Shown here: piece after piece, positions 1 through 64,000 of the stretch
Numbering within the stretch: the first letter of the stretch is position 1
How the letters are laid out: every line of letters starts with the position of its first letter
Assembly: GCF_030295425.1 (NCBI RefSeq)
Contig: NZ_AP027081.1
Location: forward strand, 310,001-374,000
DNA from: Mesoterricola sediminis
GTDB taxonomy: Bacteria > Acidobacteriota > Holophagae > Holophagales > Holophagaceae
Direction of reading: 5' to 3'
Length of the DNA stretch: 64,000 bases
Position numbers and translations under genes: made by a program
The notes under the pieces: model-generated
The model's database searches: none
What the model was told of the DNA's origin: nothing
The model's input: only the letters and a program-made list of their open reading frames with translations

Positions 1-396
1 AGGGAAGGTGATTCCCAGGATCTCGAAGGCCTGGAGGCCCTGGGCTACCAGATGGAAGGTGGCGCCCGCCGCCAGGATGATCGCGACCGCGAGCCCCAGG
101 GTGGCCTTCCAGCGGGCTCTGAGATCCATCCGGTCGTCCAGGAACCCGAGGATGCCCATCGTAGCGACCGCGCCCACTTCCAGGGGGGTGTAGGGCGACC
201 GCGAGCCGGCCACCGCATGCAGGCCGACCAGGGTCAGGAGCAGGGCGAGGCCTCCGACCCGGGGGATGGGGCCCTTGTGCTGTCTACGGCCCCCGGGTAT
301 GTCCATCAGGCCGAGCCGCGGCGCCAGGCGGATCACGCCCTGGCATGCCGCAAGGCACACCACCAGGGCTAGGATCGCTTGAAGAAGGTTGCTCAT
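1..396 (-). CDS. WecA/MraY-family undecaprenyl-phosphate sugar-1-phosphate transferase (3' end off window)
   Basis: The first 132 residues of a polytopic membrane protein are visible; the rest lies beyond the left edge. It begins with a hydrophobic helix (about residues 1-25). The family substrate-loop motif RQHKGPIPRVGGLA is at residues 38-51. The catalytic Asp pair is in GFLDDRMD (D87, D88, D91). Members of this family move a sugar-1-phosphate from a UDP-sugar to undecaprenyl phosphate in the inner membrane. The neighbouring SLBB and Wzi-like genes suggest it primes exopolysaccharide or O-antigen synthesis rather than peptidoglycan. The true MraY role cannot be excluded from the N-terminal third alone. 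The start is the first ATG of the frame. Confidence 0.85.
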   Translation of the reverse strand, partial: MSNLLQAILALVVCLAACQGVIRLAPRLGLMDIPGGRRQHKGPIPRVGGLALLLTLVGLHAVAGSRSPYTPLEVGAVATMGILGFLDDRMDLRARWKATLGLAVAIILAAGATFHLVAQGLQAFEILGITFP

Positions 397-502
397 CTCA
401 AAAAGGGTCTGGAGCGGTCGAGGTGAAGACAGGAGTAAAAAGTCTACCACCCAGGCCTGGGTCTCGCCAGAAAAACGGCGGGAGAATCGGGTCTCTCATG
501 AA

Positions 503-521
503 GAATTCACTTGTTGAATTC
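503..521. promoter_or_regulatory. AT-rich dyad upstream of the phosphosugar transferase gene
   Basis: A perfect 7-bp inverted repeat (GAATTCA, five-base spacer, TGAATTC) lies in the 225-bp gap between the SLBB gene and the transferase gene, in a conspicuously AT-rich patch. It could be an operator for a dimeric regulator. No regulator or clear promoter is visible beside it, so its function is a guess. Confidence 0.25.
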
Positions 522-621
522 TGTGAAATAGGCGTCGGCCATGGACTAAAAACCCAGCTTGCGGGCGGTCGTGGGTTGCGGGGTTGCCGTGTCCCCATGC
601 AATCGGGTTGATCCGACTGGG

Positions 622-3402
622 TTACCTGACCTTGATCGCGTTGAGGAGCAGCGCGAGCGGCGTGAGGGCATTGACCGTTTCCACCCAGGTCATGTCGCGC
701 TGGATGCGCTGCGGGACGAGGATGGCGTCGCCGGGCTCCACCGGCTGGCCCATGACGCTGCTGTCCAGGATCCGGCCGTCCGCTTTGAGCAGCCGCAGGT
801 TGCTCTTGTCGGCATTCCGGGTGAAGCCGCCGGCCATGATCACCACCTCCTTCACCTTCATGCCTTCCTTCACGTGGTAGGACATGAAGGGGCTGGCGGT
901 TTCGCCGATGATGTAGGCGCTGTCCGAGGTCTTGGGAATGATCAGCTTGTCGCCGTCCTGCAGGTCCACGTCCAGGGCAGGGTCGCCGCTCATGATGGCG
1001 GGGATATTGACGACGAGCCGGTCCAGGGTGCTGGTGCCCAGGCCGTGGAGGAGGGGTGGCCGCAGGAGGGCCCCGGAGTTGGGGTGGCGCTTGGTCTCGC
1101 TGAGGCGCTCCAGAACGCTATTGATGCCGTTGAGGTTGGGGGCCTTGGTGTCGCCATTCTGGACGTCCTCGGCCTTGAATTCATTGGGGTTCGGGGTGCG
1201 CAGGGGGCGGAGGAAGATGGTGGCCTTGGGCATGGCCTCGGGGGTGAGGCCCCCGGCCCGGGCGATGATCTCCCGGATGCCGACCCGGTCCTTGTCCAGG
1301 GTGTAGATGCCGGGGCGGTTGACCTGGCCGATGAGGGTGACGGTGCGGTGGGCCCGGTAGTCGGGTTTTCCGTAGATGGAGAGCTGGTCCCAGGGCTTGA
1401 TGAGGGGGTTGACGGCCTCGTCCTCGAGGCGGATCGGGCTGGAGCCCTCGTCGGAGAGGAGCTTGGACAGATCCAGCTTCCGGACCTCGCTGGGGATGCC
1501 GTCGCGGGTGTGGGCCAGCTCCGCCACGAACCGGTTGGCCTCGCGCTGGGGGATGCCGGCCTGGAAGAGCAGGTCCGAGGCCCGCATGCCTTCGTGGAAG
1601 GCGTAGGTGCCGGGCCGCGCGACGGGGCCGATGATCTCGACGGTGCGGGCCAGGCGCATGTCCACCGTGCGGTACAGCTCCACCCGGTCCCGGTCCTGGA
1701 GGGGCACGTTGTGCCCGGGGTCCCCGGCGAGGGCCTTGGCCACGTCGAAGGCCAGGTAGCTGGTGGTCTGGTCGGGGGCGAAGCGGATGATCTCGCCCCG
1801 GGCCAGGTAGGTGTCGGGCAGGATCTGGTTCTCGCGCTTGAGGAGGTCGCCCACGCGGAGGCCCTCGGCGCGGGAGAAGAGCCCCGGCACCCGGATCCAG
1901 CCGTTGACGGACACGGTCCGGTCCAGGTGGCCCTGGGTGGCGAAGGCGGAAAGGATGTCGCCGCGCCGGAGGGGGGTGCCCGCCGCCCCGTCCACGGGGA
2001 CCTGGACGGAGTCGATGACCCCGCCGGGCGTCAGACGGCGGAGGGTGAGGGAGCTCTGGGAGGCCTCGAGGGCCAGGCCGCCGGCGTACCGGAGGGCGTC
2101 GGCCGCGGTTTCGCCCGGCAGCATCTCGAACTGCAGGCGGGGGGCGGCGCCCATGGTCTTCCAGTGGATGAGCCAGCCTGGGAAGCCGTCGAATTCCCGG
2201 TCCCGTTCCGTGGGTTCGTTGGCCTTGTCGGCGGGGATTTCCAGCCGCTGGTCCCCCCGGATGGGGGTCTGGAGTTCCTTGAGGCGCTCTTTCAGCTTCT
2301 TGATGTTGGCCTCGAGGGCATCCGGATCGAGGGGGGCGGCCTCGGTGCCCTGGACGGGCGTCTCGAGGGTGCCGTCGGCGCCGATGGTGGGGACGAGGGC
2401 CTTGGCCCGGGCGGCGGCGGCGTTGGCGTTCAGGGCGGGCACGCTCTTGAGGCGGGCCTCCTCCAGGGCGATGCGTTCCTTGAGGTCCTTTTCCTCCTTG
2501 GCCTTGCGGCTGGCGGCGTCCACCGGGCGCAAATCGCCGGTGGCGGCGACGACCCGGGTGAAGGCGCCCTCCAGGGTGACCTGGTTGAAGGCGAGGGGCA
2601 CGAAGACGGTGTCGCCGCTCTGGAGGGCGAAGTTCACGTTGCCGAGGCCCTCGGCGCGGAGGGGGTAGAGGTCGAGCTTGTGCACGATGGCGCCGCCCCG
2701 CATCACCCGGATCTCCCGGAAGGAGCCGGCGGCGGTGGGTCCCCCGGCGAGGCCGAGCACATTGACGAGGCTGCTGAGGCTCGGGACGAGGTAGGTGCCG
2801 GGCCGGTAGACCTCCCCCAGCACCGCGATCCGGATCTCCCGGAGCTTGGTCACGGAGAGATCGACGGAGGTGCGGCTGAACTGCTGGGCCACCTTGGACT
2901 GGACCGCGGCCCGGGCCCGGGAGAGGCTGAGGCCGCCGACCTTGACGGAGCCCACCTTGGGGACGACGAGCTGGCCGCGCCCGTCCACGGTTAGGGGCAG
3001 CTCGAAGGTGGCGCTCCCGAAGGCGCTGAGCTGGACCTGGTCCCCGGCGCCCAGCACGTAGTCGTCGGAGATGCCGCCCTCGGTCCAGGTGGAGGCGCTC
3101 TGGCGTGCGGTGAACAGATCCTCGGCGAAGCGCTTGGGGGCCTTCTCCTTGGCGCGGGCGGCGGCGATCTCGGCCTGGAACCGCTCCTGGTCCTCGTAGG
3201 CGGAGCCCTTGGCGGGATCCTGGCCGGCGGAGCCCTTGGCCTGGTCCAGGAGGGAGGCCCGGGACAGGGCCAGGGGCTGGGGCTCGGCGCTGGTCCGGTC
3301 CTGGGTCCGGGTCTGGTTCGCCGCCTTGAGGGCCTCGGCGAGGTCCTGTCCGGACAGGGTCGCGACCGACGCGAGGATCAATAAGGAAACCGTGCTGCGC
3401 AT
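622..3402 (-). CDS. Multi-SLBB polysaccharide export protein (Wza-like)
   Basis: A 926-residue exported protein. A signal peptide (residues 1-19, ending LSGQ) is followed by a polysaccharide export domain at about 114-185 (starts DDYVLGAGDQVQLSAFG). At least five SLBB-like units follow, recognisable by strings such as GEVYRPGTY, IIGPVARPGTYAF and LIGQVNRPGIYTL. A Lys/Glu-rich, probably coiled insertion follows the first SLBB unit. SLBB/Wza proteins form the outer-membrane or periplasmic channel for capsule and exopolysaccharide. At 926 residues it is more than twice the length of E. coli Wza (about 380), as seen in multi-SLBB exporters of other phyla. It is co-directional with the upstream Wzi-like and downstream transferase genes. 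No lipobox Cys is visible. Confidence 0.88.
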   Translation of the reverse strand: MRSTVSLLILASVATLSGQDLAEALKAANQTRTQDRTSAEPQPLALSRASLLDQAKGSAGQDPAKGSAYEDQERFQAEIAAARAKEKAPKRFAEDLFTARQSASTWTEGGISDDYVLGAGDQVQLSAFGSATFELPLTVDGRGQLVVPKVGSVKVGGLSLSRARAAVQSKVAQQFSRTSVDLSVTKLREIRIAVLGEVYRPGTYLVPSLSSLVNVLGLAGGPTAAGSFREIRVMRGGAIVHKLDLYPLRAEGLGNVNFALQSGDTVFVPLAFNQVTLEGAFTRVVAATGDLRPVDAASRKAKEEKDLKERIALEEARLKSVPALNANAAAARAKALVPTIGADGTLETPVQGTEAAPLDPDALEANIKKLKERLKELQTPIRGDQRLEIPADKANEPTERDREFDGFPGWLIHWKTMGAAPRLQFEMLPGETAADALRYAGGLALEASQSSLTLRRLTPGGVIDSVQVPVDGAAGTPLRRGDILSAFATQGHLDRTVSVNGWIRVPGLFSRAEGLRVGDLLKRENQILPDTYLARGEIIRFAPDQTTSYLAFDVAKALAGDPGHNVPLQDRDRVELYRTVDMRLARTVEIIGPVARPGTYAFHEGMRASDLLFQAGIPQREANRFVAELAHTRDGIPSEVRKLDLSKLLSDEGSSPIRLEDEAVNPLIKPWDQLSIYGKPDYRAHRTVTLIGQVNRPGIYTLDKDRVGIREIIARAGGLTPEAMPKATIFLRPLRTPNPNEFKAEDVQNGDTKAPNLNGINSVLERLSETKRHPNSGALLRPPLLHGLGTSTLDRLVVNIPAIMSGDPALDVDLQDGDKLIIPKTSDSAYIIGETASPFMSYHVKEGMKVKEVVIMAGGFTRNADKSNLRLLKADGRILDSSVMGQPVEPGDAILVPQRIQRDMTWVETVNALTPLALLLNAIKVR

Positions 3403-3479
3403 GCGTTCACCCGTGATTCAACGATCCTAACATCAGAAAATGCCGGCCGCTCCCCGGCGGCCCGCGCCCGGGCGGCCCT

Positions 3480-5060
3480 TCAACGCCGCCGGGCCCCCGG
3501 CGAACGCCAGGCCAGCTCGGCGAACCAGCGGAATCCGTTCCGGGTCCGGCCGGCCACGAATTCCGCCGCGCCGTGCCGGGCCCAGGAGGCGCCCAGGTTG
3601 AGGGTCAGGTCCCGGGGCGCCCGCCAGGTCAGGGAGGTGGCCAGGGCCTGGAACCGGTCCTTGGAAGGGGTGCGCCCGGGGTTCGCCGCCTGCCAGAGGG
3701 CGGGGTCGTCCCAGAAGGGCCGATCCCCCGCCAACACCCAGGCCGTGGCGGCCAGCGTCGGAGCCAGGTCGCCCTCCACCCGGAGGGTGGTGCAGCGGGT
3801 CTCGCCGCCCAGGGACTCCCCCAGAGGATCGCCCTGGTAGTAGAACCCCGTGAGGTAGGTGGCGGAGGCGAAGGTGCGGTGGTACTGCTGGGGGGCGGAG
3901 TTGCTCGTGTCCTGGTATTCCAGGCCCGCGCGGACCCGCTCCCACCGCACGGTCAGTCCGAGGGTGTCGTTGGGCACGGCGAGGTTGGGCACCGACTTGC
4001 GCTGGGTCTCGGTCCAGAAGAGGTTGACGCGCCCCTGGCCGAGGTTCCGCAGGTCCCGGGACACGTCCTTCCCGAGCCAGTAGAGGGGCCGGTGCAGGAA
4101 GGTGCCCCAGTTCCAGGTCACCGCCTTGGTGCCCCGGCTCAGGTAGAAGCGCACGTCCCCGGCCCGCAGGAGGCGCTCCAGGGAGGTGACCCGCATCCGG
4201 ATTCCCAGGTCCGCCTCGGAGGCGCTGCGGGCCTTGTTCCGGTAGGCGCCCCCGGTTCCCGCCTGGCCTGGATTGGAGAAGTCCATGTCCGATTCGGCCA
4301 GGGTGTCCTTGAGGCCGAAGACGGCGGTGGCGTAGTCCCCCAGGCCGTAGCCGTCCGTCATGCCCACGCCCTTGCGGGTGCCCGCGAAGAGGTTGAGGTA
4401 GTTCATGTAGAACTCGACGGCGGGGCCGAACCGGGCCTCGACCCGGAAGCCCGAGATCCAGGGCGCCTGGGGGTCCCCGGTCTCCGCGATGGCCTTGCGC
4501 CGGCGCTCGGGATCCTGCATGGAGGTGCTGAGGACGCGCCCGTTCTCGAGCCGGCCCAGGAAGGCCTGGAAGCCCCAGGTGCCCAGGTTGACGCCCCGGA
4601 TGGAGAGGGGGGCCAGGGGGGATTCCACGCGGGCGCGCGGGAAGGGCCTGGCCGACTCGCCCAGGAGGTACCCGCCCCGGAGGCCGTAGCCCCAGACCAG
4701 GGGTTCCATCTCGAGACCCGCGAGCCATCCGCCGGGGCTCCGGCGCCACGCGTGACCCCGGTAGAGGGTGAAGCGGGCCCCGCCGTCGGGGTCGCGGTAG
4801 GCGAGGCCCGTTCCGGCCACGTCCCAGGCGCCCTTGCCGAAGCCGCCTTCCAGGCTGACGCCCGAGCCCACGAGGCTGTTGCCCAGGCCGAGGCTGTCCG
4901 GAAGGGTGGCCGGGGGGCCCTGCCCGTTGCCCGCCCAGAGCCCGCCGCCCCACCAGGAGCCCTGGGCCGCGGGCAGGGCCTCGCGCCGGTTCCAGCCTTC
5001 CGGGGCCTGGGCCGTCAGGGGCAGCAAGGGCAGCGCGGCGGCGAGGATCCAGGCTTTCAT
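3480..5060 (-). CDS. Wzi-like capsule assembly outer-membrane protein
   Basis: The 526-residue protein has a signal peptide (MKAWILAAALPLLPLTAQA) and many alternating aromatic/polar strands typical of a beta-barrel. Strings such as LGNSLVGSGV, NWGTFLHRPLYWLG and QGDPLGESLGGE resemble the capsule-assembly Wzi family, which binds capsule polymer at the outer membrane. I chose the internal ATG because the signal peptide starts there and GGAG lies 4-5 bases before it; an upstream in-frame ATG would add 18 non-hydrophobic residues. It precedes the SLBB exporter by 77 bases on the same strand, supporting a role in polysaccharide export. The family assignment is by pattern recognition, not alignment. 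Confidence 0.72.
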   Translation of the reverse strand: MKAWILAAALPLLPLTAQAPEGWNRREALPAAQGSWWGGGLWAGNGQGPPATLPDSLGLGNSLVGSGVSLEGGFGKGAWDVAGTGLAYRDPDGGARFTLYRGHAWRRSPGGWLAGLEMEPLVWGYGLRGGYLLGESARPFPRARVESPLAPLSIRGVNLGTWGFQAFLGRLENGRVLSTSMQDPERRRKAIAETGDPQAPWISGFRVEARFGPAVEFYMNYLNLFAGTRKGVGMTDGYGLGDYATAVFGLKDTLAESDMDFSNPGQAGTGGAYRNKARSASEADLGIRMRVTSLERLLRAGDVRFYLSRGTKAVTWNWGTFLHRPLYWLGKDVSRDLRNLGQGRVNLFWTETQRKSVPNLAVPNDTLGLTVRWERVRAGLEYQDTSNSAPQQYHRTFASATYLTGFYYQGDPLGESLGGETRCTTLRVEGDLAPTLAATAWVLAGDRPFWDDPALWQAANPGRTPSKDRFQALATSLTWRAPRDLTLNLGASWARHGAAEFVAGRTRNGFRWFAELAWRSPGARRR

Positions 5061-5128
5061 CGGGCTCCGGGAGCGGTTCGGACCCCATATTCTACAACCG
5101 GGGCCACGGTGCACAAGGCTCGAGAGGC

Positions 5129-6034
5129 TCAGGCCAGGGAGATCATCCGGGTGAAGGCGTCGACGCGGGCCTGGTAGTCGGCGTCCTGGAGGGACTGGAG
5201 GCGCTCGGTGCCGAAGGCCTGGACGGCGAAGCTGGCCATGACCGTCCCGGCCAGGGCGGCGCGCTTCAGGACCGGAAGATCCAGGGTGCCGGCCTGGGCG
5301 AGGTAGCCCAGGAAGCCGCCCGCGAAGGTGTCGCCGGCCCCGGTGGGATCCTGGACGTCGGCGAGGGGGAAGGCCGGGGCGGGGAAGGCGCCCTCCGGGG
5401 TGAAGAGCAGCATGCCGTACTCGCCGCGCTTGACGACGAGGATGCGGGGACCGAAGGTGCGGATGCGCTCATAGGCCTTGACGAGGTTCCGTTCGCCGGT
5501 GAGGGACCGGGCCTCGGCCTCGTTCACCAGGAGGATGTCGATCTCCTTGAGGACCTCCATCAGGGCCGGGCGGGCACCGTCGATCCAGAAGTTCATGGTG
5601 TCGAGGGCGGTCCAGCGGGGCCGGGTCTTCATCTGCCGCACCACGTCCAGCTGGAGGACGGGGTCGATGTTGCCGAGGAAGAGGTAGGGGGCCTCCCGGA
5701 AGGTGGGCGGCAGGTCCGGCTTGAACCCGGCGAACACGTTCAGGTGGGTCTCCAGCGTCTTCGCCTCGTTCAGGTCGTCGCCGTACTGGCCCTTCCAGTG
5801 GAAGCTCAGGCCGGGCATCTTGCGGATTCCGGAGAGATCGATGGGGCGCCCGGCGAAGACGCCGAACTCCTCGGGGCCGAAGTCCTCGCCCACCACGGCC
5901 ACCACCTGCACGGGATTGAAGCGGCTCGCGCTCAGGGAGAAGTGGCTCGCGGAGCCGCCCAGGATGTGGTCCCGGCGGCCGGACGGGGTTTCGAGGTCGT
6001 CGAAGGCGACGCTCCCTACGACAAGAAGGCTCAT
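5129..6034 (-). CDS. PfkB/ribokinase-family sugar or nucleoside kinase
   Basis: A cytosolic kinase of 301 residues. The N-terminal strand MSLLVVGSVAFDDL and the early GGSASHFS segment fit the PfkB fold. The C-terminal PfkB signature DPTGAGDTFAGGF, with catalytic Asp and anion hole, is at about 228-240. Such enzymes phosphorylate the exocyclic hydroxymethyl of sugars or nucleosides with ATP; the substrate cannot be read from sequence. The start is the ATG six bases after CGGAG; an upstream in-frame ATG would add 39 Pro/Arg-rich residues. It is the first gene of the minus-strand block leading to the Wzi-like and SLBB genes, so sugar activation for polysaccharide is possible but not shown. Confidence 0.82.
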   Translation of the reverse strand: MSLLVVGSVAFDDLETPSGRRDHILGGSASHFSLSASRFNPVQVVAVVGEDFGPEEFGVFAGRPIDLSGIRKMPGLSFHWKGQYGDDLNEAKTLETHLNVFAGFKPDLPPTFREAPYLFLGNIDPVLQLDVVRQMKTRPRWTALDTMNFWIDGARPALMEVLKEIDILLVNEAEARSLTGERNLVKAYERIRTFGPRILVVKRGEYGMLLFTPEGAFPAPAFPLADVQDPTGAGDTFAGGFLGYLAQAGTLDLPVLKRAALAGTVMASFAVQAFGTERLQSLQDADYQARVDAFTRMISLA

Positions 6035-6206
6035 GGGGCGCTCCGGACGTGGCGTTTGGGCCCGCTCCCGGTTCCCGGCGGGATCCAGGGGCGAGCGTCG
6101 TTGGGCGGGCGTGGAAACTCCGAGCCTGGGCGGCGGGAAGGCCACCTGCAACGCTCCTCGGAGAACGTTGATCCTACTCTCCGAATCCCTTGTGGCGCAA
6201 GGCCTT

Positions 6207-7250
6207 TCAGGCCATGCCGTGCCGGGACAGGATGACGGCGCGCTGCTTGTCGAATTCCGCCTGGGTGATGAGCTGGCTGTCGAAGAGGTCCTTGAGCTCG
6301 GTGAGCTCCTCCTTCAGGGATTTGGCCGGCGCCGGGGCCGCCGGGGCGGCCTGCCCCGCGGGGTAGGGGGCCTGGGCCATCTGGCCCATGGCGCCTCCCA
6401 TCTGCTGGCCCATCATGTTCCCCATGCCCACGCCCATGCCGACGCCCATGCCCAGGCCGGCGATCCCGCCGGGGTTCTGGGCCGCCAGGGGGATGGAATC
6501 CGCGACCTGCATCTGGGTGTAGGCGCCCATCACGGGGGCCATCATCCCCACGGAGGCGCGCTTGTCCATCATGGCCTCGACCTCCTCGGGGAGGCTGATG
6601 TTCTCGATGAAGAGCTTCGAGCACTCCAGGCCCATGGTCTGGAACTCGGGATCCATCTTCTGCCGGAGCAGGTCGGAGAGCTCGTCATACCGGGCCGCGA
6701 GGTCGAGGGCCGGGATCTTCGCCTCGCCCAGGGCGTCGGTGAAGCGGCTGACGAGGCTCTTGCGGAGCTGCTCGGTGATGTCGTCCTTGGTGTAGAGGCC
6801 GTTGGTCCCCACGAGCTCCTTGAGGAAGCGCTTGGAATCCTTGACCCGGATGGAGTAGATGCCGAACGCCCGGATCCGGAGGACGCCGAAGTCGGCGTCC
6901 CGCATCATGATCGGGTTGGAGGTGCCCCAGCCCAGGTCGTTGTAGAGCCGGGTGTTGGTGAAGTAGACCTCGGACTTGAAGGGGCTCTCGAAACCGTACT
7001 TCCACCCCTTCAGGTCGGCGAGGATGGGGAGGTTGCGGGTGGACAGGGTGTGGGTGCCCGGCGCGAAGGTGTCGGCGAACTGGCCCTCGGAGACGAAGGT
7101 GGCCTCCTGGCTCTCCCTGACGACCAGCTGCGCGTTGTTCTTGATCTCCTGGTTCCGGACAGGGAACCGCCAGGCCAGGACGTCGTTGGAATCGTCCAGC
7201 CATTCGATGATCTCGATGAATTGGGCTTTGCCCCAGTCCGTCAGACCCAT
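6207..7250 (-). CDS. SPFH (band 7)-like protein with C-terminal SHOCT domain
   Basis: The 347-residue protein opens MGLTDWGKAQFIEIIEWLDD, the usual start of the YdjI/virion-core-like SPFH group. An SPFH-like region covers about residues 20-240. A low-complexity Gly/Met segment (repeats of MGVG, GNMMGQQMGG) follows at about 270-305. A SHOCT-type helical pair (LKELFDSQLITQAEFDKQ-like) ends the protein. SPFH proteins oligomerise on membranes; SHOCT modules are short oligomerisation or anchor domains. No transmembrane helix is obvious, so membrane contact would be peripheral. It stands alone between the PepSY-like gene (37-base gap) and pfkB-like gene (172-base gap). Confidence 0.8.
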   Translation of the reverse strand: MGLTDWGKAQFIEIIEWLDDSNDVLAWRFPVRNQEIKNNAQLVVRESQEATFVSEGQFADTFAPGTHTLSTRNLPILADLKGWKYGFESPFKSEVYFTNTRLYNDLGWGTSNPIMMRDADFGVLRIRAFGIYSIRVKDSKRFLKELVGTNGLYTKDDITEQLRKSLVSRFTDALGEAKIPALDLAARYDELSDLLRQKMDPEFQTMGLECSKLFIENISLPEEVEAMMDKRASVGMMAPVMGAYTQMQVADSIPLAAQNPGGIAGLGMGVGMGVGMGNMMGQQMGGAMGQMAQAPYPAGQAAPAAPAPAKSLKEELTELKDLFDSQLITQAEFDKQRAVILSRHGMA

Positions 7251-7287
7251 ACAGGCCTCCTCCCGGCTATGGCCGGCGCAAGGAAGT

Positions 7288-7590
7288 TTACGACTGTTTG
7301 CGCTTTTTGGTTGAGCCGGGCGGTGGAATCCGGGTCCGGGTGTGCACGGACCGGGTGTCCGCGTCGACGATGCACCGCCAGCCCCGGTCCTCGCCCGGGA
7401 CCTCCAGGTCCACCTGCCATCCGCAGGTGGCGCCGTTCAGGGGTACCCGCCGCGCGGAGACGGCGATTCCGCCGGTCTCCTTCTCGGCGATGGCGCGGGC
7501 CTCGGAGGCGGTCCGGACCGGGCGCGCCCGGGTCGGGACCGCTGCCCCGAGGGACGCGGCCAGGGCCAGGAGGAGGGCAGGGCGGATCAC
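7288..7590 (-). CDS. Small exported PepSY-like protein
   Basis: A 100-residue protein with a GTG start that overlaps the TGA of the formyltransferase gene (GTGA), implying translational coupling. A signal peptide (MIRPALLLALAASLGAAVPTRA) precedes one PepSY-like unit: TASEARAIAEKETGG, then a W-containing strand (CGWQVDLEVPG), then a C-terminal strand containing IVDADTRSV. The tail is basic (STKKRKQS). PepSY modules are often inhibitory or chaperone-like domains in the cell envelope. The open frame extends far upstream through the neighbouring gene, but only from this GTG does it encode a signal peptide. The family call is moderate because the domain is short. Confidence 0.6.
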   Translation of the reverse strand: MIRPALLLALAASLGAAVPTRARPVRTASEARAIAEKETGGIAVSARRVPLNGATCGWQVDLEVPGEDRGWRCIVDADTRSVHTRTRIPPPGSTKKRKQS

Positions 7591-8504
7591 GGGGCTTCGG
7601 GCACGCCGAGGGACGCCAGCCACGCGGCGTGGTCCGTGGGCCTTTCGCTGCGCTCCCCGTTCCGGCGGAGGGCGTGGAGCCGGAGGGCCCCGTCCCGGAA
7701 GCCCAGGAGGACGCCCTCCCCGGTCGACCTGAAATGCCCCGCGGGGCAGGCCTCGGCCGACGGCAGGGCCCAGGCGACCTGGAGCCGGCCCGCGGAGGTC
7801 TCGATGAAGGCGTTGGGCCAGGGGTCGGCCACGGCCCGGACGAGGTTGAAGGTCTCGGCGAGGCCGGCCCCGAAATCCAGGCGTCCGTCCTCCGGCTTCC
7901 GTCCGCCGAAGTAGGTGGAGGGGCCCAGGGCCTTCTGGGAGGTGCGGGGCGCCGTCCCGGCCGCGAGGGCCGGAGCGAGTTCGCGGACGAGGGCCCGGGC
8001 GGCCTTCGCCGAACGAAGCGTCAGGCTGAGGGCCGTCTCGTCCCAGGCGATGGGGAGGCGGGCCTGGCCGATGATGTCCCCGTCGTCGGGTTTGGCCGTC
8101 ATGGCGTGGAGGGTGATGCCGGTCTCGGGCTCGCCCTTCACGAGGACCCAGTTGATGGGGGCCCGTCCCCGGTAGGCGGGGAGGAGGGAGCCGTGGAGGT
8201 TGTAGGCCCCCAGGCGGGGGAGGTCGAGGACCCGCTGCCGGATCATCTCCCGGAAGTAGAAGCTGAAGATGAAGTCGGGGGCCTCGCGCCGGATGGCCTC
8301 GTACACGCTGTCGGCGTTGAAGTCGGGCTCCATCCTGACCGGGATGCCCCGGGAGGCCGCGAGGTCGGCGGGGGGCGTGAACCAGGCCTCGCCGGGGTGC
8401 TGGGGGTAGGTGTAGAGGGCCTTGATGTCGAAGCCCGCCTCGAGGAGTCCCGCCAGGGCCTCGTGGCCGACGGGAGAGAAAGCGCATACGATGGCAGTCG
8501 GCAT
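7587..8504 (-). CDS. ArnA-type formyltransferase (stand-alone)
   Basis: The 305-residue protein matches the N-terminal formyltransferase half of ArnA, including AYNLHGSLLPAYRGRAPINW and VRAVADPWPNAF. The catalytic triad Asn102, His104 and Asp140 falls at the same residue numbers as in E. coli ArnA. ArnA formylates UDP-4-amino-4-deoxy-L-arabinose from N10-formyl-THF during lipid A modification. Here the decarboxylase half is absent and no other arn genes are adjacent, so it may formylate a different UDP-aminosugar for LPS or O-antigen. It is distinct from methionyl-tRNA formyltransferase, which lacks this C-terminal pattern. ATG start; the 3' end overlaps the PepSY-like gene. Confidence 0.85.
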   Translation of the reverse strand: MPTAIVCAFSPVGHEALAGLLEAGFDIKALYTYPQHPGEAWFTPPADLAASRGIPVRMEPDFNADSVYEAIRREAPDFIFSFYFREMIRQRVLDLPRLGAYNLHGSLLPAYRGRAPINWVLVKGEPETGITLHAMTAKPDDGDIIGQARLPIAWDETALSLTLRSAKAARALVRELAPALAAGTAPRTSQKALGPSTYFGGRKPEDGRLDFGAGLAETFNLVRAVADPWPNAFIETSAGRLQVAWALPSAEACPAGHFRSTGEGVLLGFRDGALRLHALRRNGERSERPTDHAAWLASLGVPEAP

Positions 8505-8606
8505 GGGGCTCCCAGAGGTCCTGAGCCAGTCTAACCCCGGTCCCTTCCAGGACGTAACCTGGGGGGGGGAAACCGGCCCGGCCCTCCCGTTCGACAAGGT
8601 GGATCC

Positions 8607-9776
8607 ATGAGACTGACCTGGCTGATGCCCTTGGCGATCGCCGCGGCCCTCCCCGCCGGGGCGCAGGTCGCTCCCGCGGCCGGACAGGCGCTCCCGGTCC
8701 CGGCCCTCGGCGGCGCCGCCCCGGGCCTGCCCGAGCAGCTCGCGCCTCCCCAGGAGGCGGATCCCTTCTACCTGCCGCCGGCCGCCCGGGAGTTCGTGTA
8801 CCGGGCCACCGCGCCCCAGCCCAGCGTCCACACCAAGCTCCAGAGCCTCCTGAGGGCCATCTTCCGGCCCCGGAACGACGGGGGGATGGGCCTCGTCTAC
8901 GACAACGGCCGGACCCGGACGGTGGCGGAGGTCTGGGCCGAGGGCAAGGCCAACTGCCTGTCCCTGACCGCGTTCTTCGTGATGGCCTGCCGCTCCATCG
9001 GGATCCACGAGGAGTACGCCGAGGCCGTGAACACGAACCACTGGCGGAAGGTCGGGAGCCTGATCCAGTTCGAGCGCCACGTCGTCGCCCTGACCTCCAT
9101 GGCCCCCATGGCCGACCTCATCGCCGACTTCGTGCCCGACCTGAGGAAACGGGTGGGGGCCTACGTGGTGACGATCCTTCCCGAGCCCCGGTTCCGGGCG
9201 CTGTTCTTCAGCAACCGCGCCGTGGAGGCCCTCACCGAAGGCAACCTGTTCGACGCCAAGACGAAGGCCTCGCAATCCCTGCAGGCCGACCCCGGCTCCA
9301 GCGTGGGCTGGAACATCCTCGGGGTGGTGCAGGTGCAGATGGGGGACCTGGAGGCCGCGGAGGCCTCCTACCGCAAGGCCATGGCCCTGGACCCGCGCGA
9401 CGGCGCGCCCCTGGGCAACCTGGAGGTCCTCATGCGGAACCAGGGGCGCCTCGAGGAGGCCGGCGCGTTCCGGGAGCGGGCGGAGTCGGTGCGGCGGAAG
9501 GATCCCTACTACCACGCCTACCTGGCCGAGGAGGCCCTGGGGGCCGGGGATCTCGCCGAGGCCGCCACCCGGATCCGCGGCGCCCTGAAGATCCTGCCGC
9601 GGGACCCGGACTTCCTGCTCCTGTCGGCGAGGATCAAGCTGGCCGAGGGGGACCTGGAGGGGGCCATGAAGGGCATCGAGGAGGCGCGGAAATTCGCGGA
9701 TCCCATGGAGCGGGCGCGCTACGACTCCAAGCTCGAGGCGATCCAGGGGATGAAGGAGGGGAAGCCCACGCCCTGA
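8607..9776 (+). CDS. Exported transglutaminase-like protein with TPR repeats
   Basis: A 389-residue protein with a signal peptide (about 1-20, ending PAGAQ) and an Ala/Pro-rich linker. A transglutaminase-like core follows: Cys117 sits in GKANCLSLTAFF and His158 in FERHVV, the order expected for the catalytic Cys-His pair. Residues about 230-380 form tetratricopeptide repeats, e.g. NILGVVQVQMGDLEAAEASY. Proteins of this design are usually periplasmic; possible roles are proteolysis, crosslinking or scaffolding. The substrate is unknown. It is divergent from the formyltransferase, with a 102-base shared upstream region, and 84 bases upstream of the glycosyltransferase pair. Confidence 0.72.
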   Translation: MRLTWLMPLAIAAALPAGAQVAPAAGQALPVPALGGAAPGLPEQLAPPQEADPFYLPPAAREFVYRATAPQPSVHTKLQSLLRAIFRPRNDGGMGLVYDNGRTRTVAEVWAEGKANCLSLTAFFVMACRSIGIHEEYAEAVNTNHWRKVGSLIQFERHVVALTSMAPMADLIADFVPDLRKRVGAYVVTILPEPRFRALFFSNRAVEALTEGNLFDAKTKASQSLQADPGSSVGWNILGVVQVQMGDLEAAEASYRKAMALDPRDGAPLGNLEVLMRNQGRLEEAGAFRERAESVRRKDPYYHAYLAEEALGAGDLAEAATRIRGALKILPRDPDFLLLSARIKLAEGDLEGAMKGIEEARKFADPMERARYDSKLEAIQGMKEGKPTP

Positions 9777-9860
9777 AGGTTCATTTGTCAGGCGGGGAAA
9801 TTTCCGGGAGACTGGTTCCATGCAGGAGGACCGGGAGCCCCCAACCCTTCAGGGAGTCGC

Positions 9861-11177
9861 ATGTATTTTTTCAACAGGATGCGAGCCTTCGAGAGGTCGT
9901 GGGGGAGATCTGTCAGCCGGTTGCTGACCGGACGGTCCTGGCGTCCGCCGGAGCCCGAGCCGGCTGAGGCCGCCCGAAGGCTTGCCTGGGCGGAGGGCGC
10001 CCTGGCCGGGAAGGGCCCGGGCGACGGGCTCCGGTTCGCCCTGGTGGGGCCCCTTCCGCCCGCCGCCACGGGCATCGCCCACTTCGGCGCCACCTATTTC
10101 CAGGCCCCGGGCTGGGCCCCGGACGTCTACGCGCCGGGGAGCCTGGACAGCTTGGCCGCCCAGGCGGAAAGGTGGCCCTCCGCCCGGGTGCTCCCCCTGG
10201 AAGCCCTGGGCGCCCCCGGAACCCTGGACGCCGATGTCGCCTGCGTGCTCCAGATGGGCAACTCCGCCCACCACGTGGAGACCCTGGCCGCCTTCACCCG
10301 GGTCCGGGGGGCGGGGGGGCGCCGCATCGTCTACCTCCACGACGCGCAGCTCGTGCGCCTGTGGACGGCCCGGTTCGGTTCGGACCCCTTCCGCATCCGC
10401 CGGTTCTACCGCGAGCACTACCCCGACCGGACCTTCGGGCTCATGGACCTCTACATGCCCCAGGACGCGGAATCGGCCACCCCCCGGGGCATCCGGCCCC
10501 TGGTGGCCCTGACCGCCCCGGACCTCCTGGTGGTCAACAACGCCTTCTGCGCGGACCTGGTGCGCCGGGACCTGGACGGGTGGGGGGGCGCGCCCCCGAT
10601 CCGCCAGCTCTTCCACCCGATCCCCGCCCGCCCCAACGGGGTCCAGCAGCCGCCGCGCCGGCGCCGGGTGGGCCACTTCGGCGCCATCGGGAACGGCAAG
10701 CGCATCGAGGTGCTCCTCGAGGCCATGGGGCAGGTCACCGCCCAGGAGCCGGCCACCCTGGTGCTGGCGGGCTATGAGGTGGGCCGGTTCGCCCACCGCC
10801 ACGGCCTGGACCGCCTGCCCTGGATCGAGATCCACGATTCCCCGCCGGATGACCGGCTCACGGCCCTCATGGAATCGGTGGACGTGGGCGTGCAGATGCG
10901 GAGCCAGACCCAGGGCGAGTCCTCGGGGGTGGTCGCGCAGCTCCTCTCCCTGGGCCGGCCCGTGATCGTGAGCCGGACCGGGGGCTTCGCCGAGCTGGGC
11001 GACGCCGTGACCATGGTGGATCCGGAGGCCGGGCCCCGGGAGGTGGCGGAGGCCCTCGAGGCCGCCCTGCGGGACCCCCACGACGCGAAGGCGGGCGACG
11101 TCCTCCGGAGCCACGGCCTGGAGGCCTTCCACCGGGCCTTCGAGGCCCTCCTCGACGCGCCCGGGAGCGGCCGGTGA
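9861..11177 (+). CDS. Glycosyltransferase, GT4-like (group 1)
   Basis: A 438-residue protein with a Rossmann-type start (RFALVGPLPPAATGIAHF, about 58-75). The C-terminal half is typical of retaining group 1 transferases: GHFGAIGNGKRIEVLLEA, then a donor-site segment QGESSGVVAQLLSLGRPVIV and GGFAEL. GT4 enzymes transfer a nucleotide-activated sugar to LPS core, O-antigen or exopolysaccharide in the cytoplasm. The ATG follows GGGAG at a good distance. The last codon overlaps the next transferase (GTGA), so the two are probably translated together. Donor and acceptor cannot be deduced. Confidence 0.82.
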   Translation: MYFFNRMRAFERSWGRSVSRLLTGRSWRPPEPEPAEAARRLAWAEGALAGKGPGDGLRFALVGPLPPAATGIAHFGATYFQAPGWAPDVYAPGSLDSLAAQAERWPSARVLPLEALGAPGTLDADVACVLQMGNSAHHVETLAAFTRVRGAGGRRIVYLHDAQLVRLWTARFGSDPFRIRRFYREHYPDRTFGLMDLYMPQDAESATPRGIRPLVALTAPDLLVVNNAFCADLVRRDLDGWGGAPPIRQLFHPIPARPNGVQQPPRRRRVGHFGAIGNGKRIEVLLEAMGQVTAQEPATLVLAGYEVGRFAHRHGLDRLPWIEIHDSPPDDRLTALMESVDVGVQMRSQTQGESSGVVAQLLSLGRPVIVSRTGGFAELGDAVTMVDPEAGPREVAEALEAALRDPHDAKAGDVLRSHGLEAFHRAFEALLDAPGSGR

Positions 11178-12394
11178 GCCTCCGGATCGTCCACGTCGTG
11201 GCCCACGGCTTCCTGCCGCCCCACGACGGCGGGCGGCTCAAGGCGGCCTGCCTCGCCACGGCCCTGGCCCGGTGCGGGGACCTGCACTGGGTGAGCCTGG
11301 ACGACGACCACCGGGCCCGGGGGGCCGGGGCGCCCCCGGCGGGCCTGGACCTCCCCTGGGGCGGCAGCGGCACCTGGCACGGCTTCATGGGCCAGTCCGC
11401 CAAGCGCCGTCCCTTCCCGCGGAGCGTGGGCGGCTGGCTCCGGGCCGCCCGGGCCGGGGTCCGCCTTCCCCTGCCGTGGATGCCCTACTCCGAGCGCCAC
11501 GGGGAGGTCCAGGCGGCCCTGGCCCGCCTCCGGCCCGACCTGGTGGTCGCGGACGAGACCCTCCTGGCCCCCTTCGCCGCCTTCGCCCCGGCGAAGTGGC
11601 GCGTCGTCCACACCCACAACCACGACGCCGCCCTCCTGGCCCAGGAGGTCTTCGCGGCCGGGGGGCGGGGACACCAGGCCCGCGCCGCGGCCCGCCTCGT
11701 GCGCATCGAGCGGGAGATCTTCCCCCGCCTGGACCAGGTCTGGGGCGTCCGGGAGGCGGACCTGGAGGCCTACCGCGCCGGAGGGGTGGACGGCTCGAAG
11801 CTCTTCCTGGCCCCCAACGTCATTCCCGACCCCTGCTTCCTGGACGGCGAGGCCCCCCTGCCGCCGGGACGGGCCGTCTTCTTCGGATCGCTCTGGTACC
11901 CGCCCAACCAGGACGCGCTGGCGTGGCTCCTGGACCTGTGGCCGCCGGTCGCGGCCGCGCTGCCCGGGGCGCGGCTGACCCTGGCCGGCAGGGGCTGTCC
12001 CGGGGCCCTGGAAGCGCGGGTCCGCGCCACGCCGGGCCTGGACCTGGCCGGCTTCGTGCCGGACCTGGCCAGCCTCCTCCGGGCGTCGGGGGTGGCGGTC
12101 ATCCCCCTCCGGGCCGGGGGCGGCACCAAGATCAAGACCCTGGAGGCGATGGCCGCCGGCCTTCCCATCCTCGCGACTTCGGTGGCCGCGGAAGGGCTGG
12201 GGTTGCGGGACGGCGAGCACGCGGTGATCCGCGATGAGCCGGAGGCCTTCCGGGAGGCCCTGGCGGCCATGCTGCGGGAGCCCGGCGCCTGGCGCGCCAT
12301 GGGCCTGCGGGCCCGGGACCTGGCCCGGGAGCGGTTCTCCCAGGCGGCCCTCGACGCGGCGGTGGGGCGCGCCGTGGACGCCCTGCGGGGCTGA
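11174..12394 (+). CDS. Glycosyltransferase, GT4-like (group 1), coupled to the preceding one
   Basis: This 406-residue protein starts at a GTG overlapping the TGA of the upstream transferase. The N-terminus LRIVHVVAHGFLPPHDGGR is the acceptor-side Rossmann start. The donor-side motif AGGGTKIKTLEAMAAGLPI with the conserved Glu lies near residues 314-332, followed by EGLGLRDGEHAVI. It resembles transferases for core LPS or polysaccharide assembly. Its 3' end converges on rfaE2, leaving five bases. Together with rfaE2, the pair suggests heptose-containing LPS core assembly, but this is context only. Confidence 0.83.
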   Translation: MSLRIVHVVAHGFLPPHDGGRLKAACLATALARCGDLHWVSLDDDHRARGAGAPPAGLDLPWGGSGTWHGFMGQSAKRRPFPRSVGGWLRAARAGVRLPLPWMPYSERHGEVQAALARLRPDLVVADETLLAPFAAFAPAKWRVVHTHNHDAALLAQEVFAAGGRGHQARAAARLVRIEREIFPRLDQVWGVREADLEAYRAGGVDGSKLFLAPNVIPDPCFLDGEAPLPPGRAVFFGSLWYPPNQDALAWLLDLWPPVAAALPGARLTLAGRGCPGALEARVRATPGLDLAGFVPDLASLLRASGVAVIPLRAGGGTKIKTLEAMAAGLPILATSVAAEGLGLRDGEHAVIRDEPEAFREALAAMLREPGAWRAMGLRARDLARERFSQAALDAAVGRAVDALRG

Positions 12395-12399
12395 CCGGG

Positions 12400-12891
12400 T
12401 CAGTCCGCGAGCACGCCCCGTCCGGTGCGGATGCGGTTGACGATGGTCGTCGTGCTGTGGCCGGGAAGGAAGGGGATCAGGACGAGCCGGCCGCCCCGGG
12501 CCTCCACCACGTCGCGTCCCACCACCGTGTCGGGCGTGTAGTCGCCGCCCTTCACCAGGACATCGGGCTGGAGGGCGGTGATGAGGTCCAGCGGGGTGTC
12601 CTCGTCGAACCGCACCACGGCGTCCACGCTGCGCAGGCCCAGGAGCACCAGGGCCCGGGCGTTCTCGTCCTGCAGGGGCCGGGAGGCCCCCTTGAGCCGG
12701 GCCACGGAGGCGTCGCTGTTCAGGCCCACCACGAGGAAGTCGCCCAGGGCCCGGGCGTCCTCCAGGTACTGGACGTGGCCGGGGTGGATCAGGTCGAAGC
12801 AACCATTGGTGAAACAGAGGGTTGAGGGGCGATCGGGGTGGGCCTGGAGGAAGGCGGCGGCATCCGGGAAGTAGCGGGCGGGTGAACTCAT
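12400..12891 (-). CDS. rfaE2: D-glycero-beta-D-manno-heptose 1-phosphate adenylyltransferase (HldE domain II / RfaE2)
   Basis: A 163-residue nucleotidyltransferase. It carries the cytidylyltransferase-type signature [17 protein letters not shown] (HPGH at 36-39), the [11 protein letters not shown] segment and [12 protein letters not shown]. This combination is characteristic of the C-terminal half of HldE, which makes ADP-heptose for LPS inner core from heptose-1-phosphate and ATP. As in many non-enteric bacteria, the kinase domain is not fused. I chose the second in-frame ATG because the family homology starts there; an earlier ATG would add eight residues. It is divergent from the FmdB gene. 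Confidence 0.9.
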
Positions 12892-12950
12892 GGACGTCCT
12901 GAGATAGAATGTCAAGTTCCGGCCGGACCGGCCGGTCAGTTGAGGATGAC

Positions 12951-13226
12951 ATGCCCCTTTACGAATACCGCTGCGAATCCTGCGGCGAGCAGGAAGAAAA
13001 GCTTGAGGGCTTCTCTGCTCCCACTGAGCACGCCTGCGAGGCCTGCGGGGCCCCGGCCGGCATGAAGCGCCAGATCTCCCGCACGGCTTTCAACCTGGCT
13101 GGCGGTGGCTGGTACGCCGGCGGGTACAGCACCGCGGCGCCGACCCCCAAGGCCGACGCCTCTCCCGCCCCCGCGGCCCCCAAGGGCTGCGCCGGCGGCT
13201 GCGCCTGCCACGGCGGCGGCAACTGA
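12951..13226 (+). CDS. FmdB-type zinc ribbon protein
   Basis: The 91-residue protein begins [12 protein letters not shown], the hallmark of the FmdB putative regulatory family. One zinc ribbon is formed by Cys8, Cys11, Cys29 and Cys32. The C-terminus is Ala/Pro-rich and ends in a second Cys/Gly/His cluster ([11 protein letters not shown]), common in this family. The function is unknown; a nucleic-acid or ribosome-linked role has been suggested for the family. It lies 201 bases upstream of rpsL and is divergent from rfaE2. ATG chosen at the conserved MPLYEY start. Confidence 0.85.
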
Positions 13227-13283
13227 ACCCGGCCGGAAGACGGGCGGCGCTCCGGTCCGTGGACCGAATTTACACAATGGCGC

Positions 13284-13311
13284 TGGACATTCCTTGAATT
13301 TTCGGTAGGAT
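13284..13311 (+). promoter_or_regulatory. Candidate sigma-70 promoter of the str operon
   Basis: TGGACA (5 of 6 to the -35 consensus) and TAGGAT (4 of 6 to the -10 consensus) are separated by 16 bases in a locally AT-rich patch. They lie about 115 bases before rpsL, in the only sizeable gap upstream of the ribosomal superoperon. This would give an untranslated leader of roughly 110 bases. Read by eye; no start site data. Confidence 0.45.
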
Positions 13312-13427
13312 TTCAGATTCCCGGGACCATCGGTCCCGCGGATTTCCGCCCGACGTCCCCCCGCGGGACCTCTCCGGCGCCGGCCGCAGCGACCGTGTCC
13401 TGCGCGCCCAAACCATAGGAGGATGGT

Positions 13428-13826
13428 GTGCCAACCATCAATCAGCTGATCCGCCAGGGGCGGAGCACCTTCGAGAACAAGACCAAGAGCCCGGCGCTTG
13501 ACGCCTGCCCGCAGAAGCGGGGCGTCTGCACCCGCGTCTTCACCACCACCCCGAAGAAGCCGAACTCGGCGCTCCGGAAGGTGGCCCGTGTGCGGCTCAC
13601 CAACGGCATCGAGTGCACGACGTACATCCCGGGCGTCGGCCACAACCTGCAGGAGCACAGCATCGTGCTCATCCGCGGTGGCCGTGTGAAGGACCTCCCG
13701 GGCGTTCGCTACCACGTGGTCCGCGGCACCCTCGACGCCACTGGCGTCGCCGGCCGCAACCAGTCCCGTTCCAAGTACGGCGCGAAGCGGCCCAAGGCCG
13801 GCGCCGCCGCCGCGAAGAAGAAGTGA
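13428..13826 (+). CDS. rpsL: 30S ribosomal protein S12
   Basis: A 132-residue S12 beginning at GTG after a strong Shine-Dalgarno (AGGAGG). It has the decoding-centre loop [19 protein letters not shown] with unmutated Lys, the position altered in streptomycin resistance, and [13 protein letters not shown]. The C-terminus is a few residues longer than the E. coli protein and ends in an Ala/Lys tail. S12 sits at the 30S decoding site and monitors codon-anticodon geometry. It is the first gene of the str operon; rpsG follows after seven bases. Confidence 0.97.
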
Positions 13827-13833
13827 GGTAGCC

Positions 13834-14304
13834 ATGTCCCGTCGTTCCAGCCCAGCCAAGCGCGAGATCCTTCCCGATCCCATCTACAACAGCCTCGTCG
13901 TCTCCAAGTTCATCAACGTCCTGATGGAGCGCGGCAAGAAGTCCACCGCCGAGCGGATCCTCTACGGAGCGCTCGAGATCGTGGCCAAGAAGTCCGGCGA
14001 GGATGCCCTGGAGGCCTTCCAGAAGGCCCTGAACAACATCAAGCCCAGCGTCGAGGTCAAGTCCCGCCGCGTGGGCGGCGCCACCTACCAGGTCCCCGTG
14101 GAGGTTCCCCAGAACCGCCGCCAGTCCCTGGCCATGCGCTGGCTCAAGACGTACTCCGCCGGCCGCGGCGAGCGCACCATGCGCGACAAGCTCGCCGGCG
14201 AGATCCTGGACGCCATGAACTTCCGTGGCTCCTCCGTGAAGAAGAAGGACGACGTCCACAAGATGGCCGAGGCCAACAAGGCGTTCGCCCACTTCCGCTG
14301 GTAG
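13834..14304 (+). CDS. rpsG: 30S ribosomal protein S7
   Basis: A 156-residue S7, the usual length. It opens [20 protein letters not shown] and contains [12 protein letters not shown] and [15 protein letters not shown]7 nucleates assembly of the 30S head by binding the 3' major domain of 16S rRNA and contacts the E site. The gap to rpsL is only seven bases, so the large rpsL-rpsG regulatory spacer known from E. coli is absent. A strong intrinsic terminator follows it, separating it from fusA. Confidence 0.97.
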
Positions 14305-14322
14305 CAGATACCGTCCGCAAAA

Positions 14323-14355
14323 CGGGGCCGATCGAACGGATCGGCCCCGGTTTTT
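14323..14355 (+). terminator. Intrinsic terminator between rpsG and fusA
   Basis: An 11-bp perfect GC-rich stem (CGGGGCCGATC pairing with GATCGGCCCCG) with a five-base loop is followed by one G and five Ts. It lies 19 bases after the rpsG stop. Its position inside the str operon means fusA probably has partial read-through or its own promoter. Confidence 0.85.
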
Positions 14356-14421
14356 GCCCCCCGCAGTCCCGCTTTGAATCCCGAATCCGCTGTTTGATTA
14401 CCTGACTCCAAGGAGGCCTCC

Positions 14422-16530
<2,109 letters not shown>

Positions 16531-16541
16531 GTTATTGAAAA

Positions 16542-16563
16542 CCGGGGCGTTGCGGCGCCCCGG
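16542..16563 (+). terminator. GC-rich hairpin after fusA
   Basis: An 8-bp perfect stem (CCGGGGCG/CGCCCCGG, six-base loop) starts 11 bases after the fusA stop. The following tract is only weakly T-rich (CCGCTTTCC), so termination efficiency is uncertain. Confidence 0.5.
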
Positions 16564-16679
16564 CCGCTTTCCACAGCCCCCCGCCAGGGGGGTGAGGCCG
16601 CCTGAGAACCCCGGTTCGAGGCCTCCAGATACCCAGGACCGACGGAGGGGCGACCCTCCCGAAATCCCTTGATAACCAA

Positions 16680-16707
16680 AAAAGCCATTGCGAAATCAAT
16701 GGCTTTT
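16680..16707. terminator. AT-flanked hairpin ahead of the S10 operon
   Basis: An 11-bp perfect inverted repeat (AAAAGCCATTG, six-base loop CGAAAT, CAATGGCTTTT) lies about 100 bases upstream of rpsJ. A-rich on the left and T-rich on the right, it has the form of a bidirectional intrinsic terminator. It is also the most AT-rich spot in the region, so it may instead or also shape promoter access for the S10 operon. Confidence 0.55.
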
Positions 16708-16715
16708 GATATTCT
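16688..16715 (+). promoter_or_regulatory. Weak candidate promoter for the S10 operon
   Basis: TTGCGA and TATTCT, each 4 of 6 to the sigma-70 boxes and 16 bases apart, overlap the right half of the hairpin at 16680-16707. The expected leader would be about 85 bases before rpsJ. The match is modest; position and AT content are the main support. Confidence 0.3.
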
Positions 16716-16807
16716 GATCAGCCCTGTCCCAGTTCCCGGGACAACAAACCCATGGGCGGTCAGCGCCCCACATCTATGGACGGCCCGTCCGTCCCAATGG
16801 AGTGAAG

Positions 16808-17134
16808 ATGAAAGACAATATTCGCATCCGTCTGCGAGCCTTCGACCACCGTCTGCTGGACCAGTCCACCCGTGAAATCGTGGACACCGCCAAGCGCACG
16901 GGGGCCCAGGTGGCGGGGCCGATCCCCCTCCCCACCCGGACGTCGAAGTACACCGTCAACCGCTCTCCCCACGTGGACAAGAAGAGCCGGGACCAGTTCG
17001 AGATCCGCACCCACAAGCGGCTCCTCGACATCCTGAACCCCACGCAGAACACCGTGGACACCCTCATGCGCCTGGACCTCCCGGCGGGTGTGGACGTCGA
17101 GATCAAGGTGTTCAGCCGTCAGGGCAACCGGTAA
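16808..17134 (+). CDS. rpsJ: 30S ribosomal protein S10
   Basis: A 108-residue S10 ([21 protein letters not shown]; later [17 protein letters not shown] and RTHKRLLDI). The ATG at this position is five bases after GGAG; a GTG two codons upstream is also open but lies on top of that site. S10 is in the 30S head and also acts in transcription antitermination with NusB in other bacteria. It heads the S10 operon. In E. coli the L4 autoregulatory leader lies before rpsJ; here the 277-base gap with hairpins could serve that purpose. Confidence 0.97.
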
Positions 17135-17149
17135 GGGAGGGGAGGGATA

Positions 17150-17776
17150 ATGACCAAAGGAATCATCGGCAAGAAGCTGGGGATGACCCAGATCTTCAAC
17201 GAGAAGGGCCAGATCGTCCCCGTGACCGTCATCCAGGCGGGCCCCTGTGTCGTCGTGATGCGCAAGACCGTCGCCCGTGACGGCTACGAGGCCGTGCAGG
17301 TGGGCTTCGTGGATCCCCAGGGCGGCAAGCGCGCCTCCAAGCCCGAGAAGGGCCACTGCGAGAAGCACGGCGTGGCGCCTGTCCGCGTCCTGCGCGAGCT
17401 CAAGGTGGACGCCGCCTCCTCCCTGAAGGAAGGCGACTCCATCCTGGCCGACCAGTTCGAGGCCAACACCAAGGTGCACGTCACCGGCATCAGCAAGGGC
17501 AAGGGCTTCGCCGGCGTCATGAAGCGCCACCACTTCAAGGGCGGCCGCGCCACCCACGGCTCCATGTTCCACCGCGCCCCCGGCTCCATCGGCGGGTCCT
17601 CGTATCCCAGCCGCGTTTGGCCTGGCATGCGCATGGGCGGCCACATGGGCGCCGAGCAGGTCACCGTCCGCAATCTGGAAGTGGCCCGCGTGGACGCCGA
17701 GAACAACCTGCTGCTCATCAAAGGCGCCGTTCCCGGCCCCAAGGGCGGCTACGTCGTGATCAAGCAGGAGGCGTAA
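17150..17776 (+). CDS. rplC: 50S ribosomal protein L3
   Basis: This 208-residue L3 opens with GIIGKKLGMTQIF. The central loop GRATHGSMFHRAPGSIGGSS reaches the peptidyl-transferase centre, and the Gln substrate for methylation in some bacteria would lie in this region. The length is normal. It follows rpsJ by 15 bases with a GGAGGG site and precedes rplD by two bases. Confidence 0.97.
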   Translation: MTKGIIGKKLGMTQIFNEKGQIVPVTVIQAGPCVVVMRKTVARDGYEAVQVGFVDPQGGKRASKPEKGHCEKHGVAPVRVLRELKVDAASSLKEGDSILADQFEANTKVHVTGISKGKGFAGVMKRHHFKGGRATHGSMFHRAPGSIGGSSYPSRVWPGMRMGGHMGAEQVTVRNLEVARVDAENNLLLIKGAVPGPKGGYVVIKQEA

Positions 17777-17778
17777 AG

Positions 17779-18408
17779 ATGGCGACCTTCAATCATCCCG
17801 TCGTCAACCTCGAGAACAAGGCCGCCGGCAGCGTCGAGCTCCTGGCCGAGGTCTTCAAGCTCGAGGAGGTCAACAACCACCTGATCTGGGAAGCCGTCCG
17901 CCACCACCTGGCCCGCCGCCGCGCCGGCACCGCCAAGACCAAGGACAAGTCCGAGGTTTCCGGCTCCGGTCGCAAGCTGTGGAAGCAGAAGGGCACCGGC
18001 CGCGCCCGCGTCGGCTCCATCCGTTCCACCCTGTGGAAGGGCGGCGGCACGGCCCACGGCCCGAACCCCCGCTGCTTCGACTACGCGTTCCCCAAGCGGG
18101 CCCGTCGCGCCGCCCTGCGCAACGCCCTCTCCGTCAAGTTCGCCTCCGGCCAGGTCCTGGTCGTCGAGGACTGGACGGTGGACTCCCACAAGACCAAGGC
18201 CCTGATCGCCACGCTCGGCAAGATCGGCGTGAGCGGCTCCGCCCTCCTGGTGGGGACCTCCGAGAAGGCCGCCATGGCCGCCGCCAACAACCCCAAGCTC
18301 GCCACCATCGAGAGCCTGGGCGTCAACGTCTATGACCTTCTGAAGTACGACCAGGTCGTCTTCTCCAAGGAAGCGATCCTGGCCCTCCAGGAAGTGGTGA
18401 AGCCATGA
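17779..18408 (+). CDS. rplD: 50S ribosomal protein L4
   Basis: A 209-residue L4 with the exit-tunnel loop GRKLWKQKGTGRARVGS and KGGGTAHGPNPR. C-terminal VVEDWTVDSHKTKAL and NVYDLLKYDQVV are typical. L4 lines the nascent-peptide tunnel and, in enterobacteria, autoregulates the S10 operon. The ATG is two bases after the rplC stop. The long open frame upstream belongs to another reading frame of rplC and is not part of the gene. Confidence 0.97.
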   Translation: MATFNHPVVNLENKAAGSVELLAEVFKLEEVNNHLIWEAVRHHLARRRAGTAKTKDKSEVSGSGRKLWKQKGTGRARVGSIRSTLWKGGGTAHGPNPRCFDYAFPKRARRAALRNALSVKFASGQVLVVEDWTVDSHKTKALIATLGKIGVSGSALLVGTSEKAAMAAANNPKLATIESLGVNVYDLLKYDQVVFSKEAILALQEVVKP

Positions 18409-18683
18409 CCAAGATTTTCGAAGTGATCCGCAAGCCCCTCCTCACCGAGAAGGGCCAGATCCTCCGCGAGGCCAACATCCAGGTCTTCGAGGTGGCCACC
18501 TGGGCGACCAAGCACCAGATCAAGGAGGCCGCCGAGCTCCTGCTCCAGGCCAAGGTCAAGTCCATCCGCACCGTCTCGGTGCCGGCCAAGGCCAAGCGCC
18601 TGGGCCGCTGGATGGGCACCACCGGATCCATGAAGAAGGCCTACATCGAACTGGCTGAGGCCGCCGCCGAGGCCGCCGAGTAG
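18405..18683 (+). CDS. rplW: 50S ribosomal protein L23
   Basis: A 92-residue L23, overlapping the rplD stop (ATGA). It has the signature IRKPLLTEKGQ near the start and RLGRWMGTTGSMKKAYIEL. L23 surrounds the tunnel exit and docks trigger factor and SRP. An unusual hairpin lies between it and rplB. Confidence 0.96.
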   Translation: MTKIFEVIRKPLLTEKGQILREANIQVFEVATWATKHQIKEAAELLLQAKVKSIRTVSVPAKAKRLGRWMGTTGSMKKAYIELAEAAAEAAE

Positions 18684-18696
18684 GCATCCATCACCC

Positions 18697-18737
18697 GTCG
18701 GACGGACAAGCGTTGCCACTATCGTCCGACCCTTTTT
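18697..18737 (+). terminator. Terminator-like hairpin inside the S10 operon (rplW-rplB)
   Basis: GTCGGACG at 18697-18704 pairs perfectly with CGTCCGAC at 18723-18730, enclosing an 18-base loop. It is followed by CC and five Ts, then the GAGG of rplB. The layout is that of a weak intrinsic terminator or attenuator in the only gap (65 bases) of the S10 operon between rpsJ and rplX. Confidence 0.5.
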
Positions 18738-18748
18738 GAGGCACAACC

Positions 18749-19570
18749 ATGAGCATCAAGCTGCTCAAGCCCACGACCCCCGGTCAGCGCGGCATGTCGA
18801 AGCAGGGCTTCGAGGAGATCACCACCTCGAAGCCTGAGCGTTCCCTGATCGCCAAGATCAACCGCACCGGTGGCCGCTCCAACACGGGCCGCATCACCAC
18901 CCGCCACATCGGCGGCGGCCACAAGCGCCGCTACCGCGTGATCGACTTCAAGCGGAACAAGGCCGACGTCCCGGCCCGGGTCGCCACCATCGAATACGAC
19001 CCCAACCGCACCGCCCGCATCGCGCTGCTGGTCTACGCCGACGGCGAGAAGCGCTACATCCTGGCCCCCGATGGCCTGGAAGTGGGCCGCACCGTCCTGA
19101 GCGGGAAGAACGCCGACATCCTGGTCGGCAACGCCCTGCCCCTGAAGAACATCCCCCTGGGCACCGAAGTCCACAACATCGAGCTGAAGCCCGGCAAGGG
19201 CGGCCAGATCGCCCGCGCCGCCGGCACCTTCGCCCAGCTCGTGGCCAAGGACTCCGAATACGCCCAGCTCCGCATGCCCTCCGGCGAGATCCGCAAGATC
19301 CACCTGGAGTGCGCCGCCACCATCGGCAAGGTGGGCAACCTCCAGCACGAGAACGTGTCCCTGGGCAAGGCCGGCCGCAAGATCTGGCTGGGCATCCGCC
19401 CGACCGTTCGTGGTGTGGTCATGAACCCGGTCGATCACCCCCACGGCGGCGGCGAAGGCCGCACGTCCGGTGGCCGTCACCCTGTGACGCCCTGGGGCCA
19501 GCCGACCCGTGGCCACAAGACGCGCACCAACAAGCGCACGACCAAGTTCATCGTCAAGCGGATCAACTAG
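18749..19570 (+). CDS. rplB: 50S ribosomal protein L2
   Basis: A 273-residue L2 of normal length. It has [16 protein letters not shown] in the N-terminal part and the peptidyl-transferase-proximal stretch [16 protein letters not shown], including the conserved His, near residue 230. The C-terminus ends KKTRTNKRT-like basic residues. L2 is needed for subunit joining and peptidyl transfer. GAGG eight bases upstream serves the ATG. Confidence 0.97.
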
Positions 19571-19580
19571 GAGGCTATCC

Positions 19581-19865
19581 ATGGCACGTTCGCTCAAGAA
19601 GGGTCCGTTCATTGATGGCCACCTCCAGAAGAAGGTGGAGGCCGCCCAGGCCGTCAACGACAAGCGCGTGATCAAGACCTGGTCCCGCCGCTCCACCGTC
19701 GTTCCGCAGATGATCGGCCTCACCATCGCCGTGCACAACGGCAACAAGTTCATCCCTGTCTACGTCACCGACAACATGGTGGGCCACAAGCTCGGGGAGT
19801 TCAGCCTGACCCGCACCTTCAGGGGCCACGCCGGCAAGTCCGACGCCAAGGCCAAGGGGAAGTAA
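19581..19865 (+). CDS. rpsS: 30S ribosomal protein S19
   Basis: The protein has 94 residues, starting [15 protein letters not shown], with [22 protein letters not shown] and [10 protein letters not shown]19 pairs with S13 in the 30S head near the A site. The ATG ten bases after rplB (TAGGAGG overlaps the stop codon) is the standard start; the frame is open further upstream inside rplB but without homology. Confidence 0.97.
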
Positions 19866-19866
19866 G

Positions 19867-20214
19867 ATGACGACCATCGTTTCCAGCGCCACCCTGCGCC
19901 ACCTCCGCGGCTCGGCCCAGAAGGCCCGGCTCGTGATCGACCTCATCCGCGGCAAGAAGGTCGGCGAGGCCCAGTGGATCCTCACCAGCACCAAGAAGTA
20001 CGCCGCCGGCTACATCAAGAAGATCGTGGATTCCGCCCTGGCCAACGCCATCGACAAGGATCCCGCCGTCAACCCCGACGAGCTGATCGTCAAGGCCTGC
20101 TTCGTGGACGAGGGCTTCCGCATGAAGCGCGTCCGCCCCGCCCCCATGGGCCGGGCCTACCGCGTGCAGAAGCGCACCTGCCACATCACTGTCCAGCTGG
20201 GCCGGGAGGAGTAG
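19867..20214 (+). CDS. rplV: 50S ribosomal protein L22
   Basis: A 115-residue L22. [17 protein letters not shown] is the usual N-terminal signature. [20 protein letters not shown] forms the beta-hairpin that lines the exit tunnel, where macrolide-resistance mutations arise. It begins one base after the rpsS stop. Confidence 0.97.
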
Positions 20215-20217
20215 AAC

Positions 20218-20865
20218 ATGGGTCAGAAAGTCCATCCGTACGGCTTCCGCGTTGTCCACACCAAGGGCTGGCACTCCAAGTGGTTCAGCAAGCGTGAGTA
20301 CGCCACGCTTCTCCACGAGGACCTCAAGCTCCGCAAGGAGCTGAAGAAGCAGCTCCACGGCCTCAACGCCATGGTCTCCAAGATCGACATCGAGCGCGCC
20401 GCCGACAAGGTCACGGTCCGCATCTTCACCGCCCGCCCCGGCATCGTCATCGGCCGCAAGGGCGCCGAGATCGACAAGCTGCGCGAGGAGCTCCAGGCCA
20501 AGCTGAAGCGTCCCGTCAGCGTCGACATCCAGGAGATCAAGAAGCCCGAGATCGACGCCCAGCTCGTCGCCGAGGGCGTCGCCCAGCAGCTCGAGCGTCG
20601 CATCGCCTTCCGCCGCGCCATGCGCAAGGCGGAAGAAGCCGCGATCCGCTTCGGCGCCAAGGGCTTCAAGATCAAGGTCTCCGGCCGCCTGAACGGCGCC
20701 GAGATCGCCCGGACCGAGGATTACCTCTCCGGCCAGATGCCCCTGCAGACGATCCGGGCCAACGTTGACTACGGTTTCGCCGAAGCCAACACCACCTACG
20801 GCATCATCGGCGTCAAGGTGTGGGTGAACCTGCCCGACGCCCCCGTCGAAACCGTGAAGCGTTGA
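20218..20865 (+). CDS. rpsC: 30S ribosomal protein S3
   Basis: A 215-residue S3 starting [12 protein letters not shown]. The KH-type RNA-binding segment with [16 protein letters not shown] lies near residue 80. The C-terminal domain contains [13 protein letters not shown] and [11 protein letters not shown]3 guards the mRNA entry channel with S4 and S5. Slightly shorter than E. coli S3 (about 233), having a short tail. Confidence 0.97.
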
Positions 20866-20875
20866 GGTTGCAGCC

Positions 20876-21295
20876 ATGTTGATGCCCAACAAAGTCAAGC
20901 ACCGCAAAGTCCAGAAGGGCCGCACCCGCGGCGTCGCGACGCGCGGCAACGAACTCTCCTTCGGCGATTACGGCCTGGTGGCCACCGAGCACTGCTGGCT
21001 GACCAACCGCCAGATCGAGGCCGCCCGTATCGCCATGACCCGCCACATCAAGCGCGGCGGCCGCATCTGGATCCGCATCTTCCCCGACCGGCCCACCACC
21101 AGCAAGCCGGCCGAGACCCGCATGGGTTCCGGCAAGGGTGCGCCCGATGGCTGGGTGGCCGTGATCCGTCCCGGCCGCGTCCTCTTCGAGATGGAGGGCG
21201 TGGATGAGCAGGTGGCCAAGGACGCCCTGCGCCTGGCCCAGATGAAGCTCTCCGTGGCCACCGAGTTCGTCTCCAGAACCCCCCCGGAAGAGTAG
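20876..21295 (+). CDS. rplP: 50S ribosomal protein L16
   Basis: A 139-residue L16 beginning [16 protein letters not shown], followed by [13 protein letters not shown] and [15 protein letters not shown]. It binds near the A-site tRNA and 23S helix 38. Length and start are canonical. Confidence 0.97.
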
Positions 21296-21304
21296 AGGAT
21301 TGAG

Positions 21305-21508
21305 ATGAACAAGAAGAATCCTTTCAGCGAACTGGCCGCCAAGAGCATCGAGGAGCTGGCGCAGCTGGAGGCCGATCTGGCCGCCAAGCGTTTCACCCTC
21401 CGCTTCCAGCACGCCGTGGGTCAGGTGGAGAACACCGCCGAGATCCGCAAGACCCGCCGCGAACTCGCCCGGGTCAAGACCGCCCTCAAGACCAAGCTGG
21501 CCCAGTGA
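21305..21508 (+). CDS. rpmC: 50S ribosomal protein L29
   Basis: A 67-residue helical L29 ([20 protein letters not shown], then [17 protein letters not shown]). It sits at the tunnel exit near L23. Overall pattern and position between rplP and rpsQ are diagnostic. Confidence 0.95.
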
Positions 21509-21516
21509 GGTAGACC

Positions 21517-21774
21517 ATGAGCCTAGAACACAAGATGATTCGCAGCGGCGTGGTGGTCTCCAACAAGGCCGACAAGACCGTGGTGGTGAAGGTGGAGCGC
21601 AAGTTCCAGCACCCCCTGTATAGCCGGACCGTCAAGCAGACCACCAAGTTCATGGCCCACGACGAGAACAACACCTGCCAGATCGGCGATGTGGTCAAGA
21701 TCGTGGAGTCCCGTCCCCTTTCCAAGCGCAAGCGCTGGATGGTCCTCGAGATCACCCAGAAGGCTGGCGAGTAG
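21517..21774 (+). CDS. rpsQ: 30S ribosomal protein S17
   Basis: An 85-residue S17 with the OB-fold strings [19 protein letters not shown] and [16 protein letters not shown], and [11 protein letters not shown] at the C-terminus. It is a primary binder of the 16S 5' domain. It begins eight bases after rpmC. Confidence 0.96.
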
Positions 21775-21783
21775 GAGCCATTT

Positions 21784-22152
21784 ATGATTCAGATGGGATC
21801 CATGCTCACCGTCGCCGACAATTCCGGCGCGAAGAAGATCTGCTGCATCCTGCCCCTCGGCGGCGGCGTCGGCAAGACCGCCCAGCTGGGCGACGTGATC
21901 ACCGCGTCCGTGAAGGAAGCCATCCCCGGCGGCACCGTCAAGAAGAAGGCTGTTGTCCAGGCGGTCATCGTCCGCCAGCGGAAGGCCTACCGCCGCAAGG
22001 ACGGTTCCTACATCCGCTTCGACGAGAACGCGGCCGTCATCATCAAGAAGGACGGCGAGCCGGTCGGCACCCGCGTGTTCGGCCCCGTCGCCCGCGAGCT
22101 CCGCGAGCGGAAGTACATGAAGATCGTTTCCCTCGCCCCTGAGGTGCTCTAA
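21784..22152 (+). CDS. rplN: 50S ribosomal protein L14
   Basis: A 122-residue L14 ([47 protein letters not shown]). L14 contributes to the intersubunit bridge and is the target of RsfS silencing factors in other bacteria. First gene of the classical spc group; its TAA overlaps the ATG of rplX by one base. Confidence 0.97.
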
Positions 22153-22427
22153 TGGACAAGCCGACCAAGATGAAGCTCAAGAAGGGTGACGACGTCATCG
22201 TCATCGCCGGCAAGGAAAAGGGCAAGCGCGGCCAGGTCGCCAAGGTCCAGCCCTCCGCCAACAAGGTGGTGGTCACCGGCCTGAACCTGATCAAGAAGGC
22301 CACCAAGCCCAACCAGCAGACCGGTGAAGGCGGCGGCATCGTGACGAAGGAGGCTCCCATCCACGCCTCCAACGTCATGCTGGTCGACCCCAAGACCCAG
22401 AAGCCCACCCGCAAGCGGGCCGAGTAA
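22152..22427 (+). CDS. rplX: 50S ribosomal protein L24
   Basis: A 91-residue L24 with the KOW motif [18 protein letters not shown], followed by [20 protein letters not shown]. It is an assembly initiator for 50S. It is shorter than E. coli L24 (about 104). The next gene starts only after an unusual 207-base gap. Confidence 0.96.
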
Positions 22428-22471
22428 GCTATTTCCTGTTCCGTTCTCGAACGTTTGTGAGAGAATGACCC

Positions 22472-22499
22472 TTCCGCCGATGGATCCCCATCGGCGGAA
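22472..22499. promoter_or_regulatory. Perfect 12-bp hairpin in the rplX-rplE gap
   Basis: TTCCGCCGATGG and CCATCGGCGGAA form an uninterrupted 12-bp stem with the four-base loop ATCC. It starts 45 bases after the rplX stop. No T-run follows, so a simple terminator is unlikely on the plus strand. In E. coli the spc operon is controlled by S8 binding mRNA at the rplX-rplE boundary; this structure lies at the same gene boundary, but no S8-site match was verified. Confidence 0.5.
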
Positions 22500-22634
22500 T
22501 TCCGGTGCGGACGTCGTCCCGCCGGATCGTTGACAACCGAGGTTGGAAGGAAAACGGGCCGGACCGCCGGACCCAAGCCCTTCCGCCCTCCCGAACCCTG
22601 GGGGCGTAGTCGCCCCCCGGAAATGGAGGAAAGC

Positions 22635-23189
22635 ATGCCTAACGCTGCGGATCCCCGCACCAAGGCCCGCTACCAGTCCGAAGTGGCTGGCAAGCTCAAG
22701 GAGGAGTTCGGCTACACCTCTGCCATGCAGGTGCCCCGACTCCAGAAGATCGTCATCAACATGGGCGTCGGCGACGCCATCCAGAACATCAAGGTCCTGG
22801 ACACCGCCGTCGACGAACTGACCGCCATCGCCGGTCAGAAGGCCGTGGTCCGCAAGGCCAAGAAGAGCGTCGCCCAGTTCAAGCTGCGCGCCGGGATGCC
22901 CATCGCCTGCATGGTCACCCTCCGCGGCAACCGGATGTGGGAGTTCTTCGACCGGCTGACGTCCCTTTCCCTCCCCCGCGTCCGCGATTTCCGCGGCGTG
23001 CCCACCAAGAGCTTCGACGGCCGGGGCAACTACACCCTGGGCCTCAAGGACCAGCTGATCTTCCAGGAGATCGACTACAGCAAGGTCGAGAAGCTGAAGG
23101 GCATGAACATCACCTTCGTCACGTCCGCTCCCACGGACGCTGAAGCCCGCGCGCTGCTTGCCCACCTGGGCATGCCTTTCCGGAAATAG
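22635..23189 (+). CDS. rplE: 50S ribosomal protein L5
   Basis: A 184-residue L5 ([56 protein letters not shown]). L5 binds 5S rRNA and contacts the P-site tRNA. The ATG seven bases from GGAGGA is preferred; upstream in-frame starts lie in the non-coding gap and lack homology. Confidence 0.97.
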
Positions 23190-23197
23190 GAGCGACC

Positions 23198-23383
23198 ATG
23201 GCAAGCACGAACAAGATCCACAAGGACAGCGTCAAGCCCAAGTTTTCCACCCAGCACCGGAACCGCTGCAAGTGCTGCGGCCGTCCCCGGGGCTACATGA
23301 GGAAGTTCGAACTGTGCCGCCTGTGCTTCCGCAAGCACGCGCTGGCCGGTGAGCTTCCCGGCGTCCAGAAGTCCAGCTGGTAA
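23198..23383 (+). CDS. rpsN: 30S ribosomal protein S14, zinc-binding type Z
   Basis: A 61-residue S14 of the short, zinc-binding class. Cys24, Cys27, Cys40 and Cys43 form the site ([20 protein letters not shown]), and it ends GVQKSSW. Typical zinc-free S14 is about 100 residues. S14 is in the 30S head with S3 and S10. It sits eight bases after rplE. Confidence 0.97.
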
Positions 23384-23394
23384 CAGAGGAAACC

Positions 23395-23790
23395 ATGAAC
23401 ACCGATCCGATCGCAGATTACCTCACCCGCATCCGCAACGGGATCATGGCCGGCCACGACGCCGTCGTCATCCCCGCCAGCAAGATGAAGGACCGCCTTT
23501 CCGCCATCCTGAAGCAGGAAGGCTACATTCACGGCTACAAGGCCGTGGAGCACGAGGGCCGGAACTACCTCATCGTCAACCTGAAGTACGTGAAGAACGG
23601 CGAGTCCGTCATCCACGGCCTCAAGCGCGTCTCCACCCCCGGCCTGCGCGTCTACGCCGGCGCCAAGGAGATCCCCGAGGTCCAGGGCGGCCTCGGCATC
23701 GCCATCCTCACCACCCCGAAGGGCCTGCTGACCGGCAAGGATGCCCGGAAGCAGAACCTGGGCGGTGAAGTCCTGGCCCACGTCTGGTAG
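23395..23790 (+). CDS. rpsH: 30S ribosomal protein S8
   Basis: A 131-residue S8 (DPIADYLTRIRNGIMAGH; VISTPGLR-like segment KRVSTPGLRVYAG; LGIAILTTPKGLLT). S8 organises the 16S central domain and in E. coli represses its own operon. The 11-base spacer upstream carries GAGG. Confidence 0.97.
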   Translation: MNTDPIADYLTRIRNGIMAGHDAVVIPASKMKDRLSAILKQEGYIHGYKAVEHEGRNYLIVNLKYVKNGESVIHGLKRVSTPGLRVYAGAKEIPEVQGGLGIAILTTPKGLLTGKDARKQNLGGEVLAHVW

Positions 23791-23824
23791 CACGCGAACC
23801 TCAACCCATTCCAAGGAAACCACC

Positions 23825-24361
23825 ATGTCTCGCATCGGAAAGAAGCCAGTGGCACTGCCGAAAGGCGTGAAAGTGACCGTCCACGGGGCTGAGGCCGTCG
23901 TCGAAGGCGCCAAGGGCACCCTGAACTGCCCCATCCCGCAGGGGATCACCCTCGACGTCCAGGCCGATTCCATCAACCTCACCCGCCAGGATGACCAGCC
24001 CCAGAGCCGCGCCTACCACGGCCTGACCCGGGCCCTCCTGAACAACGCCGTCCAGGGCGTGACCAGCGGCTGGAAGAAGGAACTCGACATCGTCGGCGTC
24101 GGCTACAAGGCCGCCATGGAGGGCGAAGCCCTCCGCCTCGACCTCGGCTACAGCCACCCCATCAACTACGTGGCCCCCCAGGGCATCTCCATCGCCGTGG
24201 AGAAGAACACCCACCTGATCGTCACCGGCATCGACCGGCAGCTGGTCGGGCAGGTGGCCGCCGACATCCGGAAGTTCCGCAAGCCCGAGCCCTACAAGGG
24301 CAAGGGTGTCCAGTACACGGGCGAAGTCATCCGCCGCAAGGCCGGCAAGACCGGGAAGTAG
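23825..24361 (+). CDS. rplF: 50S ribosomal protein L6
   Basis: A 178-residue L6 starting MSRIGKKPVALPKGVKV, with GVGYKAAMEGEALRLDLGYSH-type second repeat and RKPEPYKGKGVQYTGEVIRR near the C-terminus. It binds near the factor-binding centre. The ATG is set by the conserved start 34 bases after rpsH; the frame is open earlier without homology. Confidence 0.97.
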   Translation: MSRIGKKPVALPKGVKVTVHGAEAVVEGAKGTLNCPIPQGITLDVQADSINLTRQDDQPQSRAYHGLTRALLNNAVQGVTSGWKKELDIVGVGYKAAMEGEALRLDLGYSHPINYVAPQGISIAVEKNTHLIVTGIDRQLVGQVAADIRKFRKPEPYKGKGVQYTGEVIRRKAGKTGK

Positions 24362-24370
24362 GGAGCAACC

Positions 24371-24727
24371 ATGGCCAACGATCTCGCACGCCAGAAGACC
24401 AAGGCTCGGATCCGCGGGAAGGTGTCCGGCACCCCGGAGCGCCCCCGCCTCACGATCTTCAAGAGCCTCAAGCGCATCTACGTCCAGGCCGTGGACGACA
24501 CCCAGGGTGTCACCTTGGCCGCCGCCTCCTCCCTCGAGAAGGGTCTCAAGGAGACCCTGAAGAGCGGCTCCAACATCGCCGCGGCCAAGGCCGTGGGCGA
24601 GTCGATCGCCGCCCGTCTCAAGGAGAAGGGCATCACCGCTGTGGTCTTCGACCGCAACGGCTACGTCTACCACGGCCGCGTCAAGGCGCTGGCCGAATCC
24701 GCCCGGGCTGCCGGGCTCCAGTTCTAG
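24371..24727 (+). CDS. rplR: 50S ribosomal protein L18
   Basis: A 118-residue L18 ([56 protein letters not shown]). It binds 5S rRNA with L5 and L25. Length and order in the spc group are canonical. Confidence 0.97.
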
Positions 24728-24740
24728 GAGGGTGAGGACA

Positions 24741-25265
24741 ATGGCTTACAACGCACCCGAAACCAAGCCCGCCTCCCAGGACGCCCAGCAGGGCGAGTTC
24801 AAGGACCAGGTCATCTATGTCGGCCGCGTCACCAAGGTCGTGAAGGGCGGCAAGAACTTCTCGTTCAGCGCCCTGGTCGTCGTCGGCGACGGCGCCGGCA
24901 AGGTCGGCTACGGCCTCGGCAAGGCCCTCGAAGTCCCCTCCGCCATCAAGAAGGGCATCGAGAGCGCCAAGCGCAACATGATCAAGGTCCCGGTCTCCCC
25001 CAACGGGAGCCTGCCGCACCCCATCACCGGCCGCTTCGGCTCCGGCTCCGTGCTGATGAAGCCCGCCCCCGAGGGCACCGGCATCATCGCGGGCGCCGCC
25101 GTCCGCGCCATCATGGAAGCCGCCGGCATCAACAACGTGCTCACCAAGAGCCTCGGTTCCTCCAACCCCCACAACGTGGTCCGCGCCACGTTCGACGGGT
25201 TCAAGAACCTCATGGATCCCTACACGGTCATGAACAACCGTGGTCTGGATCAGGCGGAGGCCTAA
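24741..25265 (+). CDS. rpsE: 30S ribosomal protein S5
   Basis: A 174-residue S5. It has the N-terminal double-stranded RNA-binding domain ([20 protein letters not shown]) and [21 protein letters not shown]5 affects fidelity and helicase activity at the mRNA entry. The ATG follows GGAGGGTGAGG; rpmD follows with no intervening base. Confidence 0.97.
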
Positions 25266-25463
25266 ATGTCGCAGCTCATCGGAAAGCAGGTCATCCTGAC
25301 CCTCAAGCGCTCCACCATCTGCACCGTGCCCAAGCACCGCGCCTTCGTCCAGACCCTGGGCCTGAAGAAGGTCGGGGAGACCCGGGAGTGCGAGTACACG
25401 CCGAATGTGCATGGCATCGTCAAGCGCATTCCCTACCTCATCGACGTCACGGTGAAGGGGTAA
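25266..25463 (+). CDS. rpmD: 50S ribosomal protein L30
   Basis: A 65-residue L30 (LTLKRSTICTVPKHRAFVQT; LGLKKVGET). The first base follows the rpsE stop directly, so translation is likely coupled. Its TVP-like core and place between rpsE and rplO support the call. Confidence 0.95.
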   Translation: MSQLIGKQVILTLKRSTICTVPKHRAFVQTLGLKKVGETRECEYTPNVHGIVKRIPYLIDVTVKG

Positions 25464-25467
25464 GACC

Positions 25468-25935
25468 ATGAAACTGAACGAACTCCGTCCCGCTGAAGGC
25501 GCGGTCAAGGACCGCAAGCGCGTCGGCCGCGGCAAGGGCTCCGGCAACGGCAAGACCGCCGCTCGCGGCGAAAAGGGCCAGAAGAGCCGCCGCGGCTACA
25601 GCCGCCAGCGCGGCTTCGAAGGCGGCCAGATGCCCCTCCACCGCCGCCTCCCCAAGCGCGGTTTCACCAACGTCCACGCGATCAAGCTGCAGGAACTGGG
25701 CCTGGACTTCCTCTCCGCGAACTACGCCGAGGGCGAGGTCGTGTGCCTGGAGTCCCTGCGCGACAAGAACCTGGCCGAGCCCAAGGTCGGCGGCATCGTC
25801 GTCCTCAAGCGCGGCGAGCTGACTGTTAAGCTGACGGTCGTCGCCGACCGGGTCACCAAGGGTGCCCGTGAAGCGATCCTGGCCCTTGGCGGCACCATCC
25901 AGGAGCCCCCCTGCGCCAAGCCGGCGGCTGAGTAA
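25468..25935 (+). CDS. rplO: 50S ribosomal protein L15
   Basis: A 155-residue L15 beginning MKLNELRPAEGAVKDRKRVG, with the Gly/Arg-rich extension GRGKGSGNGKTAARGEKGQ, and GFEGGQMPLHRRLPKRGFTN. It is a late 50S assembly protein. secY starts 21 bases later. Confidence 0.97.
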   Translation: MKLNELRPAEGAVKDRKRVGRGKGSGNGKTAARGEKGQKSRRGYSRQRGFEGGQMPLHRRLPKRGFTNVHAIKLQELGLDFLSANYAEGEVVCLESLRDKNLAEPKVGGIVVLKRGELTVKLTVVADRVTKGAREAILALGGTIQEPPCAKPAAE

Positions 25936-25956
25936 CGAGCCTAGGACACGAAAAGC

Positions 25957-27300
25957 ATGGAAAAGCTCCGTCAGTTGTTCTCCAACCCCGAACTTCGCAA
26001 GCGGCTCCTGTTCACCCTGGGGCTGCTGGTGATCTACCGGCTCGGGGTCCACGTCTCGGTGCCCGGCGTCAACGCCGAGGCCCTGGCCAAGAACCTGGGG
26101 AAGGCGGGGGACCTGCTGAACGTGGTCGACCTGTTCTCGGGCGGCGCCTTCAAGAAGTTCTCGGTGTTCGCCCTGGGCATCACCCCCTACATCACGGCCT
26201 CCATCGTGCTTCAGCTGATGGGGGCCGTGGTGCCCACCCTCGAGAACCTCCAGAAGAAGGAGGGCGAGGCGGGGCGCCAGAAGATCAACCAGTGGACCCG
26301 CTACCTCACGGTCGGCCTGGCCTTCATCCAGGGCTTCGGCATCGCCTCCCTGGCCCAGAGCCTGGGACCTGACGTCGTGATCAACCCGGGCATGGGCTTC
26401 AAGCTCCTGTGCGCCTGGACGCTGGCCACCGGCACGATCTTCGTGATGTGGATCGGCGAACAGATCACCGACCGCGGCGTGGGCAACGGGATTTCCCTCC
26501 TCATCTTCGCCGGCATCGTGGCGGGGCTGCCCAAGGCCCTCGAGACCATCGGGACCATGTTCACCGCGTCCCTCAAGAACGCGGGCAACGTGGCGCCTCC
26601 GGGCGTGTTCATCCTCCTGGTGGCCGGCATGGCCGTCGTCGTCCTCGCCGTCGTCCTGGTGGAGAACGCCTACCGGAACATCCCCATCCACTACGCCCGC
26701 CGGGTGGACTCCTCCCGGATGGCCAGCCAGCGCAGCTCGTACCTGCCCCTGAAGGTGAACACCGCCGGCGTCATGCCCGTGATCTTCGCCTCCTCGGTCA
26801 TCTTCTTCCCCGCCACCATCGCCCAGTTCACCCACTGGGAGTGGCTGGCCAAGGCCTCGAGCTACGTCAGCCCCCAGAGCCACTTCTGGACCTACACCCC
26901 GATCTTCGTGGGCGTGGTGATCTTCTTCGCGTTCTTCTACACCTCCATCGTCTTCAACCCCGACGAGACCGCCGAGAACATGAAGCGGTCCGGCGGCTAC
27001 ATTCCCGGCATCCGGCCGGGCAAGGAGACGAGCGTCTACATGGACAGCATCCTGTCCAAGCTCACCTTCGCCGGCGCGGTCTACCTCGCCGTGATCTCCA
27101 TCGTCCCCCTGATCATCACCAACAGCATGCCGGGCCTGAACTTCTACTTCGGCGGCACCTCCCTCCTCATCGTCGTGGGCGTGGCCATGGACACCGTGGC
27201 CCAGCTCGAGAGCTACCAGGTCATGCGTCGCTATGACGGCTTCCTGGAGAAGGGCAGGATCCGCGGGGGCCGGCTGGCCAAGGGAGGGGCGCGGTCATGA
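25957..27300 (+). CDS. secY: Protein translocase subunit SecY
   Basis: A 447-residue polytopic membrane protein with about ten transmembrane helices. Conserved signatures include GVNAEALAKN, ALGITPYITASIVLQL, RYLTVGLAFIQGFG, the cytosolic loop with RRVDSSRMASQRSSYLPLK, and MKRSGGYIPGIRPG. SecY forms the protein-conducting pore with SecE and SecG and works with SecA or ribosomes. Its stop overlaps the adk start (ATGA), so the two are probably coupled. Confidence 0.98.
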   Translation: MEKLRQLFSNPELRKRLLFTLGLLVIYRLGVHVSVPGVNAEALAKNLGKAGDLLNVVDLFSGGAFKKFSVFALGITPYITASIVLQLMGAVVPTLENLQKKEGEAGRQKINQWTRYLTVGLAFIQGFGIASLAQSLGPDVVINPGMGFKLLCAWTLATGTIFVMWIGEQITDRGVGNGISLLIFAGIVAGLPKALETIGTMFTASLKNAGNVAPPGVFILLVAGMAVVVLAVVLVENAYRNIPIHYARRVDSSRMASQRSSYLPLKVNTAGVMPVIFASSVIFFPATIAQFTHWEWLAKASSYVSPQSHFWTYTPIFVGVVIFFAFFYTSIVFNPDETAENMKRSGGYIPGIRPGKETSVYMDSILSKLTFAGAVYLAVISIVPLIITNSMPGLNFYFGGTSLLIVVGVAMDTVAQLESYQVMRRYDGFLEKGRIRGGRLAKGGARS

Positions 27301-27950
27301 AGGTTCACATTCTCCTCGGCGCCCCCGGTTGCGGCAAGGGGACCCAGGCCAAGCGCCTGGTCGCCAAAATGTCTTTGATTCACCTGTCTACGGGTGATAT
27401 TCTGAGAGATGCCGTCTCGAAAGGGACGGAAATCGGCCTTCGGGCCAAGGCCATCATGGCCTCTGGCAAACTTGTGGACGACGACACGGTCAACGGTCTT
27501 GTTTTCGCGCGGCTGCAGAACGAAACCGGCGACGTGCTGTTCGATGGTTATCCACGCACCCTAGCTCAGGCTGAAGCCCTGGAGACCTTCCTCTCCAACC
27601 GGGGTCTCAGCCTTGGATACGTGATAGACATCCATGTCCCCGAGCACGCCCTCGAAGCGCGGGTGGTAGGCCGCAGGGTTTGCAGCAATAACGATTGCGG
27701 CGCCATCTACCACCTGGAGACAAGACCCCCCCTGAAGGAAGGCGTCTGCGACGTCTGCGGAAGTCCCCTGAAGCACCGGGCTGACGACTGCAGCGAGGCC
27801 TTCAGGTCCCGGATGGCGGAATTCAACACCACGTTCCAGCCCCTCCAGGCCCACTACAAGGGAACGACCCACTACCGCTCCGTGGACGGCCTCCGTTCGC
27901 CGGACGAGATCCACGGGACCATCCTCGACCTATTCCGGGAGCAGCATTGA
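27297..27950 (+). CDS. adk: Adenylate kinase with zinc-type LID
   Basis: A 217-residue AMP kinase. The P-loop [10 protein letters not shown] is at 8-17, [14 protein letters not shown] binds AMP, and [11 protein letters not shown] follows. The LID carries Cys129, Cys134, Cys151 and Cys154, the four-Cys zinc site of Gram-positive-type enzymes. It interconverts ATP + AMP and 2 ADP. Codon use and base composition in its first two thirds are visibly less GC- and C-ending-rich than the flanking ribosomal genes. It overlaps secY and infA. Confidence 0.97.
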
Positions 27951-28165
27951 GCAAAGAAGAAGCCATTGAGCTCGAAGCCACAGTGGTGGAGTCCTTGCCG
28001 AACGCCGTCTTCCGGGTGGAGCTCGAGAACAAGCACCAGGTCCTTGCCCACATCAGTGGCAAGATGCGGAAGAACTTCATCCGCATCCTCCCGGGGGACC
28101 GGGTCCTGGTGGAGGTCACGCCCTACGATCTGACCCGCGGACGCATCATCTACCGATTCAAGTAA
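27947..28165 (+). CDS. infA: Translation initiation factor IF-1
   Basis: A 72-residue S1/OB-fold protein ([51 protein letters not shown]), the exact standard length. It blocks the 30S A site during initiation. The start is TTG, overlapping the adk stop as TTGA; no ATG or GTG in frame would keep the conserved N-terminus. The rare start and overlap suggest translation coupled to adk. Confidence 0.95.
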
Positions 28166-28192
28166 CCCGAACGTAAACCCTGGGGGAAACCC

Positions 28193-28309
28193 ATGAAAGT
28201 CAGGCCGTCTATCAAGAAGCTGTGCGAGCACTGCAAGGTGGTCCGCCGGGAAGGCATCAACCGGATCATCTGCAAGAAGAATCCCAAGCACAAGCAGCGC
28301 CAAGGCTAA
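28193..28309 (+). CDS. rpmJ: 50S ribosomal protein L36 (zinc type)
   Basis: A 38-residue protein, [19 protein letters not shown] at the start and ending KHKQRQG. Cys11, Cys14, Cys27 and His33 form the zinc knuckle of the C+ form. L36 is the smallest 50S protein, near the peptidyl-transferase region. It sits in its usual place between infA and rpsM; GGGGG lies about six bases upstream. Confidence 0.96.
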
Positions 28310-28318
28310 GGAGCAAGC

Positions 28319-28687
28319 ATGGCACGCATCGCAGGTATCGATCTGCCCATCGCCAAGCGCATCGAGATCGCGCTCACCTACATCTACGGCATCGGGCGCC
28401 CCAAGGCGCAGAGCATCCTGACCCGGGCCAAGGTGGACTTCTCCACCAAGGTGCGGGACCTCACCGAGGACGAGATCGGTCGCATCCGCCGCGTCATCAC
28501 CGCCGAGGAGACCGTGGAGGGTGACCTCCGCAAGAACATCGGCATGGACATCAAGCGTCTCATGGACATCGGCTGCTACCGGGGCCTCCGGCACCGCAAG
28601 GGCCTGCCCGTCCGTGGACAGCGCACGCACACCAACGCGCGGACCCGCAAGGGCAAGCGCAAGACCGTGGCCGGCAAGAAGAAGTAA
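28319..28687 (+). CDS. rpsM: 30S ribosomal protein S13
   Basis: A 122-residue S13 ([54 protein letters not shown]). The basic tail reaches toward the P-site tRNA. It opens the alpha-operon part, nine bases after rpmJ. Confidence 0.97.
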
Positions 28688-28701
28688 GTTGAGGAACTGA
28701 C

Positions 28702-29109
28702 ATGGCAAAGACCCAGTCCAAGACCGCCGGCAAGAAGGTGGTCAAGAAGAAGGAAAAGAAGAACGTACCCCACGGCGTGGCGCACATCCAGGCCTCGTTC
28801 AACAACACGATCATCTCCATCTCCGACCCCATGGGGAACATGCTGAGCTGGGCTTCCAGCGGCAACCAGAACTTCCGGGGCACCCGGAAGGGCACGCCGT
28901 TCGCCGCCCAGATCGCCGCCGGGGTGGCCGCCGAGGCCGCCAAGGAGCAGGGCATCCGCAGCGTGGATGTCCGCGTGAAGGGCCCCGGCGCCGGCCGTGA
29001 GAGCGCGATCCGCGCCCTCAACGCCGCTGGCATTTCCGTGACGAGCATCCGCGACGTCACCCCCATCCCCCACAACGGCTGCCGGCCTCCCAAGCGGCGC
29101 CGGGTTTAA
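28702..29109 (+). CDS. rpsK: 30S ribosomal protein S11
   Basis: A 135-residue S11 with a basic N-terminal extension ([15 protein letters not shown]), then [19 protein letters not shown] and the C-terminal [18 protein letters not shown]11 shapes the mRNA exit channel on the platform with S7 and S18. Confidence 0.97.
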
Positions 29110-29127
29110 GAGAGGAGGAAGAGAAAC

Positions 29128-29760
29128 ATGGCTCGTTACCAAGACGCCGTCTGCCGCCTCTGCCGCCGCGAGGGCATGAAGCTTTATCTCAAGGGTGAGC
29201 GCTGCTTCAAGGAGAAGTGCTCCTTCGAGACCCGCAAGGGCAAGATCCCCGGCCAGCACGGGGCCGCCAAGGCCAAGAAGCCCACGGGCTACGCCCTGCA
29301 GCTGCGCGAGAAGCAGAAGGTCAAGCGCATCTACGGCGTGCTCGAGAAGCAGTTCCGCCTCTATTTCGAACGCGCCGACGCCAAGAAGGGCGTGACCGGC
29401 CACAACCTGCTCTCCTTCCTGGAGAGCCGCCTGGACAACGTCGTCTTCCGGCTCGGGTTCGCCCCCAGCCGCGCCGCCGCCCGGCAGATGGTCATGCACG
29501 GCCACATCCTGGTCAACGGCAAGCGTTGCGACATTCCCAGCTACCAGACCAAGAGCGGCCAGGTCATCTCGATCTCCGCCCGGGCCCAGGCGAACGATGT
29601 CGTCAAGTCCTCCGTGGAGACCGCGGCCGGCCGTGGTATTCCCCAGTGGCTCACCCTCGACGCCGCCGCCTTCCAGGGCTCGGTGATCGCAGTTCCCAAG
29701 CGGGAAGATGTTCCTCTTGACATCAATGAGCAGCTGATCGTCGAACTCTACAGCAAGTAA
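29128..29760 (+). CDS. rpsD: 30S ribosomal protein S4, zinc type
   Basis: A 210-residue S4. Cys9, Cys12, Cys26 and Cys31 match the zinc site of the Thermus-type protein (VCRLCRREG, CFKEKC). The S4 RNA-binding domain includes ESRLDNVVFRLGFAPSRAAA and GHILVNGKRCDIPSY. S4 nucleates 30S assembly and, in E. coli, represses the alpha operon. Confidence 0.97.
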   Translation: MARYQDAVCRLCRREGMKLYLKGERCFKEKCSFETRKGKIPGQHGAAKAKKPTGYALQLREKQKVKRIYGVLEKQFRLYFERADAKKGVTGHNLLSFLESRLDNVVFRLGFAPSRAAARQMVMHGHILVNGKRCDIPSYQTKSGQVISISARAQANDVVKSSVETAAGRGIPQWLTLDAAAFQGSVIAVPKREDVPLDINEQLIVELYSK

Positions 29761-29772
29761 GGGGGGACCTGA

Positions 29773-30744
29773 ATGCTGAACATCAGCGATTTCCAGCGGC
29801 CGCGTTTCGCGGAGGTGACTCCGGGGTCCAAGACGGGCTCGTACGGCGAGTTCGTCGCCTACCCCTTCGAACGGGGCTTCGCCACCACCTGCGGGCATGC
29901 CCTGCGCCGCGTGCTGCTGAGCAGCATCCAGGGCGCCGCCGTGACCAACGTCCGCATCAAGGGCGTGCAGCACGAATTCACCGCGCTGCCCGGCGTGTGG
30001 GAAGACATCACCCACATCCTGCTCAACCTCAAGGAAATCCCCTTCAAGCTCCACTCCAGCCAGCCCCAGATCGTCACGATCAGCCACAAGGGCGAAGGCG
30101 TGGTGACCTCCGGCTCCATCCGCTGCAACCAGAACGTCGAGGTGATGAACCCCGACGTCCACATCGCCACCCTCGGCGAGGACGGCGAGCTGGAGATGGA
30201 GATCCAGGTCTCCATGGGCCGCGGGTTCGTCACGGCGGACCGCAACCTGGACGAGAAGCTGGGCCTCGGGTTCATTCCCCTGGATTCCAACCACAGCCCC
30301 ATCGTCCGCGTGAACTACATGGTCGAGCCCGCCCGCGTCGGTCACAGCACCGATTTCGAGAAGCTCACCCTGCAGGTGTGGACCAACGGCACCGTCGATC
30401 CCAAGGACGCGGTGAGCGATTCCGCCCTGATCCTGCGCGAGCACTTCCTCATCTTCGCCCGTCAGGACGAGGATGCGGTCGAGGTCGAGCCGGGCGGCGC
30501 CATCCTCACCACCGAGGGCGTCAACGGCATGCTGGGCAAGTCGGTGGAGGAACTTGAGTTGAGCGTTCGGGCCAACAACTGCCTGCGCAACGCCAACATC
30601 ACCACCATCGGCGAGCTGGTGCAGCGCACCGAGGCGGAGCTGATGAAGACCAAGAACTTTGGCAAGAAGTCGCTCCAGGAGATCAAGGACGAGCTCGCCC
30701 GCATCGGCCTCTCCCTCGGCATGCGCATCGAACAAGAAGTCTAA
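29773..30744 (+). CDS. rpoA: RNA polymerase subunit alpha
   Basis: A 323-residue alpha subunit. The N-terminal dimerisation domain has [19 protein letters not shown] and [14 protein letters not shown]. The C-terminal domain (about 255-315) has [19 protein letters not shown] and [15 protein letters not shown], which bind UP elements and activators. Length is standard. It lies between rpsD and rplQ with short spacers. Confidence 0.98.
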
Positions 30745-30753
30745 GGAGAACCC

Positions 30754-31152
30754 ATGCGTCACAATTGTTCTGGCAAGCGCCTGGGCCGCACGACGAACCA
30801 GCGCAAAGCCCTCATGAAGGGTCTCGCCATCTCCCTCGTCACCCACGAGCGGCTCGAGACCACCCTGGTCAAGGCCAAGGAACTCCGGAAGTTCGTCGAG
30901 CCCTTCATCACCCTGGGCCGCAAGGACACCGTCGCGAACCGCCGCCTGGCCATGGCCCGGCTCGGCAACAAGGCCGCCGTCGAGAAGCTGTTCAACCAGG
31001 AGTTCGTCGGTCGTTTCACTGGCCGTCAGGGTGGCTACACCCGCATCCTGAAGACCGACCACCGCCTCGGCGACGCCGCGGACATGGCCATCATCGAGCT
31101 CGTGGACTACGTCCTCCCCGAGCCGAAGGAAGCCGAAGCCGCCGCGGAGTAA
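30754..31152 (+). CDS. rplQ: 50S ribosomal protein L17
   Basis: A 132-residue L17 ([43 protein letters not shown]-like segment; [20 protein letters not shown]). The C-terminus is Ala/Glu-rich. It is the last gene of the superoperon and is followed by a strong terminator. Confidence 0.96.
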
Positions 31153-31171
31153 CCCGCGTGAAGGTCTAGGG

Positions 31172-31202
31172 AAGGGGCACCCCGCCAGGGGTGCCCCTTT
31201 TC
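31172..31202 (+). terminator. Terminator of the ribosomal superoperon
   Basis: A 12-bp perfect stem (AAGGGGCACCCC/GGGGTGCCCCTT) with the four-base loop GCCA runs into a T-tract, 20 bases after rplQ. It marks the border between the conserved superoperon and the accessory stretch that follows. Confidence 0.9.
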
Positions 31203-31213
31203 CGTGGATGGGG

Positions 31214-31795
31214 TCATGAGGGATTCCGTGGCGCCGCCGCGGGAAGCGGCGCGGGCGCTCCGGGAGGAGCCCCCGGGCCCAGCCCCATCCAGGAGAAGGA
31301 CCGGGCCCTGGCGCCCCGCCGCAGCCCCGCGGGGATCTGAAGGGGCGGGACCCCTGAGGCGGCCAGGCCCCCGTCGTTTCCTAGCCCAATTTCCCGACCC
31401 ACACGATCGATCACGACCGATTCTGCCAGGCGGCTCACGTTCCGGTTGGAAACGCCGGCCAGAACCATCTCCCCGCAGGCCGCCAGCAGGGCACGCTCGG
31501 AGCGCTGCCACCGGTCGAAAAGGGAGGGCCGGAAGCCGCCGCTCCGGGCCTGGGGAATCGAGAGATCCAGGGCACCAGCCACGGTTTGGAACCCCCGAGA
31601 CTTGTAGCCGTTCCGGTAGCCGTTGGGGCGCTCCATGCCGCGGGCGTTCCAGGGGGCCCCGAAGTGGGCCTCGGCCTGGCTGTTGATCAGGGCTTGGGCC
31701 ACCGCTTCCACCAGCACCCGGAAGCCTTCCCCGCTCGGTTCCGAAAACAGTCCTTCCACAGTCCCTTCGGGGACCTCAAACTTCAACTCGGCCAT
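31214..31795 (-). pseudogene. Truncated IS256-family (mutator-type) transposase
   Basis: The first roughly 120 codons look like the N-terminus of a mutator-type transposase: VAQALINSQAEAHFGA, RNGYRNGYKSRGFQTVAGAL, LDLSIPQARSGGFRPSLF, and RWQRSERALLAACGEMVLAG followed by VSNRNVSRLAE. After about position 31430 the frame stays open but turns into Gly/Ala/Pro-rich sequence with no resemblance to the family. The DDE catalytic core of a roughly 400-residue enzyme is missing. It is therefore a remnant with an intact 5' end and lost 3' end. Confidence 0.75.
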
Positions 31796-31884
31796 TGGCT
31801 TCCTTTCGTAGATTGCTTGCTCGACACAACCAACCTACTGGAGCCAGTGGCCCCTTTGCTACCCGGCCGCCGGAAATGGCGCGG

Positions 31885-31917
31885 GCGCTAACTTACAGAA
31901 GCTTTTATACACAACCC
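31885..31917. repeat. Candidate terminal inverted repeat of the IS256-like remnant
   Basis: Read on the minus strand this begins GGGTTGTGTATAAAAGC and continues TTCTGTAAGTTAGCGC, 90 bases upstream of the transposase ATG. The position and the AT-rich TGTGTATAAAAG character are those of an IS256-type terminal repeat. No matching copy was found by eye at the other end, consistent with deletion of that end. Confidence 0.5.
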
Positions 31918-31922
31918 TATGA

Positions 31923-31961
31923 AACGCGGAGGCGCGGAGGATCTCGCAGAGGGTCGCGGAG
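31923..31961. repeat. Left 39-bp inverted repeat of the GxxExxY cassette
   Basis: It starts AACGCGGAGGCGCGGAGGAT and continues through CTCGC to TCGCGGAG. It matches the reverse complement of 32385-32423 at 37 of 39 positions, with an uninterrupted 25-base core. A CCTAT word just outside is also shared. It begins within ten bases of the IS terminal repeat. Confidence 0.8.
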
Positions 31962-32016
31962 GAAAGCGCTCCTGGAACCTGCCACCTCCCAATGACACGT
32001 CCCAACGGGAGGCGTG

Positions 32017-32378
32017 ATGGGAAGGCATTGGGGAGAGGTCGACGGGGAGGATCATCCGCACAAGGAGATCACCCAGGCCATCATCGGGGAGGCCATCGAG
32101 ATCCAGAAGGCTCTGGGGCACGGACTCCTGGAAGATCCCTACAAGGTCTGTCTGGCGCACTCCCTGAGACTGGCCGGCCATAAGGTGAAGCGGGAGGTTT
32201 TCCTGGATATCGAGTGGAGGGGGCTTGTGGTTGAGCGGGCCTACCGGCTGGATTTGCTGGTTGACGACCTGGTGGTCGTGGAGGCTAAGGCGGAATGGAG
32301 GTCGGCCTGCTCCTCAATTTCCGTCAGTGGCCTTTCAAAGACGGTGGAATCAAGCGGGTGATACATACAAGGGCTTGA
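32017..32378 (+). pseudogene. GxxExxY-family gene, broken by deletion and frameshift
   Basis: The first frame encodes ITQAIIGEAIEIQKALGHG, the family motif GLLEDPY (G-x-x-E-x-x-Y), then YRLDLLVDDLVVVEAKA. After about 32290 the family C-terminus continues in the +2 frame: GMEVGLLLNFRQWPFKDGG, then IKRVIHT and a stop at 32378. The usual stretch between these parts (the His/Ala-Gln-leu-leu-Thr-Tyr-leu helix, roughly 25-30 residues) is missing, so an internal deletion shifted the frame. The first frame ends at 32361. GxxExxY proteins have an endonuclease-like core but no settled function. ATG follows GGGAGG. Confidence 0.8.
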
Positions 32379-32384
32379 TCCTTT

Positions 32385-32423
32385 CTCCGCGAGCCTCAGC
32401 GAGATCCTCCGCGCCTCCGCGTT
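32385..32423. repeat. Right 39-bp inverted repeat of the GxxExxY cassette
   Basis: Inverted partner of 31923-31961, with GCGAGATCCTCCGCGCCTCC in its core. It begins seven bases after the second-frame stop of the GxxExxY remnant, so the two repeats bracket exactly one gene. Confidence 0.8.
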
Positions 32424-32546
32424 CCAATAGGATGCTGCGAATGCGCGGCGCCATCAGGCACTGCAGCACAGACTCACTATTCCAGCTCCTCCATGCTCCG
32501 GCACGGATGGGTATTAGCCATTACTATCCTAGATTACGAACACACC
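32424..32546. other. Non-coding stretch between the cassette and purA
   Basis: The 123 bases are less GC-rich than the surroundings (e.g. GGGTATTAGCCATTACTAT). No gene, hairpin or repeat is evident. It may be residual inserted DNA or the 3' flank of purA. Confidence 0.5.
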
Positions 32547-33854
32547 CTAGCTGAGCAGGGGCTCCAGGAAGCTCCCGGGGGCCACGTAGCCCTCGACCCG
32601 GTCGGGGCCGGTGCTGAGGTAGGCGATGGGGGTCTCCACGCTCTCCTCCAGGGCGCGCAGGTAGACCTGGGCCTCGGCGGGCAGCTTGGCGGGGTCCTGG
32701 ATGCCGCGGGTGGGGGCGGTCCAGCCCTTGAAATACTTGATTTCGGGCTGGATCTCCTTCCAGTCCTCCACCATGGCGGGAACCCGGCCGGTGACCCGGC
32801 CCTCCCCGTCGCGGTAGCCGACGACGAGGCCCACCTGGTCGAACCCGTCCAGGACGTCCAGTTTCATGAGGCCCAGGCCGTCCACGCCGTTGACCCGGCA
32901 GGCATGGCGCGTGATGACGCTGTCGAACCAGCCGCAGCGGCGGGGCCGCCCGGTGGTGGTGCCGAATTCGCGGCCCAGGTCCCGGATGCGGTCGCCCGTG
33001 GCGTCCAGCAGTTCGCTGGGCATGGGGCCCGCGCCGACCCGGGTGGTGTAGGCCTTGGCGACGCCCAGGACGTGGGACAGGGCCTTCGGGGGGAGGCCGG
33101 TGCCGGTGAAGAGGCCGCCGATGGAGCAGTTGGAGCTGGTGACGAACGGGTAGGTGCCGTGGTCGATGTCCAGGAGGGTCGCCTGGGCGCCCTCGAAGAG
33201 GATGGATTCGCCCCGGCGCCAGGCCTGCCAGAGGTGGTCCTGGATGTCCCCGATCATGCCGAGCAGGGGCTGGGCGGTGGCCAGGAGGGCGGCGGCCGTC
33301 TCCTCCAGGGAGGCGAGGGGGGCGTCCGGACCCAGGAGGTGGCGCACCTCCTGGTAGCCGTGGCTGATGCGCGCCTGGAGGGTCTCCGGGTGCAGGAGGT
33401 CGCCCATGCGCACGCCCATGCGGGCGGCCTTCATCTCGTAGGCGGGCCCGATGCCCCGGCCCGTGGTGCCGATCTTGTTGGAGCCCCCCTCCCGCCAGCG
33501 GTCCAGGGCGATGTGGTGGGGCAGGATGATGTGGGCCTTGTCGGAGATCAGGAGCCGGCCGGTGAGCTCGAAGCCGCGCTGCCGGAGGCGGTCCAGTTCC
33601 TGGAGGAAGACCTCCAGGTTGAGGACGACGCCGGAGCCGACGACCAGGAAGCAACCCGGGTGGAGGGCGCCGCTGGGCACCTGGTGGAGCGCGATGCTCT
33701 GGCCCTCGACGACGACGGTGTGCCCCGCGTTGTTGCCGCCCTGGAAGCGAACGACGTTCTTGAACCGGGCGCTCAGCAGGTCCACCAGCTTGCCCTTGCC
33801 CTCATCGCCCCACTGCAGGCCCAGGATGGCCAGATTCTCGGAAAGACCGCGCAT
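32547..33854 (-). CDS. purA: Adenylosuccinate synthetase
   Basis: A 435-residue enzyme with the GTP-binding signature QWGDEGKGKLVDLL near residue 14, FQGGNNAGHTVV with the catalytic His, and IGTTGRGIGPAYEMKAARMG. It joins IMP and aspartate with GTP to form adenylosuccinate, the first AMP-specific step. Length is normal. The ATG follows GGAGGATGGGGG on the minus strand. It is divergent from clpC with a 202-base shared upstream region. Confidence 0.97.
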   Translation of the reverse strand: MRGLSENLAILGLQWGDEGKGKLVDLLSARFKNVVRFQGGNNAGHTVVVEGQSIALHQVPSGALHPGCFLVVGSGVVLNLEVFLQELDRLRQRGFELTGRLLISDKAHIILPHHIALDRWREGGSNKIGTTGRGIGPAYEMKAARMGVRMGDLLHPETLQARISHGYQEVRHLLGPDAPLASLEETAAALLATAQPLLGMIGDIQDHLWQAWRRGESILFEGAQATLLDIDHGTYPFVTSSNCSIGGLFTGTGLPPKALSHVLGVAKAYTTRVGAGPMPSELLDATGDRIRDLGREFGTTTGRPRRCGWFDSVITRHACRVNGVDGLGLMKLDVLDGFDQVGLVVGYRDGEGRVTGRVPAMVEDWKEIQPEIKYFKGWTAPTRGIQDPAKLPAEAQVYLRALEESVETPIAYLSTGPDRVEGYVAPGSFLEPLLS

Positions 33855-34056
33855 GGATCAACCCCCATCCTCCAGAATAACCGGCCGGGGATCCCCGTCC
33901 CAGGACGAATTCCCGGGCCTGGCCGGCGCCGGAATCGGCCCCGGCGGGGGGCGGAACCATTTGGGGACATGGCGGACGGAAGAGGCTACCCTTTATTGTC
34001 CGGCCTTCTCTCCCAGCGGGGGAGCGGGTCACGGAAGGATCCCCAGGGGTGCCGCC

Positions 34057-36519
34057 GTGTTCGAGAAGTTCACAGAAAAAGCCCGCCGCGTGATGTTCTT
34101 CGCCCGCTACGAGGCGAGCCAGTTCGGATCCGAAAGCATCCAGAGCGGCCACCTCCTCCTGGGCCTGCTCCGGGAGGCCGAGAAGACTTCCATCCAGCTG
34201 CTGGATCGGATGGGAGTCCAGACCAACCTCCTGCGGGAGCGTCTCATCTCGGCGCTGAGCCCCCGGGACAAGCGCCTCACCCCGTCCTCCACGAGCATCG
34301 ACATCCCCATGGAGGAGGAGGTCAAGCGGATCCTCCAGCACGCGACGCAGGAGAGCGCGAAGCTCAACCACAAGCACGTGGGGGCCGAGCACCTGCTGCT
34401 GGGCATGCTCAAGGAGGAGCAGGGCCTGGCGGGGCGCCTCCTGAAGGAGGCCGGAGCCGACCTCATCGCGGCCAAGGAGATCCTCCTGGAGGCCACGAAG
34501 GAGGAGAAGATCGCCAAGAAGAAGAAGGAGCACCCGCTCCTGGCGGAGTTCGCCCGGAACCTCTCCGAGCTCGCCGAACGGGGCATCTTCGACAACCTCA
34601 TCGGCCGCGAGACCGAGGTCGAGCGGATCATCCAGATCCTCAGCCGCCGCCGGAAGAACAACCCCATCCTCCTCGGCGAGGCCGGCGTGGGCAAGACGGC
34701 CATCGTGGAGGGCCTGGCCCAGAAGATCTACGAGGGGCTCGTGCCCCCGAGCCTGCAGGACAAGCGGATCTACGCCCTGGACCTCAGCCTGGTGGTGGCC
34801 GGGACGAAGTACCGCGGCCAGTTCGAGGAGCGGCTCAAGTCGATCATCGCGGAGGCCTCCAAGGATCCCAGCGTGGTCCTCTTCATCGACGAGATCCACA
34901 GCATCATCGGCACCGGGGCGGCGGAAGGCAGCCTCGACGCCGCGAACATCCTGAAGCCGGCCCTCTCCCGCGGCGAGATCCAGTGCATCGGCGCGACGAC
35001 CCACAAGGAGTTCGCCAAGTACATCGACAAGGACCGGAGCCTGGTGCGCCGCTTCCAGCCCGTGAACGTGGCCCCGCCCGACGAGGGCGAGAGCCTGCGG
35101 GTGCTGGAGGGCATCCGGAGCCGCTATGAGCTGTTCCACCGGGTCCGGTACAGCCAGGCCACGCTCCAGGCGGCCGTCGCCCTTTCCAACCGCTACATCA
35201 CCGACCGCTACCTGCCCGACAAGGCCATCGACCTCCTCGACGAGGCCGGCGCCCGGGTCAAGCTCCGCACCGGCGGGGTGGTGGGCGAGGCCCACAAGAC
35301 CGAGGAGGAGCTCCACCGGGTCATCACGGAGATGAACGAGGCCGTGCTGAACCGGGACTTCGAGCGGGCCGTCCTGCTGCGCCAGAAGGAGGTCCAGCTG
35401 CGGGAGCAGCTCACCGGCGGCGGGCAGGGGGAGCCCACCGAGGAGGACTACGAGCGGTTCGCCGAAGTGACCGAGGCGGACATCGAGGACGTGGTCGCCT
35501 CCTGGACGGGCATTCCCGTCCGGGCCCTCAAGAACGAGGAAAAGGCCAACCTGGCCAACATGGAAGGGCACATCAACGAGCGCGTGATTGGCCAGGAAGC
35601 CGCCGTCAGCGCCGTGAGCCGGGCCGTTCGCCGCGCCCGGACCGGGCTCAAGAACCCCAACCGTCCCATGGGCTCCTTCCTCTTCCTCGGCCCCACGGGC
35701 GTGGGCAAGACGGAGCTGGCCAAGACGCTGGCCGGCTTCCTGTTCGGCGACCCCAAGAAGATGATCCGCTTCGACATGTCCGAGTTCATGGAGAAGCACG
35801 AGGTCTCCAAGCTCCTCGGGGCCCCTCCGGGGTACGTGGGCTACGAGGAGGGCGGCCTGCTGACCGACCGCATCCGCCGCAACCCCTACTGCGTCATCCT
35901 CTTCGACGAGATGGAAAAGGCCCACCCGGACCTCATGAACGTGCTGCTCCAGATCTTCGACGACGGGCAGGCCACGGACGCTTTCGGGAACCAAGTTGAT
36001 TTCAAGAACACCATTATCATCATGACCTCCAATGTGGGCAGCCGGGAGCTCCTCCCGGACAAGAACCTCGGATTCGGGGAAAAGGATGACCGGCCAGATG
36101 CCAAGGCCGGCGACGCCCTCAAGGTGCTCAAGCGCACCTTCCCCCCCGAGTTCCTGAACCGCATCGACGAGATCGTGGTGTTCAACCGCCTGGGCGACGA
36201 GGAGCTCCGCAAGATCGTCCGCCTCCTCATCGCCGACCTCAACCTCACCCTGCAGAAGCACCGCCTGGAGGTCACCCTCACCGACGAGGCCTGCGACTGG
36301 CTGGTCCGGACCACGGTGCGGGACCGGGCCTACGGGGCCCGCCCCCTCCGGCGCGCCATCCAGAAGCAGGTGGAGGATCCCCTGGCCGAGCTCATGGTCG
36401 CCCAGGAGACCGTGCCCGCCGGGGTCGTCCATTTCGATGTGGTTGATGAGAAACTAGTCCCATTGTTCACTGAATCCTCGGCCCCGGCCGAAGCCCAGCC
36501 CGCGGAGGTCCAGGGATGA
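34057..36519 (+). CDS. clpC: ATP-dependent Clp protease ATP-binding subunit ClpC
   Basis: An 820-residue double-AAA+ unfoldase. Two Clp N-repeats cover about 1-145 ([17 protein letters not shown]). AAA1 has Walker A GEAGVGKT at 207-214 and Walker B Asp278-Glu279. A UVR-type middle segment at about 419-452 ([14 protein letters not shown]) distinguishes ClpC from ClpA and ClpB. AAA2 has GPTGVGKT at 545-552 and Asp617-Glu618. It feeds substrates to ClpP. The GTG is chosen because the family N-terminus starts there; the open frame continues upstream through non-homologous sequence. Confidence 0.95.
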
Positions 36520-36630
36520 TGGCTGCCTCCGCCTAGGCGGGGCCCCGGTTTCCATGGAAATCCCCCAGCTCTCCCGATAGCCGCCCTGGCCTAGGGATTT
36601 GAATGCCAAACCAACTGTGATGGATTGTGA

Positions 36631-39168
36631 ATGAGCCTGAGCAAGACCGCCCCGAGCCCGACCCCCGGACGCCCCCTCTGGGGCCGGGTTCTGCCAACCC
36701 TGGCCATGGCCCTGGCGTTCCAGGGCCTGCCCGGATTCGCCCAGGATTCCGAGGTCATCACCCACATCGAGGTGGTCGGATCGCAGAAGCAGACGCCGGA
36801 GACCATCATCTTCAAGACCGGCCTGAAGGTGGGCGACGACCTGCGGACGGTGGACCTCACGGCCGTCCTTGAGAAGCTCTGGGCCACCAATGCCTTCGAC
36901 GACATCAAGTTCCTGGCCGAGGACGAGGGCGACGGCAAGAAGCTCACGATCCAGGTCCGGGAGCGGCCCCTCATCAAGGAAGTCGACTACCGGGGCGGGA
37001 CGGAGGTGGGCCTCACCTCGGTCAAGGACAAGATCAAGGAGAAGAAGCTCGCGATCAACCCGGACACCCTCTACGATCCCGAGGCCGCCCGGAAGATCAA
37101 GGACCTGATCGTCGACCAGTGCGCCGAGAAGGGCTACCGCAATCCCGTGATCGACGTGTCCCTTGAGCCCATGAGCCAGACCACGAGCCGCCTCGTGTTC
37201 GACATCAAGGAGGGCGGGAAGGTCCGCATCTACCGCGTCTCCTTCCGCGGGAACAAGGCCATCTCCAGCGCGAAGCTGGCCAAGGTCATGGAGAAGACCC
37301 GGCGGCACTGGATGTTCAGCTGGCTGACCTCCCACGACCTGCTCGTGGAGAAGAACCTCGAGGACGACCTGCAGAACATCCGCAAGGCCTACTGGCGGAT
37401 GGGCTACAAGGACGTCTTCGTCGGCAAGCCCACCATCGTGGTGGAGGACAAGACCACGGCGCGGCAGAAGATCAAGAACGAGAAGCGCATCAAGGAGGCC
37501 AAGTCGCCCAAGTACGACCTCCGGGCCGAGCTCACCATCCCCATCCTCGAGGGCGAGAGCTTCTCCCAGGGCACCTTCAAGGTGGAGGGGAACAACGAGG
37601 TCTTCAAGGGCGAGGGCGGCGAGCGGCTCTACCGCGCCAAGATCGCCGAGGCGCGGCGGGACAACCACTCCTGGCTGGCCAAGCTCCTCAGCATCAAGCC
37701 CGACCTCGGGGACCCCAAGCCCGGCGAGAAGCGCCCCTTCGACCTGGACTCCCTCAACACCGGCGTCGACAAGATCCGCGAGGCCTACAGCAACCTCGGC
37801 TACATCATGTTCCGGGCCGAGAAGAAGCTGGACGTCCGCGAGGAGGACGGCGTCAAGAAGGTGGACGTCACCCTCAAGGTCGACGAGGGCGAGATGTACA
37901 CCGTCCGCCACATCAACTTCGAGGGCAACACCACGACCAAGGACAAGGTGCTTCGCCGCGCCATGATCCTCAAGGAGGGCGACCCCTTCCAGACCGAGGT
38001 GTTCAAGGACTCCTTCACCGGCCTCGGCCAGCTGGGCTTCTTCGACGTGAAGGCCAGCGAGCCCAAGGTGGACCTCGTGCCCGACAAGACCCAGGTCGAC
38101 ATCACGATCAAGGGCGAGGAGTCCGGCGTCAACGAGGTGCTGTTCCAGGGCGGCTACGGGTCGGTGCTCGGCTTCTCCCTGGGCCTGAGCTTCTCCACCC
38201 GCAACCTGGGCGGCGGCGGCGAGACCCTCTCCGTCAGCTACAACGGCGGCAAGTACCAGCGGATCGCCTCGATCTCCTTCACTGAACCCTACATCTTCGA
38301 CCTGCCCTACTCGCTCACCACGAGCATCTCGGACGGCACCACCGACTACGATGCCTCCCGGGTCGGCGCGGCCTACGCCTACAAGCAGAAGACCCGCGCC
38401 CTGGGCGTTTCCATGGGCACCCGCCTGGCCACCTTCATCCCCGGGAAGACCTGGGCCTGGTTCACCACGTACCAGGTCGGCTACGCCTTCCGGATCCTCC
38501 AGGTGATCGGCGGCCGCAACTACTACTTCCGCGACACCAGCCAGCAGCTGACCTCCACGATCAGCAACTCCATCACCTACAGCACGGTGAACCACCCCTT
38601 CAAGCCCACCGCGGGCACGAAGATCGGCTTCGGCCTGGAGTACGGCGGCTGGCAGTTCGGCGGCGACCGGCCCTTCGTCCGGACTTCCATCGAGTTCGCC
38701 AAGTGGGCCAACCTGGATGACCGCCACATCTTTGGCTTCAACGCCAACTACGGGTATCTCCGCAACTTGTCCGGCACCGACATGGCCATCTGGGAGCTCT
38801 ACCGGCCGGGCGGTGAGAACACCATCCGCGGCTACAACTTCGGCCAGGTGGGCACCGCCTTCCGCGACAACACGAGCCAGTGGGTGGTGGTCGGCGGCAA
38901 CAAGCAGCTGATCCTGAACGCCGAGTACCAGTTCAAGATCGCCGACCAGTTCCGCATTGTCGCCTTCTACGACGCCGGCAACGCCTGGGCCGAGGGCAGG
39001 CGGGTCTTCTCCGAATCCCTGCGCCGCAGCACGGGCCTGGAGTTCCGCTTCTTCCTTCCCATCAGCCCCGCGCCGCTGCGCCTGATCTGGGCCCGCAAGC
39101 TGAATCCCTACGACTTCGACGCCGAGGGCCGGACCCAGTTCCAGTTCAGCATCGGCACCACCTTCTAG
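36631..39168 (+). CDS. bamA: Outer membrane protein assembly factor BamA
   Basis: An 845-residue Omp85 protein. A signal peptide ends near residue 38 (LPGFAQ). POTRA repeats follow (ITHIEVVGSQKQTPETII; VRERPLIKEVDYRG; FKVEGNNEVFKG; RHINFEGNTTTKDKV). The C-terminal barrel begins near residue 480 and ends with FQFSIGTTF, with a terminal aromatic as expected. BamA inserts beta-barrel proteins into the outer membrane. The ompH-type gene follows, as in many diderms. No strong Shine-Dalgarno is seen before the ATG. Confidence 0.95.
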   Translation: MSLSKTAPSPTPGRPLWGRVLPTLAMALAFQGLPGFAQDSEVITHIEVVGSQKQTPETIIFKTGLKVGDDLRTVDLTAVLEKLWATNAFDDIKFLAEDEGDGKKLTIQVRERPLIKEVDYRGGTEVGLTSVKDKIKEKKLAINPDTLYDPEAARKIKDLIVDQCAEKGYRNPVIDVSLEPMSQTTSRLVFDIKEGGKVRIYRVSFRGNKAISSAKLAKVMEKTRRHWMFSWLTSHDLLVEKNLEDDLQNIRKAYWRMGYKDVFVGKPTIVVEDKTTARQKIKNEKRIKEAKSPKYDLRAELTIPILEGESFSQGTFKVEGNNEVFKGEGGERLYRAKIAEARRDNHSWLAKLLSIKPDLGDPKPGEKRPFDLDSLNTGVDKIREAYSNLGYIMFRAEKKLDVREEDGVKKVDVTLKVDEGEMYTVRHINFEGNTTTKDKVLRRAMILKEGDPFQTEVFKDSFTGLGQLGFFDVKASEPKVDLVPDKTQVDITIKGEESGVNEVLFQGGYGSVLGFSLGLSFSTRNLGGGGETLSVSYNGGKYQRIASISFTEPYIFDLPYSLTTSISDGTTDYDASRVGAAYAYKQKTRALGVSMGTRLATFIPGKTWAWFTTYQVGYAFRILQVIGGRNYYFRDTSQQLTSTISNSITYSTVNHPFKPTAGTKIGFGLEYGGWQFGGDRPFVRTSIEFAKWANLDDRHIFGFNANYGYLRNLSGTDMAIWELYRPGGENTIRGYNFGQVGTAFRDNTSQWVVVGGNKQLILNAEYQFKIADQFRIVAFYDAGNAWAEGRRVFSESLRRSTGLEFRFFLPISPAPLRLIWARKLNPYDFDAEGRTQFQFSIGTTF

Positions 39169-39204
39169 CCTCGACAACCCACACCCGCAAGTCCGGAGCC
39201 CACC

Positions 39205-39786
39205 ATGAACATCCGCACCCTCCTGCTGCCCCTCGCGGCCGTCGCCACCCTCGCCGCCCAGGAGCCCGTGACCCCCCGTCTCGCCTTCCTCGTCCCCGAC
39301 CAGCTGATCACGAAGTCCGTCCGCGGCCGCCAGCTCTTCGCCGAGCTCGACGTGACCAAGAAGAACCTGGAGGACAAGCTCAAGGGCAAGAGCGAAGAGG
39401 GCGCCCGGCTCCAGGCCCAGCTCCAGTCCCCCAGCATCAGCGATTCCGGCCGGGAGCAGATCCAGAAGCAGCTCCGCGACCTGGAGTTCGAGTTCAAGAA
39501 GCTGCAGGAGGACAGCCAGCAGGAGTTCCAGAAGATCCAGCAGAAGGTCGTCGGCCAGTTCCAGGCCGAGGTCGGGCCCATCGTCGAGGCCCTGGCCAAG
39601 GAACAGAAGCTCCAGCTGGTGCTCCAGTACCAGCAGGGGATCGTGGCCTACGCCGAGGAGGGCTGGATGCTGACCTTCACCAACGAGGTCGCCAAGCGCT
39701 ACGACGCCAAGTACGCCTCCGGCGCCCCCGCCGCGGAAAAGCCCGCCGGCAAGCCCGCTGGCAAGCCCGCCGCTCCCAAGAAGTAG
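39205..39786 (+). CDS. OmpH/Skp-family periplasmic chaperone
   Basis: A 193-residue exported protein with a signal peptide (1-18, ending TLAAQ). The Skp-like pattern follows: FLVPDQLITKSVRGRQLFAE, a long Lys/Glu/Gln coiled coil (about 45-120), and LQLVLQYQQGIVAYAEEGW near the C-terminus. The tail is a low-complexity Ala/Pro/Lys run. Skp trimers hold unfolded outer-membrane proteins in the periplasm. The gene lies 36 bases after bamA, the usual partnership, and converges on dut with three bases between. Confidence 0.85.
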   Translation: MNIRTLLLPLAAVATLAAQEPVTPRLAFLVPDQLITKSVRGRQLFAELDVTKKNLEDKLKGKSEEGARLQAQLQSPSISDSGREQIQKQLRDLEFEFKKLQEDSQQEFQKIQQKVVGQFQAEVGPIVEALAKEQKLQLVLQYQQGIVAYAEEGWMLTFTNEVAKRYDAKYASGAPAAEKPAGKPAGKPAAPKK

Positions 39787-39789
39787 CCT

Positions 39790-40251
39790 TCAGCTCCGGC
39801 CGGTCGAGCCGTAGCCCCCGCCGCCGCGCTGGGTCTCCCCCAGGGCGGCGGCTTCCGTTTCGGGGGCCCAGTCCCAGGCCGGGGCCGGCGCCAGGAGCAG
39901 CTGGGCGATCCGGTCCCCCCGGGCGACGGTGAAGGGCTCCGCGCCGTGGTTCACGAGGACCACCGCGACCTCGCCCCGGTAGTCGGCGTCGATGGTGCCG
40001 GGGGCGTTCAGGACGGTGACCCCGTGGCGCAGGGCGAGGCCCGAGCGGGGCCGGACCTGGCCCTCCCACCCCTCGGGAATCGCCATGACCAGGCCCGTGG
40101 GCACCAGCTTCCGCTCCCCGGGGGCCAGGGTCCAGGCCTCCCCTTCGGGCAGGGCGGCCCGGAGGTCCATGCCCGCCGCGTGGGGGGTGGCCCTGCCCGG
40201 AAGGGGGAGGCCCTGGCCGTGGGGGAGGAGGCTGACGGGAACGCGGATCAT
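39790..40251 (-). CDS. dut: dUTP diphosphatase (trimeric)
   Basis: A 153-residue dUTPase with all five motifs: [46 protein letters not shown] and the C-terminal [11 protein letters not shown] that closes over the substrate. It converts dUTP to dUMP and pyrophosphate, preventing uracil in DNA. The ATG at MIRVPV is preferred; a longer frame would add 15 unrelated residues. Confidence 0.96.
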
Positions 40252-40344
40252 CGGGGGGCTCCAGGATCCCCCAACGATAGCATCCCCTCGTGGCACTAAG
40301 TTTTCCCGACCCTGATACGTTATCTAGGTGAGGAGGGTGGTCCC

Positions 40345-41211
40345 ATGAAGCTCGGCGTCGTCCTGACCGCGTGCGCAGTCTGCCTGGCCGGAGGCCCCCA
40401 GACCCTCTCCGCGGGCGAAGGCCCGGGATCGGGCTCCCGCACCGAGACCCGCAACGAGAAGCTGGCCCCGGGCTCCAAGCTCTGGGTGAAGAACCGCAAC
40501 GGCGCCATCCGCGTCTCCGGCTGGGACAAGGAGGAGGTGGCCCTCGTCGCCCAGATCCGGGACAGCGCCAAGCGCCGGATCGACCTCGTCGTCCAGCGCA
40601 AGGGCCAGGACCTGGACATCGAGGCCCAGTACCAGCAGCCCGTCGTGGTCTTCAGCTTCGGCTTCTCCCCGTCGCCCCGGTGCGAGATGACCCTCAACGT
40701 GCCTCGCAAGATCCTGGCCCACTTCAGGACCATCAACGGGACCGTCACGGTGGAGGCGCTGGAGGGCTACGCGCGCTGCGAGACCACGAACGGCGACATC
40801 GTCCTCCATGACCTGGCCGGCGAGGCCCTGGCCGAGACGACGAACGGCACCATCGAGGCCCGGAACCTGCGGGCCCGCATCAAGGGCGGCACCACCAACG
40901 GGCGCATCCGCATCGAGGACGTGGAGGGTGGCGTGCACCTGGAGACCACGAACGGCTCCATCATCGCGCGCGGGCTGGAGGGCTGGGGCGAGGGGATCCA
41001 CCTGGAGTCCACCAACGGCGGCATCGAGGTCGTGCTGGGGCGGGCCTCCGGCGAGATCCAGGCCGAGAATTCCAACGGCGCGATCGATATCCGGGTGCCC
41101 GGGGCCACGGTGATCGAGAGCTCCAAGCATTCGGCGAAGGTGAAGGTGCCGGGCAAGCGGGAGCAGAAGATCGTCCTGGAGACCACCAACGGCGCGATCA
41201 CGGTGCACTGA
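40345..41211 (+). CDS. Exported DUF4097 beta-strand-repeat protein
   Basis: A 288-residue protein with a signal peptide (about 1-23, ending TLSAG). Nine near-regular repeats each carry an NG turn and a short strand: KNRNGAIRV, INGTVTV, then ETTNGDIVL, ETTNGTIEA, TTNGRIRI, ETTNGSIIA, ESTNGGIEV, ENSNGAIDI and ETTNGAITV. This is the DUF4097 type, predicted as a beta-solenoid on the envelope. The function is unknown. GGAGGGTGG precedes the ATG. The two M16-like genes follow in the same direction after 24 bases. Confidence 0.8.
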   Translation: MKLGVVLTACAVCLAGGPQTLSAGEGPGSGSRTETRNEKLAPGSKLWVKNRNGAIRVSGWDKEEVALVAQIRDSAKRRIDLVVQRKGQDLDIEAQYQQPVVVFSFGFSPSPRCEMTLNVPRKILAHFRTINGTVTVEALEGYARCETTNGDIVLHDLAGEALAETTNGTIEARNLRARIKGGTTNGRIRIEDVEGGVHLETTNGSIIARGLEGWGEGIHLESTNGGIEVVLGRASGEIQAENSNGAIDIRVPGATVIESSKHSAKVKVPGKREQKIVLETTNGAITVH

Positions 41212-41235
41212 CGCCGTTTGGGGTAATCTGGACCC

Positions 41236-42918
41236 ATGCGGGTCCCAGCCCTTCCAGCGTTCATGTTCCTGGCCGTGGCCGCGGGGTGCGCGGCCCAGAC
41301 GGCGCGCCTCCCCGAGGTGGTGGACCGGACCCTCGGCAACGGGGTGAAGGTGCTCATGGTGGAGCGCCCGGGCACCGGCGCGGTGCGCGCCGGCCTCTTC
41401 CTGATGGGGGGCCGGGCGGCCACTGGCGCCCTGCCGCCCGGCGCCGCCGACCTGCTCGCCTACAGCCTGTTCCGGCGCCTGCCGGCGCCCAGCCTCGGCC
41501 GGGATCTGGAGGTCACCCTGCGCCAGGAGGCGGCCGCCTTCGAGGATCTGCGCCTCGAACGGCTCCGCCAGCGCCGGCCGGACCACACCGCCTCGCCCGA
41601 ATTGACCAGCCTGCAGACGATGCACGCGGAGGCCCTGAAGACCATCCAGGCCCGCCTGGCCCCCACCGAGGCCTGGGATGAGGTGGACGCCCTGGGCGGC
41701 ACCCGCCGGGCCGTGGACGTGACGGCGGACTACCTGGCCTTCGGCGTGGACCTGCCCGCGGCGAACCTCCCGGGCTGGCTCCGCCTCGAGGCCGAGCACT
41801 TGGCCGCGCCGTCCCTGTGCCGCTTCCCGCTGGAGCGGGAGCGCCTGCTCCAGGCCCTGGACGCGGGCGAGCCCCCCGTCGCGGCCTCCCTGTCGGTCCT
41901 CCTGTCCATGGCCCTGGCGGGGCGGGCCTACGCCCAGGCTTCCGAGTTCCAGCGCGGCGATCTGGAGGCCATCACCCTGGCCCAGCTGGGGGACCTGGCC
42001 CGGGCCCAGCTGGTGCCCGCCCGGATGCTCCTCGTGCTGGCGGGAGACCTGGAGGCCGCCACCCTGACCCCGGTGCTGGAGCGGACCTTCGGCCGTATCA
42101 AGGGCGGACCCGCGCCCGAGGCGCCGCCCTACCGGGACGACAATCCCTCGAGCGCCCTCGAGTCGCCGGCGGGGCGCAAGCTCCAGGTGAGCACCAGCGG
42201 GGAGACCCGGGTGATCTTCGGCTGGCGCGTGCCGCGCTCCAACCACCCGGACGGCCCGGCCCTCCAGGCCCTCGCCCAGGTCCTCGCGGGAAGTCCGAGC
42301 GCCCGGCTCATCCAGGGGCTGGTCACGACCCGCGGGCTGGCCCGGAAGCTGACCCTGGACGTGGGGGTGCCGGGGGAGCGGGACGTGAACCTGTTCGTCA
42401 TCAACGCGGAACCGGCCCCCGGCCATGCCCTCGGGGAACTGGAGCAGGCGATCGAAGGCGAGATCCTCCGGCTCCAGCGCGAGCCCCTGGCCGAGGTGGA
42501 GGTCCGGTGGGCGCAGAACCAGCTGGAGACCCGGCAGATCCTCCTCCAGGAGGACGGGGCGGCCCTCGTCCAGGCCCTGGGGGCCTCCCATTGCCAATCC
42601 GGGGACTGGCGGACGGCCTTCCGGGCATTTTCGGGCGAGCGGGCCCTGCGCGCCACGGACATCCAGGCTGCCGCACGGACCTACCTGGTGCCCGCCCGCA
42701 TGACGGTCGCCCTCTTCGGCCCCGATCCCCTGCTCCAGCCCATGGACCGGATCGAGGCCCGCCTCCTCCAGGCCCTGACCGTCCTCGTGCAGCGCCGCCT
42801 GGAGGATCCCGTGGCGGCCCAGCGCATCCTCCGGGAGGCCATCCGCCAGCTGCGCATGCTCAGCCCCTCCGAGCGGGAACAGACCCTCAAGCTCCTGGAA
42901 GCGCAGGTGGCCCCGTGA
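41236..42918 (+). CDS. M16 peptidase-like lipoprotein lacking the zinc motif
   Basis: A 560-residue protein with a lipoprotein signal: hydrophobic MRVPALPAFMFLAVAA then the lipobox AAGC (Cys18). The body resembles the insulinase/M16 fold: LGNGVKVLMVERPGTGAVRA, then LGDLARAQLVPARMLLVLAGD-like central segment, and a second lobe after about residue 300. The HxxEH zinc site expected about 50 residues into the domain is absent; the segment reads GALPPGAADLLAYSLFRRL. It is therefore probably non-catalytic alone. It overlaps the next M16-like gene (GTGA), and such pairs often form heterodimers. Confidence 0.75.
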   Translation: MRVPALPAFMFLAVAAGCAAQTARLPEVVDRTLGNGVKVLMVERPGTGAVRAGLFLMGGRAATGALPPGAADLLAYSLFRRLPAPSLGRDLEVTLRQEAAAFEDLRLERLRQRRPDHTASPELTSLQTMHAEALKTIQARLAPTEAWDEVDALGGTRRAVDVTADYLAFGVDLPAANLPGWLRLEAEHLAAPSLCRFPLERERLLQALDAGEPPVAASLSVLLSMALAGRAYAQASEFQRGDLEAITLAQLGDLARAQLVPARMLLVLAGDLEAATLTPVLERTFGRIKGGPAPEAPPYRDDNPSSALESPAGRKLQVSTSGETRVIFGWRVPRSNHPDGPALQALAQVLAGSPSARLIQGLVTTRGLARKLTLDVGVPGERDVNLFVINAEPAPGHALGELEQAIEGEILRLQREPLAEVEVRWAQNQLETRQILLQEDGAALVQALGASHCQSGDWRTAFRAFSGERALRATDIQAAARTYLVPARMTVALFGPDPLLQPMDRIEARLLQALTVLVQRRLEDPVAAQRILREAIRQLRMLSPSEREQTLKLLEAQVAP

Positions 42919-44159
42919 GGTTCGGCGCGCCCCTGGCCTGGCTCCTCAGCGGGGCCGCGGTGACCGCCCTCCAGGCGGGCCCCCAGGCCTTCACCCTTCC
43001 CTCAGGCCTCCGGTGCGTGCTCCTGGAGAACCATGACCAGCCCCTCATCCGCGTGGAGCTGGTGACCCGCTGGGACCTCGCCGACGTGCCGCAGGACCAG
43101 GAGGGCCTTCCCGCCCTCCTGGCGGCGGTGCTGCGCGCGGGGGGCGCGGGTCCCCTGTCCCGGGCCGATTTCGACCGGAGCCTGGATGATCTGGGCGCCG
43201 CCTTCGCCTTCCAGGCCCGCCGGGACGGATTCACCTGGACCCTGGCCACGGACAGCCGCGCCCAGGAACCGGCCCTGGAGCTGCTGGCCCACGCCGTCTT
43301 CCGCCCCGTCTTCGAGGTGCCGCTCGTGGAGGCCCAGCGCCAGGCCCTCTTGCGCAGGCTGGAAACGGCCGACGCCTGGGACCGGGGCGAGGGGCGCTTC
43401 CTCTGGAGCCTGGGCGCCCGGGATGTGGAGCTGCCCCCCTCGCCGGAGGGGCTGGCGGCCCTGGGCTTCCAGGACGTGGTGGCCTTCCACCGCGCGGTCG
43501 TCCGACCGGAAGCCTCCACCCTGGTCCTGCACGGGGATTTGAGCCTCACCCAGGCCAAGGAGCTGGTGCACTTGCACTTCGGCCTCTGGGGCGGGCGCCC
43601 GGCCAAGGCCGCCGCCCCCCGGCCCACGCCGGACCCGCCGCGCCTGCGCACCGTCCTGGACGCTTCCACGGACGCGGAGCTGTGGGCGGGGCGGGAGGCG
43701 ACGGCCGTGCGAAGGCCTGTCCGGGAAATCCTGGCCCTGCTCCTGGAGCAGGTGCCCTCCGTCGCCGGACCCGGGATCATCCTGTCCTGCAGCCTGGCCG
43801 AGGGCAGGCCCCTCCTCGTGAAGGCCAAGGCCGGCGCCGAAGGCCGGGAGGGCCTCGTGCGGGCCCTCCAGGACGCCCTCGAGCGGCTGCGGAGCCAGGG
43901 CTTCACGGAGCGGGACGTGGCGCGGGCCCGGGACCGCTGGCGGGCGCGGCTCGCCGCCCTCCCCCTCCACCCCCGGGAACAGGTCCACGCCCTCCAGGAT
44001 GGCCTCCTGGACCCCGCGCTGGGGCCCGAGGTGGACCGGGTGGCCGTCCGGGACGTGAACGAGGCCCTGAAGGCCCTGCTTGAGCCCGCCGGGCTCCGGT
44101 TCCTGCTCCTGGGCGGGGATGCCGCCCTGGTGCGGGCGGCGGAAGCGGCGTTCTCCTGA
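42915..44159 (+). CDS. Second M16 peptidase-like protein lacking the zinc motif
   Basis: A 414-residue protein starting at GTG in the GTGA overlap. A signal-like N-terminus (MRFGAPLAWLLSGAAVTALQA) precedes LPSGLRCVLLENHDQPLIRV, the usual M16 opening. Where HxxEH should follow, the sequence is QEGLPALLAAVLRAGG, so no zinc ligands are present. The rest of the fold continues (AFQARRDGFTWTLATDS; VVAFHRAVVRPEASTLVLHG). Paired with the preceding lipoprotein it may form a periplasmic, non-proteolytic or differently active complex. The open frame reaches back into the upstream gene, but only this start gives a sensible protein. Confidence 0.72.
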   Translation: MRFGAPLAWLLSGAAVTALQAGPQAFTLPSGLRCVLLENHDQPLIRVELVTRWDLADVPQDQEGLPALLAAVLRAGGAGPLSRADFDRSLDDLGAAFAFQARRDGFTWTLATDSRAQEPALELLAHAVFRPVFEVPLVEAQRQALLRRLETADAWDRGEGRFLWSLGARDVELPPSPEGLAALGFQDVVAFHRAVVRPEASTLVLHGDLSLTQAKELVHLHFGLWGGRPAKAAAPRPTPDPPRLRTVLDASTDAELWAGREATAVRRPVREILALLLEQVPSVAGPGIILSCSLAEGRPLLVKAKAGAEGREGLVRALQDALERLRSQGFTERDVARARDRWRARLAALPLHPREQVHALQDGLLDPALGPEVDRVAVRDVNEALKALLEPAGLRFLLLGGDAALVRAAEAAFS

Positions 44160-44201
44160 CCCGGACGGCCCGCCCTGCGGCGGGTCCGCCCGGGGAGAGG
44201 C

Positions 44202-45086
44202 TCAGGCCTGGATGCCGAAGCGGGCGGCCAGGTCCAGGTAGCGGGCGCGGACCCCTTCGATCACGTGGTCGGGCAGGTGGGGCGCGGGCGGCTGTTTGTT
44301 CCAGCCGGGGAGGGCCTCCAGGTAGTCCCGGAGGAACTGCTTGTCGAGGCTGGGCGGGTTGGCGCCCGGCTGCCAGGCGTCCGCGAGCCAGTAGCGGCTG
44401 GAGTCCGGGGTCAGGACCTCGTCGATGAGGATGAGGCTGCCGTCCGGCAGGAGGCCGAATTCGAACTTGGTGTCGGCCAGGAGGATCCCCCGGGCTGCCG
44501 CCAGCTCGCAACCGCGGCGGTAGAGGGCGAGGCTCACCTCCCGGACCTGGGCCGCCAGGTCCGCGCCGATGAGGCCGGCCATGGTGGCGAAGTCGATGTT
44601 CTCGTCATGCCCTTCCTCCGCCTTCGTGCTCGGCGTGAAGATGGGCTCGGGGAGCCGGTCGGCATTGCGGAGGCCCGGGGGCAGGGCGATGCCGCAGACC
44701 GTGCCGGACTTCTGGTACTCCTTCAGGCCGGAGCCCGCCAGGTAGCCCCGCACCACGCATTCCACGGGGAGGGGCCGGGTGCGGCGCACGAGGATGGAGC
44801 GCCCGGCCAGCATGTCCCGATGGGCCTGGAGGCTGGCGGGGTAGTCGGCGGGGTCCGTGGCCTCCAGGTGGTTGGGCAGGATGTCGCGGGTGGCGCCGAA
44901 CCAGAAGTTCGCCACCTGGGTGAGGATCCGGCCCTTGCCGGGGATGCCCTCGGGCATGATGCAGTCGAAGGCCGAGATGCGGTCCGTGGCCACGATGAGC
45001 AGGCTCGCTCCGAGGTCGTACACATCGCGGACCTTGCCGCGCCGGAAGGCGGGCAGGGGAAGGTCGGTGGTGAGCAGGGCGGTCAT
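44202..45086 (-). CDS. purC: Phosphoribosylaminoimidazole-succinocarboxamide synthase
   Basis: A 294-residue SAICAR synthetase (RRGKVRDVYDLGASLLIVAT; DRISAFDCIMPEGIPGKG; VVRGYLAGSGLKEYQKSGT; LADTKFEFGLLPDG; IDEVLTPDSSRYW). It joins CAIR and aspartate with ATP in purine synthesis. It is longer than the 237-residue E. coli form, belonging to the roughly 300-residue subclass. The ATG with family homology was chosen; an upstream frame adds 36 Pro-rich residues. Confidence 0.96.
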   Translation of the reverse strand: MTALLTTDLPLPAFRRGKVRDVYDLGASLLIVATDRISAFDCIMPEGIPGKGRILTQVANFWFGATRDILPNHLEATDPADYPASLQAHRDMLAGRSILVRRTRPLPVECVVRGYLAGSGLKEYQKSGTVCGIALPPGLRNADRLPEPIFTPSTKAEEGHDENIDFATMAGLIGADLAAQVREVSLALYRRGCELAAARGILLADTKFEFGLLPDGSLILIDEVLTPDSSRYWLADAWQPGANPPSLDKQFLRDYLEALPGWNKQPPAPHLPDHVIEGVRARYLDLAARFGIQA

Positions 45087-45094
45087 GGGGCCTC

Positions 45095-46147
45095 TCAGAG
45101 GGTGGGGGGGAGCTGGGGGATCTGGCGCGGGGTGGGGGCGAGCCAGTGCAGGGCCATGGGCAGGAGCTGGTAGCGGTTCTGGACGTTCACCCACCGGCTC
45201 AGCTCGGGTTCCCGGACGGTGTCTTCATGGCCGTTCACCGGCAGGCCCCGCTGGTCGCGGAAGGCCTGGATCTCGGCCGGGGTGACGCCGAGCAGGGCGG
45301 GGAGGAGGTCCAGGGGGTAGGCGTTCTCGTAGGGGATGGGACCGGCGATGCGGTAGTCGAAGGTCTCCCGGAGCACGGACAGGGTGGCCTCCCGGTCGAG
45401 TTCCAGGGCCGCGTCCAGGTGGGGGAAGGGGTCCTGCCCGGCCAGGCTCCGGGCCTGGGCGGCCCCCAGGTGGGCCAGGGGATGGACCGGGTTGGCCTTC
45501 AGGATCCGCCCGAAGGCCTCGCCGGCCTCGGCGTGGCGGCCCAGGGCCAGGAGACACTCCCCCCGTCGCAGGAGGGCCTCGGGGTCGCGGGGATCCAGGG
45601 CCAGGAGGCGGTCGCTCACCTCCAGGAGCTCCTCGACCATGCTTTCGCTGCGCAGGAGGGAGGCCAGGTGCTCCAGGGCGGACCGGTGGGCCGGGGCCAG
45701 GAGCAGGAGCCGCTCGAGCACCTCGATGGCGTGGCCGGCGTCCCCCTCCTGCTCGGCCCGCAGGGCCCAGTCCCAGAGGATCTCGGCCTGGCGCGCGATG
45801 GGGTGGGTGAGGGTGCCGCGGCGCTCGTCGGTGGGGTGGAGGATCTGGGTGCGGACCCAGGTGTACCGCGCGGGATCGCGCCCCTCCGGCGCGGACAGCT
45901 CGTCCTCCACGGCGCGGATGACGATCTTCAGGCCGCGGTCCCACAGGGTCGGAATGGGCATCTGGACGTGGGTCTGCAGCTCGCGGCGCAGCGGCTGGAG
46001 CGGGTCCCCGGTGCGGCCCAGGTGCAGCTTGAGCCGCAGGTAGCGCAGCCCCGGCGCGGACTCGGACTCCACGCGCACGCGCAGGGCGAGTTCCCCCGTA
46101 TCGGGGTCGAACCCGTCGAGGAGGAGGTACTGGAGGTGCGCCCGCAT
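45095..46147 (-). CDS. TPR-containing cytoplasmic protein of unknown function
   Basis: A 350-residue protein without signal peptide. The N-terminal third (MRAHLQYLLLDGFDPDTGEL) has no family I recognise. Residues about 130-250 form tetratricopeptide-like repeats: AEQEGDAGHAIEVLERLL, VSDRLLALDPRDPEALLRRG and ALGRHAEAGEAFGRILKANP. The C-terminal part mentions a PLDLLPALLGVTPAEIQ segment. TPR units mediate protein binding. It ends eight bases before purC, probably co-transcribed, and is divergent from the metallo-hydrolase gene. Confidence 0.65.
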   Translation of the reverse strand: MRAHLQYLLLDGFDPDTGELALRVRVESESAPGLRYLRLKLHLGRTGDPLQPLRRELQTHVQMPIPTLWDRGLKIVIRAVEDELSAPEGRDPARYTWVRTQILHPTDERRGTLTHPIARQAEILWDWALRAEQEGDAGHAIEVLERLLLLAPAHRSALEHLASLLRSESMVEELLEVSDRLLALDPRDPEALLRRGECLLALGRHAEAGEAFGRILKANPVHPLAHLGAAQARSLAGQDPFPHLDAALELDREATLSVLRETFDYRIAGPIPYENAYPLDLLPALLGVTPAEIQAFRDQRGLPVNGHEDTVREPELSRWVNVQNRYQLLPMALHWLAPTPRQIPQLPPTL

Positions 46148-46240
46148 GGTTCGAGATTAGCAAAGGTGGTTGACCCCGGTGGGCGATCCCAAGAAGATTG
46201 GTGTGTTCGGACCCAGGAGGGGACCCGATCACGAGGCCGC

Positions 46241-47002
46241 ATGGAGCTGCGCGTTCTGGGCTGTTCAGGGGGGGAGGCCGAGGGGCACCGGCTCACGGGC
46301 CTCCTGGTCGACGGCGTGGTCGCCATCGACGCGGGCAGCCTGACCCAGGCCCTCACCCTGGAGGAGCAGGTGGGGATCCGGCAGATCTTCATCACCCACT
46401 CCCACCTGGACCACATCTGCACGCTGCCGTTCTACACGAAGAACATCTTCGGCCACACGGACGTCCCCGTGGAGATCCACGCCCTGCCCGAGACCCTCGA
46501 CGCCCTGCGCCGGCACCTCTTCAACGACGAGATCTGGCCCGACTTCTCCGTGATCCCCAGTCCCGACAACCCGATCATCCGGTTCTCGGAGATCGAGCCG
46601 GGCCGGGTCTACGAGGTGGAGGGCCTGCGGGTGACGCCGGTCCCCGTCAACCACCTGGTCCCCACCGTGGGCTACCTGGTGGAGGACGGCCGCAGCGCCT
46701 TCGCCTTCACCTCGGACACCGCGGAGACGGACCGCATCTACGCGGCGGCCAACGCCGCCCCGGACCTCCGCCTCTTCATCACGGAGTGCAGCTTCCCCAA
46801 CGCCCAGGACTGGCTGGCGGACGCCTCCAAGCACCTCACCCCCCGCAAACTGGCGCGGGAGCTGGCGAAGCTCCGCCGGGACGTGCCGGTGGGCATCTAC
46901 CACCTGACCCCCGGGGACCGGGCGGTGATGCTGCCCGAGCTGGAGGCCCTGGGGGACCCCCGGGTGCGGCTCCTGGAGCAGGACGCCCGGTTCACCTGGT
47001 AG
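46241..47002 (+). CDS. Metallo-beta-lactamase-fold hydrolase, cAMP phosphodiesterase-like
   Basis: A 253-residue protein starting MELRVLGCSGGEAEGHRLTG. The metal-binding motif is ITHSHLDHI (His53, His55, Asp57, His58). Later ligands are plausible in VPVNHLVPTVGYLV, TSDTAETD and GIYHLTPGD. The layout (HSHLDH with a Gly/Ser-poor follow-up and ITECSFPNAQDW) resembles class II 3',5'-cyclic nucleotide phosphodiesterases more than RNase Z or glyoxalase II. A cyclic-nucleotide substrate is inference. The ATG is favoured because the fold starts there; the frame is open far upstream. Confidence 0.75.
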   Translation: MELRVLGCSGGEAEGHRLTGLLVDGVVAIDAGSLTQALTLEEQVGIRQIFITHSHLDHICTLPFYTKNIFGHTDVPVEIHALPETLDALRRHLFNDEIWPDFSVIPSPDNPIIRFSEIEPGRVYEVEGLRVTPVPVNHLVPTVGYLVEDGRSAFAFTSDTAETDRIYAAANAAPDLRLFITECSFPNAQDWLADASKHLTPRKLARELAKLRRDVPVGIYHLTPGDRAVMLPELEALGDPRVRLLEQDARFTW

Positions 47003-47013
47003 GGCCCCGCGAC

Positions 47014-47049
47014 CGGACAAGGGCCGGGGAGAACCCCGGCCCTTGTCCG
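47014..47049. terminator. Bidirectional hairpin between the hydrolase and the TonB receptor
   Basis: A 16-bp perfect stem (left arm CGGACAAGGGCCGGGG, four-base loop AGAA) sits between the convergent ends of the hydrolase and receptor genes. There is no T-run, but the stem is among the strongest in the window. A close copy of the stem is found at 50463-50500. Confidence 0.7.
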
Positions 47050-47065
47050 TCGTGGCGCGGGTCGC

Positions 47066-50000
47066 CTAGAACTTCAGCTGGAAGCCGAAGGCGGCGGTGC
47101 GGGGGCTGTTGGCCTGGTAGTTCAGGCCGCGGGTCCCGAAGGCCGTGTTGGCGACCACCGTGCGCGGGACGACGGTGGTGCCCGTGTAGACGGGTGCGCC
47201 GGTCAGGGTCTTGGTCGACGCGATCGTGTTCACGTAGTTGGAACCGTAGTCATAGTTGTTGAGCAGATTGGAGATCTGGAGGAAGGGCTCCAGGACCGCG
47301 TTCCTCCAGATCTTGAACGGATGGCTGATCCGCAGCCCCAGGTCCATGGCCCAGTCGCCGGTGCCGGTCCCGATGACCATGTTCGGGTGCGCCAGGTTGG
47401 CGCCGGCCATCCAGATCGGGTTCCCGTTGGCGTCCGTGTCCGAGTTGTAGCCCTGGTAGACGTCGTAGAACTTGCCGCTGTGCCAGGTGCCCAGCAGGCC
47501 CACCTTGGTGCCGATGTCGAAGGCGTAATTGAAGGCGAAGGAGCCGGAGAAGTTCTCGGTGCCCACGGCCTTGCGCTCGGGGTTGGGCTTCCAGACATAG
47601 AGCGCCCCGGTCCCGTAGAAGTCGGCGTTCCCGTTCTGGTCGAAGGCCCTGGAGGCGCCGCCGTAGGAGGAGCGGATGTCCTTGGCGACGATGTTGAACA
47701 CGGCGGAGATCTTGGCGGAGGTGTAGGCCCATTTCACCTGCAGCTGGTTGCTGCGGGAGGTCTGGTTGGAGAGGAACACGGTGTCGCCCTGGTCGCGGGT
47801 GTCGCGCTGGGCATTGGCGTTGCCCGTCCAGGTCAGGCCCTGGGCGTTGGGGGACCACACGTAGGGGTTGCTGCCGTCGGTGGTGAACTGGACGGAAGCG
47901 TGGGTGGTGCGGTTGAAGATGTACTGGATGTCGAGGCTCTGGTGATCGCCGATCTTCCAGGTGGCGCCCAGGCTCAACACGTCGGTGGTGGGGTACTGGA
48001 AGTCGGAAGCCATGAGCTGCTTGCCGGCGGTGGCGAAGCTGGCCTGGGAGAGCCAGCCGTTGACCGTGTTCAGGAAGTAGTCCCGCAGCCCGTTCACGTT
48101 GTGGACGTAGTTGTAGGGGGTCAGGTCGGCGGGCAGGACCACGGCATGGCCGTTGACAGTGGTGAGGGTCGTCCCGGCGGAGAAGTTGGCGACCGTGGCG
48201 CTGCCGGCGGCGCCGCTGGCGGCGAGGGCGGCCCCGTTGTAGATGGTGCTGCGGGTCAGGCCATTGGCGTGGTCGCTGAGGGCCCGGCTGTAGCCGGTGA
48301 CGTTGTCGATGACGTTGGCCACGAAACGGCCGTAGCCGAGCTTGTAGGTGGCGCTGTCATCCCCGTTGGGCTTGTAGAGGACCTGGATCCGGGGCGAGAC
48401 GTAGGTCTTGTCCTTGGGGGGCGTGGACCCGTGCAGGAGGTTGGGGTTGGCGTTGTAGATCTGCTGGTACAGGTCCTTCCACTTGTCCATGAACTCGAAG
48501 CAGGTGTCCTTGTCGGCCCGGATGCCGAGGTAGACCGACAGCTTGGGGCTGAGGGTCCAGTCGTCCTGGGCGTAGAAGCCGTACTGCTTGATCTTGTCGC
48601 CCTCCTGCAGGCCGGCGGGGCGCATGATCACGTAGGCCACGTTCACGTTGGCCTGGACCGGGTAGGTGCTGGCGGTGCTGGCATTCCAGAGGTTGGGCCC
48701 GAAGGGCACCCCCACCACGCCGAACACATAGGCCCCGGTCTCGGGATAGAAGAGGACCTGGTCGGCGTACTTGTACTGCATGATGTCCAGGCCGGCCTTG
48801 AAGCTGTGATCACCCAGGACGTAGGTGAAGTCGTTGCGCCACTGGACCCGCTTGATGCCGGTGTTCTGGGTGGCGTTCGGGTCGTGGCCCACGCGGCCGA
48901 GCTGCTGGGCCTGGAGGGGCAGCAGGGAGCTGTTGGCGGTGCGGACCTGGAGGTTGCCGACCGTGTCCCCCATGCCGTTGGGGACGATGGCATTGGTGTA
49001 GTCGAAGTAGATGAGGTTGCTTTCCCAGATGAGGTTCGGGGTGAAGCTGGTGGTGGCCTTGAGGCCGAAGCGGTTCGTCTTGTTCTGGCTCGTGCCCAGC
49101 ATGGAGGGATCGACCCGCCCGTAGACCGCCGTCGTGTGGGAGAAGGCCTGGTTGGGCGTCTCGTTCTTGTCGTAGGCGTACGTGAAGGTCACGTTGGTCA
49201 TCGTCGTCGGCATCCAGTCGATGCGGGCGTAGAGGTTGGTCTCCTTCAGCTCGGCCATGATGCCGTTGAGGGCCGGGTAGGCCGCGAGGGCGTCCGCGGC
49301 GAACGTGGTGGGCACCGACTTCTCGTTCTTCTTCTCCGCAGAGAACATGTAGAAGAGGCGGTCCTTGAGGATGGGGCCGGAGACGGTGGCCGCGAAGACC
49401 TGGCTCTTGTTGTCCTTCTTGGTCCCTTCGTCCGTGGTCCTGGCCCGCATGGACTGGTCCGTGTACTGGCCGCTGATGATGCCCGAGAAGGCGTTGGTGC
49501 CGGCCTTGGAGACGACGTTGAAGAAGCCCGCGTTGGAGCGTCCGAACTCCGCCTTGTACTGGTTGGTCACCACCTGGAACTCGCCGATGGCGTCCAGGGG
49601 GATGGGCGACACGTAGCCGCCCACGTCGGTGGAGTTGTTGTCGCCGCCGTCGATGTTGAAGTTGGTGCCGCGGCCGGCGCCGTCGCCGGTGGTCATGTAC
49701 GTGGAGCTCTTCTTGGTCGGGTCGATGTTGGACCCGGCGATGAGCTGCACGCCGGGGGCCAGCACGGCTGCCGAGACCACGTTGCGGCTGAGCACGGGCA
49801 GGGATTCGAGGCGGTCGGCGGGCACGTTCACGCCGATCTCGGCGGACGTGGTGTTGGCCTGGTCCACGGTGCCGGCGGTGCTCACCACCGTCACCGTGGC
49901 GGTCGCAGCCGGGGCCATCGCCACGCTGGCGTCGGTCTCCGCGCCCAGCATCGAGGTGCGGATCATGGCGGCGGTGGAGTCCGAGGCCTTGAAGAGGATG

Positions 50001-50242
50001 CGGTAGTTGCCCAGGGGCACCGCGACGAAGCGGAAGGTGCCGTCGGCGCCGGACTGGACCGAGCGGGTGTAGCCGGTGGCCTGGTTCTCGATGGTGACGA
50101 CGACGCCGGCCTTGGGGGCGCCGGTGGCCTTGTCGGTCACGCGGCCCTTGAAGGCGCCGAAGGTCTGTTGGGCGGAAAGGGTTCCGCCTGCGAAGAGGCC
50201 GGCCGCGAGGATGCAGATCAGCCGGGAGTTCAGGTGGGACAT
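47066..50242 (-). CDS. Oar-like TonB-dependent receptor with N-terminal carboxypeptidase-regulatory domain
   Basis: A 1058-residue outer-membrane protein. Signal peptide 1-24 (GGTLSAQ) is followed by an Ig-like carboxypeptidase-regulatory domain (about 30-110: GRVTDKATGAPKAGVVVTIE). A plug-like region follows (VPADRLESLPVLSRNVV; FNIDGGDNNSTDVGG; FQVVTNQYKAEFGRSNAG). A long barrel ends AAFGFQLKF with the terminal Phe needed for BAM recognition. No canonical TonB box is evident. Such Oar-type receptors are expanded in Acidobacteria; ligands are generally unknown. The ATG follows AGGAGGAGCC. It is monocistronic, flanked by hairpins on both sides. Confidence 0.9.
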   Translation of the reverse strand: MSHLNSRLICILAAGLFAGGTLSAQQTFGAFKGRVTDKATGAPKAGVVVTIENQATGYTRSVQSGADGTFRFVAVPLGNYRILFKASDSTAAMIRTSMLGAETDASVAMAPAATATVTVVSTAGTVDQANTTSAEIGVNVPADRLESLPVLSRNVVSAAVLAPGVQLIAGSNIDPTKKSSTYMTTGDGAGRGTNFNIDGGDNNSTDVGGYVSPIPLDAIGEFQVVTNQYKAEFGRSNAGFFNVVSKAGTNAFSGIISGQYTDQSMRARTTDEGTKKDNKSQVFAATVSGPILKDRLFYMFSAEKKNEKSVPTTFAADALAAYPALNGIMAELKETNLYARIDWMPTTMTNVTFTYAYDKNETPNQAFSHTTAVYGRVDPSMLGTSQNKTNRFGLKATTSFTPNLIWESNLIYFDYTNAIVPNGMGDTVGNLQVRTANSSLLPLQAQQLGRVGHDPNATQNTGIKRVQWRNDFTYVLGDHSFKAGLDIMQYKYADQVLFYPETGAYVFGVVGVPFGPNLWNASTASTYPVQANVNVAYVIMRPAGLQEGDKIKQYGFYAQDDWTLSPKLSVYLGIRADKDTCFEFMDKWKDLYQQIYNANPNLLHGSTPPKDKTYVSPRIQVLYKPNGDDSATYKLGYGRFVANVIDNVTGYSRALSDHANGLTRSTIYNGAALAASGAAGSATVANFSAGTTLTTVNGHAVVLPADLTPYNYVHNVNGLRDYFLNTVNGWLSQASFATAGKQLMASDFQYPTTDVLSLGATWKIGDHQSLDIQYIFNRTTHASVQFTTDGSNPYVWSPNAQGLTWTGNANAQRDTRDQGDTVFLSNQTSRSNQLQVKWAYTSAKISAVFNIVAKDIRSSYGGASRAFDQNGNADFYGTGALYVWKPNPERKAVGTENFSGSFAFNYAFDIGTKVGLLGTWHSGKFYDVYQGYNSDTDANGNPIWMAGANLAHPNMVIGTGTGDWAMDLGLRISHPFKIWRNAVLEPFLQISNLLNNYDYGSNYVNTIASTKTLTGAPVYTGTTVVPRTVVANTAFGTRGLNYQANSPRTAAFGFQLKF

Positions 50243-50462
50243 GGCTCCTCCTGGAGGGGGTGGGGGCCTGGCGGGCCCCGGGGTCCTGGACTGAAACGGC
50301 AGGGGGCAAGCGGGGTGTGAGGGCCGTTGCGGCCTGCCGGTACGGCGAACGCGGTTTGAAGTGGACGCAGGTTATCGGGTTCTTCCGGGTTTTCAATCGC
50401 AGATTTCATGGACCGGCGGCATCTGGGGCGAAACCCCCCTGGGCGGGGGTGAACCGTGGAGA

Positions 50463-50500
50463 CAGGAAAAGGGCCGGGAGGATTCCCGGCCCTTGTCCTG
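50463..50500 (-). terminator. Terminator of the atp operon
   Basis: A 17-bp stem with one mismatch and a four-base loop lies just beyond atpC. On the minus strand the right arm runs into CCCGGCCCTTTTCC, a short T-tract. The stem core is nearly identical to that at 47014-47049. Confidence 0.75.
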
Positions 50501-50516
50501 GTGCTTGGGGAGGGGT

Positions 50517-50933
50517 TCAGTGGCCCGCTGGCTTGCCTGCCGCCTGGAGCCGGATGAGGCTCCGTTCCAGGCTGACCTGGGCCTGGTCGAGGTCGGTCTC
50601 GCCTTCGGCGTCCTTCAGCAGCTTCTGGGCGCGGACGCGGGCGGCCTCGGCGCGCTCCACGTCGATCATGTCCACGGTCTCGCTGGCGCGGGCCAGGATC
50701 GTGACGTGGTCGGGCCCCACCTGGGCGAAGCCGCCGAAGACGGTCAGCCAGTGCTTCTGGCCGTCCTCGGTGTAGGTGATCAGGCCCTGGCCCACGGCCG
50801 TCACCAGGGGGGTGTGGCCGGGCAGGATGCCGTAGTAGCCCCGGTCCTTCGTGGGGAACTGGAGCTCGGCGACCTGCGCCGAGAAGATGCGGCGCTCGGG
50901 GGTGAGCACTTCGAGGTGGATGCGTTCGCTCAT
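50517..50933 (-). CDS. atpC: ATP synthase subunit epsilon
   Basis: A 138-residue F1 epsilon subunit (LEVLTPERRIFSAQVAELQF; GYYGILPGHTPLVTAVGQG; FGGFAQVGPDHVTILARASE). The beta-sandwich binds gamma and the c-ring; the C-terminal helices can inhibit ATPase. Last gene of the operon, 13 bases after atpD. Confidence 0.95.
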   Translation of the reverse strand: MSERIHLEVLTPERRIFSAQVAELQFPTKDRGYYGILPGHTPLVTAVGQGLITYTEDGQKHWLTVFGGFAQVGPDHVTILARASETVDMIDVERAEAARVRAQKLLKDAEGETDLDQAQVSLERSLIRLQAAGKPAGH

Positions 50934-50946
50934 GGAAGCCTCGGGC

Positions 50947-53293
<2,347 letters not shown>

Positions 53294-53296
53294 GGG

Positions 53297-55432
<2,136 letters not shown>

Positions 55433-55436
<4 letters not shown>

Positions 55437-56164
55437 TGGGCACCTCCGACCTGCTGGATGGAACGGTCGAGCACCTGGGCCGCGACCTCCCCCTTCACGC
55501 GCTCCTGGAGGCGCCGGGAGGCGCCCTCCACGGCCAGCTCGGCGACGAGGGTGCGGAGCTCGGCCTCGGCGGCGCGCTTCTGGAAGTCGATCTCGGCCTT
55601 GGTCTGGGCCCGGATCTGGGCGGCCTCGGCCTGGGCCGACTGGATGATGCGGGCCTTCTCGGCCTCGGCCTCGGCGCCGGCCTTGGCCATGATCCCCTCG
55701 AGCTCGGCCTGGAGCCCGGCCATGCGGGCCTCCAGCTCCTGGATCTGGGCATCCGCCTCGGCGCGCTCGCGCTCCGCCTGGCCCAGCTTGTCCTCCAGCT
55801 CCCGGGCCCGGGCCTTGAAGGCGCTGGACAGGGCGCCCTTGAGGAGGAAGAAGAGGATCCCGGCGAACAGGGCGAAGTTGAAGAGCTGGACGAGGAACTG
55901 GCCGCCGCGCTCCAGCTCCATCCCGAAGAGCTTGAGGGGGGTGTGGTGGGCGCCGCCGTGCCCGGCGTCGTGGCCCGCGGCCGCGTGGCCTTCGCCTTGG
56001 GCGGCGGGGGTCTCCCCGTGGCCGGCCTCGTGGGCGGGGGCGGCTTCGGTGGGTTGGGTCTCGTGGACCGGGGCCTGGCCGTGCTCCTGGGCCCGGAGGG
56101 CGGGGGCGCCCAGGGCCAGGGCCGCGGTCACGGCGAGCGGGGTGAGGAGTCGGAGGATGCGCAT
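55433..56164 (-). CDS. atpF: ATP synthase subunit b with exported, His-rich N-terminal extension
   Basis: At 243 residues it is much longer than a usual b subunit (about 160). Residues 1-25 look like a cleavable signal peptide (ending GAPALRA). Residues 27-74 are Ala/Gly/Glu-rich with nine His. The b-type transmembrane helix is at about 90-111 (LVQLFNFALFAGILFFLLKG), followed by the long charged dimerisation coiled coil (LEDKLGQAERERAEADAQ) that reaches the F1 head. The peripheral stalk role is established for the family; the periplasmic His-rich arm is unusual. It overlaps atpH and is three bases after the other b gene. Confidence 0.88.
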
Positions 56165-56167
56165 CGG

Positions 56168-56683
56168 TCAGGCCTGGCGGAGAAGGTGGGAGACCATGGA
56201 TTCGGACAGGGCGTCCACCTGGGCCATGAGGTCGGCCTTGGCCCCGGCCTGGGCGGCCTTCAGCTCATCCAGGGCGCGGGCGCGCTCGGCGCCGGATTCG
56301 GCGCGGGCCTGGTCCAGGAGGGCCTGCTTCTCGCGGCCCGCGGCGGCGGCCAGGTCCTTGCGGTGCTCGAAGGCCTTGGCCCGGAGCTCCTTGAGGCGGG
56401 AGGCGTACTCGGCCTGGCGCGCCTCGACGAGGGCGGCGGCCTCGGCCCGGCGCGAGGCGCCGGAGGCGATGGCGGCGTCCCGGTCGTCCATCACCTTCAG
56501 GACGGGCTTGAAGAACGCCACCTTGAGGAAGAGGTACAGGATGGTGACGAGCGCCATCACGAACAGGAGCGCCTGCCAGTCGATCTTCATGGGATCCGGC
56601 AGGGCGTCCATGAATCCTTTGGGGGCTTCCCCTTCGGCGAGGAGGCCCAGCCCACCCATAGCACTCAGAACATCAGGTAACAC
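56168..56683 (-). CDS. atpF: ATP synthase subunit b' (second b-type subunit)
   Basis: A 171-residue b-type protein. One transmembrane helix lies at about 37-53 (LLFVMALVTILYLFLK), followed by FKPVLKVMDDRDAAIASGA, the usual b/b' juxtamembrane motif, and a long coiled coil. The GTG start is chosen for the strong GGAGGAA five bases upstream; in-frame ATGs further in (positions 9, 25 and 32 of this protein) are alternatives. Two unlike b subunits form heterodimeric stalks in cyanobacteria and many other phyla. It is the first gene of the operon; atpB (a) and atpE (c) are not here. Confidence 0.85.
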   Translation of the reverse strand: MLPDVLSAMGGLGLLAEGEAPKGFMDALPDPMKIDWQALLFVMALVTILYLFLKVAFFKPVLKVMDDRDAAIASGASRRAEAAALVEARQAEYASRLKELRAKAFEHRKDLAAAAGREKQALLDQARAESGAERARALDELKAAQAGAKADLMAQVDALSESMVSHLLRQA

Positions 56684-56860
56684 GTGTTCCTCCAGAATCC
56701 TTCGTGATTCCTCGCCATGGGGCGCCGAAGGCGCAGGGAGGCTGATCCGGGTTAAGGGAGCGTGCCATTGTCTCAACCTTCCGGGGAATCCTCAAGCGCG
56801 GAAAACCAGACGCAGCGGTCAGAAATGCCGGTGGAGGCCCCCCCCCTTGGCCTGCGCGCC

Positions 56861-58843
56861 TCAGGCGTCCCGTTCCACCGTGACGACGCGCGCCAGGGCG
56901 TCCTGGATCCAGCCCAGGTAGGCCTTGAAGGCCTCCAGGTCCTCGGCCGGAGCCACCAGCGTGTCCGTGGTGATGACCAGGTCCACCTCGGCCTCCTCCG
57001 GGCGGCTGGAGGGCTTGAGCTGCCAGCTCACGCTGCCGAAGGCGTTGCGCGCCTCCAGGGCGGCCTGGGGCGGAACGTGGTACCCCTTGGGGATGGCGAG
57101 GCGGCAGGTGGCCCGGTGGGTCTGGAGGTACGGCAGGACGATGCGGGCCGTGCGCCGGGGAGGCCAGGCGTCGGGGATCTCCAGGGGCGAGGCCAGGCCC
57201 GGGAAGGGATGGACGCGCAGCGCCCCCGCCGCCTCCCAGGGCCGGGCGCCCTGGATGGACCAGCCATAGGGTTGGGCCACGTCCCCATGGTGCCGCACCT
57301 GGGCGCCGGTCAGGGTCCAGTCCTTCAGGCGCGCCGCGAACAGGTCCTTCAGGGCCTGGTCCCGGCCCTGGGGGGCCGCATCCTTGGCCGCGAAGCGGAG
57401 GAGGTAGGCCTCCTGGCCCAGGAAGGCGGCGGAGAGGTCGAAGGTCTGGCGCCCTTCCGCGAAGGCCATCGTGTAGGTGAAGGTCTGGGTGTTGGCGGTG
57501 GCGGGCTGGACGGGCACCTCGAAGGGCCGGGCCATCTCCTCCGGCAGGTCGGCCAGGATGCCGGGGGTGCCCTGGTAGGGGGCTGGGATCACGCCCGGGG
57601 CCAGCAGGGGCCGGGTGGGGTCCAGCCACAGGGTCTCCCGGCCGGGCTCCTCGATTCCGATGAGGTAACGCGTGATCTGGTTGATATTGAAAAACGAGTA
57701 GCGGAAGATCCACGCGTTCCGGTTGCTGACGCCGAGGAGGCGGGGCTTGAGGCCGGCGTCCGCGAGGAGATTCCAGGCGAGCCACTGCCAGTCGTAGGCG
57801 CTGGCGCCCCCCTCCCGGACCATCTTGCCGAGGTCGGGAACCCTATAGCGAGGCGAGAGCATTCCGATGTCGATGGCCATGTATGGGCGCGTGGAGGGGA
57901 TGCTGGACTCCGCGTCCTTGCCCCGCTGCCGCGTCTCCCACGTTCGTTCGTGGATGTTGACGAGCCGCGTGTGGGCCCGTATGAGGAGCGTCCTGGCGGC
58001 CTCCTGGGGAGAGGCGGGCAGCTCCTTCCGGAGCGCCTCCGAGAAGGCCTTGTAGGCGTCCCCCCGGACTGCCCGCTTCACCTGAAAGAGGTTCAGCATG
58101 GACGCAACCTGGGTCCAGAACGTGTCCGGGTTTCCGTCCGGTGGGGTGCGGAGCCGATCGTTGAAGGAGAAGATGAGGGTAGGGCGGTCCAGGGTCGGCG
58201 CCAGGACGTAGGGGCCCTCATCCTCCGCCGGGAGATTCCGGAACGTGAAGGTGCGCGTGGTCCAGGTCTCGGATATCTCCGGCCGGTGGCGGCCCACGTC
58301 CTGGAGCGACCACGATTGGTCAACGTAGGAATGGATGGAGAAGACGAAGGTGCGGATGGGCCAAGGCCGCGTGAGGGGCCGCATCCACTGATTGTTTTGG
58401 AACCACAGGGTCTCGGTCCGGGCATAGACCTCCACCACGCAGTCGGAGGTGACGCCCGGCGGGACCAGGAGGGTCTGGATCGGCTGGTAAGGGGTTGGCT
58501 TCGTGGGCTCCTGCCTGCAGTCCTTGGCCGAGGCGAAGGGGGTGACGGTCCCGTCTGGCCGGATCGTCCGCCCCTCCAGCGCCAGGAGTCCCACGGGGAA
58601 CGCGGGGAAGCTCGCCGCCCGCATGCCCTCCTTGGACACGATGCGCACCCGGTAGTGCCACTCGAGGTTGCTGCGGTTGAAGGCGAGGCGCTCTTCCAGC
58701 ACCACGGCGCCCCCGGGGGCCTGGGGGTCTCCGGCCTGGATGCGCCAGGTGTCCGGGGGCAGGGGACCCCAGGCCGCCTCGGCGGCCAGAGGCTGGACCG
58801 AAAGAAGGGCCAGAAGGGACAGCATGCGCAGAAGGATGGGCAT
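56861..58843 (-). CDS. Exported DUF3857 protein with degenerate transglutaminase-like domain
   Basis: A 660-residue protein with a signal peptide (1-23, LSVQPLAAEA). An N-terminal DUF3857-type beta domain (about 40-240: WHYRVRIVSKEGMRAASF; LEGRTIRPDGTVTPFASAK) is followed by a transglutaminase-like helical region (YRVPDLGKMVREGGASAYDW; LLADAGLKPRLLGVSNRN; TLWLDPTRPLLAPG). The catalytic Cys expected near GGASAYDW and the His expected before LIGIEE are not present, while the Asp in LDPT is retained. It is likely a non-enzymatic envelope protein. It precedes the atp operon on the same strand by 177 bases... in transcription order it lies downstream of the tRNA region and upstream of atp. Confidence 0.7.
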   Translation of the reverse strand: MPILLRMLSLLALLSVQPLAAEAAWGPLPPDTWRIQAGDPQAPGGAVVLEERLAFNRSNLEWHYRVRIVSKEGMRAASFPAFPVGLLALEGRTIRPDGTVTPFASAKDCRQEPTKPTPYQPIQTLLVPPGVTSDCVVEVYARTETLWFQNNQWMRPLTRPWPIRTFVFSIHSYVDQSWSLQDVGRHRPEISETWTTRTFTFRNLPAEDEGPYVLAPTLDRPTLIFSFNDRLRTPPDGNPDTFWTQVASMLNLFQVKRAVRGDAYKAFSEALRKELPASPQEAARTLLIRAHTRLVNIHERTWETRQRGKDAESSIPSTRPYMAIDIGMLSPRYRVPDLGKMVREGGASAYDWQWLAWNLLADAGLKPRLLGVSNRNAWIFRYSFFNINQITRYLIGIEEPGRETLWLDPTRPLLAPGVIPAPYQGTPGILADLPEEMARPFEVPVQPATANTQTFTYTMAFAEGRQTFDLSAAFLGQEAYLLRFAAKDAAPQGRDQALKDLFAARLKDWTLTGAQVRHHGDVAQPYGWSIQGARPWEAAGALRVHPFPGLASPLEIPDAWPPRRTARIVLPYLQTHRATCRLAIPKGYHVPPQAALEARNAFGSVSWQLKPSSRPEEAEVDLVITTDTLVAPAEDLEAFKAYLGWIQDALARVVTVERDA

Positions 58844-58924
58844 GGGGACCTCGGAGACGCGCAGGATGGAGAGAGGGTTCGGGAACCAGGATAACGGGGA
58901 GGGGCCCGGCGACGCGAATTTCCC

Positions 58925-58953
58925 TTGACGCAGGTCCTGCCCGGTGAGACGAT
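58925..58953 (+). promoter_or_regulatory. Candidate promoter of the tRNA-Val/tRNA-Asp unit
   Basis: TTGACG (5 of 6) and GACGAT (3 of 6) are spaced by 17 bases and end 16 bases before the tRNA-Val 5' end. Position and the good -35 box make it the best candidate for this stable-RNA unit. Confidence 0.45.
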
Positions 58954-58969
58954 CATGGTTCGGCGATTC

Positions 58970-59045
58970 GGGCGATTAGCTCAGTCGGTAGAGCAGCTGC
59001 CTTACACGCAGCATGTCGGCGGTTCGAGCCCGTCATCGCCCACCA
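58970..59045 (+). tRNA. tRNA-Val (anticodon TAC)
   Basis: A complete 76-base cloverleaf: 7-bp acceptor GGGCGAT/ATCGCCC, D arm GCTC/GAGC, anticodon stem GCTGC/GCAGC with loop CTTACAC, T arm GGCGG-TTCGAGC-CCGTC (one G-T pair), discriminator A and encoded CCA. The TAC anticodon reads GTN valine codons. Confidence 0.97.
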
Positions 59046-59066
59046 GAAATGGTGCTTTGAAAACCT

Positions 59067-59143
59067 GGGGTTGTAGCTCAGTCGGTTAGAGTGACGGCCT
59101 GTCACGCCGTAGGTCGCGGGTTCGAGCCCCGTCAGCCCCGCCA
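59067..59143 (+). tRNA. tRNA-Asp (anticodon GTC)
   Basis: A complete 77-base cloverleaf: acceptor GGGGTTG/CAGCCCC (one T-G pair), D arm GCTC/GAGT, anticodon stem ACGGC/GCCGT with loop CTGTCAC, T arm GCGGG-TTCGAGC-CCCGT, discriminator G and encoded CCA. It lies 21 bases after tRNA-Val and is probably co-transcribed. Confidence 0.97.
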
Positions 59144-59154
59144 GTCTCAAGGAT

Positions 59155-59184
59155 GCGCCCTCCCATAAAGAGGGCGCGTTTCAT
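59155..59184 (+). terminator. Hairpin after the tRNA pair
   Basis: An 8-bp perfect stem (GCGCCCTC/GAGGGCGC, seven-base loop) starts 11 bases after tRNA-Asp and is followed by GTTTC. It probably ends or attenuates the tRNA transcript before der, whose ATG is 20 bases beyond the stem. Confidence 0.6.
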
Positions 59185-59197
59185 ATGGGGGTCCCCC

Positions 59198-60694
59198 ATG
59201 AAGCTCCCCATCGTGGCCCTGTGCGGGCGCCCCAACGTGGGGAAGTCCACCCTGTTCAATCGCCTGACCCGTTCCCGGGCGGCCCTGGTCCATGACCTGC
59301 CGGGCATGACCCGCGACCGGAGCTACGGGCGGGTGACCTGCCTGGACGAGGCCGGAGAGGCCGAGGAGGTCTTCCAGCTCGTCGACACCGGCGGCCTGGA
59401 CTTCGGCGGCGACGACATCATCACCCGGGGGATCACCCGCATCGCCGAGGGGGCCATGGAAGAGGCCCACGTCCTCCTCCTCATGGTGGACGCCCACGAC
59501 GGCTGGAACCCGGTGGACGCGGAGATCGCCGCCCGGATCCGGGCCAAGGGCAAGCCGGCCATCCTCGTGGTGAACAAGATCGACGGCGTGCGGGGCGGTT
59601 CCCCGGACGGCGCCTTCTACGAGCTGGGCTTCGACGAGATCCACGTGCTCAGCGCCAGCCACGGGGACGGCGTCCCCGAACTCCTCGCCGCCATCCGGGC
59701 CCGCCTCCCCTTCCACCGCACCCCCGAGGAGGCGGAGGCCCACGACCCCGCCGAGGAGCTGCGGTTCGCGGTGATCGGCCGGCCCAATGTCGGCAAGTCC
59801 TCCCTGGTGAACAAGCTCCTGGGCTACGAGCGCAGCCTCGTCAGCGACGTGGCCGGCACCACCCGCGACACCGTGGACACGGTCTTCCAGGCGGAGGACC
59901 GCATCTACCGCCTCATCGACACGGCGGGCATCCGGCGCAAGGGCAAGACCACCGAGGGCGCCGAGAAGCTCTCCATCCTCAAGGCCAAGCAGGCCATGGC
60001 CAGGGCCGACGTCTCGCTGCTGCTCGTGGACGCGGTGGAGGGCATCACCCACCAGGACGCCGTGATCGCCGGGTACGCCCACGAGGCCGGCGCGGCGGTG
60101 ATCATCGTCGTCAACAAGTGGGACCTGGTGGCCAAGGACACCTACACGAGCCTGGCCATGGAGGACCGGATCCGCCAGGACCTGGGCTTCCTCCAGCACG
60201 CTCCCATGATCTTCCTCTCCGCCATGACCGGCCAGCGGGTCACCAAGCTCTTCCCCCTGATCCACGACGTGGCCGAGGCCCACGCCCGCCGCGTTCCCAC
60301 GGGCCGGCTCAACGCCTTCCTCCGGGACGCCGTGGCGGCCTTCTCGCCACCGGCCGTGGACGGAAAGCTGCCCAAGCTCTACTTCATGACCCAGGTGGGC
60401 ACGCGGCCCCCCAGCTTCGTGGTCATCACCAACACGGACCGGGAGCTGCACTTCAGCTACCTGCGCTACCTGGAGAACCGCCTGCGCGAGCAGTTCGGCT
60501 ACCGGGGCACCCCCATCCGCATCGCCTGCCGCCGGCGGGGCGACGAGGAGGGCCGGGGCGCCGCCCGGGTCCGGAAGATCCTGGACCCCGGGGCGGGGCT
60601 GAAGCCGGGCCGCAAGGCCACCGGGGAAGGGGCCGCAGCGGCCCGGAAGCCCGCCGGCGGGCGGCGGCCGGGGCCGCGCACCCGCAAGCCCTGA
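59198..60694 (+). CDS. der: Ribosome-assembly GTPase Der (EngA)
   Basis: A 498-residue tandem GTPase. The first G domain has GRPNVGKS at 10-17, DTGGLDFGG and NKID. The second has GRPNVGKS at 194-201, VAGTTRDTVDT, DTAGIRRKGK and NKWDLV. The C-terminal KH-like domain contains PKLYFMTQVGTRPPSFVV and FGYRGTPIRI, then a basic Ala/Gly/Arg tail. Der acts in late 50S assembly. The ATG is set by the conserved start; an upstream frame adds 15 residues. Confidence 0.97.
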   Translation: MKLPIVALCGRPNVGKSTLFNRLTRSRAALVHDLPGMTRDRSYGRVTCLDEAGEAEEVFQLVDTGGLDFGGDDIITRGITRIAEGAMEEAHVLLLMVDAHDGWNPVDAEIAARIRAKGKPAILVVNKIDGVRGGSPDGAFYELGFDEIHVLSASHGDGVPELLAAIRARLPFHRTPEEAEAHDPAEELRFAVIGRPNVGKSSLVNKLLGYERSLVSDVAGTTRDTVDTVFQAEDRIYRLIDTAGIRRKGKTTEGAEKLSILKAKQAMARADVSLLLVDAVEGITHQDAVIAGYAHEAGAAVIIVVNKWDLVAKDTYTSLAMEDRIRQDLGFLQHAPMIFLSAMTGQRVTKLFPLIHDVAEAHARRVPTGRLNAFLRDAVAAFSPPAVDGKLPKLYFMTQVGTRPPSFVVITNTDRELHFSYLRYLENRLREQFGYRGTPIRIACRRRGDEEGRGAARVRKILDPGAGLKPGRKATGEGAAAARKPAGGRRPGPRTRKP

Positions 60695-60698
60695 TCCG

Positions 60699-61478
60699 TC
60701 AGAACGTGCTGGCGATGAGGCCGCCGTCCACCTGGAGGGAGGCGCCGGTGATGTAGCTGGCCCGCGCGCTGCACAGGAAGGCGATCGCGTCCCCCACCTC
60801 CTCGGGCTGGCCGAGGCGGCGGGCGGGGATCTCGGCGGCGGCCCGCGTGAAGTACTCCGCCTCGGTGATGCCCTCCTTCCGGGCCCGGACCTCGGCGAGG
60901 TGGAGCTGCCGGTCCGTCATGACGTGCCCCGGCAGGAGGGCGTTCACGGTGATCCCCTCCCCGCTGAACTCCTGGGCGAGGGTGCGGGTCAAGGCCGAGA
61001 GGCCGGCCCGGAGGGTGCTGCTGATGGTGAGCAGGGGCGTGGGCTGCTTGGCGACCAGCGAGGTGATGTGCACGATGCGCCCCCAGCCCCGCGCCCGCAT
61101 CCCGGGGAGGGCCAGGCGGCAGAGGCGGACGACGTTCATGAGGGTCGACTGGACGCCGCTTTCCCATTCGGCCTCGGTGAGATCGAGGAAGGTGGCCGCC
61201 GGGGGGCCCCCGGTGTTCGTGACCACGATGTCCACCTGGCCGAAGGCCTCCAGGGTGGCCTTGTACCAGGCCTCGATATCCGCCGGCCGGGTGAGGTCGC
61301 AGGGGAAGGCCAGGGCGGAGCCCCCCAGGACCGCCCGGGCCGCCTCCAGGGCGCCGGGGTCCCGCCCGCAGATGGACACCTTGCATCCCTCCCGCGCCAG
61401 GGCGGCGGCGGCGGCCCTGCCCAGGCCCTTGCTGCCGGCGGCGACCATGGCCACGCGGCCGTTGATTCCCAGATCCAT
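60699..61478 (-). CDS. Atypical short-chain dehydrogenase/reductase lacking the YxxxK motif
   Basis: A 259-residue Rossmann protein. The cofactor motif AAGSKGLG is at 13-20, NTGG at 88-91 and the expected catalytic Ser140 is in HITSLVAKQ. The Tyr and Lys that should be at about 153 and 157 are Ser and Arg (ISSTLRAGL). The C-terminus [20 protein letters not shown] and LQVDGG is the usual FabG-like end. The fold and cofactor site are intact; classic oxidoreductase chemistry is doubtful or uses other residues. GGGAGGTG precedes the ATG. It converges on der with four bases between. Confidence 0.82.
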
Positions 61479-61649
61479 GGGGCACCTCCCGCCTCCAAGG
61501 TGCCACGGCCCCGGTCCGGGGGGCGGGAAAAAGGTGTTCCCGCGCCCGGCGCCCCGGCCCCGAAAAAATGCTTCCCCGGGCAGATGCCTCGGAAGACAAG
61601 GGCCGGATGCTCCGGTAGGCTGGGACCAGCCCCTTTCCCAGGATCCCCC

Positions 61650-63026
61650 ATGACGGAAGCCCTCTCCAAGTCCCTGCGCCATTCCGCGGCAGCCCGCTGG
61701 ATCTCCCTGGCGATCGTTTCCTTCTCCATGCTCTGCGGCTACTACGTGGCCGACGTGGCCTCGCCCCTGAAGCCCCTCCTGGAGCAGCAGCTGAAGTGGA
61801 CGAGCGCGGAATACGGGTTCTTCACGGGCGCCTACGCCTGGTTCAACGTCGCCATGTTCATGCTGATCATCGGCGGCATCCTCCTGGACAAGCTCGGAGC
61901 CCGGCTCACCGGCATCCTGGCCTGCATCCTCATGGTCGCCGGCTGCACCCTGAAGTGGTGGGCCGTCACCACCCACGTCCTGGACGGGGGGATGTTCTTC
62001 GGCACGAAGACCCAGGTCTGGGTCGCCGCCCTCGGCTACGCCGTCTTCGGGGTGGGCATCGAGATCGTGGGCGTGACGGCCACCAAGGTGATCGCGCGCT
62101 GGTTCAAGGGCTACGAGATCGCCCTGGCCATGGGGCTGCAGGTGGGCACCGCCCGCATCGGCACGAGCCTGGCCGTGGGCCTCGGGGGCCCCATCGCCGA
62201 GAAGTTCCACCAGTCGATCGGGGCCCCGATCCTGGTCGGCGTCGTCCTCCTCAGCTTCGGCCTGGTTGCGTACATCATCTACTGCGCCATGGACCGGCGC
62301 CTGGACGAGACCGAGGGCCTCATGGAAGGCCCCTCCGAGGAGGACGCCTTCCGCCTCTCCGACATCGCCGACATCCTGCGCATCCGCGGCTTCTGGTACG
62401 TGACCATCCTCTGCGCCCTCTTCTACTCGGGCGTGTTCCCCTTCATCAAGTACGCCCCCGACCTCATGGTCCAGAAGTTCGGCGTGCGGGAGAACCTGGC
62501 CGGGAGCATCCCGAGCATCCTCCCCATCGCCGCCATCCCCCTGACCTGGTTCTTCGGGTGGTACTACGACAAGAAGGGGAAGGGCGCCACCCTCATGGTG
62601 CTGGGCTCCCTCCTGCTCGTGGCGGTGCACTTCGTCTTCGCCGTGCCCTTCCTGAACAGCTGGGTGGTCGCCCTGGTGGCCACGATCTTCCTCGGGTTCG
62701 CCTTCGCCCTGGTGCCTTCCGCCATGTGGCCCTCCATCCCGCGGTTCATCCCCCACCGCCAGCTGGGGACCGCCTACGGCCTCATCTTCTGGACGCAGAA
62801 CCTCCTGGCCCTCTGGGTCGTGCCCTACCTCATCGGCTGGGTCCTGGACAAGTACTGCATCGTCGGCACCCGGGTCTCCCAGGCCGGGACCAGCCCCGCC
62901 TACAACTACGGCCTTCCCATGGCCATCTTCACCGTCCTGGGCGTCCTGGCCGTGGTCTTCGGCCTCCTGCTCAAGGCGGAGGACAAGGCCAAGGGGTTCG
63001 GGCTGGAACTGCCGAGCCGGGGCTGA
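61650..63026 (+). CDS. Major facilitator superfamily transporter
   Basis: A 458-residue polytopic protein with about 12 hydrophobic segments. The loop 2-3 motif is [14 protein letters not shown], matching the family G-x-L-x-D-x-x-G-x-R pattern. [20 protein letters not shown] is the next helix pair, and a central cytosolic loop ([13 protein letters not shown]) splits the two halves. The substrate is not evident; the organisation resembles anion or organic-acid antiporters. It is divergent from the SDR gene and converges on the rhodanese gene. Confidence 0.85.
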
Positions 63027-63029
63027 GGC

Positions 63030-63293
63030 TCAGAGGAGCCGCTGCCACGGGCCCGCGTTGACCACCCGGGCGAACCCGCTGCGCATCAGGAACTGCTGGA
63101 CCATCCCGCTCCGCGCCCCGCTGGCGCAGCATACGAGGAGCGGGCGGGCGGGGTCCAGCTCGCCGAGGCGGGCCTGGAGCTGGTCCAGGGGGATGTTGAA
63201 GCTGCCGGGGGCGTGCCCCTGCTCGAACTCCGCCGGGGTCCGGACGTCCAGCATGGGGGCGCCCGCCGCCTTCAGGTCATCGATCTCGTCCAT
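63030..63293 (-). CDS. Rhodanese-like single-domain protein
   Basis: An 87-residue protein with the rhodanese landmarks MLDVRTPAEFEQGHAPGSFN and the active-site loop CCASGARSG (Cys56 and Arg61 fit C-x-x-G-x-R). Single-domain rhodaneses carry persulfide sulfur; the partner is unknown. A tiny membrane ORF overlaps its start, suggesting a shared transcript. Confidence 0.88.
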   Translation of the reverse strand: MDEIDDLKAAGAPMLDVRTPAEFEQGHAPGSFNIPLDQLQARLGELDPARPLLVCCASGARSGMVQQFLMRSGFARVVNAGPWQRLL

Positions 63294-63390
63294 GCGCCCG
63301 TCCTCCCCTGAACCAGAACAGGACCAGTCTTATCACGAACAGGACCATGTATCCCAGGCATATGAAGATCATCGCCCTGCCAAGGTACAC
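63277..63390 (-). CDS. Candidate 37-residue single-span membrane protein
   Basis: The frame starts at GTG five bases after GGAGG and encodes MYLGRAMIFICLGYMVLFVI followed by RLVLFWFRGGRAHGRDR. Residues 7-27 form one hydrophobic helix with a basic C-terminal tail, consistent with an inside-positive tail. It overlaps the rhodanese start by 17 bases in another frame. The good ribosome binding site and strong hydrophobic content support it; it could be a chance ORF because it is so short. Confidence 0.5.
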   Translation of the reverse strand: MYLGRAMIFICLGYMVLFVIRLVLFWFRGGRAHGRDR

Positions 63391-63449
63391 GGGAGCCTCC
63401 TGCGGTTCCTTGAAGGTATCCTGAAGCGAACGGTTTGCGGAGGTGCGCC

Positions 63450-63968
63450 ATGGATGGACTGGAGGAGCGGGCCCGGGCCATCCGGCTCGTGTGCACGGAC
63501 GTGGACGGCGTGCTGACCACGGGGGCGCTCCACTACGGGACGGATCCCCGCCACACCAAGACCTTCAACGTCCGGGACGGCGCGGGCATCAAGTGGCTCC
63601 AGCGGTGCCGGATCCCGGTGGCCTTCATCTCCGGCCTGGACTCCCCCGCGACCGTGCACCGGGCCTGGGACCTGAAGGTGGAGGACTGCTTCGTCGGCCA
63701 CCTCGTGAAGGGGCCCGTGCTGGACCAGCTCTGCGCCAAGTACGGGGTGCGGCCGGAGGAGGTCGCCCACGTGGGGGACGACCTGGCGGACCTGCCCCTC
63801 TTCCGGCGGGTCGGCCTCGCCTGCTGCCCCCGGGACGCCGTCGCCGAGGTGCGGGAGGCCAGCCACTGGGTGGTGCCGGTGGACGGCGGCCAGGGTGTCT
63901 TCCGGGCCGTGGCCGAGGCGATCCTGAAAGCCCAGGGCCTCTGGGAAGGAATCGTGGCCTCGTACTGA
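63450..63968 (+). CDS. KdsC-type phosphatase (KDO 8-phosphate phosphatase)
   Basis: A 172-residue HAD hydrolase. Nucleophile motif DVDGVLTTG has Asp17 and Asp19; ISGLDSPATVHRAWDLKVED and HVGDDLADLPLFRRVGLACC complete the site. The small, cap-less C1 layout is that of KdsC, which makes KDO from KDO-8-phosphate for LPS inner core. Related small phosphatases act on other sugar phosphates, so the symbol is left blank. The ATG follows GGAGG. Its ADP-heptose counterpart RfaE2 lies earlier in the window. Confidence 0.85.
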   Translation: MDGLEERARAIRLVCTDVDGVLTTGALHYGTDPRHTKTFNVRDGAGIKWLQRCRIPVAFISGLDSPATVHRAWDLKVEDCFVGHLVKGPVLDQLCAKYGVRPEEVAHVGDDLADLPLFRRVGLACCPRDAVAEVREASHWVVPVDGGQGVFRAVAEAILKAQGLWEGIVASY

Positions 63969-64000
63969 ACTACAATGGCCCCACCGGAAGGAATGCCGCC

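Follow-up and report, generated by a model that had tools for sequence, protein, structure and literature searches.

An rplE leader RNA of Holophagaceae as a candidate S8-responsive element of the spc operon

The rplE gene of Mesoterricola sediminis is preceded by a structured RNA that is a real, lineage-specific ribosomal leader of the family Holophagaceae. Its conserved core (positions 22530-22634 of the window, the 64,000-nucleotide [nt] stretch of DNA analyzed here) ends immediately before rplE and folds into two hairpins, P1 and P2, the second of which pairs the Shine-Dalgarno (SD) sequence of rplE. Judged from sequence, we propose with a probability of roughly 0.6 that the leader acts in cis, senses free S8, and controls translation of the spc operon genes that follow it in this family. 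It would then probably represent a newly recognized case of S8 autocontrol of this operon.

The window contains an S10-spc-alpha ribosomal protein cluster. The genes for L14, L24, L5, type Z S14, and S8 were identified by NCBIfam, and the other names in the cluster (rplW, rplB, rpsG, fusA, rpsJ, etc.) were assigned presumptively from the translations. With rplX ending at 22427 and the ATG of rplE at 22635, the gap spans 22428-22634, exactly the 207 nt given in a preliminary description of the region. The spacing of 0-35 bases between neighboring ribosomal genes, also given there, is nearly right within the S10-spc cluster; it is exceeded by rplW-rplB (approximately 65 nt) and, according to the ORF coordinates, by rpsG-fusA (approximately 117 nt) and fusA-rpsJ (approximately 270 nt). 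The last of these spacings, at 16531-16801 between what we take to be fusA and rpsJ, is a possible S10-operon leader or promoter region. In four relatives of the same genus, the rplX-rplE gap measures 174, 179, 179, and 193 nt, versus 207 nt in the window. The features discussed below are listed in Table 1. Because the frame of rplE is open from a TTG at 22530, an N-terminal extension of rplE was considered. It was rejected, since length differences between leaders are not multiples of three and what is conserved is a pattern of RNA pairing.

Table 1. Window coordinates of features in and around the rplX-rplE gap
Feature	Position	Strand	Remark
Extended -10-like element TGAGAGAAT	22458-22466	+	Hexamer at 22461-22466; conserved in the family
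12-bp hairpin of the preliminary description	22472-22499	+	Starts 5 nt after the -10-like element
Extra stretch TTCCGG..CCGGA	22500-22527	+	Missing or altered in relatives
GAG, possible competitor strand for CUC (alternative helix P0)	22539-22541	+	Upstream of P1
Hairpin P1	22544-22585	+	UGGAAGG/CCUUCCG helix, internal loop AAAAC/AAGC, GG/CC, apical hairpin
P1 strand AAAAC, resembling A640-N641-A642-C643 of the S8 core	22551-22555	+	Two-strand scan, one or two bases at N641
P1 strand AAGC, resembling A595-A596-G597-Y598 of the S8 core	22575-22578	+	Two-strand scan
Hairpin P2	22588-22628	+	CUCC/GGAG closing helix, internal loop CGAAC/AAAU, CC/GG, covarying apical stem
SD sequence GGAGG of rplE	22625-22629	+	Partner of CUCC in P2
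rplE (uL5)	22635-23189	+	NCBIfam NF000585; first gene below the leader
rpsH (uS8)	23395-23790	+	NCBIfam NF001109; proposed ligand gene, two genes after rplE

The distribution of the leader was followed by searching for rplX in 60 genomes, 56 of which gave a match. In Holophagaceae (family f1), 33 of 37 genomes were matched (G005, G022, G024, and G031 were without a match), and one locus was extracted from each, a second match in G007 being left out. A long gap and the same block just before rplE were present in all 33 loci. With the starts as assigned here (that of L029 was mis-set), gap lengths in the family range from 162 to 367 nt. In 23 relatives outside the family, the gaps measured -8 to 35 nt except in L055, where 161 nt of different sequence were found. 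Among 24 further non-family loci, the gap could be obtained for 23; 8 of these gaps were longer than 60 nt by the expected start, partly due to N-terminal extensions, and the block was absent, by eye, from all 23.

A covariance-model search of 396 genomes of the phylum, run with stricter filters able to lose weak matches, detected the leader in 38 of the 39 family genomes, once in each. Eighteen of the 38 were outside the set used to build the model, and the single family miss (G312) was without an rplE match in its assembly. From the other 357 genomes, only two weak matches were obtained (G145 and G403); neither shares a contig with rplE, and both fall within or span other open frames, so they were attributed to chance. 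At all 20 loci checked among the 40 matches, rplE was directly downstream. In addition, an exact P2 pattern was searched for in genome_contigs, a collection described as covering 84,980 species. It yielded 57 matches, mostly labeled Holophagaceae, Holophagales, Acidobacteria, or Geothrix, and in 51 of them rplE came right after the pattern. As for the other six, L110 and L138 end too soon, the rplE match of L116 starts later, and L113, L122, and L133 were judged to be chance. The leaders of L109 (labeled Bacillota) and L131 (Deltaproteobacteria) are those of family loci L013 and L009, respectively.

One of the 51 matches, L140:1-4497 (JAIUNP010000321), is labeled Proteobacteria. Its rplX end, leader, and rplE start are Holophaga-like; next come an rplE 57% identical to that of the window and, at 42-59% identity, a long S14, S8, and additional genes. 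These downstream genes look alphaproteobacterial. With a coverage of approximately 1x, L140 is probably a chimera; horizontal transfer is conceivable.

The preliminary description had suggested a comparison of the gap among relatives. Such a comparison uncovered a conserved structure in Holophagaceae, and the opposite outcome, no conserved structure, did not occur. The 107-nt core folds better than 200 of 200 dinucleotide shuffles (z = -3.2). For the 33 family sequences, RNAalifold returned two adjacent hairpins with 21 pairs, 9 of them changing on both sides. To count covariation, the 51 distinct sequences among 87 rows were reduced to 50 by leaving out L140 and were aligned without structure. 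One weak outer pair was dropped and two R-Y internal-loop pairs were added, giving a set of 22 pairs. Altogether, 97.9% of the cells were paired, compared with a shuffle mean of 91.6, and none of the shuffles reached this value (0/500). Cells changing on both sides numbered 92 (shuffle mean 33.4; 0/500), pairs changing on both sides 9 of 22 (shuffle mean 6.3; 4/500), and the covariation score was 0.269 (shuffle mean 0.145; 0/500). The count of further pair types was not above shuffles (22 versus a mean of 20.6; 121/500). When partners were slid by 1 to 3 columns, pairing fell to 36-61%.

The covariation resides in the lower helix of P1 and the apical stem of P2, the SD helix itself being invariant. 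Five of the seven pairs in the P1 lower helix vary on both sides yet stay paired (99.4% of cells), and, in the P2 apical stem, both sides change in four of the five varying pairs, one of which is unpaired in 12 of the 50 sequences. CUCC/GGAG and CC/GG of P2 were unchanged in 50/50 distinct sequences. The invariant pairs (CUCC/GGAG, GAG/CUC, and the loop pairs) thus receive no covariation support. Near-invariance of CUCC/GGAG, CC/GG, and the internal loops is silent on pairing and tells much about constraint. In Rfam 15, no match over threshold was found for the gap region; five near-matches (E 2.3-4.6, with E up to 10 allowed) were all far below their gathering scores and were discarded. Elsewhere in the window, at 6086-6165 on the minus strand, an SAH riboswitch scored 57.2 bits, above the Rfam gathering score.

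When a longer stretch of the window leader was folded, GGAG was predicted to be paired with a probability of 0.95-0.99 per base. GGAG is kept even in L033, where the SD sequence is GGAGC. The GAG upstream of P1 is able to pair with CUC in 49 of the 50 distinct sequences, without covariation, and the exception has no GAG. Folding of 12 leaders indicated that the CUCC-GGAG and GAG-CUC helices compete: the probability of CUCC-GGAG was >=0.7 in two leaders (L001 and L028), 0.13 to 0.37 in six, and <0.05 in four. The predicted fold of the window leader depends on length, the longer stretch giving CUCC-GGAG and the minimum-energy fold of the 107-nt core giving GAGG-CCUC. A conserved GAG that could capture CUC suggests a two-state switch; since GAG and CUC do not covary, this switch is one that we infer.

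The preliminary description had listed a ribosomal protein leader among its options, and a covarying, structured leader that pairs the SD sequence agrees well with it. As expected of an S8 operator, the leader sits in the spc operon between rplX and rplE, and rpsH follows downstream. In helix 21 of 16S rRNA, the S8 core comprises the G597-C643 pair, position 641, the invariant A642, and, in Escherichia coli, the triple A595-(A596-U644), as described in the sections of PMC4176348 used here. We defined a strict two-strand motif, A-N-A-C / A-A-G-Y bordered on either side by two base pairs. In E. coli rRNAs, it was found at one place in 16S (the S8 site 595/640 in helix 21), at three places in 23S, and nowhere in 5S. 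The places in 23S (73/144, 654/716, and 1020/1046 in L087) are matches at the sequence level. The E. coli operator (+7/+80) was found by the scan once one flanking pair was relaxed. The E. coli sequences fit the numbering, with AAGU at 595 and AUACU at 640 in 16S and with AAACU at +7 and AAGU at +80 in the operator.

Without position 644, the strict motif was present at P1 in 31 of the 33 leaders, compared with any match at all in 2.7% of 300 shuffled leaders. In the two misses, L013 and the copy of the window itself, N641 is expanded by one base. A rule permitting either one or two bases there also detects P1 of the window, with 0.065 matches per 207 nt expected by chance. The A-strand reads AAAC in 82 of the 87 rows (which include repeat genomes), AACAC in 2, AGAC in 2, and AAAAC in 1, the deviations being confined to the N641 position. 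The opposite strand is CCAAGCC in 86 of the 87 rows and CUCAAGCC in the remaining one, and a counterpart of the C643-G597 pair exists in 49 of the 50 aligned rows. The P1 loop, AAAC facing AAGC, is flanked by GG/CC on one side and by the covarying helix on the other, and its strands follow the same order as in the E. coli operator. P1 therefore offers A642, the G597-C643 pair, N641, A595, and A596; P2 does so only in relaxed form.

The P2 loop, CC-GAAC-CC / GG-AAAU-GG, is three transitions away from that of P1 and has the reverse strand order; two of the transitions replace G-C by A-U at the 597-643 pair. A relaxed motif was present at P2 in 33/33 leaders and in 8.7% of the shuffled leaders. 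In E. coli rRNA, it matches at 6 places in 16S and at 12 in 23S. With this many other matches, P2 is a much weaker candidate for an S8 site than P1. At both loops, a U644 counterpart (the 596-644 pair and the A595-(A596-U644) triple) is absent, and only the 644-less form was found. Since this counterpart is missing, our claim is one of S8-operator-like function and not of a copy of the known site. According to the part of PMC4176348 considered here, an aptamer without the usual motif still binds S8, which makes a variant site plausible, yet renders motif matching less decisive. A matching change in the RNA loop of the S8 protein (TTP for STS) was considered and dropped: in the rows in which the motif was located, a part of the total, STP and TTP occur both inside and outside the family.

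In E. coli, the spc operon is repressed by S8 at the start of rplE, as stated in the consulted portion of a review (PMC10931766), in agreement with the preliminary description, which had placed an S8 repressor site at this gene boundary. The leader was also suspected there to be unlike the known S8 site. This applies to its position, upstream of rplE and not over the start, and to its overall fold; it does not apply to the P1 loop, which carries most of the S8 recognition core. The E. coli operator and the leader share the gene boundary, the target gene rplE, and the strand order (A-strand 5', AAG-strand 3'), and GAAACUG ... CAAGUCCC in E. coli compares with GAAACGG ... CAAGCCC in most P1 copies. 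A translational block at rplE is described for E. coli in the same portion of PMC10931766 and is what we propose for Holophagaceae. In contrast to E. coli, where the rplX-rplE gap is 14 nt long and the site lies inside the rplE start, the Holophagaceae have a separate leader, with a second similar loop, a pairable SD sequence, a possible competing helix, and no U644 counterpart. With 16S helix 21, P1 shares A595-A596-G597-Y598 / A640-N641-A642-C643 including G597-C643. The leader differs from helix 21 in the missing 644 partner, in the A-U at 597-643 of P2, and in the strand order of P1, which is reversed as in the E. coli mRNA operator; the order in P2 is the natural one.

Other bacterial leaders of ribosomal protein genes, such as the 20 reported by Eckert and Weinberg 2020 (PMC7247131), are likewise structured 5' elements of narrow lineage range. 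None of the 20 leaders in its Table 1 is assigned to L5 or S8, and Acidobacteria are unnamed in the main text. The yeast RPS22B (uS8) intron element provides autoregulation by an S8 homologue via a stem with two bulges; it acts on splicing and, per its authors, is not alignable with bacterial S8 sites (PMC13232506, in part). The 2024 review, in the sections considered, calls spc regulation in Bacillus subtilis or other species unknown and describes phylogenetic studies of spc control as stalled (PMC10931766). No such element appears in the passages considered from PMC11109978 and PMC2704228, and the leader is undescribed in Rfam 15 and in the open-licence papers searched.

Under the proposed mechanism, transcripts would begin at an internal promoter or read through from rplX. 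In an open state, GAG would be paired with CUC and P1 would be extended; in a closed state, CUCC would be paired with GGAG and P2 would be complete. Surplus S8 would bind the helix-21-like loop of P1 and possibly also the similar, reversed loop of P2. Its binding would stabilize P2 and hide the SD sequence, so that rplE and, through coupling, rpsN, rpsH, and later genes would be translated less. A more specific version is tentative, and we consider it rather doubtful: the leader might be a two-site S8 sensor that originated independently at the boundary also used in E. coli, with loops in opposite order, in which P1 is always formed and P2 is complete only with the SD sequence hidden. Such a conformational switch between GAG-CUC and CUCC-GGAG would differ from the simple start-codon block of E. 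coli. In a phylum this distant, a conserved leader at the rplX-rplE boundary would suggest that regulation of spc at rplE, probably through S8, has more than one origin; under the S8 reading, the leader would also be a natural S8-binding RNA without one base triple of the described recognition fold.

One rival reading has L5 (uL5) as the ligand: the leader would mimic loop C of 5S rRNA, and binding of L5 would close P2 over the SD sequence. rplE is indeed the gene immediately downstream, and the invariant UCCCGAAC of P2 is also present in this genome's own 5S rRNA, where we take it to be loop C, the L5 site. The 3' strand of P2, CGGAAAUG, presumably resembles the common bacterial 5S sequence CGGAAGUG. 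By eye, CCG/CGG could stand in for helix III in many members, but genus g8 has UUG/CGG there. However, the two loop strands are separated by an inserted hairpin, and the 5S rRNA of this genome reads ACGGCAGUU after the UCCCGAAC match; the second strand fits less well. Moreover, the invariant P1 (AAAC/AAGC) is left unexplained, and L5 is absent among the 20 leaders in Table 1 of PMC7247131. We therefore regard sensing of L5 as quite unlikely. It is unlikely, too, that the ligand is neither S8 nor L5, be it S14, L24, L6, L18, a small molecule, or none, with control by temperature or initiation rate. The structure and the SD pairing hold without naming a ligand, and PMC7247131 describes inference of a ligand from the following gene as a poor heuristic. 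Against this stand the resemblance of P1 to the S8 core and the two conserved internal loops of specific sequence, which we infer to favor a protein over a thermometer.

The remaining alternatives concern transcription. Upstream of the leader, TGNGANNNT occurs in 30 of the 33 family loci and, inside one fixed interval, in 27 of 33, whereas 200 mononucleotide shuffles gave a mean of 1.2 and a maximum of 4. This conserved extended -10-like element supports the internal promoter region mentioned in the preliminary description; a plain sigma-70 consensus scan of the region found no promoter, and for this reason the internal promoter is no more than likely. The perfect 12-bp hairpin reported earlier is real, with arms at 22472-22483 and 22488-22499 that are complementary at 12/12 positions and enclose a 4-nt loop. 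All 33 loci have a predicted hairpin 0-10 nt downstream of the -10-like element, a count that has no shuffle baseline and includes three loci using a looser -10-like element. The sequence of the 12-bp hairpin differs between genera, and it is not the leader core. Its position just downstream of the -10-like element points to a possible 5' end of an rplE transcript, of which it may be the 5'-terminal hairpin. A DNA operator at the promoter palindrome is unlikely, since the sequence shifts between genera while the predicted hairpin persists. The conserved -10-like element followed by a predicted hairpin would suit a region that is merely an internal promoter, a stable 5' hairpin, and an untranslated stretch, with no feedback. 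This is improbable: approximately 100 nt of covarying structure, the invariant loops, and the invariant SD pairing would be unexplained, and even genus g8, whose assemblies measure 0.9-1.2 Mb, retains the leader. An attenuator, which had also been suggested, or a terminator could draw on the strong hairpins in the gap. An intrinsic terminator (a GC hairpin plus a U run) was looked for in 22300-22700, and no terminator-like site was found there, so that such a function is barely credible. In the rplX-rplE gaps of L008 and L010, long imperfect repeat-like stretches (of the CAGTGGTCAGCGATCAGT type, by eye) are located upstream of the promoter-like element; they are perhaps small mobile repeats.

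A different element precedes rplE in another Acidobacteriota family, f10 (L152-L155; less clear in L162 and L163). By-eye comparison gave no fit to the S8 core. In L153-L155, a CCACG is pairable with a CGUGG that adjoins GGAG upstream of the start, and this element may be a second, independent rplE leader.
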